Shown here: positions 1 through 41,191 of the stretch, piece by piece
Layout of the letters: every line of letters starts with the position of its first letter
Numbering within the stretch: position 1 is the first letter of the stretch
From: Clostridia bacterium
GTDB lineage: Bacteria > Bacillota > Clostridia > Christensenellales > UBA1242
DNA: 41,191 bases
Direction: 5' to 3'
NCBI GenBank assembly: GCA_028708805.1
Contig: JAQVYC010000009.1
Coordinates: forward strand, 1 to 41,191
Translations under genes and position numbers: made by a program
The notes under the pieces: generated by a model
Database searches by the model: none
Seen by the model: only the letters and a program-made list of their open reading frames with translations
What the model was told of the DNA's origin: nothing

Positions 1-1
1 A

Positions 2-35
2 ATTTCAATCCACGCCCCCGCGTATGGGGAGCGAC
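2..35 (-). CRISPR. Leader-proximal CRISPR repeat (type I-C-like); array continues beyond the window start
   Basis: Minus-strand sequence GTCGCTCCCCATACGCGGGGGCGTGGATTGAAAT resembles known I-C repeats (…GCGGGGGCGTGGATTGAAA…), lies downstream of cas2 and contains a GC-rich inverted repeat in an AT-rich context. Only one repeat is visible. Confidence 0.85.
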
Positions 36-193
36 TGCAAATATTTGCCAAAAAATAGTTAATTTGACTAAATTTTTGCCATATCTAAGAATTTATCCTT
101 AAATACCATTCTTAATATAACATATTTTTATTAAAAATGTTTAATTTTTTGTGCGAATGTATCCATAGTTTTATGTTCGCTTATAGTTCGCAC
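36..193 (-). promoter_or_regulatory. CRISPR leader region between cas2 and first repeat
   Basis: AT-rich non-coding segment between the cas2 stop (194-196) and the first repeat. Confidence 0.65.
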
Positions 194-484
194 TTATACT
201 ATTAATGTTCCATCGGTTAAAATACTCGGATTTTTTCCATAATGTTCTATATGTTTGGAATATTTAGTCCCCAAATTATAAAACCTTAAACTGTCTTCAT
301 TTTCATTAATTAATTTTCTTAATTCTGCTTGTAGTTTAATAAATTGTGACCAATCTAATATGCACTCAAAAACTGAATTTTGAACGCGCTGACCATGTGC
401 CACACATTTTTTTGCCACTTGCAACAATCGCCGCTTTCCTTCTTTTGTTTCGGTTGAAACATCGTAAGTGATTAAAATCAACAT
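194..484 (-). CDS. cas2: CRISPR-associated endoribonuclease Cas2
   Basis: 96 aa, MLILITYDVSTETKEGKRRL… Cas2 N-terminus, next to cas1. Confidence 0.95.
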   Translation of the reverse strand: MLILITYDVSTETKEGKRRLLQVAKKCVAHGQRVQNSVFECILDWSQFIKLQAELRKLINENEDSLRFYNLGTKYSKHIEHYGKNPSILTDGTLIV

Positions 485-614
485 TTTTAACTCCGCTAAT
501 TATAAAGTTTTCTATTTGTTTGATATTTTTTATTAAAGACTAATTACTCTTGTCTAAAAGTTTTTTAATTCAGCATAGAATATTTCAAAAGTAATTTTAA
601 TTTGTTCTTAATGA

Positions 615-1646
615 TTATTTCCATAAAAATGGCGGATACTCATCTAAATCTCCTCGTAGAGTTCTTGCAAGCAATAATGACTGAACATATGGAACAAGAC
701 CCCACTCTATTTTCTCTTTTAAGTAAGGGTGCATTATAATTGTTTTTTTTCGTGTTTGCCACGAATTTAAAAACTTTTTTCTAGCATTATCCTTTAAATT
801 TACCGCTCCGCTTTCCATAACTTCAAAATCATTTGGCAAAACTTCTCCACGATTAATAATTGATAATACAAACCTATCGGCACAGACGCTTCTCAACTCC
901 TCCATTAAATCTAATGAAAGAGAAGCTCTTCCTGGTCGATCTCTATGTAAAAACCCAACATAAGCATCTAATCCCACAGTTTCAAGTGCACTGCGACAAT
1001 CCGCTGAAAGCAAAACATATGCAAAAGATAACATCGCATTTACTGCATCTGTGGGAGGACGCCTAGTTCTTTTATTAAATTTAAAGTACTGCTTATTTTT
1101 TAAAATAAGTTCATCAAAAACTTTAAAATATCCTTGTGCAGCATTGCCTTCAATAGCTCTTAGATTTAAGAGATTATCACAAATCAAGCAATCCTTAATA
1201 CCATTTGAAATTTGGTTAGAAACTTCTTTTAAAGCTTTAATATTAACAACAAGTGAATGATCCCGAATTGCTCTCTCTATAACCCATTTTGAATTATGAA
1301 GTTTACCAATAATAAAATTTTTTGCCAAACTGCAACTGCGTATTTCATTATCAGAAATGCGATACTGCTCTTTTCTTAAAATAACATTTCCTTTACTTTC
1401 GCCAATAACAGTTGCTAGAAATTTACCATATTCATTTAAAAAAGATAAGGTTATGTTTCGCTTAACACATTCTGCCATTAAATGCTGACTTGCCCCTAAA
1501 TATCCAAAATGAATAATACTTTCTAAGTTTAAAAGTGGAACTCTTAATATAATTTGGTTGTTTTCTTTTACTAAAACAGTTTCATTTTCCAGCAGCAAAA
1601 AAGTATTAGGCCTTGTGATAAAAAGAGTATTAAGTAATTTCTTCAT
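615..1646 (-). CDS. cas1: CRISPR-associated Cas1 (I-C type integrase)
   Basis: 343 aa; RAIEGNAAQGYF and FLHRDRPGRASLSLDLMEELR carry the conserved Glu/His/acidic catalytic context. Confidence 0.95.
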   Translation of the reverse strand: MKKLLNTLFITRPNTFLLLENETVLVKENNQIILRVPLLNLESIIHFGYLGASQHLMAECVKRNITLSFLNEYGKFLATVIGESKGNVILRKEQYRISDNEIRSCSLAKNFIIGKLHNSKWVIERAIRDHSLVVNIKALKEVSNQISNGIKDCLICDNLLNLRAIEGNAAQGYFKVFDELILKNKQYFKFNKRTRRPPTDAVNAMLSFAYVLLSADCRSALETVGLDAYVGFLHRDRPGRASLSLDLMEELRSVCADRFVLSIINRGEVLPNDFEVMESGAVNLKDNARKKFLNSWQTRKKTIIMHPYLKEKIEWGLVPYVQSLLLARTLRGDLDEYPPFLWK

Positions 1647-2307
1647 TTAATAAAACCTCTTTTATATATTCTTTAACGGATTTTTGCTTGGATATTTTCG
1701 GCAAGCAAAAATCTTGCATGGAACAAGCCCTGCAATGATTTTTATAAATGGGTTTAGGAGTGTATAATTTTTTAAATAATTTATGCATTTCGAAAACAGT
1801 GTTTGCAACTTTATTTCTTAGTTCTTGACTGAATTCAATTACTTTTCGTCTTTTAGGCTCACCATAAAATAAAGCACCCTTAGGAATATCGCAACAAAGC
1901 ATTTCTTCTAAGCACATTGCTTGGGCACAAAGTTGCATTTCATCAGAAAGAATGGCGTGCCCATTTCCTCGTTTAAATTCAATAGGATAAGGAATATATT
2001 TCTCGTTAAAGTTTTTAAGTTTTATTCCGTTTTTGTCTTTATGAAACTCAACAACATCACATTCGCCAGATAGCCCTAAATTTGCCGAAGAAATTTTTAA
2101 TGCTCTAACAATTATAATATTGCCTCGCTTTTCGTACTGCGTTTTATCGTGAACCTTTTTATGAAAAAGCCGTCCGCTTGCCGTTAAGTAGTTTTCATTC
2201 CATAAATTTTCAATATGAATTAAAGCCCACTGTCGTGGACAAAATTCGTAATGCTGAATTCCAGAAAGCCACAAATAATCTTCTTCTTCATATTTCGGCA
2301 TAAACAT
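1630..2307 (-). CDS. cas4: CRISPR-associated Cas4 exonuclease
   Basis: 225 aa; ‘HYEFCPRQWALIHIENLW’ and C-terminal CRACSMQDFC Fe-S cysteines; overlaps cas1. Confidence 0.93.
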   Translation of the reverse strand: MFMPKYEEEDYLWLSGIQHYEFCPRQWALIHIENLWNENYLTASGRLFHKKVHDKTQYEKRGNIIIVRALKISSANLGLSGECDVVEFHKDKNGIKLKNFNEKYIPYPIEFKRGNGHAILSDEMQLCAQAMCLEEMLCCDIPKGALFYGEPKRRKVIEFSQELRNKVANTVFEMHKLFKKLYTPKPIYKNHCRACSMQDFCLPKISKQKSVKEYIKEVLLNEEIT

Positions 2308-2321
2308 TCCTTAATAAACTG

Positions 2322-3152
2322 TTAACCTTCAAATATTTCTGGTGTTAGACCCTCTAATTCTTTTAAAGAAATTTCTCCATTTGTATCAACCTTTAAAGTA
2401 TTATGAACCTTAGCAGAAGAATATTGTCCTGTTTTATTATTATGCTTCCACCATATTATTTTTTTAATTTGCATTGAACCACTTGGTCGAGCAGAAGATT
2501 CATCGCATTCAAATAAAGTTTTTAAAGATTTTTTTACTTGATTTGCATCTTCTTCGGTAAATCCTGTTTTTTCAGCAAGTTGCGGACTTATACTACCAAA
2601 TGTAACATAAACTGCTTTACTTACACGATGTTTCATTCCCATAGTATCCGAAGATTTTTTGCCCTTGTCTGTTGTTTCACTATTTACTGATTTAGTAATT
2701 TGAATAGACTCTATTATAATTGGCTCAACACTAAAAGCTGACTGAATTGTAACTGGACCACGAATTCCGAGTGAAACCTCATCTATATTTGATTGTTTTT
2801 TAAAAGCAAAAACTTGACCAAAAGCTCTAACATCGAACCATTTTTCACAAACACTTTTTGAAACTGATTCTTTACTTTTCTTTTCTTCGGGATTTAATTC
2901 TTTTAAGTAATCGTTAAATCTTTCTGAAAGCGACCTTTTGCCATCATTGCAAAATTCATCACTTTGAACAAATATTTCGTTTCCGTTTTCCTGTAAGCGA
3001 TTTCTTATTTTTCGTTTTAAGCAAACATCTGAAACTTCTCCGAACCCATCACTTGTTATTCGTGGACGATTTCCACCAAGTGGATCTCCATTAGGATTTG
3101 CGTTTTTTACGGAAAAAACAACCGCAAAATCAATTTTATTATTTAATATCAT
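2322..3152 (-). CDS. cas7: Type I-C Cas7 (Csd2) backbone protein
   Basis: MILNNKIDFAVVFSVKNANPNGDPLGGNRPR is a typical Csd2 start. The ATG at 3152 is preceded by GGAGAAAAAT, so the tracked ORF start at 3197 is probably too long. Confidence 0.93.
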   Translation of the reverse strand: MILNNKIDFAVVFSVKNANPNGDPLGGNRPRITSDGFGEVSDVCLKRKIRNRLQENGNEIFVQSDEFCNDGKRSLSERFNDYLKELNPEEKKSKESVSKSVCEKWFDVRAFGQVFAFKKQSNIDEVSLGIRGPVTIQSAFSVEPIIIESIQITKSVNSETTDKGKKSSDTMGMKHRVSKAVYVTFGSISPQLAEKTGFTEEDANQVKKSLKTLFECDESSARPSGSMQIKKIIWWKHNNKTGQYSSAKVHNTLKVDTNGEISLKELEGLTPEIFEG

Positions 3153-3537
3153 TATTTTTCTCCTCCAATTTATTTTCTTTATTTTTAATAAAAGCACGAT
3201 TTTGTGCTGAAAAACCTAGTAGGTATAAAGGTGATAGCGGTTTGTTACTTTCATAATCACCATCTTGAAACAACTCCATAATTTCATCAATTATATTTCG
3301 AAAATAAGTTGCTCCTTTTAAATAAGTTATGTATGGCAGAAGTTGACTCCATAAATTACCCCAAGTTTGATGAGGTTTTACTTGAAAACTGCTCATAAGC
3401 TTAATTGCATTTGTAACTCTTTTCTGCCCTTCACTCAAATTTTGCTTATAAAGAGCATAAGATTCTAATCTATCGGCTACGGAAAGCAGCCTTCCAAATA
3501 GATAATCTCTATCGGTTTTTGTTTTTTCTAATTCCAT
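3139..3537 (-). CDS. cas11c: Putative internally initiated Cas11c small subunit (in frame within cas8c)
   Basis: In-frame ATG at 3537 preceded by GGAGG (3550-3546) with 8-nt spacing; encodes the 132-aa C-terminal part of Cas8c. Confidence 0.75.
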   Translation of the reverse strand: MELEKTKTDRDYLFGRLLSVADRLESYALYKQNLSEGQKRVTNAIKLMSSFQVKPHQTWGNLWSQLLPYITYLKGATYFRNIIDEIMELFQDGDYESNKPLSPLYLLGFSAQNRAFIKNKENKLEEKNNDIK

Positions 3538-5109
3538 TTGAATTTCCTCCTTTTTTGATTGTTTGATATATTTTTTCGTGATTGCACACGCTATATCCAA
3601 AGAATTACGCCAGTCTAATTCTTTAAACCTACCATTCTCATCCACAAAAGACATAGGGCGAGATGCTCTATTGGTTGCCATATCCATATAATTTTTTGGC
3701 AATGAAAAATTACCAAACATACATTCTAATAATTGCTTTTGCACTTTCTTTTTTAATGTTATATAACTTTTATCATGTAAAGCACGAGGTTTACCATGAA
3801 CCGCTTTTGTGATATCATTGAACGAAGGACATCCTATGTATTTAAAAGGTTTTTCTTCTTCTTTTCTTTTTTCATTAATACCTTTTTTAAAGCCCGTTAA
3901 ATGCCATTTAGATTCTTCATGCCATTTTGCAATGTTTTCCAAATATTCGTTTTCAGGAAGTTCTTGATAAAAAGTTACGCCTATTCTTCCAGGTGTTGAT
4001 GCATCAAAAATTACAATTACGACTTTTCTAAAATGTTCACTTAACCATTTTTTATTGCCATAACCTCGCAATAAATTTACAACCTTTTTAGAATAATCAA
4101 TATCAACTAAATTTTGAACTTCTTCTATTCCTATATCGGCAATATCGCTCTCAACCTTACTCCACAAGCCAAAAGAGTTATCAAACGGACTAATTTTTTG
4201 ATCTGTATCTGAATCGACCGACCATATAACGACAACTTGGCTACCTATATTATATCCACAATTGTTTATAAGCCATCTAAGTGTAATATGAATTTTTTGA
4301 GATGCAAGAGCATCAATTTGAACTGCTTCATCTTGCGTGTTGAATCTACCTCTAAATGTAAGTCCACTTGTGTCATTACAGGAAATTAATTTTGCATTCG
4401 CAGTTCTCGAATTTATATTTTTAGGGTGTGTTTTGGCTAATTGATTAAGCTGTTGACCTAAATAATCAAAATTTGATGTTTCTTCGAAATTTCCATTATG
4501 ATTTATCCACATATCTTTCAATTTTGAATCTTGCCAAACATTTGGTGTTAAATCATCTTTTATTTGTACCGAAAATCTAATACCTAATTTTTCCACAACG
4601 AAATCTTTATCTTTTCCAGATTTATCTATGTTTTTTATGAAAGTATTATCTATGCTATTATATTCAGTGTCCTTTAAAAGATTATTGTTTTTTATATCTT
4701 CTGCTAAACTATTTTTTGTTAAATATTCATAAATTGAATTTAGTTTTATGTTATCGACCTTCCAATTTTCTAGTTGTTGTATGTAATTATTAAATTTTAC
4801 TGAATTTAAGTTTTTATCTAGATATCCCAGCTGATCGCAAAGAGGATGTGCCGAGATTTTTTTACCACTTCTGCTAGTAGAAGATTCTGTGCAAGGGATA
4901 ATAATTGTAAGGTCTTTTTGATCTCGGTCTAAATTTAATAAATTTCCTTTATCATCAAGCGTAACCTGAATATTTGTTTTAAAAGTTGTATGGTATAAAG
5001 GTAAAAAAGCTTTCTTTTCATCGGATATACCATTTGCATCAACAGGCACAATGCCAGCAATAGATGAACATTTGTCATATGTCTCTAAAAGATTAGAAAA
5101 TAATCCCAT
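3139..5109 (-). CDS. cas8c: Type I-C Cas8c (Csd1) large subunit
   Basis: 656 aa between cas5 and cas7 with Csd1-like composition (…TGLTFRGRF…, …NRASRPMSF…). 1-nt overlap with the cas5 stop. Confidence 0.92.
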   Translation of the reverse strand: MGLFSNLLETYDKCSSIAGIVPVDANGISDEKKAFLPLYHTTFKTNIQVTLDDKGNLLNLDRDQKDLTIIIPCTESSTSRSGKKISAHPLCDQLGYLDKNLNSVKFNNYIQQLENWKVDNIKLNSIYEYLTKNSLAEDIKNNNLLKDTEYNSIDNTFIKNIDKSGKDKDFVVEKLGIRFSVQIKDDLTPNVWQDSKLKDMWINHNGNFEETSNFDYLGQQLNQLAKTHPKNINSRTANAKLISCNDTSGLTFRGRFNTQDEAVQIDALASQKIHITLRWLINNCGYNIGSQVVVIWSVDSDTDQKISPFDNSFGLWSKVESDIADIGIEEVQNLVDIDYSKKVVNLLRGYGNKKWLSEHFRKVVIVIFDASTPGRIGVTFYQELPENEYLENIAKWHEESKWHLTGFKKGINEKRKEEEKPFKYIGCPSFNDITKAVHGKPRALHDKSYITLKKKVQKQLLECMFGNFSLPKNYMDMATNRASRPMSFVDENGRFKELDWRNSLDIACAITKKYIKQSKKEEIQMELEKTKTDRDYLFGRLLSVADRLESYALYKQNLSEGQKRVTNAIKLMSSFQVKPHQTWGNLWSQLLPYITYLKGATYFRNIIDEIMELFQDGDYESNKPLSPLYLLGFSAQNRAFIKNKENKLEEKNNDIK

Positions 5110-5882
5110 TACTTTTCACCTCCAAATTCTTCATCAATAGGTTTAAGATTGACACCTAATATGAAGTTTTTAATATTTAGATTTTCACGAACAGTTTTTA
5201 CCTTTAAAGAGCTATCATTTGGCGGAACGAATTTTATTATTCCATTATTCATAGTGCAATTCCAAAATCTCACACTTAAATCTTTACTCTGAGTTTCATC
5301 TGGGTAATTTATGCCGTGTAACATAAATCCAAAATTGATTTCACCATAATCATTATAAAACCCTTCACCTTCACCAAATTTGCAAGGCATAACATATGCT
5401 TGACATTCTCTTGTTCCTAAAAAAACATCTCTTTTCCCGCCTTTGTTTATCATTCTTTTCGCCATTTCAAAGTGTTTGTTTTCATTACGGTCTTGTAGTA
5501 AATCAGGACGATTTTCATTCCACTCAAAATGTGCTAAAACTTGATAACTAACATCTTTTAAATAAGTGTAATAAGCAAGGTCGTTAAAGGGAGATTGTTT
5601 TCCAGCTGTCAACTTGCTTGGATATATACCTCCAAAATTGATTGGGCGAATACCCTTTCCCTCTGTTTGAATTTTTTTCATTACTCTTACCGCATCAATA
5701 ATCCAAACAAGTGTTGGCTTCCAATAAACACTTTCTAACATACCTTTTAATGCTTGATATGTTGGAACTTGATATGTAAATTTCTCTCCACCTACTCTTG
5801 TTACGGGGTCCGAGAATAAAGCATATTTTCCAAACACTTCAAACTCTACCGAATTTCTCTTTTTTTCAATAGTATTTTCCAT
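5109..5882 (-). CDS. cas5: Type I-C Cas5 (Cas5c/d, probable pre-crRNA processing)
   Basis: 257 aa; VEFEVFGKYALFSDPVTRVGGEKFTYQVPTYQALKGMLESVYWKP is a characteristic Cas5c start. Confidence 0.94.
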   Translation of the reverse strand: MENTIEKKRNSVEFEVFGKYALFSDPVTRVGGEKFTYQVPTYQALKGMLESVYWKPTLVWIIDAVRVMKKIQTEGKGIRPINFGGIYPSKLTAGKQSPFNDLAYYTYLKDVSYQVLAHFEWNENRPDLLQDRNENKHFEMAKRMINKGGKRDVFLGTRECQAYVMPCKFGEGEGFYNDYGEINFGFMLHGINYPDETQSKDLSVRFWNCTMNNGIIKFVPPNDSSLKVKTVRENLNIKNFILGVNLKPIDEEFGGEK

Positions 5883-5908
5883 ATTTCCTCCTTAATTTTT
5901 TCAAATAA

Positions 5909-8281
5909 CTATTTAATTAAATCTTCACTGTTTGCTTCTTCTGTGTAACCATACATATCAGAATAATAATAAGAAGCAAGTAATTTAACTCCAAACTCTT
6001 CATCTATTTCCGTTATTGCTCCTTGCTCTAAGAGTTTTTCATATTCATATGAATACAAAGAAACACTATATTTTTGCAATTCTTGTAAGATTGCAATTTT
6101 ATTTTTTAAGTCTGAGCTTTTATAATCTGCAAGTAATTTTTCAGTATTGCCATAATAAACAACTACCGCAGTTGTATTATTATCTATAACTTTAAATTTC
6201 TCGCTCGCCAAAGTAAATGCCTGACTGATAAAATGCGAATAGGTTTTATTAGTTCTGTTTTTATAATTATTAATACTTGAAAGATTATCTGAGAGCATTG
6301 AATAAATTGAATTTTGTATGTTTCCAGAAATCATTATTGGATAATCCATTTGAGTTTGTTTTTCAAAAAAGTAATATTTATAATATTGGTTTAATATTTC
6401 TTGACTTAAATAATCCGCTTCTTTGTTTTCATTAAGTATTCTCGCCGTAATTGTTTTTCCTGATTGAATATCAATTAATTTATCTAAATTTTCATTTTTT
6501 AAAGGAACCACATAAACATTTTTTTCGGTTGTTCCATCTCCGTTTCTATTACACCTTCCCGCTGACTGCACAATAGAATCTAAACCTGCCATTGCTCTAA
6601 TTACACAATCAAAAGAAATATCCACCCCAGCTTCAATAAGCTGCGTGCTTACACAAATTATTTTCTTGTTTTTATCTAATGAGCTTTTTATATCTTCAAG
6701 CGTTTTTATTCTATGTGTCGCACACATTGAAGTGCTTAAATGTGATAATTCTAAAATTCCGCTTTTGTTTTTTTCTTTTAATAATTCACATACTTGCCTT
6801 GCCTCACTCTTTTTATTTACAATAACTAAACAGTTATTATTACTTAAAACCTTTTCCCAAACAAATTGAGAAAATTCATCTATACTCATTTGTTTCTCTG
6901 CAATAATTTTTGTTCTCTTTAAATCTGTAAATTCTTTTTCAAAGTTTTCAATTAAGTTAGGCTCAGGAGATAATAATAAATTTTTCTTTTTTGTTTGACT
7001 AAGAAGAGGTTGGGTGGCCGAGCATAATAAGATTGTTGCATTCATTATTTTAGATAAAAAACTAACAACTTCATTAAACAAATGAATAGTTTTGATAGGC
7101 AAAGATTGAATTTCATCAAAAATAATTACACTGTTACTCATACTATGAAATTTTCTAAGATTACTTGCTTTCGAAGACATAACAGTTTCTAAAAATTGCA
7201 CCATTGTTGTTATAATGATGGGGTTATCCCAACGAGAATCAGCCAACTTTTTAAGATTCTTCCCTTCATCATCATTAGGAATAACAATGTTTGAATGATG
7301 TTCAAGAATTATATCGCTGTTTGGTTCTAGTTCAAGAATGTTTCGAATATTCTTTGCTGTTTGTTCAATAATTGAAAGATAAGGAATTACATAAATAATT
7401 CTTTTCTTATGATGATGTAAGGCAAATCTTAACGAAGATAAAGTTTTCCCTCCGCCTGTTGGAACTGATAATAAATATATCCCTGTATTTCTTTTTGCTG
7501 CATTTTTACATTTTTCAGATATCAATGAACGAATTTTTGAAATTTTGTTATTAATATTAAATTTTCCAATATTTTTTTCAAAAGTTTCAATTAGATTGCT
7601 CCAATTAAATATTTTTTGACTTGATTTTATATCTTCTTGAATATCAAAAAAATATGCATCTAATCTATCTGCATCAATCAAACAAGAATAGATATATTTA
7701 ATTAAAAGCCCAAGTGCAAATTTTTTAGATGCATATGATTTATATGTTTTACCTATATGGTTAATTATCTCAGACATCTCTTTTTGTGCATTTATAAAAA
7801 GCCTATCAAGTTCTGTTTTATCTAAAATCAACTTTGAATTATTTTTTATATTTAAATAGTCATATTCCGAATTTATCGCCAAGTTTAATTTATCAAAAAA
7901 AATTTTATCACTATCAGGACTAATAAGGTCGCTTAAACTTCCATGATGTCCTGAAATTACAATTTCAAGTATTTCTTTAATAAGACTTGCTAACTGATTT
8001 TTCGAATCAAAAATATCATTAACTAAAAAAGCACCCTGAATAGAATGTTTAACCGTACCTCTTTTTTTATCGCCATTATTTAAGTAAGTTTGAAATTCAT
8101 AGGATGCTTTTCCAATATCATGCAAAGAGCCTGCAAGACTTATTAAATTTGGAGCAATTGAAGCAAAACCACTAGCCATTTTGGAAACATTTTGCAAATG
8201 TACATTTAGTTGCTGAAAATTGCCCTTTTCATCTTTTCGAGCTTTAAAGTAAGTATTCCTTTTATCTTTTGCAAACCTCAT
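5909..8281 (-). CDS. cas3: CRISPR-associated helicase/nuclease Cas3 (HD + SF2 helicase)
   Basis: 790 aa; HD motif ‘SLHDIGKASYEFQ’, GHHGSL, Walker A SVPTGGGKT, DEIQ box, STQLIEAGVDISF and GRCNRNG motifs. Confidence 0.96.
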   Translation of the reverse strand: MRFAKDKRNTYFKARKDEKGNFQQLNVHLQNVSKMASGFASIAPNLISLAGSLHDIGKASYEFQTYLNNGDKKRGTVKHSIQGAFLVNDIFDSKNQLASLIKEILEIVISGHHGSLSDLISPDSDKIFFDKLNLAINSEYDYLNIKNNSKLILDKTELDRLFINAQKEMSEIINHIGKTYKSYASKKFALGLLIKYIYSCLIDADRLDAYFFDIQEDIKSSQKIFNWSNLIETFEKNIGKFNINNKISKIRSLISEKCKNAAKRNTGIYLLSVPTGGGKTLSSLRFALHHHKKRIIYVIPYLSIIEQTAKNIRNILELEPNSDIILEHHSNIVIPNDDEGKNLKKLADSRWDNPIIITTMVQFLETVMSSKASNLRKFHSMSNSVIIFDEIQSLPIKTIHLFNEVVSFLSKIMNATILLCSATQPLLSQTKKKNLLLSPEPNLIENFEKEFTDLKRTKIIAEKQMSIDEFSQFVWEKVLSNNNCLVIVNKKSEARQVCELLKEKNKSGILELSHLSTSMCATHRIKTLEDIKSSLDKNKKIICVSTQLIEAGVDISFDCVIRAMAGLDSIVQSAGRCNRNGDGTTEKNVYVVPLKNENLDKLIDIQSGKTITARILNENKEADYLSQEILNQYYKYYFFEKQTQMDYPIMISGNIQNSIYSMLSDNLSSINNYKNRTNKTYSHFISQAFTLASEKFKVIDNNTTAVVVYYGNTEKLLADYKSSDLKNKIAILQELQKYSVSLYSYEYEKLLEQGAITEIDEEFGVKLLASYYYSDMYGYTEEANSEDLIK

Positions 8282-8303
8282 TTTAATTCCTTTTTTCCAT
8301 TTT

Positions 8304-8327
8304 AAAATTATAATTAATTATAATTTT
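8304..8327. promoter_or_regulatory. Perfect 24-nt palindrome upstream of cas3 (operator candidate)
   Basis: AAAATTATAATTAATTATAATTTT is identical to its reverse complement; 22 nt upstream of the cas3 start. Confidence 0.35.
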
Positions 8328-8882
8328 TAACTGTTAAATAAAAAAATTTTATCTTAAATTTTAACTGCAATAATTAGTTTTGAGCTTTATAGTTTTGTTC
8401 AAATTGTTTTATAGTTTTAATTTTTTGTTTTTTTTTATACAAAATCCCTTAAATCAAAGATAACACAAAATAATACATTAAACAACCATTTTTTGAGTTC
8501 TTTTTCAATAAAAAAGTTCCGTTTAAGAACATAATTATACTAAAATATATTCAAATAATGCGAATTGGAAATGGTTTATTCAAAAGATAATGTATCAATA
8601 AGCGAATTTTATAAATGTAATAACAATAAGAAAATTTTGTAAAGACTCAAATATGTTGAGCGAACACATCCTTTAAATTGTCGTAAGTTTTTGATTTTTT
8701 CCGAATGCGTTTAAAGTTTAAGTTTTTATAGGAGGTCTATTTCTGGCTACTTTATAATTTCTAAACCAAAATTTTAATTGTTAATCTACTGGAAAACTTA
8801 ATAATATTGTGTTTATTTATATATTAACTGATTATAATGATTTTTCATAAAATGATTTAGAACATATTAAAAGGAGAATTTT

Positions 8883-9731
<849 letters not shown>

Positions 9732-9796
9732 ATTAAAAATTAATATTGATATATCCTATCGAATTCAAATGTTTATATAGACAATCTTATAAAAAT

Positions 9797-9822
9797 AAAA
9801 GCCCCACATTTGTGGGACTTTT
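9797..9822. terminator. Bidirectional intrinsic terminator
   Basis: AAAAGCCCCACA-TT-TGTGGGACTTTT inverted repeat with A/T flanks between convergent genes. Confidence 0.75.
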
Positions 9823-9880
9823 ATCTTATCTTTTGTAATTACTGATATTCAAAAATTAAATCATTATATGGTTTTTATTT

Positions 9881-10039
9881 TTAATATCTTGGACGCCTTT
9901 GTTGCTTTCTTGCTTTTCTGCATTCAGGGCATCTTGTAGGTTCATTTGTAAAGCCTTTTTCTTGGTAGAATTCTTGTTCACCAGTTGTCCAAACAAATTC
10001 ATTTCCACAATCTTTACAGATTAAAGTTTTGTCTTGCAT
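9881..10039 (-). CDS. 52-aa zinc-ribbon protein (absent from ORF track)
   Basis: MQDKTLICKDCGNEFVWTTGEQEFYQEKGFTNEPTRCPECRKARKQQRRPRY; two CxxC pairs; upstream GGAGGG Shine-Dalgarno. Confidence 0.88.
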   Translation of the reverse strand: MQDKTLICKDCGNEFVWTTGEQEFYQEKGFTNEPTRCPECRKARKQQRRPRY

Positions 10040-10149
10040 GTTTTCCCTCCTTTTTAGATTTTGGATAACGCAAAAGACAAAATTGTTTTAATGAGTTTCC
10101 AATATTAAGAATGTTATTTAATTATGGATACGATTGTTGAGACATTCTT

Positions 10150-10226
10150 TGGTAGGACTGAGTGGACTCGAACCACCGACCCCCACCTTATCAGGGTGGT
10201 GCTCTAACCAGCTGAGCTACAGTCCT
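10150..10226 (-). tRNA. tRNA-Ile (anticodon GAU), CCA encoded
   Basis: AGGACTGTAGCTCAGCTGGTTAGAGCACCACCCTGATAAGGTGGGGGTCGGTGGTTCGAGTCCACTCAGTCCTACCA folds as a cloverleaf with anticodon GAT. Confidence 0.96.
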
Positions 10227-10336
10227 TTATTGTGTTTTGGCGACTTTACACCTGTCTTATTCGTTTTTAAACTGCAACATCACTGTTAGTGTGATACAAA
10301 TTACTTATTGTTTTAACGACTTCTCTCCTGTCTAAA

Positions 10337-10413
10337 TGGTGGAGGTAAGCGGATTCGAACCGCTGACCCCCTGCTTGCAAGGCAGGTGCTCTAGCCAACT
10401 GAGCCATACCCCC
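10337..10413 (-). tRNA. tRNA-Ala (anticodon UGC), CCA encoded
   Basis: GGGGGTATGGCTCAGTTGGCTAGAGCACCTGCCTTGCAAGCAGGGGGTCAGCGGTTCGAATCCGCTTACCTCCACCA, anticodon TGC. Confidence 0.96.
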
Positions 10414-10541
10414 ATAGTTCTTTTGAGAATATAACAAAAAAAATCAAATTTGTCAAGTTTATTTTACATTTTATTTTTTATTTTATTTTGAAAAATTATT
10501 CTATTTAATCAATTTTTATGTTAAATATCATATGCTATTAT

Positions 10542-11621
10542 ATGATTACTTTAAGTGTTTGTTTAATTGTAAAAAATGAAGAAAAAAATTTGGCAAATTG
10601 CCTAGAATGCGTAAAGCAATTCGCTGATGAAATTGTAATTGTAGATACAGGCTCACAAGATAAAACCGTTCCAATTGCGCATAAATATACAAATGAAGTT
10701 TATTTTTTTGAGTGGCTGGATGATTTTGCGAAAGCAAGAAATTTTTCATTTTCAAAAGCAACTTGTGAATACATTATGTGGCTTGATGCGGATGATATAA
10801 TTCTACAACCTGAAATTTTAAAAATTTTAAAATTGAAAAAAGATTTACCTGCCTTTTATGATATGGTGATTATGAAATATGTCAGTGCTTTTGACGCAAA
10901 CGGCGAAGCACTTTTTTATTTTTTCCGAGAGCGAATAGTTAAAAATAATGTAGGTTTTAAATGGCAAGGATTTGTACATGAGGTTATTCCTATATCAAGA
11001 AATGTTTTGCATTCAGATATTTGCATTCATCATAATAAAAAGGAAACAACGCAGGAACATGCTAACAGAAACTTAATTATTTATGAAAAAGCCTTGAAAA
11101 AAAATATTTCTTTTACAAATAGAGATAACTACTATTATGGGCGAGAACTTTTTTATCATAAAAAATATAAAAAAGCCATAAAATTTTTAAAATTATTTTT
11201 AAAACAAGAGAAATTTAATAAAAACGATATTTACGAAGCTCACTTAATTGTTGCGGATTGTTATGTTTTTTTGAACGATTATGAAAAAGCGTTGTCTTAT
11301 TTAATTGAAAATTTTAAATCTAATATTCCAAATTCAAAGCTGTTATGTAAAATTGGTGATGTGTTTCTTCTTAAAAATGATTATAAAAAAGCTATTTTTT
11401 GGTATGAAAATGCACTGTTAAACTCTGGGAAAAATGAATTTACTTTTATTGAAAAACAATATGAAGATTTTTATCCTTATTTACAACTTTGTGTTTGTTA
11501 TTATAAATTGAATGATTTGGAAAAAGCTTTTCTCTATAATAAAAAAGCAGAAGAAGTTGATTCTACAAACGAAAGTGTGCAATGGAATAATAAATTTTTT
11601 AATAAAATAAATTTATCATAA
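10542..11621 (+). CDS. GT2-family glycosyltransferase with C-terminal TPR repeats
   Basis: MITLSVCLIVKNEEKNLANCLECVKQFADEIVIVDTGSQDKT…WLDADD; TPR-like C-terminal half. The tracked start at 10518 is probably too early. Confidence 0.9.
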   Translation: MITLSVCLIVKNEEKNLANCLECVKQFADEIVIVDTGSQDKTVPIAHKYTNEVYFFEWLDDFAKARNFSFSKATCEYIMWLDADDIILQPEILKILKLKKDLPAFYDMVIMKYVSAFDANGEALFYFFRERIVKNNVGFKWQGFVHEVIPISRNVLHSDICIHHNKKETTQEHANRNLIIYEKALKKNISFTNRDNYYYGRELFYHKKYKKAIKFLKLFLKQEKFNKNDIYEAHLIVADCYVFLNDYEKALSYLIENFKSNIPNSKLLCKIGDVFLLKNDYKKAIFWYENALLNSGKNEFTFIEKQYEDFYPYLQLCVCYYKLNDLEKAFLYNKKAEEVDSTNESVQWNNKFFNKINLS

Positions 11622-11689
11622 GTATTATAAAATTAAATTAATATCAAGCTTAAATTTCTTATTATGTTATTAATAGAAATTTTTTAAGT

Positions 11690-12454
<765 letters not shown>

Positions 12455-12627
12455 AAAATTATCTCCTTCGGCTTTATTATATTCTTATTTATGATAACAA
12501 TAATTTTTTTGACACTAAATTTTTCTAATTAAAATAAAACAAAAAAACATTCATTCATCATCTTAAAATTTAAGCTAGGACAAAAATCTAACAAAGTCAA
12601 CTTTATAATTTTAACTTTATATAAAAT

Positions 12628-12652
12628 AAAATCAGAGATTAACTCTGATTTT
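12628..12652. terminator. Intrinsic terminator downstream of rubrerythrin
   Basis: AAATCAGAG-ATTAA-CTCTGATTT flanked by A/T-rich runs. Confidence 0.75.
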
Positions 12653-12678
12653 ATTATTTAAAACTATTAAATTAAAGT

Positions 12679-13218
12679 TTAATATTTATTGTTTTCTATC
12701 TCAAAATATGCTTGCGGGTGGTCACAGACAGGACAAATTTCAGGAGCAGAATTTCCAACATGAAGATGCCCACAATTGCGACATTTCCATGTAACAATCT
12801 TATCTGCTTTAAATAATTTACTCTCTTTTACAGCCTTAGCAAAGGCTAAAAATCTCTTTTCGTGTTCATTTTCAATTTTCGCTATACCTTCAAAAAGCTC
12901 TGCATATTTATCAAACCCTTCCTCTTTCGCTTCTTTTGCCATTCTAGCATACATTTCGGTATATTCGCTTTTTTCGCCAGCAGCAGCATCTAAAAGATTT
13001 GAATAAGTTTCTTTGATTTCACCACCATTTAAAATTTTAAACCAAATTTTAGCATGCTCTTTTTCATTGTTAGCGGTTTCTTCAAAGATGGCAGCAATTT
13101 GCTCATAACCATCCTTTTTTGCTTTGGAAGCATAAAAAGAATATTTATTCCTTGCCTGACTTTCCCCTGCAAATGCTTCCCATAAGTTTTTTTCTGTTTT
13201 AGTACCTTTTATTTCCAT
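12679..13218 (-). CDS. Rubrerythrin
   Basis: MEIKGTKTEKNLWEAFAGESQARNKYSFYASKAKKDGYEQIAAIFEETANNEKEHAK… plus C-terminal rubredoxin-like CRNCG…CPVCDHPQAYFE; Shine-Dalgarno AGGAG before the ATG at 13218. Confidence 0.96.
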   Translation of the reverse strand: MEIKGTKTEKNLWEAFAGESQARNKYSFYASKAKKDGYEQIAAIFEETANNEKEHAKIWFKILNGGEIKETYSNLLDAAAGEKSEYTEMYARMAKEAKEEGFDKYAELFEGIAKIENEHEKRFLAFAKAVKESKLFKADKIVTWKCRNCGHLHVGNSAPEICPVCDHPQAYFEIENNKY

Positions 13219-13327
13219 AATTTTTCTCCTTTTATTTTTTATAACAAAAATATAATCATCCAAAATTCAAAAGAAATATTCAATGGCAATTATTAAAAGC
13301 ATACGATTATATTTTTTTGATTATTTA

Positions 13328-13870
13328 TTAATTAGACATATAAACAAATGTTTCTATATATTTATATAATTCAGTTTGATTTGCATAGGTTGTTAAAGCA
13401 TAATAAAATGATGAATTTGCAGCTTGCTGAAAGTATAAATTTAACTGAAAAAATGTGCCTGAGTTTTTAACTTCAAATATAATTTTATTATACTTTTGCT
13501 CTTTTGCCACATTATTTATTTTTAAGGTTTGTTCTTCGGTGAAACCAAATGTTACTTTATAATCACTAAATACTTGAATGTTTTTAGTTTGCGTAACATC
13601 TGCATTATTGCCAGTTTGTCCAGAAAGAATCGCAGATAAATAACTTCTACTAAAACTTTGGTTAAAAAGCTTCATTGTTTCATCATAAATTTCTTTATTG
13701 ACTGCTTCTGTATAAAAAACTTCTTTATTGCCTTTATTCCTAATTGTAATGCTCTCAGGTGATGCAAAAACAGGCTTATAATTAACCGAAACTGAAACCA
13801 TTACTACTACCATAATTGAAATTAATAGTAGCAGTCCAAAACTTAGTCCTAGTCCTATCTTCTTTTTCAT
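13328..13870 (-). CDS. Uncharacterised membrane-anchored/secreted protein coupled to ftsH
   Basis: 180 aa with a single N-terminal hydrophobic segment; overlaps the ftsH stop (TAATG). Confidence 0.75.
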   Translation of the reverse strand: MKKKIGLGLSFGLLLLISIMVVVMVSVSVNYKPVFASPESITIRNKGNKEVFYTEAVNKEIYDETMKLFNQSFSRSYLSAILSGQTGNNADVTQTKNIQVFSDYKVTFGFTEEQTLKINNVAKEQKYNKIIFEVKNSGTFFQLNLYFQQAANSSFYYALTTYANQTELYKYIETFVYMSN

Positions 13871-16173
13871 TAATCCTTATCTCCTTTTTGATTGAGATTA
13901 TCATTTGATTTTTTTTGTTTGGTTTGTTTTTTTGAAGTTTGTTTTTTTTCTTTAGATTTCTTTATTTTATTGTCTTTCTTATCTGAAATTTTGCTTGAAG
14001 TCTTACTTAATCCCTTGCTCTTTAAAGTAGTTGATTTACTTGATTTTTTTTGTTTGGTTTGTTTTTGCTCAGCGTCTACTTCATTTTCATTTTCAACATT
14101 TAGCTCTTTGTTTTTATTGCTCTCGTTTTCTTTATTTTTCTTTGTTTTAGCAACAAAATCATTTCTTAACTTGATTATATTTTTATGCTCCTGTTCGCTT
14201 ATGATGCCGTGCTTTAAAAACACTTCACTTGTTTTTACTTTCATTTCAAGTTCACGAAATTTGTTTAATTCTTCTTTTTCTTTTCTGCTTTTCTCCGCTT
14301 TGTTCTGCCTTAATTTTTCTTCTTTGTCCATATGCTTTATAACTTCTTCAACACTTTCACCACTAACAAGCATATCTACTTGTTCTTTGTAAATTGTGTC
14401 TTTTGCTAAGAGCAGTTTAGTCATATTATGCAACAAATCAATATTGTCTTCCAAAATTTTCTTTGCTCTATTATAATTGTAATTCAAAATTTCATTTACT
14501 TCATTATCAATTTCGCCTGCGGTCTTTTCTGAGTGCTGAACACGAGAATGATAATCTCTACCTACAAATACTTCGGTATCGGAGTCAAAACCCATAAAGC
14601 CAAATTTTCGGCTCATTCCCCACTCCATAACCATTTTCCTTGCAAGTTTTGTTGCTTGCTGAATATCACTTGCTGCACCTACTGTTATATCTTTCAAAAC
14701 AAGCTCTTCGGCAATTCTGCCACCCATAAAACTAGCAATTAAGTCATTCAATTTATTATATGTCATATGGTTGTCATCATTTTCAGGCAATCGTAGAGTG
14801 TAACCCGCAGCCATTCCTCGTGCAATAATTGAAATTTCTTGCGCATCTTCAATATCTTTTAATTTGTTAAAGAGAATTGCATGACCTGATTCATGATATG
14901 CTGTATTTTCTCTGTCTTTATCAGTAACATGTTTACTTCTCTTTTGAGGTCCCATTATAACTTTATTAATGCCTTCGGTGATGTCTTGCATTAAAATTCT
15001 AGGTCTTCCTGCTCTAGCCGCTAAAATTGCTGCTTCATTCAACATATTTTCTATATCGGCACCTGTAAACCCACTTGTTAAACGGGCTAAGGTTGTGAAA
15101 TTAACTTCATCATCAAGCGGTTTGTTTTTTGAATGAATTTTAAGAATGCCTTCACGACCTTTTACATCTGGGCGATGTACATACACCTGTCGGTCAAATC
15201 TTCCCGGTCTTAATAAGGCAGGGTCCAATATGTCCACTCGGTTAGTTGCAGCTAAAACAATTATTCCTTGATTAGATTCAAATCCATCAAGCTCTACAAG
15301 TAACTGATTTAAAGTTTGCTCACGCTCATCATTACTTCCACCTAGACCTGCCCCTCTTTGTCTGCCGACAGCATCAATTTCATCAATGAAAATAATGCAA
15401 GGACTTGTCTTTTTAGCTTGGTCAAACAAATCACGCACTCTTGAAGCACCAACACCCACAAACATTTCCACGAAGTCTGAACCGCTGATTGATAAAAACG
15501 GTACTTCGCTTTCGCCTGCAACTGCTCTTGCTAGCAAAGTTTTTCCTGTTCCCGGAGGTCCTACCAAAAGAACTCCTTTTGGTATTCTAGCACCTAGCTC
15601 TGTGAATTTAGATGGCAATTTTAAAAAGTCTACAATTTCTTCAAGCTCGGCTTTTTCTTCATCTGCTCCCGCAATGTCTGAAAATTTAACCTTTATATTT
15701 GTAACGGGTTTTGCTCGGCTTCTACTAAAACTTAAAGCTCCACTCGCTTTGCCACTAAACATTTTAAACATAAAATATACAAGAGCAAGACCTAAACCAA
15801 TCATAAGGACAGGATAAATGTAATCAAAAAGCGAACCTGCTGGCGGTTCAGAACTAACATATGATGCTTCATATGTTGCAAAAAGCTTATCGAATTCTTT
15901 TGAATTGTAAGTCATAAACATATCAGCCTTAGCAGGAAATTCATCAATGTCAATCTCTGAACCCGCTTCGCTTGTTAATTTAAAAACTAATTTACTATTT
16001 CCAACATTATACCATGCTTCAATTTTATTTTCTTCAAAATAGTTCACCACCTCTTGATACTGAGCTCTTTCTCCATGTGATGAAGTGTTGGAAAAAGAAA
16101 TTATAACGAAAAATAAAATAATCGCAATTAACACCCAATAAACTATTCTTGAATTTGTCTTATTACTATTCAC
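13870..16173 (-). CDS. ftsH: ATP-dependent zinc metalloprotease FtsH with long Lys-rich C-terminal tail
   Basis: GPPGTGKT Walker [15 protein letters not shown] region and HESGH zinc motif; about 90-residue low-complexity tail. Confidence 0.96.
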
Positions 16174-16314
16174 TTTAATATTTTTAACCTTTTAATTTTA
16201 ATATAACTAATATTGTTTATAATATTGCTTTTAATAGTTTATACAAATTAGTTTAAAAAATCAACCTATTTTTAACAATTAAGATATAATTTTAAAAAAT
16301 TGAGATATAATTTT

Positions 16315-16349
16315 AAAAAATGCAATGAAAATTTATTACTGCATTTTTT
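16315..16349 (-). terminator. Intrinsic terminator downstream of cvpA-like gene
   Basis: AAAAAATGCA…TGCATTTTTT 10-bp inverted repeat with poly-A/T arms. Confidence 0.7.
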
Positions 16350-16416
16350 GATGAAATTAGATTTTATCTCGCAAGAAATTATAAAACAAAATCATAATGC
16401 AATATAAAGACATATT

Positions 16417-16974
16417 TTAATCAGTCTTGGGCTCTTCTTCTACATCATTTGTAAAATTAGAGGCAATTTGATTTTCAACAAATTCATATACAAAACTGGT
16501 CAGATAAGTGCCTTGCAACTTATCATTCACGAAGGTTTTAACTGATGGGATTAATGTTAAAACTGAAACAATTACAAAAAAGAACATAGTATAAACGACA
16601 CCTTTTATTATACCTAAAATAAAACCAAACGCCACATTTACCTTGCCTAAAACTTTACCTTTAAACAATTGCCCGACTGTATGATTTAGAACAAAAACAA
16701 ACACTCGAATTATAATATATGTTAAAATTATGCCAACTATAATAGTTATAATATAAGCTATACTGTTGCCTAATGTGACGGCAAGCCAGTCGGTTAACCC
16801 GAACAAACTATTCAATAAAAAAGCCATTTGGTCTTTGAATAAAAAGGCAACCACTAGCGTTCCTAAAAAGCCTAACAAAGATAACAAAGTTGAAAAAAAA
16901 CCTTTATACATTCCCAGAATTGCAAAAATTGCTATAATGGCAATAAATATCAAATCTATAATTATTCCGCTCAT
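16417..16974 (-). CDS. CvpA family membrane protein
   Basis: IIIDLIFIAIIAIFAILGMYKGFFSTLLSLLGFLGTLVVAF… CvpA signature, four hydrophobic segments. Confidence 0.85.
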   Translation of the reverse strand: MSGIIIDLIFIAIIAIFAILGMYKGFFSTLLSLLGFLGTLVVAFLFKDQMAFLLNSLFGLTDWLAVTLGNSIAYIITIIVGIILTYIIIRVFVFVLNHTVGQLFKGKVLGKVNVAFGFILGIIKGVVYTMFFFVIVSVLTLIPSVKTFVNDKLQGTYLTSFVYEFVENQIASNFTNDVEEEPKTD

Positions 16975-17215
16975 AATTTCCTTTAAAGTTTTTCGTAATA
17001 TAATTGTTATAAATATACATCTAGAAACATTATTAAATTTATTTAATAACTAATCAAGTATAAAATAAAAAAGGAAGCAAAGCAACAATTCTTTGAAAAA
17101 ATATTTATTTGTTATAAAATATTTTTCTTTTAATGATAGCGGTTACTATTCCTTATTTTAAAATACTATTTTTTTATTAAATAATACCAAAATGCAAAAG
17201 CATTATATATAATCT

Positions 17216-18661
17216 TTATTGTTTGTCTTTATTTTTTGTTTTATCTTTTGCTTCATTTTTAACTTCGATTGGTTTTTCTATTTTAACTGATTTCTTTACC
17301 TTCTGTTTTTCAGTTTCTGCTGATTTTTCAGTTTTAGCCTTAATTTTTGTCTCGGTTTCTACTGATTTTTCAGTTTTAGCGTTGCTTTTGGTTTCAGTTT
17401 TAGTCGATTTTTCTGCTTTGGGTTTTTGGGCTTTAATTTCAGCTTCACTTTTTGTTTGTGTTTTAATTTCAGGTTTGGTTTTCTTTTCAGTTTTAGTATT
17501 GTTCTCTGTTTTGGTATTTTTTTCATTCTTGGTATTGTCTGAATTTTCTTTTTTAGGTTCAGCTGGGTTTTCAGTTTCAGCAGGGTTTTCAGTTTCAGCA
17601 GGGTTTTCAGTTTCAGCAGGAGGATTTATTATAGTTGGCAATGAAAATGAAACTCTTTCTTTTTCAAAATCTATACTCTTAACAATTACTTCTATCTCTT
17701 GTTCAGGCTTCACAAGTTCATAAATTCGCTTGCCTGTTTCACCAGTATCATTTATGTGTAGAAGTCCTTCAATTTTTTTGTCAATAACAACCAAAGCACC
17801 AAACGGTAAAAATTTGCTTACTTTGCCTAAATAGCTTTTTCCTATTTCCAAAGATTTTAATCTTGAAAGTTTCGGATTTTCTAACATCTGTTTTAATCCT
17901 AGTAAAATCTTTTTATTCTCTATATCTATTTTGATAATTTTAAAATTTCTTTCTTCGCCCTCGGCTAAAACTTCTTCAACACTTTCAATCATATCATAAG
18001 ACAAATCTGAAATGTGAATAAAACAGTCAAAACCATCAACATTAACAAAAGCACCATATGGCATAATTTTAGTAACTTTACCCTTTACAACTTTGTTTAT
18101 AAAAACATTTGGCCAAAAATTATTTTCAATTGCTTCTTCTTTTTTTATTTGAAATTGAACAATTGACGCTTTTATTGTTTTATTTAACTTGTCTATATCT
18201 ATTGCAATCACTTCAATATTTTTATTTAAATATCTGCCCAATTGCGTTGTTGGTTTTACAGTAATTTCATTATTCGGTACAATTATTTTATATTCGCCCA
18301 AATTACCTAATAAATTATTGTTTTGAATTCTTCTCACAAAAAAGGTAAATGAATTGCCTGATTGAATTAAAGAAGCCTGAGCATTCTCAGATGAAATTAA
18401 TTCGGCTTTTGCCTTAGATGCCAAGATAAGCCCGTCTTCACTTTTACTTCCTAAGAGCATAACCGGAAAAATATCGCCTATTTTAGCATTAGAAAAATTC
18501 GGAAATTCTTCCTCTGAAATAAGACCGTCTAGCTTTCCGCCAATGTCAACTATTGCACCATCGTGCCTTAAAGTGATAACTTTTGCTTGGATAATCTGCT
18601 TAGTATTATAATTTACTAATGTTTTCTCAATGTTTTCTAAATTAAATATTATATCTTCCAT
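17216..18661 (-). CDS. Multi-S1-domain RNA-binding protein with Lys/Glu/Thr-rich tail
   Basis: About four S1 modules (e.g. GKVTKIMPYGAFVNVDGFDCFIHISDLS; GKVSKFLPFGALVVIDKKIEGLLHIND) followed by a repetitive KTE tail. Confidence 0.88.
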   Translation of the reverse strand: MEDIIFNLENIEKTLVNYNTKQIIQAKVITLRHDGAIVDIGGKLDGLISEEEFPNFSNAKIGDIFPVMLLGSKSEDGLILASKAKAELISSENAQASLIQSGNSFTFFVRRIQNNNLLGNLGEYKIIVPNNEITVKPTTQLGRYLNKNIEVIAIDIDKLNKTIKASIVQFQIKKEEAIENNFWPNVFINKVVKGKVTKIMPYGAFVNVDGFDCFIHISDLSYDMIESVEEVLAEGEERNFKIIKIDIENKKILLGLKQMLENPKLSRLKSLEIGKSYLGKVSKFLPFGALVVIDKKIEGLLHINDTGETGKRIYELVKPEQEIEVIVKSIDFEKERVSFSLPTIINPPAETENPAETENPAETENPAEPKKENSDNTKNEKNTKTENNTKTEKKTKPEIKTQTKSEAEIKAQKPKAEKSTKTETKSNAKTEKSVETETKIKAKTEKSAETEKQKVKKSVKIEKPIEVKNEAKDKTKNKDKQ

Positions 18662-18738
18662 ATTTTTATTATGCCTAAAAATTGATTAAATGTCAAATAT
18701 TTTTGTGCAAAATTAATAATTAAATATAATTTTAATAT

Positions 18739-19713
18739 TTATAGCCCATTTTTTATGTTTTTTTGTTTGTTTTTTCGTTGAATGAATAAATAAATGAATA
18801 AAATTGTCGCTAAAAATGTTATTAAAATTGCAAATAAAACATCGCTTAAAAAATGAGCTCCCGCCATAACTCTTGCTAACCCTACAATTACAACATAAAT
18901 AAAAGGTGCTATCCAGAAAAATAATTTATATTTTTTTAACTTTTCAAATAATAACGGCAAGCAAATTAAAGTAAATGTAATGCCGGCGGCGGTTGTATGC
19001 CCTGATGGGAAAGATTTAAACGCATCAGCGGGTAATCCTAAAAAAGTCAAACTTTCTTTAAGCCCTGTTCCATTAAGCATATACCAAGGAGTATAATAAG
19101 AAAAGTCTTCAACAAAGTTCATTGCAATAAATCTCATTCTTCCAAAAACAATTCCTTTGCTAAACTGAGTTATTAAATTAGAAACAGCTGCTACGCATAT
19201 AATAATTAATGCGAATTTTAATAGAGTTGAAATATTTTGTTTTTTAATAAATTTTAATGAATATATTGTTAACAGGGTAAGCAAAGAAGCAAAAAATATT
19301 GAGAAAATTAAAAAGTAGCTAGTTATTTCAATTGTTTGATAAGCATTAAGATAACTAATTACTTTGTTTATGCAAATTATATATGTTAAAAATATTGCTA
19401 TGCTTAGCAGAATTTGACATAAAACCTTCCAATTGTTTTTAACATTGTAATAACACCACCAAAAAATAACCGAAAATGAAAAAACGAGAAATAAATATAA
19501 TACGGATTCGCCTAAGACTTCAAAAATTATAGCAAATAAATTTGATGTTGCTGTTTCGCCAGGCTCTACACTTGCCAAGGCTTGACTTATTTGTAAATCA
19601 TAAAAAGTTGCAATTAAAATTAATATAAAAAAGATTGTAATTCCTGACCAAATAAAAATATTTTTTCGTTTATTTTTTATTTCTTTATTATTATCTAAAT
19701 CTTTGCTTTCCAT
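18739..19713 (-). CDS. PAP2-family phosphatase membrane protein
   Basis: SFPSGHTTAAG and GLARVMAGAHFLSDVL PAP2 motifs; multiple TM segments. Confidence 0.9.
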   Translation of the reverse strand: MESKDLDNNKEIKNKRKNIFIWSGITIFFILILIATFYDLQISQALASVEPGETATSNLFAIIFEVLGESVLYLFLVFSFSVIFWWCYYNVKNNWKVLCQILLSIAIFLTYIICINKVISYLNAYQTIEITSYFLIFSIFFASLLTLLTIYSLKFIKKQNISTLLKFALIIICVAAVSNLITQFSKGIVFGRMRFIAMNFVEDFSYYTPWYMLNGTGLKESLTFLGLPADAFKSFPSGHTTAAGITFTLICLPLLFEKLKKYKLFFWIAPFIYVVIVGLARVMAGAHFLSDVLFAILITFLATILFIYLFIQRKNKQKNIKNGL

Positions 19714-19734
19714 TTTAAACCTTCCATTAAATTT

Positions 19735-21087
19735 TTATTCAAATAGTTCGTTTTTATTACAAATAACTTTATCTAGCTTTTCAAGATATTCATTTATTAA
19801 TTTTGGATTTTCTTGTTTTTCCTGTCTCTTTTCAATGTGATAAATTTTGCTTGAAACGGTATTTACTCCACAAGCTATAATTGAGCAAGTTTCTTCCATT
19901 TTATCTATATTGAAAATGCAAGTTGCTCTTTCTTTGCAATAAAAGATATCTTCATATACTCTTCCAAAATGAGTTACTTTGTTTATGCAATAAGCTTTAT
20001 AATTTTCTGACCTTAATTTTTCATAAACATAATCAAACATCTTTCCCATTTCTAAATAGCTTTTTTCATCTGAATTATTATCTACATAAGAATAAATTGT
20101 AATGTTCTCTGGCGAAAGTTCTAATAAAATATCAATGTTGTTTTTAAATGATTTTAAACTTTCAAATGGAAGCCCCGCAAAAATATTTATATTTATTTTA
20201 AAATCATAATGTATTATATTTTTATAAAAATTGATGATATCATTTTGAATACTTTCTTTTTTCTGCTTTTGCTGAGATTGTGGGCTTATTGAAAGTCTTG
20301 TTATTCCATGATTTCTTAATAGTTGCAACTTTTCTTTTGTTAATGATTTTAATTCTTCACATTCGATAGTGAACTCTGAAACCGGATAAGCCAATTCATT
20401 TAATATGATATCCAATTCATTAGTATTTAGTAAACTTAATGAATTTATTTTCAAATAAATTGTTCTTACAATGTAAGGTTTATTTGTAATTAGTTTTTTC
20501 ATTGCATTAATTTCTTTTAATAATGCATTAAAATATTTAAGAAAATTTACAGAAAAATCTATTGGGTTATAATTTTCAGGACAAAAGTTTATATACAAAT
20601 TTATTAAACTTTCATTGCGAATTATACTTTCTTGATTTCTTAAAATCATAGAAACCAACCTTGCTTTCTTTTCGCTCATATCATAAAATTCAATTAATCT
20701 TTCTTCAATAAAATCTTCATCAATACCACTTTCAATTAACTGCCTTGCTACTTTTACAGGATTATTTTGAGTTAGACACCCCCACGGTAATTTTATATTT
20801 AATAATTGAGACATTAATTTGTAGGTTGATATTTTTATTATATCGCATATAAACTTGTTTCTTTTACTATCCTTTAATAACGGATTTTGATAAACATAAG
20901 TTTCTTCTCCACTTTTAATATTAATGCCATTTATTGAAATTTTAATTTCAAACTTATCCTCTATTTCAATTAAATGAAGATTTAAAGAAAGTGAGTTGTC
21001 TTGATTTAAAAATTCGGTAGAAAAAAATAAAAGAAGAACATTCATTATATCATTTTTAAAATTTTCCATATTTGTTGTTAACTTCAT
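19735..21087 (-). CDS. HemZ-like coproporphyrinogen III oxidase/dehydrogenase homologue with degenerate radical-SAM motif
   Basis: HemZ-like LPWGCLTQNNPVKVARQLIE, HGITRLSISPQSQ, FAGLPFES and FNIDKMEETCSIIACGVNTVSSK; the CX3CX2C site reads CPENYNPI. Confidence 0.8.
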   Translation of the reverse strand: MKLTTNMENFKNDIMNVLLLFFSTEFLNQDNSLSLNLHLIEIEDKFEIKISINGINIKSGEETYVYQNPLLKDSKRNKFICDIIKISTYKLMSQLLNIKLPWGCLTQNNPVKVARQLIESGIDEDFIEERLIEFYDMSEKKARLVSMILRNQESIIRNESLINLYINFCPENYNPIDFSVNFLKYFNALLKEINAMKKLITNKPYIVRTIYLKINSLSLLNTNELDIILNELAYPVSEFTIECEELKSLTKEKLQLLRNHGITRLSISPQSQQKQKKESIQNDIINFYKNIIHYDFKININIFAGLPFESLKSFKNNIDILLELSPENITIYSYVDNNSDEKSYLEMGKMFDYVYEKLRSENYKAYCINKVTHFGRVYEDIFYCKERATCIFNIDKMEETCSIIACGVNTVSSKIYHIEKRQEKQENPKLINEYLEKLDKVICNKNELFE

Positions 21088-21204
21088 TTAAATTTCCTCC
21101 TGAGTAATGTTTTAAGCAATTATTTATTGCAACTATTTTGTCATTCTATAATACTACGAAAGGTCGCACAATCTCACCAAACTAGAATATTAAAAAGGTC
21201 ATAT

Positions 21205-23625
21205 TTATTTGTTTTCGGGTTTTTTAATTTTTGATTTGTAATTATCTCTTTTAGCTATTATTCCATATTTCAATTCATCAATTGCTCTATATAAATTAGA
21301 CTCCCCTAACTGCGACTTTACATTTTTATTAATCCTTAAATTATAAGTTCCGTTTTCCTTTATAAAGCTTATTATTTTAAGTTCAATGAAAACCAAAAAC
21401 GCACTGTAAAATTCCATATAAGTATAATTTATTTTTCTATGCTTTAAAATTTTTTCAAAGCAATCTCTAAGAGAGATATAACATCCCTCAAATTTTTCTA
21501 AGTCTTTAAAAATCTTGCCAAAGTTTTCTCTAGAATTATTAAGTGTGTTAAATATACTTAACTTATTTTGAACATTATTTACAAAAATCTCTGCTTCGGA
21601 ATGTTGATTTATATTTGCAATATAAGAACGATGAATTACATTATCTAAAAAAACTATCCTTTTATAGCTTTGCACAAAATTTAAACTTGAAGGACATATA
21701 AACACACAATTAATTCCACTATTTTCACATCCGCCATAAAGGTCAATGGCACCTATTTTTTCAAGATTTATATTATTTTTTATAAAATTAAAACTTTTAT
21801 TACTATTCACAACATAAGCTGTTCCAAAATAATTATTTAGCTCAAATAAATCACTTTTGAAATGCTGGTCAAAATAAGAAAAAGTTGCTGGCGTTTTTAT
21901 TTTTAAATATCTCAATTGTTCCAACTCAGGTATAACATAATTTTGAGAGAATGGATTTAATTCTTTTATATCAATTTCAACTGACTTAACAATTCCATTT
22001 ACGATAGAAGTAATTTTATCAGTTTGTAATTCGAAAATTAAATCTATATTTCTAGCTTTTTTTAGTTTATTATAATTTTCTAAGTAATTGAAATATATTA
22101 GGTTTAGTTTTTGTGCTATTTTTATATTACAGTGATTAATGTAATTTTTAAGAGAAGAAAATTTGAAATCTTTCGTTTTTAAATAAAACCTAGGCGAATT
22201 ATTACCACACCCACAAGGTTCTAACTTTAAAACATCTTTTGCCAATTTTGGAGTAACTTCATTTATTAAAATAGGGATATCATATTCTTCTTCTGGCGAA
22301 AAAATTTCATCAGCGTGATGCTCTGCCAAATATTCATTTGTTTTCTTTATAAAAGTATCATAATTTTCTACTTTTAAAGTAAGCCCAGCTGCAATTGGAT
22401 GCCCCCCATAAGTTTCTAATATGTCAGGCATTGAAGACAAAAGCTTATGAATATTAATGGCTGGGATGCTTCGTGCTGCACCTTTTAACAGACCATTAAC
22501 TTCTGAAAATAAAAAAACTGGGCGGTTATACTTTGCCACCAGTTTTGCACAAACGATGCCTAAAATGCCTTGGTCCCAACCCTTTGACGATAAGATTATG
22601 GACGGCGTTTCACTTAGATTCAAGCCGTAAAGACCTATTTCGCAATCTCTTTCCACCAAACAGCATAAATCTTGTCTTTTGATATTATGATTTAATATTT
22701 TATTTATTAAAAATTTTATATTTTGCAAGTTTTCTGTAAGATATAAATATAAAGAATCTTTGGCATCACCCATTCTACCCGAAGCATTTAGCTTTGGAGC
22801 AAGTTTAAATGAGATGTCATTAACAGTGCATTTATTTAAATTAATTTTTAAAACACTAAACATCTCTTTTATGCCTTTTGGAAGCAAGTTGAACTTTTTA
22901 AATCCGTGAATTACAATAGCACGATTTTCACCTACAAGTGGAACGATGTCAGAAATTGTTGCAATGCAAGCAATAGGCAAAAACTCTTCGGCTTGTTGCC
23001 CAAGAAGTGCCTGTGAAATTTTATAGGCAAGCCCTGTTCCACAGAGTTCTTTAAAAGGATAACTTTGGTCAGTTCTCTTTGCGTTTATAACAATTCCTTC
23101 AGGAATAATTTTCGGTATTTCGTGATGGTCGGTTATAATAACTTCAATTCCTAAACTTTTTGCATAAGCAACTTCTTGATAGCAAGAAATACCACAATCC
23201 ACTGTAATTATAATATTGGGATTGTGTTTCTTTTTTATTTTATCTATTACACCAATTGTTAATCCATATCCGTCAAAATAACGGTTTGGCAAATAAAAAT
23301 TAGCACTTATTCCTAAAATTTTAAGTGTTTTAAGCATTATTGCAGTTGCATTAATACCATCAACATCATAATCACCGAAAACCAAAATGTTTTCTTTTTT
23401 TTCAATAGCTTTTTTAATTCTTTCAACAAACTCACTCATGCCCTTTAAAAGAAAAGGATTATGAAATGACTTTTTAGTTGGATTTAAAAACTCAACAATT
23501 TTTTCTTTGCTATCATTTCCACGAGCAATAATTAGCTCCATAATAACAGGTGATATATTAAATTCTGTGGCATACTGATTAACAAGAGATTTAGAAACAT
23601 TTAAATTCTTTTTAATAAATTTCAT
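21205..23625 (-). CDS. recJ: Single-stranded-DNA-specific exonuclease RecJ
   Basis: VFGDYDVDGINA, TVDCGISC, ITDHHE, GRMGDAKDS, GGHPIAAG motifs; start taken at MKFIKKNLN. Confidence 0.94.
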   Translation of the reverse strand: MKFIKKNLNVSKSLVNQYATEFNISPVIMELIIARGNDSKEKIVEFLNPTKKSFHNPFLLKGMSEFVERIKKAIEKKENILVFGDYDVDGINATAIMLKTLKILGISANFYLPNRYFDGYGLTIGVIDKIKKKHNPNIIITVDCGISCYQEVAYAKSLGIEVIITDHHEIPKIIPEGIVINAKRTDQSYPFKELCGTGLAYKISQALLGQQAEEFLPIACIATISDIVPLVGENRAIVIHGFKKFNLLPKGIKEMFSVLKINLNKCTVNDISFKLAPKLNASGRMGDAKDSLYLYLTENLQNIKFLINKILNHNIKRQDLCCLVERDCEIGLYGLNLSETPSIILSSKGWDQGILGIVCAKLVAKYNRPVFLFSEVNGLLKGAARSIPAINIHKLLSSMPDILETYGGHPIAAGLTLKVENYDTFIKKTNEYLAEHHADEIFSPEEEYDIPILINEVTPKLAKDVLKLEPCGCGNNSPRFYLKTKDFKFSSLKNYINHCNIKIAQKLNLIYFNYLENYNKLKKARNIDLIFELQTDKITSIVNGIVKSVEIDIKELNPFSQNYVIPELEQLRYLKIKTPATFSYFDQHFKSDLFELNNYFGTAYVVNSNKSFNFIKNNINLEKIGAIDLYGGCENSGINCVFICPSSLNFVQSYKRIVFLDNVIHRSYIANINQHSEAEIFVNNVQNKLSIFNTLNNSRENFGKIFKDLEKFEGCYISLRDCFEKILKHRKINYTYMEFYSAFLVFIELKIISFIKENGTYNLRINKNVKSQLGESNLYRAIDELKYGIIAKRDNYKSKIKKPENK

Positions 23626-23759
23626 AATCAATAATTTGTAATTCAAGTTTAACATATAAAAAAATTCAAGGCAAGCATTTAAAAAAAATAATTAAGCAAA
23701 AAGTAATTAGAGCGAGTTAATCTATCTTTCGATTTGCTTATTCATAAACTTTCTAAGTT

Positions 23760-24485
23760 TTAATCAATATGCTCAGAGTTTGGTTTAACCCCATAACTTA
23801 ATAATTGCTTTTTTATTTCATTGGCAATTTCATAATGCCCTAATTCATTTGGATGCACGCCATCAATGCAAAAACTATTATGACAATCTCTCTTAGCCAA
23901 AAAGTATGACCTAACATCTAAAAACCTGCAATTATTCTTTACTGCTATCTTGTAAACTAAAAAATTATATAGTTCTTGATGCCTTTGAATATTTGTTATA
24001 TCACCATTGAAAAATTTTAAAACTTGGTTTTCGTCTGCTACTTTGCAAATAACATTTTTGAAATATCTTTCCGAATTGATTGGTGGAAGTCCTGTAAGAT
24101 AAACTTCAACATCGTTTTCCTTTAACTCTTTAATTAAAATATCAAGCAAATTCACAAACTCATCTTCGCTTGTTTTAGGCTCGTGTTTTATTAATGGATT
24201 TTCAGCAACTGCCTTCCAATCAAAATCGGAGTCATTACCACCAATTGAAAATACTACAATGTTTCTTTTGCTTTTATCTATATTTGAAAGATAATCTTTT
24301 ATTAGTTTCTTTTCTTTAATTCTTTTAATTGTTTGACCATAAACAGAAATATTATTAAATTTACAGCCTAAAAATTTTTCAAGTAAAATACTTGCACAAT
24401 CTTTGATTTTTTCTAATCTGAAATTTTTTGTTGCAATTCCCTTTGCAATTGAATCACCTATTAATGTTACATTTAATTCTTGCAT
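23760..24485 (-). CDS. SGNH/GDSL-family hydrolase
   Basis: LIGDSIAKG (block I), FSIGGNDSDF (block III), DGVHPNELGH (block V); Shine-Dalgarno AAAGGAG before the ATG at 24485. Confidence 0.92.
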   Translation of the reverse strand: MQELNVTLIGDSIAKGIATKNFRLEKIKDCASILLEKFLGCKFNNISVYGQTIKRIKEKKLIKDYLSNIDKSKRNIVVFSIGGNDSDFDWKAVAENPLIKHEPKTSEDEFVNLLDILIKELKENDVEVYLTGLPPINSERYFKNVICKVADENQVLKFFNGDITNIQRHQELYNFLVYKIAVKNNCRFLDVRSYFLAKRDCHNSFCIDGVHPNELGHYEIANEIKKQLLSYGVKPNSEHID

Positions 24486-24626
24486 AAAAGCTCCTTTATA
24501 TTTAAGCTTATTCAATAATAAAAACAAATCTACCTACTATGCCCGTTTTAAACTATAATAAAACCTATGGTAAGAGTAGAATAATGAAAAACCGAACTCC
24601 ACTGACAGTAGAATAGAAAAAAATGT

Positions 24627-24655
24627 TTGACATTTCCCATTTTTAGTGCAATAAT
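24627..24655 (+). promoter_or_regulatory. Sigma-A-type promoter of XRE regulator
   Basis: TTGACA – 17 nt – AATAAT, with the -10 ending 6 nt before the ATG. Confidence 0.7.
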
Positions 24656-24661
24656 TAAGTT

Positions 24662-25267
24662 ATGGAAGATATAAAATTAATTGTTGCGAATAATATTATC
24701 AAGTACAGAAAAAAGTTTAAGCTTACGCAAGCGGAACTAGCAGAAAAATTAAATTATTCAGATAAATCTATATCAAAATGGGAACGAGGTGATTCACTCC
24801 CAGATATTATTATTTTAAATGATATCGCAAAAATTTTTAATATATCCTTAGATAATTTAATTACGCAACACGAAGTGAAACCTTATAAAAGGGCGAATAA
24901 ACTTCTCGAAAAAATATACAACAATAAAATGCTAATAACTTTGTGTTCAAGCATTATTGTATGGTTAATTGCTTCAATCGCTTTTGTATTTTTAAGCATA
25001 TTTACAGACATTTCTTATTTATGGGTGATTTTTGTTTATGCGTCTACGGTAAATTGTATTGTTTTAATTGCACTTAATTATTTATGGAAAAATATTTATT
25101 ACAATTTTGCGACCGTGGCTTCTCTTATAATATCACTGGCAATAAGTATTTATTTTTCGTTATATTTGTTCTTAGATATAAACAGAATATGGTTGATTTT
25201 TATTATTTTAATTCCGCTTTTAATTCTTGCTTATCTATGGTTCATTGTTAGAAAAAAATTTAAATAA
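24662..25267 (+). CDS. XRE-family HTH regulator with C-terminal transmembrane domain
   Basis: NIIKYRKKFKLTQAELAEKLNYSDKSISKWERGDSLPDI HTH followed by several TM segments. Confidence 0.92.
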   Translation: MEDIKLIVANNIIKYRKKFKLTQAELAEKLNYSDKSISKWERGDSLPDIIILNDIAKIFNISLDNLITQHEVKPYKRANKLLEKIYNNKMLITLCSSIIVWLIASIAFVFLSIFTDISYLWVIFVYASTVNCIVLIALNYLWKNIYYNFATVASLIISLAISIYFSLYLFLDINRIWLIFIILIPLLILAYLWFIVRKKFK

Positions 25268-25322
25268 CACTTTACTTGATTTTTTTCTTGAGTTTGATTA
25301 TATTAGTGTTAAAGGGGTAAAA

Positions 25323-26054
25323 ATGGAAATTGCAAGTTTAGGTTCAGAAGGCAAAAAGAAATATGATATTATAACTAGTAGAGCCGAGAAAAAGATTTTA
25401 TCTGAGGCTCGCTATCTAAACATTGATGAATTTAATTATGAAGGCAAATATAAATATAAAACTATATATTATGATACACCTGAAAAGCTGTTGACCAATG
25501 CCGGAATTTTACTTTATAAAACTTGGATTAAAGATAGTTATTATTTTGTAATTCAACGATTGAATATTTTACCCAGCACATCAAAGTTAAAAAGAAACGA
25601 AATTTATAGACATGCAGTTGATGCTCAGGATTCGCCGATAAAACATACTTTTTATTTAATCAATGGTATTACATCAATGTTTTCGACCCAATTTTCTATT
25701 GATTTAGAATATGTTATTAAAAATGTAAAACCTATAATTATTATAAATATTAAGGCTGTTAGTTATAAAATTTTTAGTGGCACAGGCTTTAAATGTTTAC
25801 TTACTTTTGAAAACGCAGTTTATTTTAATAAAGTAACAAGGAAAAAACGAGTGAATAAGGAATTGAATGTTGAACTTTTGGCTCCTAAAAATTTTTTATC
25901 TGAATTTGATAAGTTTACTTTACTTCTAGAAAAATATTGTAAAGATATCATCCCTAAAAAAGAATCTAGATTTGCTTATGCTAATAGAATTACGGGGATT
26001 ATCAAGAATAAAACAAATGGTAAAGTAAAAAAAGTAGACCAGAAAAAAATTTAA
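25323..26054 (+). CDS. Divergent CYTH/VTC-like (triphosphate tunnel) domain protein
   Basis: SRAEKKIL…KYKTIYYDTPEKLLTNAGILLYKTW…FVIQRLNI…RNEIYRH pattern; start at 25323 is preceded by AAAGGGG. Confidence 0.55.
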   Translation: MEIASLGSEGKKKYDIITSRAEKKILSEARYLNIDEFNYEGKYKYKTIYYDTPEKLLTNAGILLYKTWIKDSYYFVIQRLNILPSTSKLKRNEIYRHAVDAQDSPIKHTFYLINGITSMFSTQFSIDLEYVIKNVKPIIIINIKAVSYKIFSGTGFKCLLTFENAVYFNKVTRKKRVNKELNVELLAPKNFLSEFDKFTLLLEKYCKDIIPKKESRFAYANRITGIIKNKTNGKVKKVDQKKI

Positions 26055-26117
26055 TTTCTATTTATACAGCATTTGTTTAGTTTGATTTTAAAAATTTGAT
26101 TTATTTAAGAAGATAGT

Positions 26118-26201
26118 CTGGTGAAATGAAGTTCAAAAAGTGATTTTCGCAAGTGCAAAACACTTGCATTTAGTTGCTTGTAAACTTTAAATTCGCCAGC
26201 C
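26118..26201 (-). repeat. Diverged copy of cloverleaf palindromic element (E2)
   Basis: Reverse complement aligns to 28609-28696 with the same 34-nt spacing from GGCTG to GCAAGTGTTTTxCACTTGC, then AAATCACTTT; outer CTGGTGAA/TTCGCCAG stem kept. Confidence 0.75.
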
Positions 26202-26511
26202 TTTTTATTTTTCTTAGCACATTGGTTTTTCGTCAACTTTTTATCTGCTGTTTTTTAATGATTTATTTTCTATAAACTTTTATTTATGATGTATTTATTT
26301 TTTAAAATGAACCAACTGCACTACTACTCGTAATTTATTATATTTAATATTCTACCAACCTAACTGCTAGTATTTTTTTTCTTTATTTCTTATTTTATTT
26401 TTTTAAGTAACTCATTAACCAAATTAATTACAAAATTTTAAAACAAATGCAATTCATTGTTTTATCTAAAATTTAGTGAATTAGCTATTCTAAAAGATGC
26501 TTTATTTCAAG

Positions 26512-27669
26512 TTAAATTATGTCAACCCTAACTATTTCCCCGTCTTGTGCATCTTGATATGTTATCCAGTATCCTTGACCTTTCGGTTCGGCAACATCAA
26601 TGGGTAGCCACTGAGCTTTTTCATTAAAGTCGACAGGAGGCTTTTCAGTCCAACTTGCAGGAAACCCATAACAAACATATTTCACAACATCTTCGGAATA
26701 AATTAAACCAACAACATAAAACTTGCCTTCCTTTTCATAATCCACTTTCACCCATTTTGAATTAGGAATTATATCGCAAAGCACTTCATCTACGGAATGT
26801 TTATCAAACAATATTTCTAATTGAGAGCTTATTTCATCAAAGAAATAAATACTGTTTTCTAAGGTGGGTTTTCTCATTTTTCCGCTTTTTATATTTTTGA
26901 CAGTGTCATTTACTAAGTCATCTTTTTCTTTGGTTTTCTTTGGTTCTTTCTTTTCTGATTTTTTTTCTTTTTCTTGGACTTCTTCAATTCCCTCAGCGAC
27001 TTCATCGACTACTTCTTCGCCTTCATCGACTACTTCTTCGCCTTCATCATATTTAATATCATCGTAAATGTCTTCATCGCTATCAAAATTTATATGAACA
27101 TTATCTTCGCTGTCTGTTTCGTTGAGGCTTATATCTTCATTTGCTTTATTTCCATTTTTATAAAATGCTGATTTATATGTACAGTTTTCGCATTTCTCAT
27201 TACAACGGAAATAATTATCAACTTCTTTTTCTATATCTTCATCATCATCAAAATAAATAGAGTTTTCTTGTAAAATGTTCCCTGCAATTTTCGGTGAGGT
27301 TTGCTCTAAGGCATTTAATCCCGAAATCAATCTTTCTTCCATATTGGCACCGTTTCCAGAGATTGAGCCTAATAAAAGTGGCTCAGAACTACCGCCCCTT
27401 GAACTAATTAAAGCACATGTGCAATTTTCTGGAATATTATTTAAAATTGACCCAAAAGTGTAAGTCATATATCCAACTCTGGTTAGCCCCGCTTTATGAA
27501 CTTTGCCATCAATTAGCAATCCCAAAGACAATACGCCCATTGGCTCTTCAATAAAATTATATAGCTTTACATCGCCCCTTATTCCGCCTGTTTTACCATC
27601 TAAATTTAGAACTGCTTTTTTTAAGGAATTATCAACCGCACTTAAAACAACAGATTTATTATAAATCAT
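26512..27669 (-). CDS. Uncharacterised two-domain protein with acidic/basic linker
   Basis: 385 aa; conserved-looking N- and C-terminal domains (…WLPIDVAEPKGQGYWITYQDAQDGE) joined by a DEGEEVV/KEK low-complexity linker. Confidence 0.75.
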   Translation of the reverse strand: MIYNKSVVLSAVDNSLKKAVLNLDGKTGGIRGDVKLYNFIEEPMGVLSLGLLIDGKVHKAGLTRVGYMTYTFGSILNNIPENCTCALISSRGGSSEPLLLGSISGNGANMEERLISGLNALEQTSPKIAGNILQENSIYFDDDEDIEKEVDNYFRCNEKCENCTYKSAFYKNGNKANEDISLNETDSEDNVHINFDSDEDIYDDIKYDEGEEVVDEGEEVVDEVAEGIEEVQEKEKKSEKKEPKKTKEKDDLVNDTVKNIKSGKMRKPTLENSIYFFDEISSQLEILFDKHSVDEVLCDIIPNSKWVKVDYEKEGKFYVVGLIYSEDVVKYVCYGFPASWTEKPPVDFNEKAQWLPIDVAEPKGQGYWITYQDAQDGEIVRVDII

Positions 27670-27733
27670 ATTTCCCCCATATGTCTTTAAATATTATATG
27701 AAAATATGATATATTTGGTCATAACATTATTTG

Positions 27734-28537
27734 TCAAGACTTGTCTAATTGTTGATATAATTGTCGAAGTTGTAAAATATCTAGAACTTCCGCCCGCACT
27801 AACAGAGAAATATTTAGTTTATTAAAGGCTTTTTCAACCTCTAATTTATTATATTTTATATTTATTAAATTGTTGATTAAAGTTTTTCTTTTCATTGCAA
27901 AACAACCTTTAATAAATCTTGTAAAATTTTCGTCATAAATGATATCAGGCTTTCGTTCTAACCTTAAAATCGCAGAATCAACCTTAGGTCGAGGACGAAA
28001 CATTGTTTTTTTCACAATTCTTGTTATTTTGGCATTGCAATAATAACTAATCATTGCACTTAAAAGACCGTAGTTATCCTCGTTTGGTCTTGCTACTATC
28101 TTTTCCGCAACTTCTTTTTGCACCATAATTGTTAATGTTTCAACCTTGTTTGTTTGCTCTAAAAATTTAAAAATAAGGGGTGTTGTTATATAATAAGGAA
28201 GGTTTGCTATTATGTGGAATGAACCTGAAAAGTCGGTTTCTATTTCCTGCATGTGTTTCTTTAAAATGTCTGCCATTATTATCTTGACATTTTTTACAGA
28301 TGAAAACTTTTCTTGTAATATTTCTGTTAGCTTTTTATCTATTTCGTAAGCAACAACATTTTTAGCCTTTTTTGAAATTGCTTGCGTTAAAGTACCAGCC
28401 CCTGCGCCTATTTCTAACACTTCGTCGTTTTCACCAATTCCGCTGTCTGATACTATTGCATTTAAAAGATTAGTATCGGATATAAAATTTTGACCGAATT
28501 TTTTATTGAATTTAATATCTTTGAAACTCATTTTCAC
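27734..28537 (-). CDS. rsmA: 16S rRNA (adenine1518-N6/1519-N6)-dimethyltransferase RsmA/KsgA
   Basis: KKFGQNFISDTNLL, VLEIGAGAGTLT, ANLPYYITTPLIFK, FRPRPKVDSAI motifs. Confidence 0.96.
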   Translation of the reverse strand: MKMSFKDIKFNKKFGQNFISDTNLLNAIVSDSGIGENDEVLEIGAGAGTLTQAISKKAKNVVAYEIDKKLTEILQEKFSSVKNVKIIMADILKKHMQEIETDFSGSFHIIANLPYYITTPLIFKFLEQTNKVETLTIMVQKEVAEKIVARPNEDNYGLLSAMISYYCNAKITRIVKKTMFRPRPKVDSAILRLERKPDIIYDENFTRFIKGCFAMKRKTLINNLINIKYNKLEVEKAFNKLNISLLVRAEVLDILQLRQLYQQLDKS

Positions 28538-28605
28538 CTTTCCATATTCTATTTTGCTAAAAAAGTTTTTTAGAAGTATAAAAAGTTTATCTAAGTAGTT
28601 AAAAT

Positions 28606-28702
28606 AAATGGCTGACGGATAAGTTTTGCGTTACAAAACTTTGGCAAGTGTTTTACACTTGCCCGGAAATCACTTTGTGATTTCCGTTCCGTCAGCCCAT
28701 TT
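28606..28702 (+). repeat. Cloverleaf palindromic element (E1): outer stem enclosing three perfect hairpins
   Basis: Outer AAATGGCTGACGGA/TCCGTCAGCCCATTT; hairpins AAGTTTTG-cgtta-CAAAACTT, GGCAAGTGT-ttt-ACACTTGCC, CGGAAATCAC-ttt-GTGATTTCCG. Confidence 0.9.
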
Positions 28703-28715
28703 AATTTTGCCTTTT

Positions 28716-29681
28716 TTATACAATCTCTTTATTTTTATCAGACTTCTTTTCTTTTGCTTCATCACAGCCTGATGCCTTTTTAACCTTTTTAAACTTCCTA
28801 TTAAATGCCAATGACCAAAGCGTCGGGGTTATAAAATAAGAAGAGAAAACACAAGCCAAAACACCTAATATTAAAGATATAGAAGCAAAACCTATGCTGT
28901 TTATCCAAATTGCTAAAATAATAAGTGCTATTATAACAGTTATACCAATTAAAGCACTTCTTTTACATTCATCTTTAATTGAGATATCAACTAATTCTTT
29001 GTTAGTCTTTTTTATAAATTGTTCATTTTTAGCATTCTTGTTGAATGTGTTTAAATTCATAAAACTGAAATATATCGAAAGCACAGCCGTGCTCATAATA
29101 ACAATTCCAAAATATTGATTTATCGGAATTCTTGCAATTAAGGTCAAAGTTGTCATTATGCCCAAATCTAAAAATGCAACTGCAATCATCGTGAAACCAG
29201 AAGTCAAATTATGCCTTGCAAACATATAAATTGCAACTGCTATAATTGATATTAAAACAGCTAAAAATGCTTTTGTAAATACCTCAGCACTAAACTCGGG
29301 TGTTGTATTTGTTTGCATAATTATAAAATTAACTTCCATTGCATCATTTTCATTATATCCAAACTTTTCAAATAAATCATTTTTTACATTTTCATTAACT
29401 GTTTCTACATCTGTAAATATCTGATATTTTATTATAGCACAAATGCCTGTTTCATTTTCACCTATGCTTGCATAACTTGCCTTTAAGTTATTTTTAGATA
29501 AAACTTCATTTATTTTTGCCATAGAATCATCAACTTCAAAATTTGTAGTATTGACTGTAACAACAGTACCACCAGTAAAATCAAAACTCTTATTGAAATT
29601 AATCGTAAAAAGCAATACAAAACCCAATATTAAAACTAAAAGAGATGCTAAACCACTTTTAAAAAATTTAACCAAGTTCAT
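28716..29681 (-). CDS. secF: Protein translocase subunit SecF
   Basis: FNKSFDFTGGTVV, six TM topology, overlaps secD. Confidence 0.93.
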   Translation of the reverse strand: MNLVKFFKSGLASLLVLILGFVLLFTINFNKSFDFTGGTVVTVNTTNFEVDDSMAKINEVLSKNNLKASYASIGENETGICAIIKYQIFTDVETVNENVKNDLFEKFGYNENDAMEVNFIIMQTNTTPEFSAEVFTKAFLAVLISIIAVAIYMFARHNLTSGFTMIAVAFLDLGIMTTLTLIARIPINQYFGIVIMSTAVLSIYFSFMNLNTFNKNAKNEQFIKKTNKELVDISIKDECKRSALIGITVIIALIILAIWINSIGFASISLILGVLACVFSSYFITPTLWSLAFNRKFKKVKKASGCDEAKEKKSDKNKEIV

Positions 29682-30990
29682 TTATATTTGCCCCCCTTTT
29701 CATTCGTAATTTGTTAGCTTTTGTACTGTTCAAGCTTAAATACCATTTTGTAAACCATTTTGTTAAAACCAAAGTTGCTAACAAGTTTAAACCTGCTCCA
29801 ATTCCCAATACAAGACTAAAACTATGTGAAAAAGGTCCGCCAGCAAAATACATCACGAAAGATATAATTAATGCTAAAACATTTATATCTACAACTGTTA
29901 AAATTGATTTACTATAACCAGACTTAACAGCAAGCGGGATTTTCTTTCCTTCTGCATAACCTTTTTTGATATTACCGAAAATTACATTATAGCTTGCAAA
30001 TAAGAGAATTAGAGTTAATACAAGGCCAAAGAAACCTCCCATTGAAAGTATAAAGATTGGAATCGCCTGCAAAAAGAACATCATTAAAACAAAATGTATT
30101 GCCATTGACATTGCAATCAGCCACGCAAAGTCACCAAACATTAAAGCAACTGCTACAATAAATAATGCTAAAATCAGAGAAATAGCAATAATTAGAAATA
30201 ATAAAGTATTTTCGCCTAAGGTTGCTGATATGGTGTTAATTTGATTCCCAATCATTTCAAAATTTATGCTTTGCTTTGCCATTAATAAAGCAAAGGCAAA
30301 AGCATTTGATTGTTCTTGATTAGATGATGAGCCATAAAAATAAAGCAAATTCCCTGTTATTTGTTCCTTGAAATTTATATTAGAAACTACATTCTCGCCA
30401 ATGTAAATATAAATCGTGCCATTTCCAGAAGATGTTAACTCTTTTATTTTATCTTCACCGCTTTTGCTAAGCTGGATATTAGTTCCCCACATATACTCTG
30501 TTGTAGTTACCTGACCAAAAGATGAGAAAATATCTAAGACATCTTCGCCGATTAAATCATTCTCGCCCACTTCGGTTGTTTCTGATGTTCTAATATATAG
30601 TTCGCCTTCAGCTGAAAAAGCATTTAGTATATCTCTTGCGTTATTTAATTTCGGAATTTCTATAAACATTTTATTTGCTACCGTTGAATCACTTTCACCC
30701 GAAATTGAGATTCTAACACTTTCGTACCCATAACCTCGAATCTTATCATTTGCCAAAATTACAAGCTTTTCTAGGCTTTCTGTTTTATTTATTTCACCTT
30801 CGGGGTAAAGCACATTATATTGTGCGGAATATCCCCCACTTATATCTAAATCGGTTGTTATAGCATTAGCAAAACCAACAAATCTATTGTTGGTTGCTGG
30901 TATTAAAAAATTAACAAAACAAAGTGCTATTAATATAACTACCAAAATTGACATACTTATAAAATTTCTTTTTGCCAATCGTTTGTTCAT
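29668..30990 (-). CDS. secD: Protein translocase subunit SecD
   Basis: TDLDISGGYSAQYNV, periplasmic domain, TM bundle; upstream of secF. Confidence 0.92.
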   Translation of the reverse strand: MNKRLAKRNFISMSILVVILIALCFVNFLIPATNNRFVGFANAITTDLDISGGYSAQYNVLYPEGEINKTESLEKLVILANDKIRGYGYESVRISISGESDSTVANKMFIEIPKLNNARDILNAFSAEGELYIRTSETTEVGENDLIGEDVLDIFSSFGQVTTTEYMWGTNIQLSKSGEDKIKELTSSGNGTIYIYIGENVVSNINFKEQITGNLLYFYGSSSNQEQSNAFAFALLMAKQSINFEMIGNQINTISATLGENTLLFLIIAISLILALFIVAVALMFGDFAWLIAMSMAIHFVLMMFFLQAIPIFILSMGGFFGLVLTLILLFASYNVIFGNIKKGYAEGKKIPLAVKSGYSKSILTVVDINVLALIISFVMYFAGGPFSHSFSLVLGIGAGLNLLATLVLTKWFTKWYLSLNSTKANKLRMKRGANINELG

Positions 30991-31281
30991 ATAAAGTTAT
31001 TCTCCAATAATTCTATTTTAAGTTCGTTTTTATATTTTTAAGTTTTATCTTTCTATTATAAATAAAATACCACTTAGTGTCAAACATTTTTTAAAATTAA
31101 TACTTTATTATAATAAATTTGAAAAATGTCGGGGGTTTGACTAAAATTTATGATTGCTATAATCTTAAAACTGCCTCACTAATATTGGCTCTGCTTTTTA
31201 ATATTATCTATATCCTTAATTTGCAAGTAATAAACCTTAAAAACTATGAATATTATTATATTAATTAATCTTGGAGGAAAA

Positions 31282-31683
31282 ATGGATAAGGTTGAATCAA
31301 AAAGCAGTACCACATTTATTATGAACATAATAAAAGGTTCATTATATGCCCTGAGTGTTTCTCTTATATTAATATTAGTATTTGCTTTTCTATTAAGGTT
31401 TATTGCTATTGAAGAAAGTGTGATTTCGCCTGCCGTGCAGGTAATCAAAGGCGTATCAATTTTAATCGGTGTTTTAATTGCATTGAAAAGTGTTAGAGAA
31501 ATGGGTTTCGTTAACGGATTAGCAATAGGGTTAACTTATACAATAATTTCTTTTATTTGTTTTTCTATGCTGGATGGTTTTAGTTTCGAATTTTCAAAAA
31601 CATTGTTAAATGACATTATTCTTGGCAGTATCATAGGTGGAATAACGGGAATAATTGCAGTGAATTTTAAAAAAGGCAGTTGA
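31282..31683 (+). CDS. Small four-TM membrane protein (TIGR04086-like)
   Basis: FIMNIIKGSLYALSVSLILILVFAFLLRF…GVSILIGVLIALKS…; GGAGG Shine-Dalgarno before the ATG at 31282. Confidence 0.75.
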   Translation: MDKVESKSSTTFIMNIIKGSLYALSVSLILILVFAFLLRFIAIEESVISPAVQVIKGVSILIGVLIALKSVREMGFVNGLAIGLTYTIISFICFSMLDGFSFEFSKTLLNDIILGSIIGGITGIIAVNFKKGS

Positions 31684-31754
31684 GTTTTAATTAAAATCAA
31701 AATCTAGGATAACATTAATATCAATTGTTTCTTATAATCGCCATTTGTAAATAA

Positions 31755-31782
31755 AAAAGCAAGTTTATTAAAACTTGCTTTT
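31755..31782. terminator. Bidirectional terminator between convergent genes
   Basis: AAAAGCAAGTTT-ATTA-AAACTTGCTTTT, 12-bp stem. Confidence 0.85.
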
Positions 31783-31787
31783 ATTTA

Positions 31788-32159
31788 TTATTTACTTGTT
31801 TTCTTAGGCTTGGATTCAATAGACCCTTTAACTTCTTCTTTTATTTCGTTTCCTTCTGTATCATAAACTTTTGGGTTATTGTTTGCTTGCATATAAATTG
31901 CATTCACACTTATTGTTACATAATTTTTATGCGCTTCGCCAGTTTCTATTGTAACAAATTTTCCCATTTCTTTGTCTACTATTTCAACAATTTTGCCAAA
32001 TACTCCGGAATAAGTAATAACATACTCTCCAACCTTTAAGCTTTCCACTAAAACTTTTTGTTTTTCCTGTTCTCTTTTATTTCTCCTGAACATTAAAACA
32101 GGATACATAACAAGAAGCAACCCTAAAACAGCAATTAAAATGATATTTCCTATTTCCAT
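31788..32159 (-). CDS. yajC: Preprotein translocase subunit YajC
   Basis: Single TM then RRNKREQEKQKVLVESLKVGEYVITYSGVFGKIVEI. Confidence 0.94.
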   Translation of the reverse strand: MEIGNIILIAVLGLLLVMYPVLMFRRNKREQEKQKVLVESLKVGEYVITYSGVFGKIVEIVDKEMGKFVTIETGEAHKNYVTISVNAIYMQANNNPKVYDTEGNEIKEEVKGSIESKPKKTSK

Positions 32160-32349
32160 AAAATTCTCCCTTTAATATTTTTACAAGTTTGCTTTAATTG
32201 AAAAATTCTTTAAATCAATCTTACTTTTGATTATATCACATTGTTTTAAAATAAATCAAATGATTTTTGTTATTATTTGTTTTCTTTTGAAATATCAAAA
32301 ATTTAGATTATATAAAAGTGCTTTTATTTAAATATTTTATATTAACTAA

Positions 32350-33513
<1,164 letters not shown>

Positions 33514-33571
33514 CTAATACTCTATTTTGTTTGCCTTTTACATATTCTTAATTAGCATTGTAAGTTCAAAG

Positions 33572-34609
33572 TTATTCATAAATAAAACAACAATCGCCAA
33601 AACTAAAAAATCTGTATCTTTCAGATATTGCTTCATTATAAAAATCAAGTGTTTCACGAGTTCCGCAAAATGCACAAACTAGCATTAATAATGTAGACTC
33701 GGGCAAATGAAAATTTGTGATTAAGCAATCCACAATTTGAAATTTGTAATTAGGATAAATAAAAATATTTGTCTGCCCGTTTCCTGCTTTTACTTTTCCG
33801 TTTTCGGCACAAGTTTCTAAAACTCTTACACTTGTTGTGCCAACTGCAATAATTCTATTATTGTTTTGTTTTGCATTATTTATAATGCATGCTGCTTTTT
33901 CATCTAAATTAAAAAACTCTGAATGCATTTTATGATTTAAAATATTGTCATCTTTAACTGGTCTGAATGTGCCTAAGCCTACATGCAAAAGAACTTCGAC
34001 AATTTCCACACCCTTTTGTTTTATCTTAGATAAAAGCTCACTTGTCAAATGTAACCCCGCAGTCGGAGCCGCATTAGAACCTTCTGTTTTAGAATAAACG
34101 GTTTGGTATCTATCCTTATCGTTTAATTTGCTTTTGATATAAGGCGGAAGTGGCATTTCTCCAATCTTTTCAAGAATTTGTTCAAAGACCCCGTCATAAA
34201 TAAATTGTATAATGCAAATTCCATCCTTATGAAGTTCTTTTACTTCGCATTCAAGTTGATTAGAAAAAGAAATTTTTGTGCCAATCTTTAAACGCTTAAA
34301 CGGTCTAGCAATTGCTTCCCATTCGTTTAGATTTAATCTTTTTTGAAGCAAAATTTCAATATTTGCTCCTGTGTCTATCTTTTTTCCGAAAAGCCTCGCG
34401 GGAATAACTTTTGTATTATTTATAACTAAAACATCGCCCTTTTTTAAAAAATCAATTATATCATAAAAATTTTTGTGCAAGACCTTTTTGGTTTTTCTAT
34501 TATAACAAAGCATTCTTGAAGAATCTCTTTTTTCAAGCGGAGTTTGAGCAATTAACTCATTTGGCAAATTATAATTATAGGTACTTAATCTTAGGTTTGA
34601 ATCTTCCAT
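33572..34609 (-). CDS. queA: S-adenosylmethionine:tRNA ribosyltransferase-isomerase QueA
   Basis: YNLPNELIAQTPLEKRDSSRML, AAPTAGLHLT, HVGLGTFRPV, TNFHLPESTLLMLV. Confidence 0.96.
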   Translation of the reverse strand: MEDSNLRLSTYNYNLPNELIAQTPLEKRDSSRMLCYNRKTKKVLHKNFYDIIDFLKKGDVLVINNTKVIPARLFGKKIDTGANIEILLQKRLNLNEWEAIARPFKRLKIGTKISFSNQLECEVKELHKDGICIIQFIYDGVFEQILEKIGEMPLPPYIKSKLNDKDRYQTVYSKTEGSNAAPTAGLHLTSELLSKIKQKGVEIVEVLLHVGLGTFRPVKDDNILNHKMHSEFFNLDEKAACIINNAKQNNNRIIAVGTTSVRVLETCAENGKVKAGNGQTNIFIYPNYKFQIVDCLITNFHLPESTLLMLVCAFCGTRETLDFYNEAISERYRFFSFGDCCFIYE

Positions 34610-34793
34610 TATTTATTTTCCTGATTTAAAATTTTACATTGTGTTTTAATTTTATTTTTGTGTGTTGAAAATTATCTTTTTACTCAGTTCAGCACATTTA
34701 CTCAGTTCAACACGGTATCTTTAACAACATTTAATTACATAATTAATTCGGTTAGTTTTAATTTAAGTTTTTAAAATGCACTTAAAAAATCGC

Positions 34794-35840
34794 CTAATCT
34801 GCTTCATTTTTTTCATAGGTTTCAATTTCCTTTGACTTTTGTTTTGATAAAGTCAAATTTAAATGTTCATAAGCATTTTTTAAAGCAATTCTGCCCCTAG
34901 GTGAACGGGCAATAAATCCTAATTGCAAAAGGTAAGGCTCATAAACATCCTCAATTGTTCCTGCATCTTCACCCGTTATCGCCGCAAGTGTATCTAATCC
35001 AACAGGGCCACCATCAAAATTTTTAATTATGTTTAGCAAAATTCTTCTGTCGGTGCTGTCTAGCCCTTGTTTATCTATTTCCAGCATACTTAATGCCTCA
35101 TTTGCTAAATTTAAATCAATGTCGCCCCTTCCATAAACTTCGGCAAAATCTCTAACCCTTTTCAAAATGCGATTTGCCACCCTAGGCGTTCCTCTGCTTC
35201 TTTTAGCTATTTCTAAGCTGGCATCTTTTGTTATTTTTGTGTTTAAAATACGAGCCGACCTTTCTATTATTTCTTGTAATTCGTCTTCTTTGTATAATTC
35301 AAGCCTACAAATAACACCAAATCTATCACGCAAAGGATTTGTTAGCATTCCTGCCTTAGTAGTTGCACCTATTAATGTAAATGGTTGGATTTTAAGACGC
35401 ATACTTTTAGCAGAAGGACCTTTTCCGACAATAAAATCAAGCGAAAAATCTTCCATTGCGGGGTATAAAATTTCTTCAATTGTTTTATTTAAACGGTGAA
35501 TCTCATCTATAAATAAAACATCGTTTCTGCTTAAATTTGTTAAAATAGCGGCCAAGTCGGCGGCGTGCTCAATAACTGGCCCTGAGGTTACTTTTATCTG
35601 TGAACCTAATTCTTTGGCTACTATATGAGACAGCGTTGTCTTACCAAGCCCCGGTGGACCATAAAGCAATACATGGTCTAAGGCTTCTTTTCTGTTTTTA
35701 GCGGCTTTTATATAAATGCCCAGATTTCTTTTTATTTTTTCTTGCCCTATATATTCAGACATTATTGTTGGTCGTAATCCTTTTTCTATTTCAATATCTG
35801 TCAAGGACTTTACACTTGAAATAAATCTGTTCTGCTCCAT
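34794..35840 (-). CDS. ruvB: Holliday junction helicase RuvB
   Basis: [67 protein letters not shown]. Confidence 0.97.
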
Positions 35841-35881
35841 TTTTACCTACTTCTATATTTTAATTTTCAACTCTATTTTTA

Positions 35882-36469
35882 TTATCTCACCATACTTTGC
35901 AACGCACATTTAATAATTTCCTCAGCGGTTTGATTGCCTTTTGTGTTTTCCTTAGCCAATTTCACAGCCTCATTTTTTGTTAAGCCTAATGATAATAATG
36001 CTTGAATTGCTTCAATAACGGCTTCGCTAGGCTCTGAGACTTCTGAAACATTACGAACACTTAAAGAAGGATTAACTTTGTCTTTTAATTCTAAAATAAC
36101 TCGCTCTGCGGTTTTTTTGCCTAGCCCTTTTATTGTTTGAAGAATTTTGCAATCTTCACAAGCTATTGCAGAAGTTAAGTCATTTAACTTCATTCCCGAC
36201 AATATTCCTATTGCTAATTTTGCCCCTATTCCTGAAACAGAGATTAATAAATTAAATATGTTTTTTTCTTCAACCGAAGAAAACCCATATAAATTCATCC
36301 CATCATCACGAACTTGCAAATATGTATAAATTAAGCAATTTTGACCAAGGTCGCCAACACTAACTAATGTGTTATTTGAAACAAAAATTTCGTATCCAAT
36401 ACCTGCGGTTTCCACAATTATGCTGTTCTCGTTTTTGGAAATTATTTGCCCCTTAACGAATGAAATCAT
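35882..36469 (-). CDS. ruvA: Holliday junction DNA helicase RuvA
   Basis: MISFVKGQIISKNENSIIVETAGIGYEI; ISVSGIGAKLAIGIL; TIKGLGKKTAERVILELKDK. Confidence 0.96.
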   Translation of the reverse strand: MISFVKGQIISKNENSIIVETAGIGYEIFVSNNTLVSVGDLGQNCLIYTYLQVRDDGMNLYGFSSVEEKNIFNLLISVSGIGAKLAIGILSGMKLNDLTSAIACEDCKILQTIKGLGKKTAERVILELKDKVNPSLSVRNVSEVSEPSEAVIEAIQALLSLGLTKNEAVKLAKENTKGNQTAEEIIKCALQSMVR

Positions 36470-36492
36470 TTTTCCTCCTTATTTTCTCTTTG

Positions 36493-36984
36493 TTAAATAA
36501 TATTATCGTTTAAAGCAGAATTGATTTGGCTATGACAAAGAGCAACTGCCAAAGCATCGGCGACATCATCTGGAGATGGTGTTTTGTTTAATCTGAGAAT
36601 GTTTTTCACCATAAATTGAACTTGTTGCTTTTCTGCTCGTCCGAAGCCTGTTAATGCCTGTTTTATTTGAAGCGGAGTGTATTCAAAAATTTTATTACAA
36701 TGCTTATAACATGTAAGAATTATAACACCACGGGCTTCGGCAACAGGAATTGCCGTTGTAATATTTCGCATAAAAAATAATTCTTCTATTGCAATTTCAT
36801 CGGGCTTATATTTCTTTAAAATTGCTTCAAGTTCTTCCGCAATTATATTCAGCCTTTTAGACATTCGCTCATTTTTAGATGTATTTATGCAACCGCATTC
36901 AACAATATCAGAATTTTCATTTATTACATCAATAATTCCAAAGCCAACAATACCATAACCTGGGTCAATGCCTAAAATTCTCAT
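36493..36984 (-). CDS. ruvC: Crossover junction endodeoxyribonuclease RuvC
   Basis: MRILGIDPGYGIVGFGII, IAIEELFF, ALTGFGRAEKQQVQFMV, DVADALAVALCH; start at 36984 (AGGAGAGAT upstream). Confidence 0.96.
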   Translation of the reverse strand: MRILGIDPGYGIVGFGIIDVINENSDIVECGCINTSKNERMSKRLNIIAEELEAILKKYKPDEIAIEELFFMRNITTAIPVAEARGVIILTCYKHCNKIFEYTPLQIKQALTGFGRAEKQQVQFMVKNILRLNKTPSPDDVADALAVALCHSQINSALNDNII

Positions 36985-37114
36985 ATCTCTCCTAATTAAA
37001 ATTATATAATAATTATTATTTAATTGCAAGTTTATAGAATGAAATTATAAACAGACTATTCCGTTTTGGGTTTTGGGGATGTTTTTTTAATTTTGATTTT
37101 TTAATTTATATAAA

Positions 37115-37173
37115 AAAATAAAGTAAAAATCGGACGGTTACAAATTGCCTTCTTAACGCAACCGAAACCGCCC
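37115..37173 (-). terminator. Intrinsic terminator downstream of yebC
   Basis: GGGCGGTT…AACCGTCC stem followed by GATTTTTACTTTATTTTTTT on the minus strand. Confidence 0.75.
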
Positions 37174-37179
37174 TACTTA

Positions 37180-37905
37180 TTAATCTAATTTAACATTATG
37201 ATATACTTCTTGAACATCATCTAGGTCTTCAAGTGCTTCCAGCATTTTTTCGAAAGTACTCTTTTTATTTTCTTCTAGTTCAATATACATATCAGGAATT
37301 TGGTCTACATCTTGTGAAGCTAAAACAATATTAGCTTTTTCAAGGTTATCTGCCACTTCTTTCAAACTTTCTGGCGTTGTGTAAATTTCAATCACTTCAT
37401 CATCTTCTTGAATATCTTCTGCACCAGCTTCTAAGGCTTCTATGAAAATATCATCGCTATTTATCTTATCATCTTTTTCTACTATTATAACACCCTTTCT
37501 TTTAAAAAGATAAGATACGCAACCTGTTGCCCCTAAGCCACCGCCATATTTATCGAAACAATGTCTGACATCTCCTGCTGTTCGGTTTTTATTATCTGTT
37601 AAACATTCCACAATTACCGCAGAGCCTGCAACACCATATCCTTCATATGTAATGTTTTCATATCTTACAGAATTAATATCGCCCGAAGCTTTTTTTATGG
37701 CTCTGGCAATGTTATCGCTTGGCATATTGTTTTGCTTCGCCTTTGTAATGATATCTCTTAATCTGTTATTTGTGTCTGGGTCGGCACCGCCTTCCTTAAC
37801 AGCAACCGCAAGTTCTCTGCCTATTTTAGTAAAAACCTTGCCCCTCGCTGCATCTCCTTTTTTCTTACGAGCCTGAATATTATGCCATTTACTATGTCCA
37901 CTCAT
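37180..37905 (-). CDS. yebC: YebC/PmpR family transcriptional/translation regulatory protein
   Basis: MSGHSKWHNIQARKKKGDAARGKVFTKIGRE signature. Confidence 0.96.
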   Translation of the reverse strand: MSGHSKWHNIQARKKKGDAARGKVFTKIGRELAVAVKEGGADPDTNNRLRDIITKAKQNNMPSDNIARAIKKASGDINSVRYENITYEGYGVAGSAVIVECLTDNKNRTAGDVRHCFDKYGGGLGATGCVSYLFKRKGVIIVEKDDKINSDDIFIEALEAGAEDIQEDDEVIEIYTTPESLKEVADNLEKANIVLASQDVDQIPDMYIELEENKKSTFEKMLEALEDLDDVQEVYHNVKLD

Positions 37906-38666
37906 TATATCTCTCCTTTATTTTTTATTTGAAATATTATAATGCTACCTGCAACTCCCACATTTAAACTTTCTAAATTTGCATCAATCGGAATTGTTAA
38001 AGTGTCTGTTAATATCTCTTTCAACTCCTCACTTATTCCTTGCCCCTCATTTCCTAAAACCACACCGCAGGGTGTTTGAAAATTAAAATTATAAATGCTT
38101 TTACCTTTCATATCTGTTCCATATAAAGGATAATGTGTTTTTTTATAAACCTCAATAAAAGTTTGTGTATCTATTTCGTAGATGTCAAGTTTAAACACAG
38201 CCCCCATTGAACTTCTGATTGTTTTGATATTTGAAGCGCTTGCACAATTTAAAAGATATACATCTTTGAAGCCTGCACCTAAGGCAGACCTGAGAAGCGT
38301 TCCGACATTGCCCGCATCTTGCAAATTATCTAATACTAAAAAATTTCCGTTAGGACTATTTAATTCTACTCTTTTATTAAAGAATACTCCTATAATACCT
38401 TGCGAAGTTTTAACTTCTGTAAAAGCATCAATTATTTTTTTATTTACTAATATGATTAATTCGGGATTTACCTTTTTTAGAAAATTATAATTTTGGTAAA
38501 CTAATGTTTGGGTTTCATTTAATAATATTATTTTGGGTTTAAAATAAGAATTAATTGCTTCTTCAATAAGTTTAGCACCATCCAAAAAAAGCAAACCTTT
38601 ATTATTTGCTTTTTGCTTTTTTAAGTCTTTAATTAATTCATTTTGTAAGGAAGTTATAATTTTCAT
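37905..38666 (-). CDS. SpoU/TrmH-family RNA methyltransferase
   Basis: FLVLDNLQDAGNVGTLLRSALGAG, GVVLGNEGQGIS, IPIDANLESLNVGVAGSIIIF; start at MKIITSLQNE. Confidence 0.93.
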   Translation of the reverse strand: MKIITSLQNELIKDLKKQKANNKGLLFLDGAKLIEEAINSYFKPKIILLNETQTLVYQNYNFLKKVNPELIILVNKKIIDAFTEVKTSQGIIGVFFNKRVELNSPNGNFLVLDNLQDAGNVGTLLRSALGAGFKDVYLLNCASASNIKTIRSSMGAVFKLDIYEIDTQTFIEVYKKTHYPLYGTDMKGKSIYNFNFQTPCGVVLGNEGQGISEELKEILTDTLTIPIDANLESLNVGVAGSIIIFQIKNKGEI

Positions 38667-38699
38667 ATTTAACAATCAACTTTCAAACTTAATTTAAAA

Positions 38700-39050
38700 T
38701 TATAAAGCGGATTTTGCCACTTTAACTATTTCTGAAAATGCTTTTTCATCTTTAACTGCAATATCTGCTAATATTTTTCTGTTTAAGTTTATATCCGCTT
38801 GTTTTAAGCCGTGCATAAATCTATTGTATGAAATGTCGTTTAATTTGCATGCTGCAGATATTCTGGTTATCCATAAAGAACGGAAATTTCTTTTTCTTAA
38901 CTTTCTACCAATGTAAGCATATTTTTGGCTTTTCATAACTGCTTGTTTTGCAACACGATAAAGCTTACTTCTGCCACCCCAATATCCTTTGGCTTGTTTT
39001 AATGTTGCTCTTCTTCTCTTCTGAGAGTTAACACCTCTTTTTATTCTCAT
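38700..39050 (-). CDS. rplT: 50S ribosomal protein L20
   Basis: RIKRGVNSQKRRRATLKQAKGYWGGRSKLYRVAKQAV… L20. Confidence 0.97.
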   Translation of the reverse strand: MRIKRGVNSQKRRRATLKQAKGYWGGRSKLYRVAKQAVMKSQKYAYIGRKLRKRNFRSLWITRISAACKLNDISYNRFMHGLKQADINLNRKILADIAVKDEKAFSEIVKVAKSAL

Positions 39051-39068
39051 AATAAATTTAACCTGTCT

Positions 39069-39263
39069 TTACTTCTGAATAAGTTGTTTTATAACTTTTG
39101 CTTGTTTACCTGACAGGTAGCCTCCTTTCCTTAATTTTCTTTTTCTATCTTGGCTTTTTTCCGTCATAAAGTGTCCGCGGTCTGTGCTTGCATATTTAAC
39201 TTTACCGCTTGAATTCACTTTAAAACGCTTTTTTGCGCCACTGTGTGATTTTAATTTTGGCAT
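39069..39263 (-). CDS. rpmI: 50S ribosomal protein L35
   Basis: MPKLKSHSGAKKRFKVNSSGKVKY… L35. Confidence 0.97.
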   Translation of the reverse strand: MPKLKSHSGAKKRFKVNSSGKVKYASTDRGHFMTEKSQDRKRKLRKGGYLSGKQAKVIKQLIQK

Positions 39264-39282
39264 TTTATATCTCCTAATAATT

Positions 39283-39795
39283 TTATTTTTTTGGCGTGAT
39301 AATCATTGTTATGTTTTTTCCCATTATTACGGGTTGTTTATCCATAGTTCCATTGCTTTCGACTAATGAAAAAAAATCTTGCATAACTTTAAGACCTATT
39401 TGCGAAAACGCTCTCTGACGACCTTTCATTTTAAGAACAACCTTTAATTTGTCGCCATCTTGCAAAAACTTGTTGCCGTGTTTTGCTTTTGTTTCCAAAT
39501 CATGTTTATCTATTGTCATAGACAACCAAATTGCTTTAAGTTCAGGAATGTTTTGGTTTCTTTTAAGTTCCCTTTCTCGTTTTATTGTATCGAATTTGTA
39601 TTTTCCATAATCCAATAATTTGCAAACTGGCGGATTGGAATTAGGATTTAAAAGCACTAAATCTAAATCCTTCTCTGAAGCCTTATCTAATGCCTCATTA
39701 AAAGAAACAACACCAACCTGCTTACCATTTTCGTCAAGTAAACGCACTTCTTTTGCTCTTATTTGCTCATTTATTAATAGCTCTTTAAAAATAAT
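39283..39795 (-). CDS. infC: Translation initiation factor IF-3 (probable AUU start)
   Basis: Upstream extension IIFKELLINEQIRAKEVRLLDENG matches the IF-3 N-terminus; GAGGGGG Shine-Dalgarno before ATT ATT (39795-39790), no ATG/GTG/TTG at that position. Confidence 0.88.
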   Translation of the reverse strand: MIFKELLINEQIRAKEVRLLDENGKQVGVVSFNEALDKASEKDLDLVLLNPNSNPPVCKLLDYGKYKFDTIKRERELKRNQNIPELKAIWLSMTIDKHDLETKAKHGNKFLQDGDKLKVVLKMKGRQRAFSQIGLKVMQDFFSLVESNGTMDKQPVIMGKNITMIITPKK

Positions 39796-39810
39796 GATTT
39801 CCCCCTCTTT

Positions 39811-39927
39811 AAAAAAAATAATGAAAGCAGAAAAGCTTTCACCAATTAAAAAATTTAATTTAAACCAATATCACCTAAACAAAACAGAATTTGAGTGGTG
39901 AGAAGTTTGGTTAAGCTTCTACTTTTC
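39811..39927 (-). promoter_or_regulatory. infC-rpmI-rplT leader with attenuator terminator (L20-leader-like)
   Basis: GAAAGC-TTTTCT-GCTTTC-ATTATTTTTTTT terminator just before the infC SD; upstream CUUCUCACC can pair with GGUGAAAG as antiterminator. Confidence 0.7.
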
Positions 39928-39933
39928 AGGTGA

Positions 39934-39962
39934 ATTATAACATTTTGCCTTAACTATGTCAA
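39934..39962 (-). promoter_or_regulatory. Consensus sigma-A promoter of infC operon
   Basis: TTGACA – 17 nt – TATAAT with TGn extended -10 on the minus strand. Confidence 0.9.
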
Positions 39963-40160
39963 GATAAATTTAATATAAAATAAATATTATTTTTGAGATG
40001 TAATCGTGGTGAAAAATTAGAAATAAAAAATTTTCATTTATCTTACAATTTATTTTATGTTTAAAAATGTTTTTTTAACACACCAAATTATTCATATTCT
40101 GTCATTAATTTACTTGTTAATTGTTTTTAATTGTGATAAAATTTTGCAATGGAGGGTGTT

Positions 40161-41183
40161 ATGGAAAGTTATATTATAACCGGTGCTACTGGGCATATTG
40201 GAAATGTTATAACTAGAAAATTAGTTGAACAGGGAAAGAATGTTACTGTGTTGGTTTTACCAAATGATGATTTAACTCCTTTGAAAAATTTAAAACTAGA
40301 TATTGTTTTTGGAGATATTACTGATAGAGATTTTATATTAAAGTTTATTAAGCAAGATTCAACTGTCTTGCATTTGGCGGGCATAATAGACATAGGCACA
40401 CTAAAAGTTAAACTGGTAGAAAATGTTAATGTTCAAGGCACAAAGAACATTGTAGATGCCTGTATCAAAAACAAAGCCAAAAAGCTTATCTATCTAAGCA
40501 CCGTGCATATAATTGACCCGCAAAAAATAGGAGATATCTTGAAAGAGCCTACCGAGTTTAACAAAGATAAAATTGTCGGCACTTATGCAAAAACAAAATT
40601 AATTGCCACAAAATATATTTTTGATGCTTGCAAAACGCAAAAACTGAATGCAACTGTTTTGTATCCTTCGGGAGTTATTGGACCTTACGATTTTAAAATT
40701 TCGGAAATTGGACAAGTTATTCTAGATTATATCAATCATAAACTTTTTGCATATGTAAAGGGCGGATATAATTTTGTGGATGTGAGAGATGTTGCAGATG
40801 CCACTATTAAAGCAGTTACAAAAGGTAGAAGTGGCGAAGGTTATATTATTAGCGGAGAAGCTATGGAACTTAAAGGACTATTGATGACAATAAATAAAAA
40901 ACTTGGAAGGAAAAAATTGCCTCCCAAAATTGCACTCTGGTTTGTAAGAATGATGAGCGGATTGAGTAATTTATATTACAAAGTTAGAAACAAAAAACCA
41001 GTTTTTAGTAAATATTCTTTATATACAATTAGTGCAAATCATAATTTTAGCTATGAAAAGGCTAAGAAAGAACTAAACTATGCGCCGATGAATATTGAAA
41101 AAAGTATTGGAGATGCAGTTGACTGGTTTATAAAAAATAAACCTGAATTAGTTAATTGTAAGAAACTTAATAAAGATTGTTGA
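40161..41183 (+). CDS. NAD-dependent epimerase/dehydratase (SDR) family protein
   Basis: YIITGATGHIGNVITRKL, LHLAGI, YLSTVHI…YAKTK; GGAGGG Shine-Dalgarno before the ATG at 40161. Confidence 0.9.
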   Translation: MESYIITGATGHIGNVITRKLVEQGKNVTVLVLPNDDLTPLKNLKLDIVFGDITDRDFILKFIKQDSTVLHLAGIIDIGTLKVKLVENVNVQGTKNIVDACIKNKAKKLIYLSTVHIIDPQKIGDILKEPTEFNKDKIVGTYAKTKLIATKYIFDACKTQKLNATVLYPSGVIGPYDFKISEIGQVILDYINHKLFAYVKGGYNFVDVRDVADATIKAVTKGRSGEGYIISGEAMELKGLLMTINKKLGRKKLPPKIALWFVRMMSGLSNLYYKVRNKKPVFSKYSLYTISANHNFSYEKAKKELNYAPMNIEKSIGDAVDWFIKNKPELVNCKKLNKDC

Positions 41184-41191
41184 TATTTTTA

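Follow-up and report, generated by a model that had tools for sequence, protein, structure and literature searches.

The data directly support a family of short DNA elements with a fixed cloverleaf architecture and near-wobble-free covariation, as well as its placement at gene 3' ends, its dispersal and its turnover. One of these elements, E2, lies in the window, i.e. the whole 41,191-nucleotide stretch of DNA that was analysed, and it appears to be a decaying member of this family of small, non-coding, interspersed repeats defined by shape. Taken together with the mechanism that we propose below, in which a dispersing, shape-conserved DNA palindrome keeps its arms self-complementary by DNA-level copying, this reading has in our judgment somewhat better than an even chance of being correct.

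The initial annotation presented E2 as a second, diverged copy of another element, E1, which lies between secF and ksgA (Table 1). The likeness is as described there: the sequences, the 34-nt spacing and the common AAATCACTTT are all in place. E1 is intact and reads, on the - strand, GGCTGACGGA-A-CGGAAATCAC AAA GTGATTTCCG-GGCAAGTGT AAA ACACTTGCC-A-AAGTTTTG TAACG CAAAACTT-A-TCCGTCAGCC. It folds 13.4 s.d. better than its shuffles and is separated by 19 nt from secF upstream and by 73 nt from the ksgA ORF downstream. In six congeners, where both genes were seen close together, the gap between them contains no such element, and E1 is therefore specific to its own lineage. The order of E2 on the + strand is AGT-CTGGTGAA-...-GCAAGTGCAAAACACTTGC-...-TTCGCCAG-CCTTTTTATTTTT. 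Its outer stem CTGGTGAA/TTCGCCAG has been kept with one G-T pair, its central hairpin is still perfect and, as annotated, its flanking hairpins have decayed. In the best fold of E2 the side arms, instead of forming two hairpins, are paired to one another and give a rod, and hence we regard E2 as a degenerate copy. Compared with shuffles, its folding has a z-score of -5.2 on the + strand and -3.1 on the - strand. The R1/R2 covariance model matches it at 26111-26208 on the + strand with 60 bits for R2, a score that is not independent because E2 belongs to the R2 training set.

E2 is located between two convergent genes, whose stops precede it by 61 nt (+ gene) and 311 nt (- gene), each in the sense of its own gene. 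The expression 'its upstream gene' in the initial annotation is thus ambiguous. The 'CYTH-like' label given to the + gene could not be confirmed, with no Pfam match at E<=0.01. The - gene is found downstream of ksgA in every congener where it was seen. Elsewhere in the window, at 8943-9260 and 12042-12400, there are 9-nt tandem repeats resembling collagen-type Gly-X-Y, in two ORFs on opposite strands.

Table 1. Elements E1 to E4, their helices and the genes next to E1 and E2. Coordinates are those of the window unless a contig is named; helix sequences are given in the sense of the element.
Feature	Coordinates	Strand	Remarks
E2, degenerate three-arm element	26115..26201	+ (sense)	Covariance-model match, BLAST to E1, fold z
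E2 outer stem, 5' arm CTGGTGAA	26118..26125	+	Pairs with 26192-26199, one G-T pair
E2 outer stem, 3' arm TTCGCCAG, then CCTTTTTATTTTT	26192..26199	+	Pairs with 26118-26125
E2 central hairpin GCAAGTG-CAAAA-CACTTGC, still perfect	26149..26167	+	Pattern search
275-aa gene upstream of E2	25227..26054	+	ORF; no Pfam match
385-aa convergent gene across E2	26512..27669	-	ORF; no Pfam match
E1, intact three-arm element between secF and ksgA	28610..28697	- (sense)	Fold z=-13.4
E1 outer stem, 5' arm GGCTGACGGA	28688..28697	-	Partner TCCGTCAGCC at 28610-28619
E1 arm 1, CGGAAATCAC-AAA-GTGATTTCCG	28664..28686	-	
E1 arm 2 (central), GGCAAGTGT-AAA-ACACTTGCC	28643..28663	-	
E1 arm 3, AAGTTTTG-TAACG-CAAAACTT	28621..28641	-	
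ksgA, rRNA adenine dimethylase, downstream of E1	27734..28537	-	PF00398, E=3.5e-64
secF, upstream of E1	28716..29681	-	PF02355
E3	G000:C22:16963-17043		Structure scan
E4	G000:C27, about 5920-6028		Structure scan

Searches by sequence find little beyond these two copies. The pattern GCAAGTG-N-CACTTGC occurs twice in the window, where shuffling predicts 0 occurrences, and in the whole 926-kb (0.93-Mb) genome it is found at the E1 and E2 sites only. The sole match of E1 in a BLAST search of the same genome is E2 (86% over 35 nt, E=1.4e-5), and a covariance model built from the two copies and run with filters returned only E1 and E2. In 99 relatives, plasmids and phages, BLAST found no match to E1 outside its own genome; sequence search is therefore the wrong tool for this family. 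The exact pattern of the stretch common to E1 and E2 was absent from viral contigs.

Scanning the genome for closed multi-arm folds and local folding energy added two more cloverleafs, E3 and E4. Among the 120-nt stretches of the genome, E4, E1 and E3 rank first, second and fourth in stability, ahead of every tRNA, and E1 and E3 lead the ranking by energy density. The initial annotation had proposed a genome-wide search with a model of E1 and E2, and when run unfiltered this two-copy model, blind to E3 and E4, does detect them at E=1.9e-8 and 9.7e-6, respectively. A candidate at C3:345 folds into another multi-arm shape and was left out of the count. It is extremely improbable that E1 and E2 arose by chance as unrelated hairpins or through an error of assembly: their identity amounts to just 86% over 35 nt, as such an origin would have it, but the shuffle expectation of 0, the fold z-scores and the presence of the same architecture in many independent MAGs all contradict it.

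Every good copy consists of one closing stem and exactly three hairpins. The elements are about 80-120 nt long, with three perfect hairpins that have arms of 6-20 bp and loops of 3-6 nt. The outer stem is 8-15 bp long in all and often reads GCCGGCGRAAG/CTTYCGCCGGC or variants ending in GGAAG[CT]. Since the junction linkers measure 0-2 nt in most copies, a single strand folds into a four-way junction with almost no gaps. AT-rich sequence is common in one of the arms (AAATTTTGC) and the middle arm often starts with GCAA, and the other sequence is wholly different between copies.

The family is most abundant in a congener, G002, which is probably the MAG Clostridia bacterium STD2_135. Ten elements were found in its first 204 kb and at least 32 in 614 kb, always with exactly three arms and with a clear gap to all other folds. 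Further copies are present in G007, in other genera of the family (G019, G099, G116, G117, G129 and G154, with one to three copies each) and, as one copy, in another family of the order (G097), whereas G001 and G005 yielded none. These surveys of the family and the order with covariance models scored 16-113 of about 1000 candidates per genome, and absence from them is weak evidence because so few candidates were scored. The proposal of an interspersed family is thus borne out, and the family, which has four copies in the original genome, becomes visible only by structure. An R2 match in G040 (L146) had no cloverleaf fold and was discarded. The outer-stem pattern GCCGGCGRAA..TTYCGCCGGC occurs at 24 viral loci and at least 80 genome loci; among the matches listed, all except the two in STD2_135 were GC-rich chance matches without three arms. 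A cloverleaf-like fold of three hairpins with the outer stem ATGCGAAAGC/GCTTTCGCAT in L041 (G006:C69, about 3165-3260) was unmatched by the covariance model in the family survey; it represents another multi-arm shape and is uncounted.

Several other structured repeats were observed in the same genomes. At about 890-1020 of L126 (G002:C8), two CGCCGGCG boxes enclose a further element, which has very long arms and reaches -80 kcal/mol per 120 nt; it is excluded from the 32 elements counted in G002. Minisatellite-like tandem repeats (GTCGAACGGACAA.., GTCCGGTTGACAGTTAAAAC..) adjoin some of the G002 elements (e.g. in L185 before 7283, in L203 after 6254, and in L119 and L131). The congener G005, which has no cloverleaf matches, contains a different hairpin repeat: variable perfect hairpin arrays with a constant TCATCA(T/C) spacer in L040 (G005:C14:28000-38782), at about 2386-2500 and 5986-6105.

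The arms vary in concert. In a model-fitted alignment of 44 elements (85 rows, mostly both strands), which for that reason leans towards structure, 95.7% of the cells pair, compared with 52% after shuffling and 37-48% after sliding, all 40 of the 40 model pairs change on both sides, and the covariation score is 1.01 versus 0.21. The bias of the alignment is real, but the margin is very large. In comparisons of elements with 60% identity or more, 889 base-pair differences involve both bases and 50 a single one (95% double); E4 and its homolog in G007 differ by three single changes beside three double ones. The arm pairs comprise 1212 Watson-Crick and 5 G-T pairs, a ratio that exaggerates the lack of wobble, as perfect pairing was among the grounds for picking the structure candidates and Watson-Crick pairs are favoured by this choice; the covariance-model matches from other genera and their double changes reduce this bias but do not remove it. 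Counting A-C gives 8 mismatches, and with 5 G-T against 8 A-C there is therefore no strand bias. The same A-C versus G-T counts in simple terminator-like hairpins gave no discrimination. Helices selected as RNA normally pass through G-U pairs and tolerate them. Double changes almost without wobble are better explained by DNA-level copying of one side of a palindrome from the other, and the near-absence of G-U hence points to DNA-level rather than RNA-level maintenance.

The location of the elements could nonetheless suggest a role in the transcript. After removal of the spurious small ORFs lying over elements, 29 elements of G002 could be placed: 17 are in codirectional gaps, 12 in convergent gaps (p=0.005) and none in a divergent gap (p=0.0016), which upholds the annotated preference for gene 3' ends. 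Within the first 6 nt going outward on both sides, T accounts for 49% and A for 28%, and the two level by about 18 nt with no strict T run, a composition that is a weak fit to two-way termination and to the terminator role suggested in the initial annotation. E1 and E3 lie close to stops (19 nt and 22-28 nt after them, respectively), and the gap between the spoIIR-like and LysM genes contains an element both in the original genome and in G002. All this would be expected of functional RNAs at mRNA 3' ends, acting as bidirectional intrinsic terminators or 3'-end protectors and selected on the transcript. We regard such a role as rather unlikely because, in addition to the rarity of G-U pairs and of single-step changes, over 100 nt separate many G002 copies from the nearest stop, most orthologous gaps lack the element, and ordinary terminator-like hairpins are no rarer where an element is present (10/29 gaps versus 50/330). 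The elements share with intrinsic terminators a stable inverted repeat, modestly T-rich outward flanks and gene 3' ends, but they differ in having four helices where a terminator has one, in lacking G-U and a strict T run, and in occupying a minority of gaps. They match no tRNA or other RNA family in Rfam. The same orientation relative to the upstream gene, which had been suggested from E1 and E2, is not a property of the family: of the codirectional G002 copies, 7 have the AT-rich arm first in the sense direction and 9 have it last, and the element itself is almost a palindrome.

The copies are not fixed in place. Of 16 orthologous gaps that hold an element in G002 and whose genes are also neighbours in the original genome, one carries an element in both. 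This is the spoIIR-like/LysM gap, occupied by E3 in the original genome (G000), and the sequence of E3 differs from that of the G002 copy. The G007 homolog of E4 (79% over 167 nt) is found not at the E4 locus but 3' of tuf, between tuf and an hflX-like gene, a site at which none of the four copies of the original genome is located. With sites moved and only 1 of 16 gaps in common, copies therefore disperse and are lost.

Such dispersal, the existence of subfamilies and a GC-rich stem resembling a terminal inverted repeat (8-15 bp in all) and common to many copies would also be seen in a classical MITE, i.e. a deleted DNA transposon whose outer stem serves as the terminal inverted repeat and whose DDE transposase comes from elsewhere. 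This origin is distinctly unlikely, given that target-site duplications of k=3-6 in 36 elements were not above those of shuffled pairs, that no pair of outer-stem motifs surrounds any gene in 614 kb of G002, and that the required third and fourth palindromic arms are foreign to MITEs. The four outer-stem matches of G002 outside the listed elements fall within coding-like DNA or at the end of a contig where a listed copy is repeated.

Hairpins at gene 3' ends in high copy in one genome are likewise characteristic of REP/REPIN-type elements, which are mobilised by a Y1 (RAYT/IS200-type) transposase; REPs have a similar gene-3'-end placement. PF01797 is absent, however, from the element-bearing G000, G002, G007 and G019, and members of the family that possess PF01797 mostly show no element. 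There is also no conserved core of a tetranucleotide plus hairpin, but three arms and a closing stem of variable sequence. An origin of this kind is very improbable and, judging from the sequences at hand, appears largely refuted. The resemblance to REP, BIME and REPIN elements extends to being palindromic, extragenic, at gene 3' ends and in high copy in some genomes. Those are, however, single or paired hairpins of conserved sequence with a Y1 transposase, whereas the cloverleafs have three variable arms and no Y1.

Two other groups of repeats invite comparison. Correia/NEMIS, ERIC, RUP and RPE are non-autonomous palindromic intergenic repeats of about 100 nt (reviewed in PMC2229807). The cloverleaf elements are alike in size, palindromy and intergenic location, but they are recognised by shape and not by sequence, their arms are wholly different, and no target duplication was found. 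The mitochondrial DHE of Allomyces and RHE of sponges are small, interspersed, intergenic hairpin elements; the DHE are dispersed without target duplication, triple-hairpin regions are reported from one sponge, and the RHE have conserved stems and variable loops (PMC2800124). Our copies are also dispersed in intergenic DNA without target duplication. In contrast to DHE and RHE, they are bacterial, their stems vary in concert (889 double versus 50 single changes) and a closing stem gives a fixed four-way junction. The mitochondrial elements are thus the nearest known system in spirit, yet opposite in stem/loop conservation. In the open literature, a scope that most subscription papers fall outside, we found no bacterial family of cloverleaf architecture, and the family, a relative of the known bacterial palindromic repeats, is apparently undescribed, its novelty being provisional.

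The explanation that we favour, a palindrome family maintained by DNA-level copying, would work as follows. Copies spread both inside a genome and from one genome to another and come to rest at gene 3' ends; there they may be tolerated, or be of slight use as structures that serve the 3' ends of genes in both directions. Both halves of an arm would change together, most simply because one half of the palindrome acts as the template for the other during DNA synthesis or repair (self-templated correction), and whole arms may sometimes be exchanged. The DNA would have to pass through a single-stranded or cruciform state and undergo self-templated repair, and some host or element enzyme would spread the copies. 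Against it stand the lack of target-site duplication in the 36 elements, of a clear empty-site pair with sharp junctions and of a spreading enzyme among our findings, and long retention under selection is another possible reading of the common E3 site. A more tentative and rather doubtful proposal is that of a new kind of selfish or structural DNA element for which shape alone matters: a single strand would fold into a Holliday-junction-like four-way structure, its arms could be rewritten freely if they stay self-complementary, and an enzyme would read the geometry of the junction and not its sequence.

Bacterial interspersed repeats are usually found by sequence similarity, by which the cloverleaf family is nearly invisible (two of the four copies in its own genome), whereas it is obvious by folding. 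The family also cautions that perfect covariation is by itself no proof of a functional RNA. If its arms do evolve in concert at the DNA level, they would constitute a natural record of palindrome-templated repair that can be read arm by arm across many copies. Furthermore, if a protein spreads the family by recognising the shape of the junction, the recombination principle behind it would be one so far undescribed in bacterial repeats.

Follow-up and report, generated by a model that had tools for sequence, protein, structure and literature searches.

The window analysed here is a stretch of 41,191 nucleotides from a Clostridia bacterium. In the window, secF (28716-29681) and rsmA/ksgA (27734-28537) are both encoded on the minus strand, and the gap between them holds a perfect cloverleaf at 28610-28697, which was recognised by its fold, by parsing and by a covariance-model match and to which no strand was assigned. 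The outer stem of 10 bp is formed by the 5' arm GGCTGACGGA (28610-28619; family consensus CCGCCGGCGGAAG), which pairs with the 3' arm TCCGTCAGCC (28688-28697). It encloses three hairpins that stand back-to-back: hairpin 1 with 8 bp (28621-28641), hairpin 2 with 9 bp (GGCAAGTG/CACTTGCC, 28643-28663) and hairpin 3 with 10 bp (28664-28686). Between the stems, single T residues at 28620, 28642 and 28687 are left unpaired. In this copy the outer stem is made longer by an AT-rich extension with one bulge (total span 28601-28708), which is specific to the copy and not a feature of the family.

An earlier note, made from the sequence alone, had described this cloverleaf, and its coordinates, the hairpins of 8, 9 and 10 bp and the single T residues were confirmed. 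The outer stem had been given as 9 bp and extendable with one bulge; the extension exists, but the stem has 10 bp. The distance to the secF stop codon had been put at 14 nt; it is 18 nt from the end of the core and about 13 nt from the end of the extended form.

Folded as RNA, the window copy reached a minimum free energy of -54.2 kcal/mol on the plus strand and -57.7 kcal/mol on the minus strand, whereas the means of the shuffled sequences were near -20.6. The z-scores were -10.7 and -11.7, respectively, and none of 200 dinucleotide shuffles was equally good. When the copy was folded as DNA, z was -12.3. Folding of both strands and a comparison with Rfam had been proposed in the earlier note; the latter returned no match to the element, whether at gathering score or with E allowed up to 1. 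No tRNA covers the element either, as had been stated.

A decayed second copy was detected at 26112-26205 (covariance model, E=0.008; no strand assigned). It keeps the outer stem and the middle hairpin GCAAGTG/CACTTGC, and its hairpins 1 and 3 are broken; the middle hairpin and a part of a neighbouring arm are common to the decayed and the intact copy. Elsewhere in the window, an open reading frame at 31246-31683 matches Pfam DUF3792 and adjoins yajC. DUF3792 beside yajC is a neighbourhood associated with Firmicutes.

The repeat family and its hosts

A plain DNA search of the window's own genome (G000) returned the window copy as the only full match, plus a fragment at 26133-26167. When the search was extended to the genus, a match of 32 bases was obtained in the relative G005, and its site proved to be a second complete cloverleaf with an otherwise different sequence. 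With the outer stem as a pattern, 12 sites were found in G005 and single cloverleaf sites of the same plan in G001, G003 and G006; other matches to this pattern, among them one in G004 and another three in G006, were not cloverleaf-like. A scan for structure only, with an outer stem plus three hairpins as its criterion, detected 15 elements in 639 kb of fetched stretches in its first version, compared to none in three shuffled sets. When overlapping hairpins were allowed, the scan gave 18 GC-rich cloverleafs in the same 639 kb.

The covariance model R1, for which only two G005 elements were used, found the window element at 28606-28701 with E=2.1e-11. The model R2 was built from 34 matches on both strands and found elements in seven of the eight sampled genomes of the genus (G000 to G006) and none in G007. 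In G005, about 47 distinct sites were counted from 83 strand-wise R2 matches, and G000 holds one intact copy. Because seven of eight genus genomes carry such elements and G005 has about 47, the window element is a member of a dispersed, intergenic, non-coding repeat family, the existence of which is well supported. The search of the own genome and of relatives that the earlier note had proposed thus revealed a relative with about 47 dispersed copies. What it had named as speaking against the element, a single copy without covariation, was not found, given these copies in G005 and the strong covariation of the four stems described below.

Among larger sets, R2 matched in 5 of 197 family genomes and in 3 of 396 order genomes, G000 being one of the latter, and the only carriers outside the genus were two genomes, both of one other genus; in these searches the top 10-20 candidates per genome were scored, which lowers the sensitivity for absence. 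Among named relatives, a Clostridia MAG (isolate STD2_135) comes closest. Since the ends of an STD2_135 contig and of a G005 contig match at 100%, the sequences suggest that G005 is the STD2_135 assembly. The hosts of the family are one group of small-genome Clostridia, and the family itself is apparently undescribed; no three-hairpin cloverleaf repeat family was described in the literature searched, with most subscription papers outside reach. A DNA similarity search of phage and plasmid records gave no match, and the exact middle hairpin was absent from the GTDB genomes searched. Hairpins with GCAAGTG in the 197 family genomes were mostly coding palindromes or terminators, and among those loci that were folded, true cloverleafs appeared in G000 and G005 only. 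In viral contigs, the end pattern matched 120 stretches (80 listed), a second pattern matched 9 and a third none; the loci fetched for the first two contained no cloverleaf.

Architecture and pairing of the elements

The 33 elements found in 451 kb of G005 each have exactly three hairpins. Scans of the same sequence for two, four or five hairpins detected none and a scan for one hairpin gave one match, so the common plan is well supported. The 47 distinct elements (46 of G005 and the window copy) have median values of 97 bp (84-127) for length, 0.51 for GC content, compared to about 0.30 in the window, and two for the unpaired bases at the junction. The outer stem is mostly 10-17 bp long across the family and carries the terminal consensus CCGCCGGCGGAAG on both sides, with ends of the form CCGCCGGCGGAAG...CTTCCGCCGGCGG. 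CCGCCGGCGGAAG has a palindromic core, which makes the ends inverted repeats and at the same time nearly direct ones. The middle hairpin is semi-conserved and often starts with GCAA and ends with TTGC, as in the window copy. In hairpins 1 and 3 the sequence is not fixed; their pairing is kept though their arms differ completely, and examples from G001-G004, G006 and G555 had differing arms that were paired in each case. A larger decayed palindrome with complementary flanks was considered and rejected, as the own flanks of the elements were no more complementary than swapped flanks.

Several repeats were observed near G005 elements. At L064:131-226 on contig C5, a tandem array of 25-bp units (GTTTATTGCAAGTATAACGGAATTG, 3.8 copies, 100% matches) abuts a cloverleaf that begins at 227, and its unit holds GCAAGT and CGGA, which are also words of the element. 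The cloverleaf at L097:892-1018 (contig C8) has a much longer middle hairpin carrying GCAAGGGAGCGGGC, and a similar motif, GCAAGGAGCGGG, lies to one side of two other elements (L064 at about 318-335 and L281 at about 7873-7886). Irregular short repeats such as AACGGACAAA lie beside one element (L284, about 1380-1880), and an array with a period of roughly 60 bp occupies the right flank of another (L082). Single long perfect hairpins of 18-23 bp with GC-rich segments of the CGCCG type occur at L274:8908-8956 and L281:16086-16125 and are possibly one-hairpin relatives or terminators.

The conservation of pairing was then followed in the covariance-model alignment, which is fitted to the structure and includes both strands of many elements. 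In this alignment, each of the 39 pairs varies on both sides, 96.1% of cells are paired compared to 53.5% after shuffling and 35-46% in slid structures, and the covariation score is 0.998 compared to 0.188 after shuffling; covariation is strong in each of the four stems. The scan for structure only, with its shuffled sets as control, is independent of the alignment fit. Among the closest copies, 136 pair changes were two-sided and 17 one-sided; this count is biased, since near-perfect stems were the criterion for choosing the elements, and the compared pairs of copies are not independent. The alignment, though it follows the structure, is less biased in this respect.

A fold of great stability on either strand, the massive covariation and the position of the majority of copies downstream of a gene end would all suit a structured RNA family, a regulatory or 3'-UTR RNA that works through the transcript. 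Against it stands the composition of the pairs. G-U accounted for 1.1% of the standard pairs in 44 distinct elements, whereas it made up 7.2% in 30 tRNAs of the same stretches (p=4e-13). The ratio of G-U to A-C mismatches was 18:11 in the elements, with no clear excess of G-U, and 46:0 in the tRNAs, the latter being less firm than the G-U share as the ARAGORN structure line may hide mismatches. Since G-U intermediates should be favoured if selection acted on RNA, and they are almost absent here, the pairing is probably kept at the level of DNA and not as RNA. The element is also about equally good on either strand, two of its three arms have no conserved sequence and no curated Rfam family matches. 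A folded RNA, one of the options of the earlier note, is therefore disfavoured, and we regard it as very unlikely.

In hairpins 1 and 3, G+T makes up 63% of the 5' arms, compared to 41% in other perfect hairpins of these genomes (p=4e-7). A model of intrastrand template switching predicts an enrichment of G-C and U-A in stems (PMC8794818), and the G+T content of the arms agrees with this asymmetry. The double substitutions with a maintained shape may accordingly be explained by template switching, because it uses one arm as the template for rewriting the other. Double changes would also arise if perfect pairing of the DNA were under selection. The template-switch maintenance of hairpins reported by Monttinen and Loytynoja (2022, PMC8794818) accounts for multi-base compensatory changes and for the G-C/U-A asymmetry, both of which are seen here; it concerns RNA genes under selection for RNA structure, whereas here an apparently mobile DNA palindrome would be maintained.

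Placement and genomic surroundings

Of the 33 elements in the G005 stretches, 31 are clearly intergenic and two overlap short, doubtful open reading frames. Most copies sit downstream of gene ends, typically 100-250 nt from genes. Convergent gaps are over-represented, with 15 of 32 scorable copies compared to 39 of 225 gaps overall, and only two copies lie in divergent gaps. The GC skew flips at the element: on average, the 150 nt before it are richer in G than in C, and the 150 nt after it richer in C than in G. In 44 of 46 copies the skew difference is of this sign (p=2e-12), and the pattern does not depend on which strand is read. Relative to element-free gaps, the shift was similar in tandem and convergent contexts, and in the two divergent copies the sign was that of the element and not that of transcription.

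The preference for convergent gaps and the more positive skew before than after the element are expected if transcripts end there. The elements could then be mobile bidirectional terminators or transcript-end stabilisers, which have spread and are kept for ending transcripts from both sides. T-runs follow the G001 copy and one L097 copy. Most copies, however, have no T-tract directly after the stem. In the window copy, the terminator scan found none after the outer stem, and its sole match was an internal hairpin with the tail AAAGTTTTGT, so that a GC-rich hairpin is present without the direct T-tract of an intrinsic (rho-independent) terminator. The typical distance of 100-250 nt from the genes also speaks against this function, and one hairpin would suffice, which leaves the number of exactly three unexplained. 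A mobile terminator had also been an option of the earlier note; we consider this explanation rather unlikely.

The same skew could be a scar of breakage. Palindromes are known break sites (PMC7999016), and an element that SbcCD or a junction resolvase cleaves in vivo could be kept by repair-coupled copying, with cytosine deamination in the resected single-stranded flanks. The sign of the skew is as expected for 3' overhangs, and the similar shift in tandem and convergent contexts and the sign in the divergent copies also fit. The transcription view, however, predicts nearly the same pattern. Ending of transcription from both sides and deamination in resected DNA would both produce the flip, and they are inseparable here because there are just two divergent copies. 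On balance, a break hotspot of this kind is unlikely.

Dispersal and probable mobility of the elements

Copies of the element are found in unrelated surroundings. Two of them are 97% identical and lie 1.2 kb apart with unrelated flanks, and further pairs of copies are 88-89% alike, also in unrelated flanks. The secF-rsmA spacing is 178 nt in the window with the element, about 9 nt in G001 and about -4 nt in G006, and in both relatives the junction is empty. Likewise, eight G000 gaps that are syntenic with element-bearing G005 gaps contain no such element; all these empty sites are syntenic and not base-exact. In one of these eight gaps (window 12455-12681), a low-GC cloverleaf-like scan match at 12599-12679 was not counted. 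It consists mainly of one strong AT-rich hairpin (z -4.8) and is probably an ordinary terminator, possibly a decayed copy. The dispersal is well supported, and it suggests transposition proper; mobility is deduced mainly from one genome, G005. Alternatively, the copies could have spread by recombination or error-prone break repair.

No obvious target-site duplication was seen around the inspected copies, including the 97% identical pair. Among the end-like sites listed in the sampled G005 stretches, no solo element end was recognised. Nor was a cassette array, as expected beside an attC-like recombination site of an integron, seen close to the elements inspected. A search for the Y1 transposase (PF01797) was negative in the G000 and G005 assemblies, which are 93% and 89% complete, respectively, and G007 has the Y1_Tnp domain and no elements. 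An IS110-type transposase was found in none of the eight genus genomes. Reverse transcriptase was rejected as the mobiliser; it was detected in G001, G002 and G005 and not in the element-bearing G000, G003, G004 and G006. In G005, it was observed at L288:238-1299 (contig C35; 353 aa, Pfam RVT_1); L287 and L289 hold it as well.

The elements are the same kind of object as REPs and REPINs moved by TnpA-REP: short, intergenic, dispersed, non-coding palindromes that can fold as single strands and are probably moved in trans as single-strand DNA, with no target-site duplication seen. Known REPs are 20-40 bp long, carry GTAG/CGTC tags, are moved by a Y1 transposase and share sequence between copies (PMC3733652, PMC3116915, PMC8266576). 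The present elements are cloverleafs of 85-125 bp, with a unit of 90 bp in place of a hairpin of 20-40 bp, have CCGCCGGC ends without a GTAG/CGTC tag at the foot of the palindrome and share mainly their shape. A REP/REPIN or IS200/IS605-derived repeat moved by a Y1 HUH transposase is already contradicted for G000 and for G005 with its about 47 copies, unless the gene lies in the missing 7-11% of the assemblies, and is highly improbable. The MITE/REP-like option of the earlier note is therefore supported in kind, as a mobile single-strand or cruciform DNA element, but not in the form of a REP or IS200-type repeat, and its interpretation is partly supported as a whole.

Bacterial MITEs and stem-loop sequence families (PMC2267715) are similar in that they have terminal inverted repeats, here the outer stem, no coding capacity and multiple dispersed intergenic copies. 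Here, no obvious target-site duplication was seen around the inspected copies, and searches for Y1 and IS110-type transposases gave no partner insertion sequence. The survey of Cozzuto et al. (2008, PMC2267715) describes hairpins that are single or double and also mentions complex structures without specifying them, and the words 'cloverleaf' and 'compensatory' are absent from its text. The element works like a REP or MITE, yet it fails the tested REP definitions. Yeast mitochondrial GC clusters, double-hairpin elements and the repetitive hairpin-forming elements of sponge mitochondria are also GC-rich palindromes that invade AT-rich genomes between their genes, but these are organellar; the sponge repeats are described as structurally and compositionally divergent (PMC4478555, PMC2800124).

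Taken together, the elements probably form a non-autonomous family of mobile DNA palindromes that spread as folded DNA and are perfected by template switching during replication. Each palindrome of about 85-125 bp would fold into a four-way junction with the outer stem and three hairpins per strand. The substrate for spreading may be the extruded DNA cloverleaf or a single-stranded cloverleaf at replication forks. A putative enzyme would move the copies in trans into intergenic DNA, probably recognising the palindromic ends (CCGCCGGCGGAAG...CTTCCGCCGGCGG) and the semi-conserved middle hairpin, whereas hairpins 1 and 3 would need pairing only. Intrastrand template switching could rewrite one arm from the other and so renew the pairing. 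More tentatively, the DNA may be inherited and recognised mainly by its shape, a four-way junction with exactly three hairpins, which is moved by a junction-recognising enzyme and whose arms are continually rewritten by template switching in replication, with the geometry copied and the sequence lost.

If this is right, the family would be a mobile repeat conserved by DNA geometry and not by sequence. Homology searches would miss such repeats, and the DNA search with the window copy retrieved only fragments of its relatives. The fixed three-hairpin plan would point to an enzyme that reads four-way junctions, and the family would be a natural test case for how template switching can give rise to perfect covariation. 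It is also a warning that strong covariation alone is no proof of a functional RNA, and the lack of G-U pairs can separate DNA from RNA structure.
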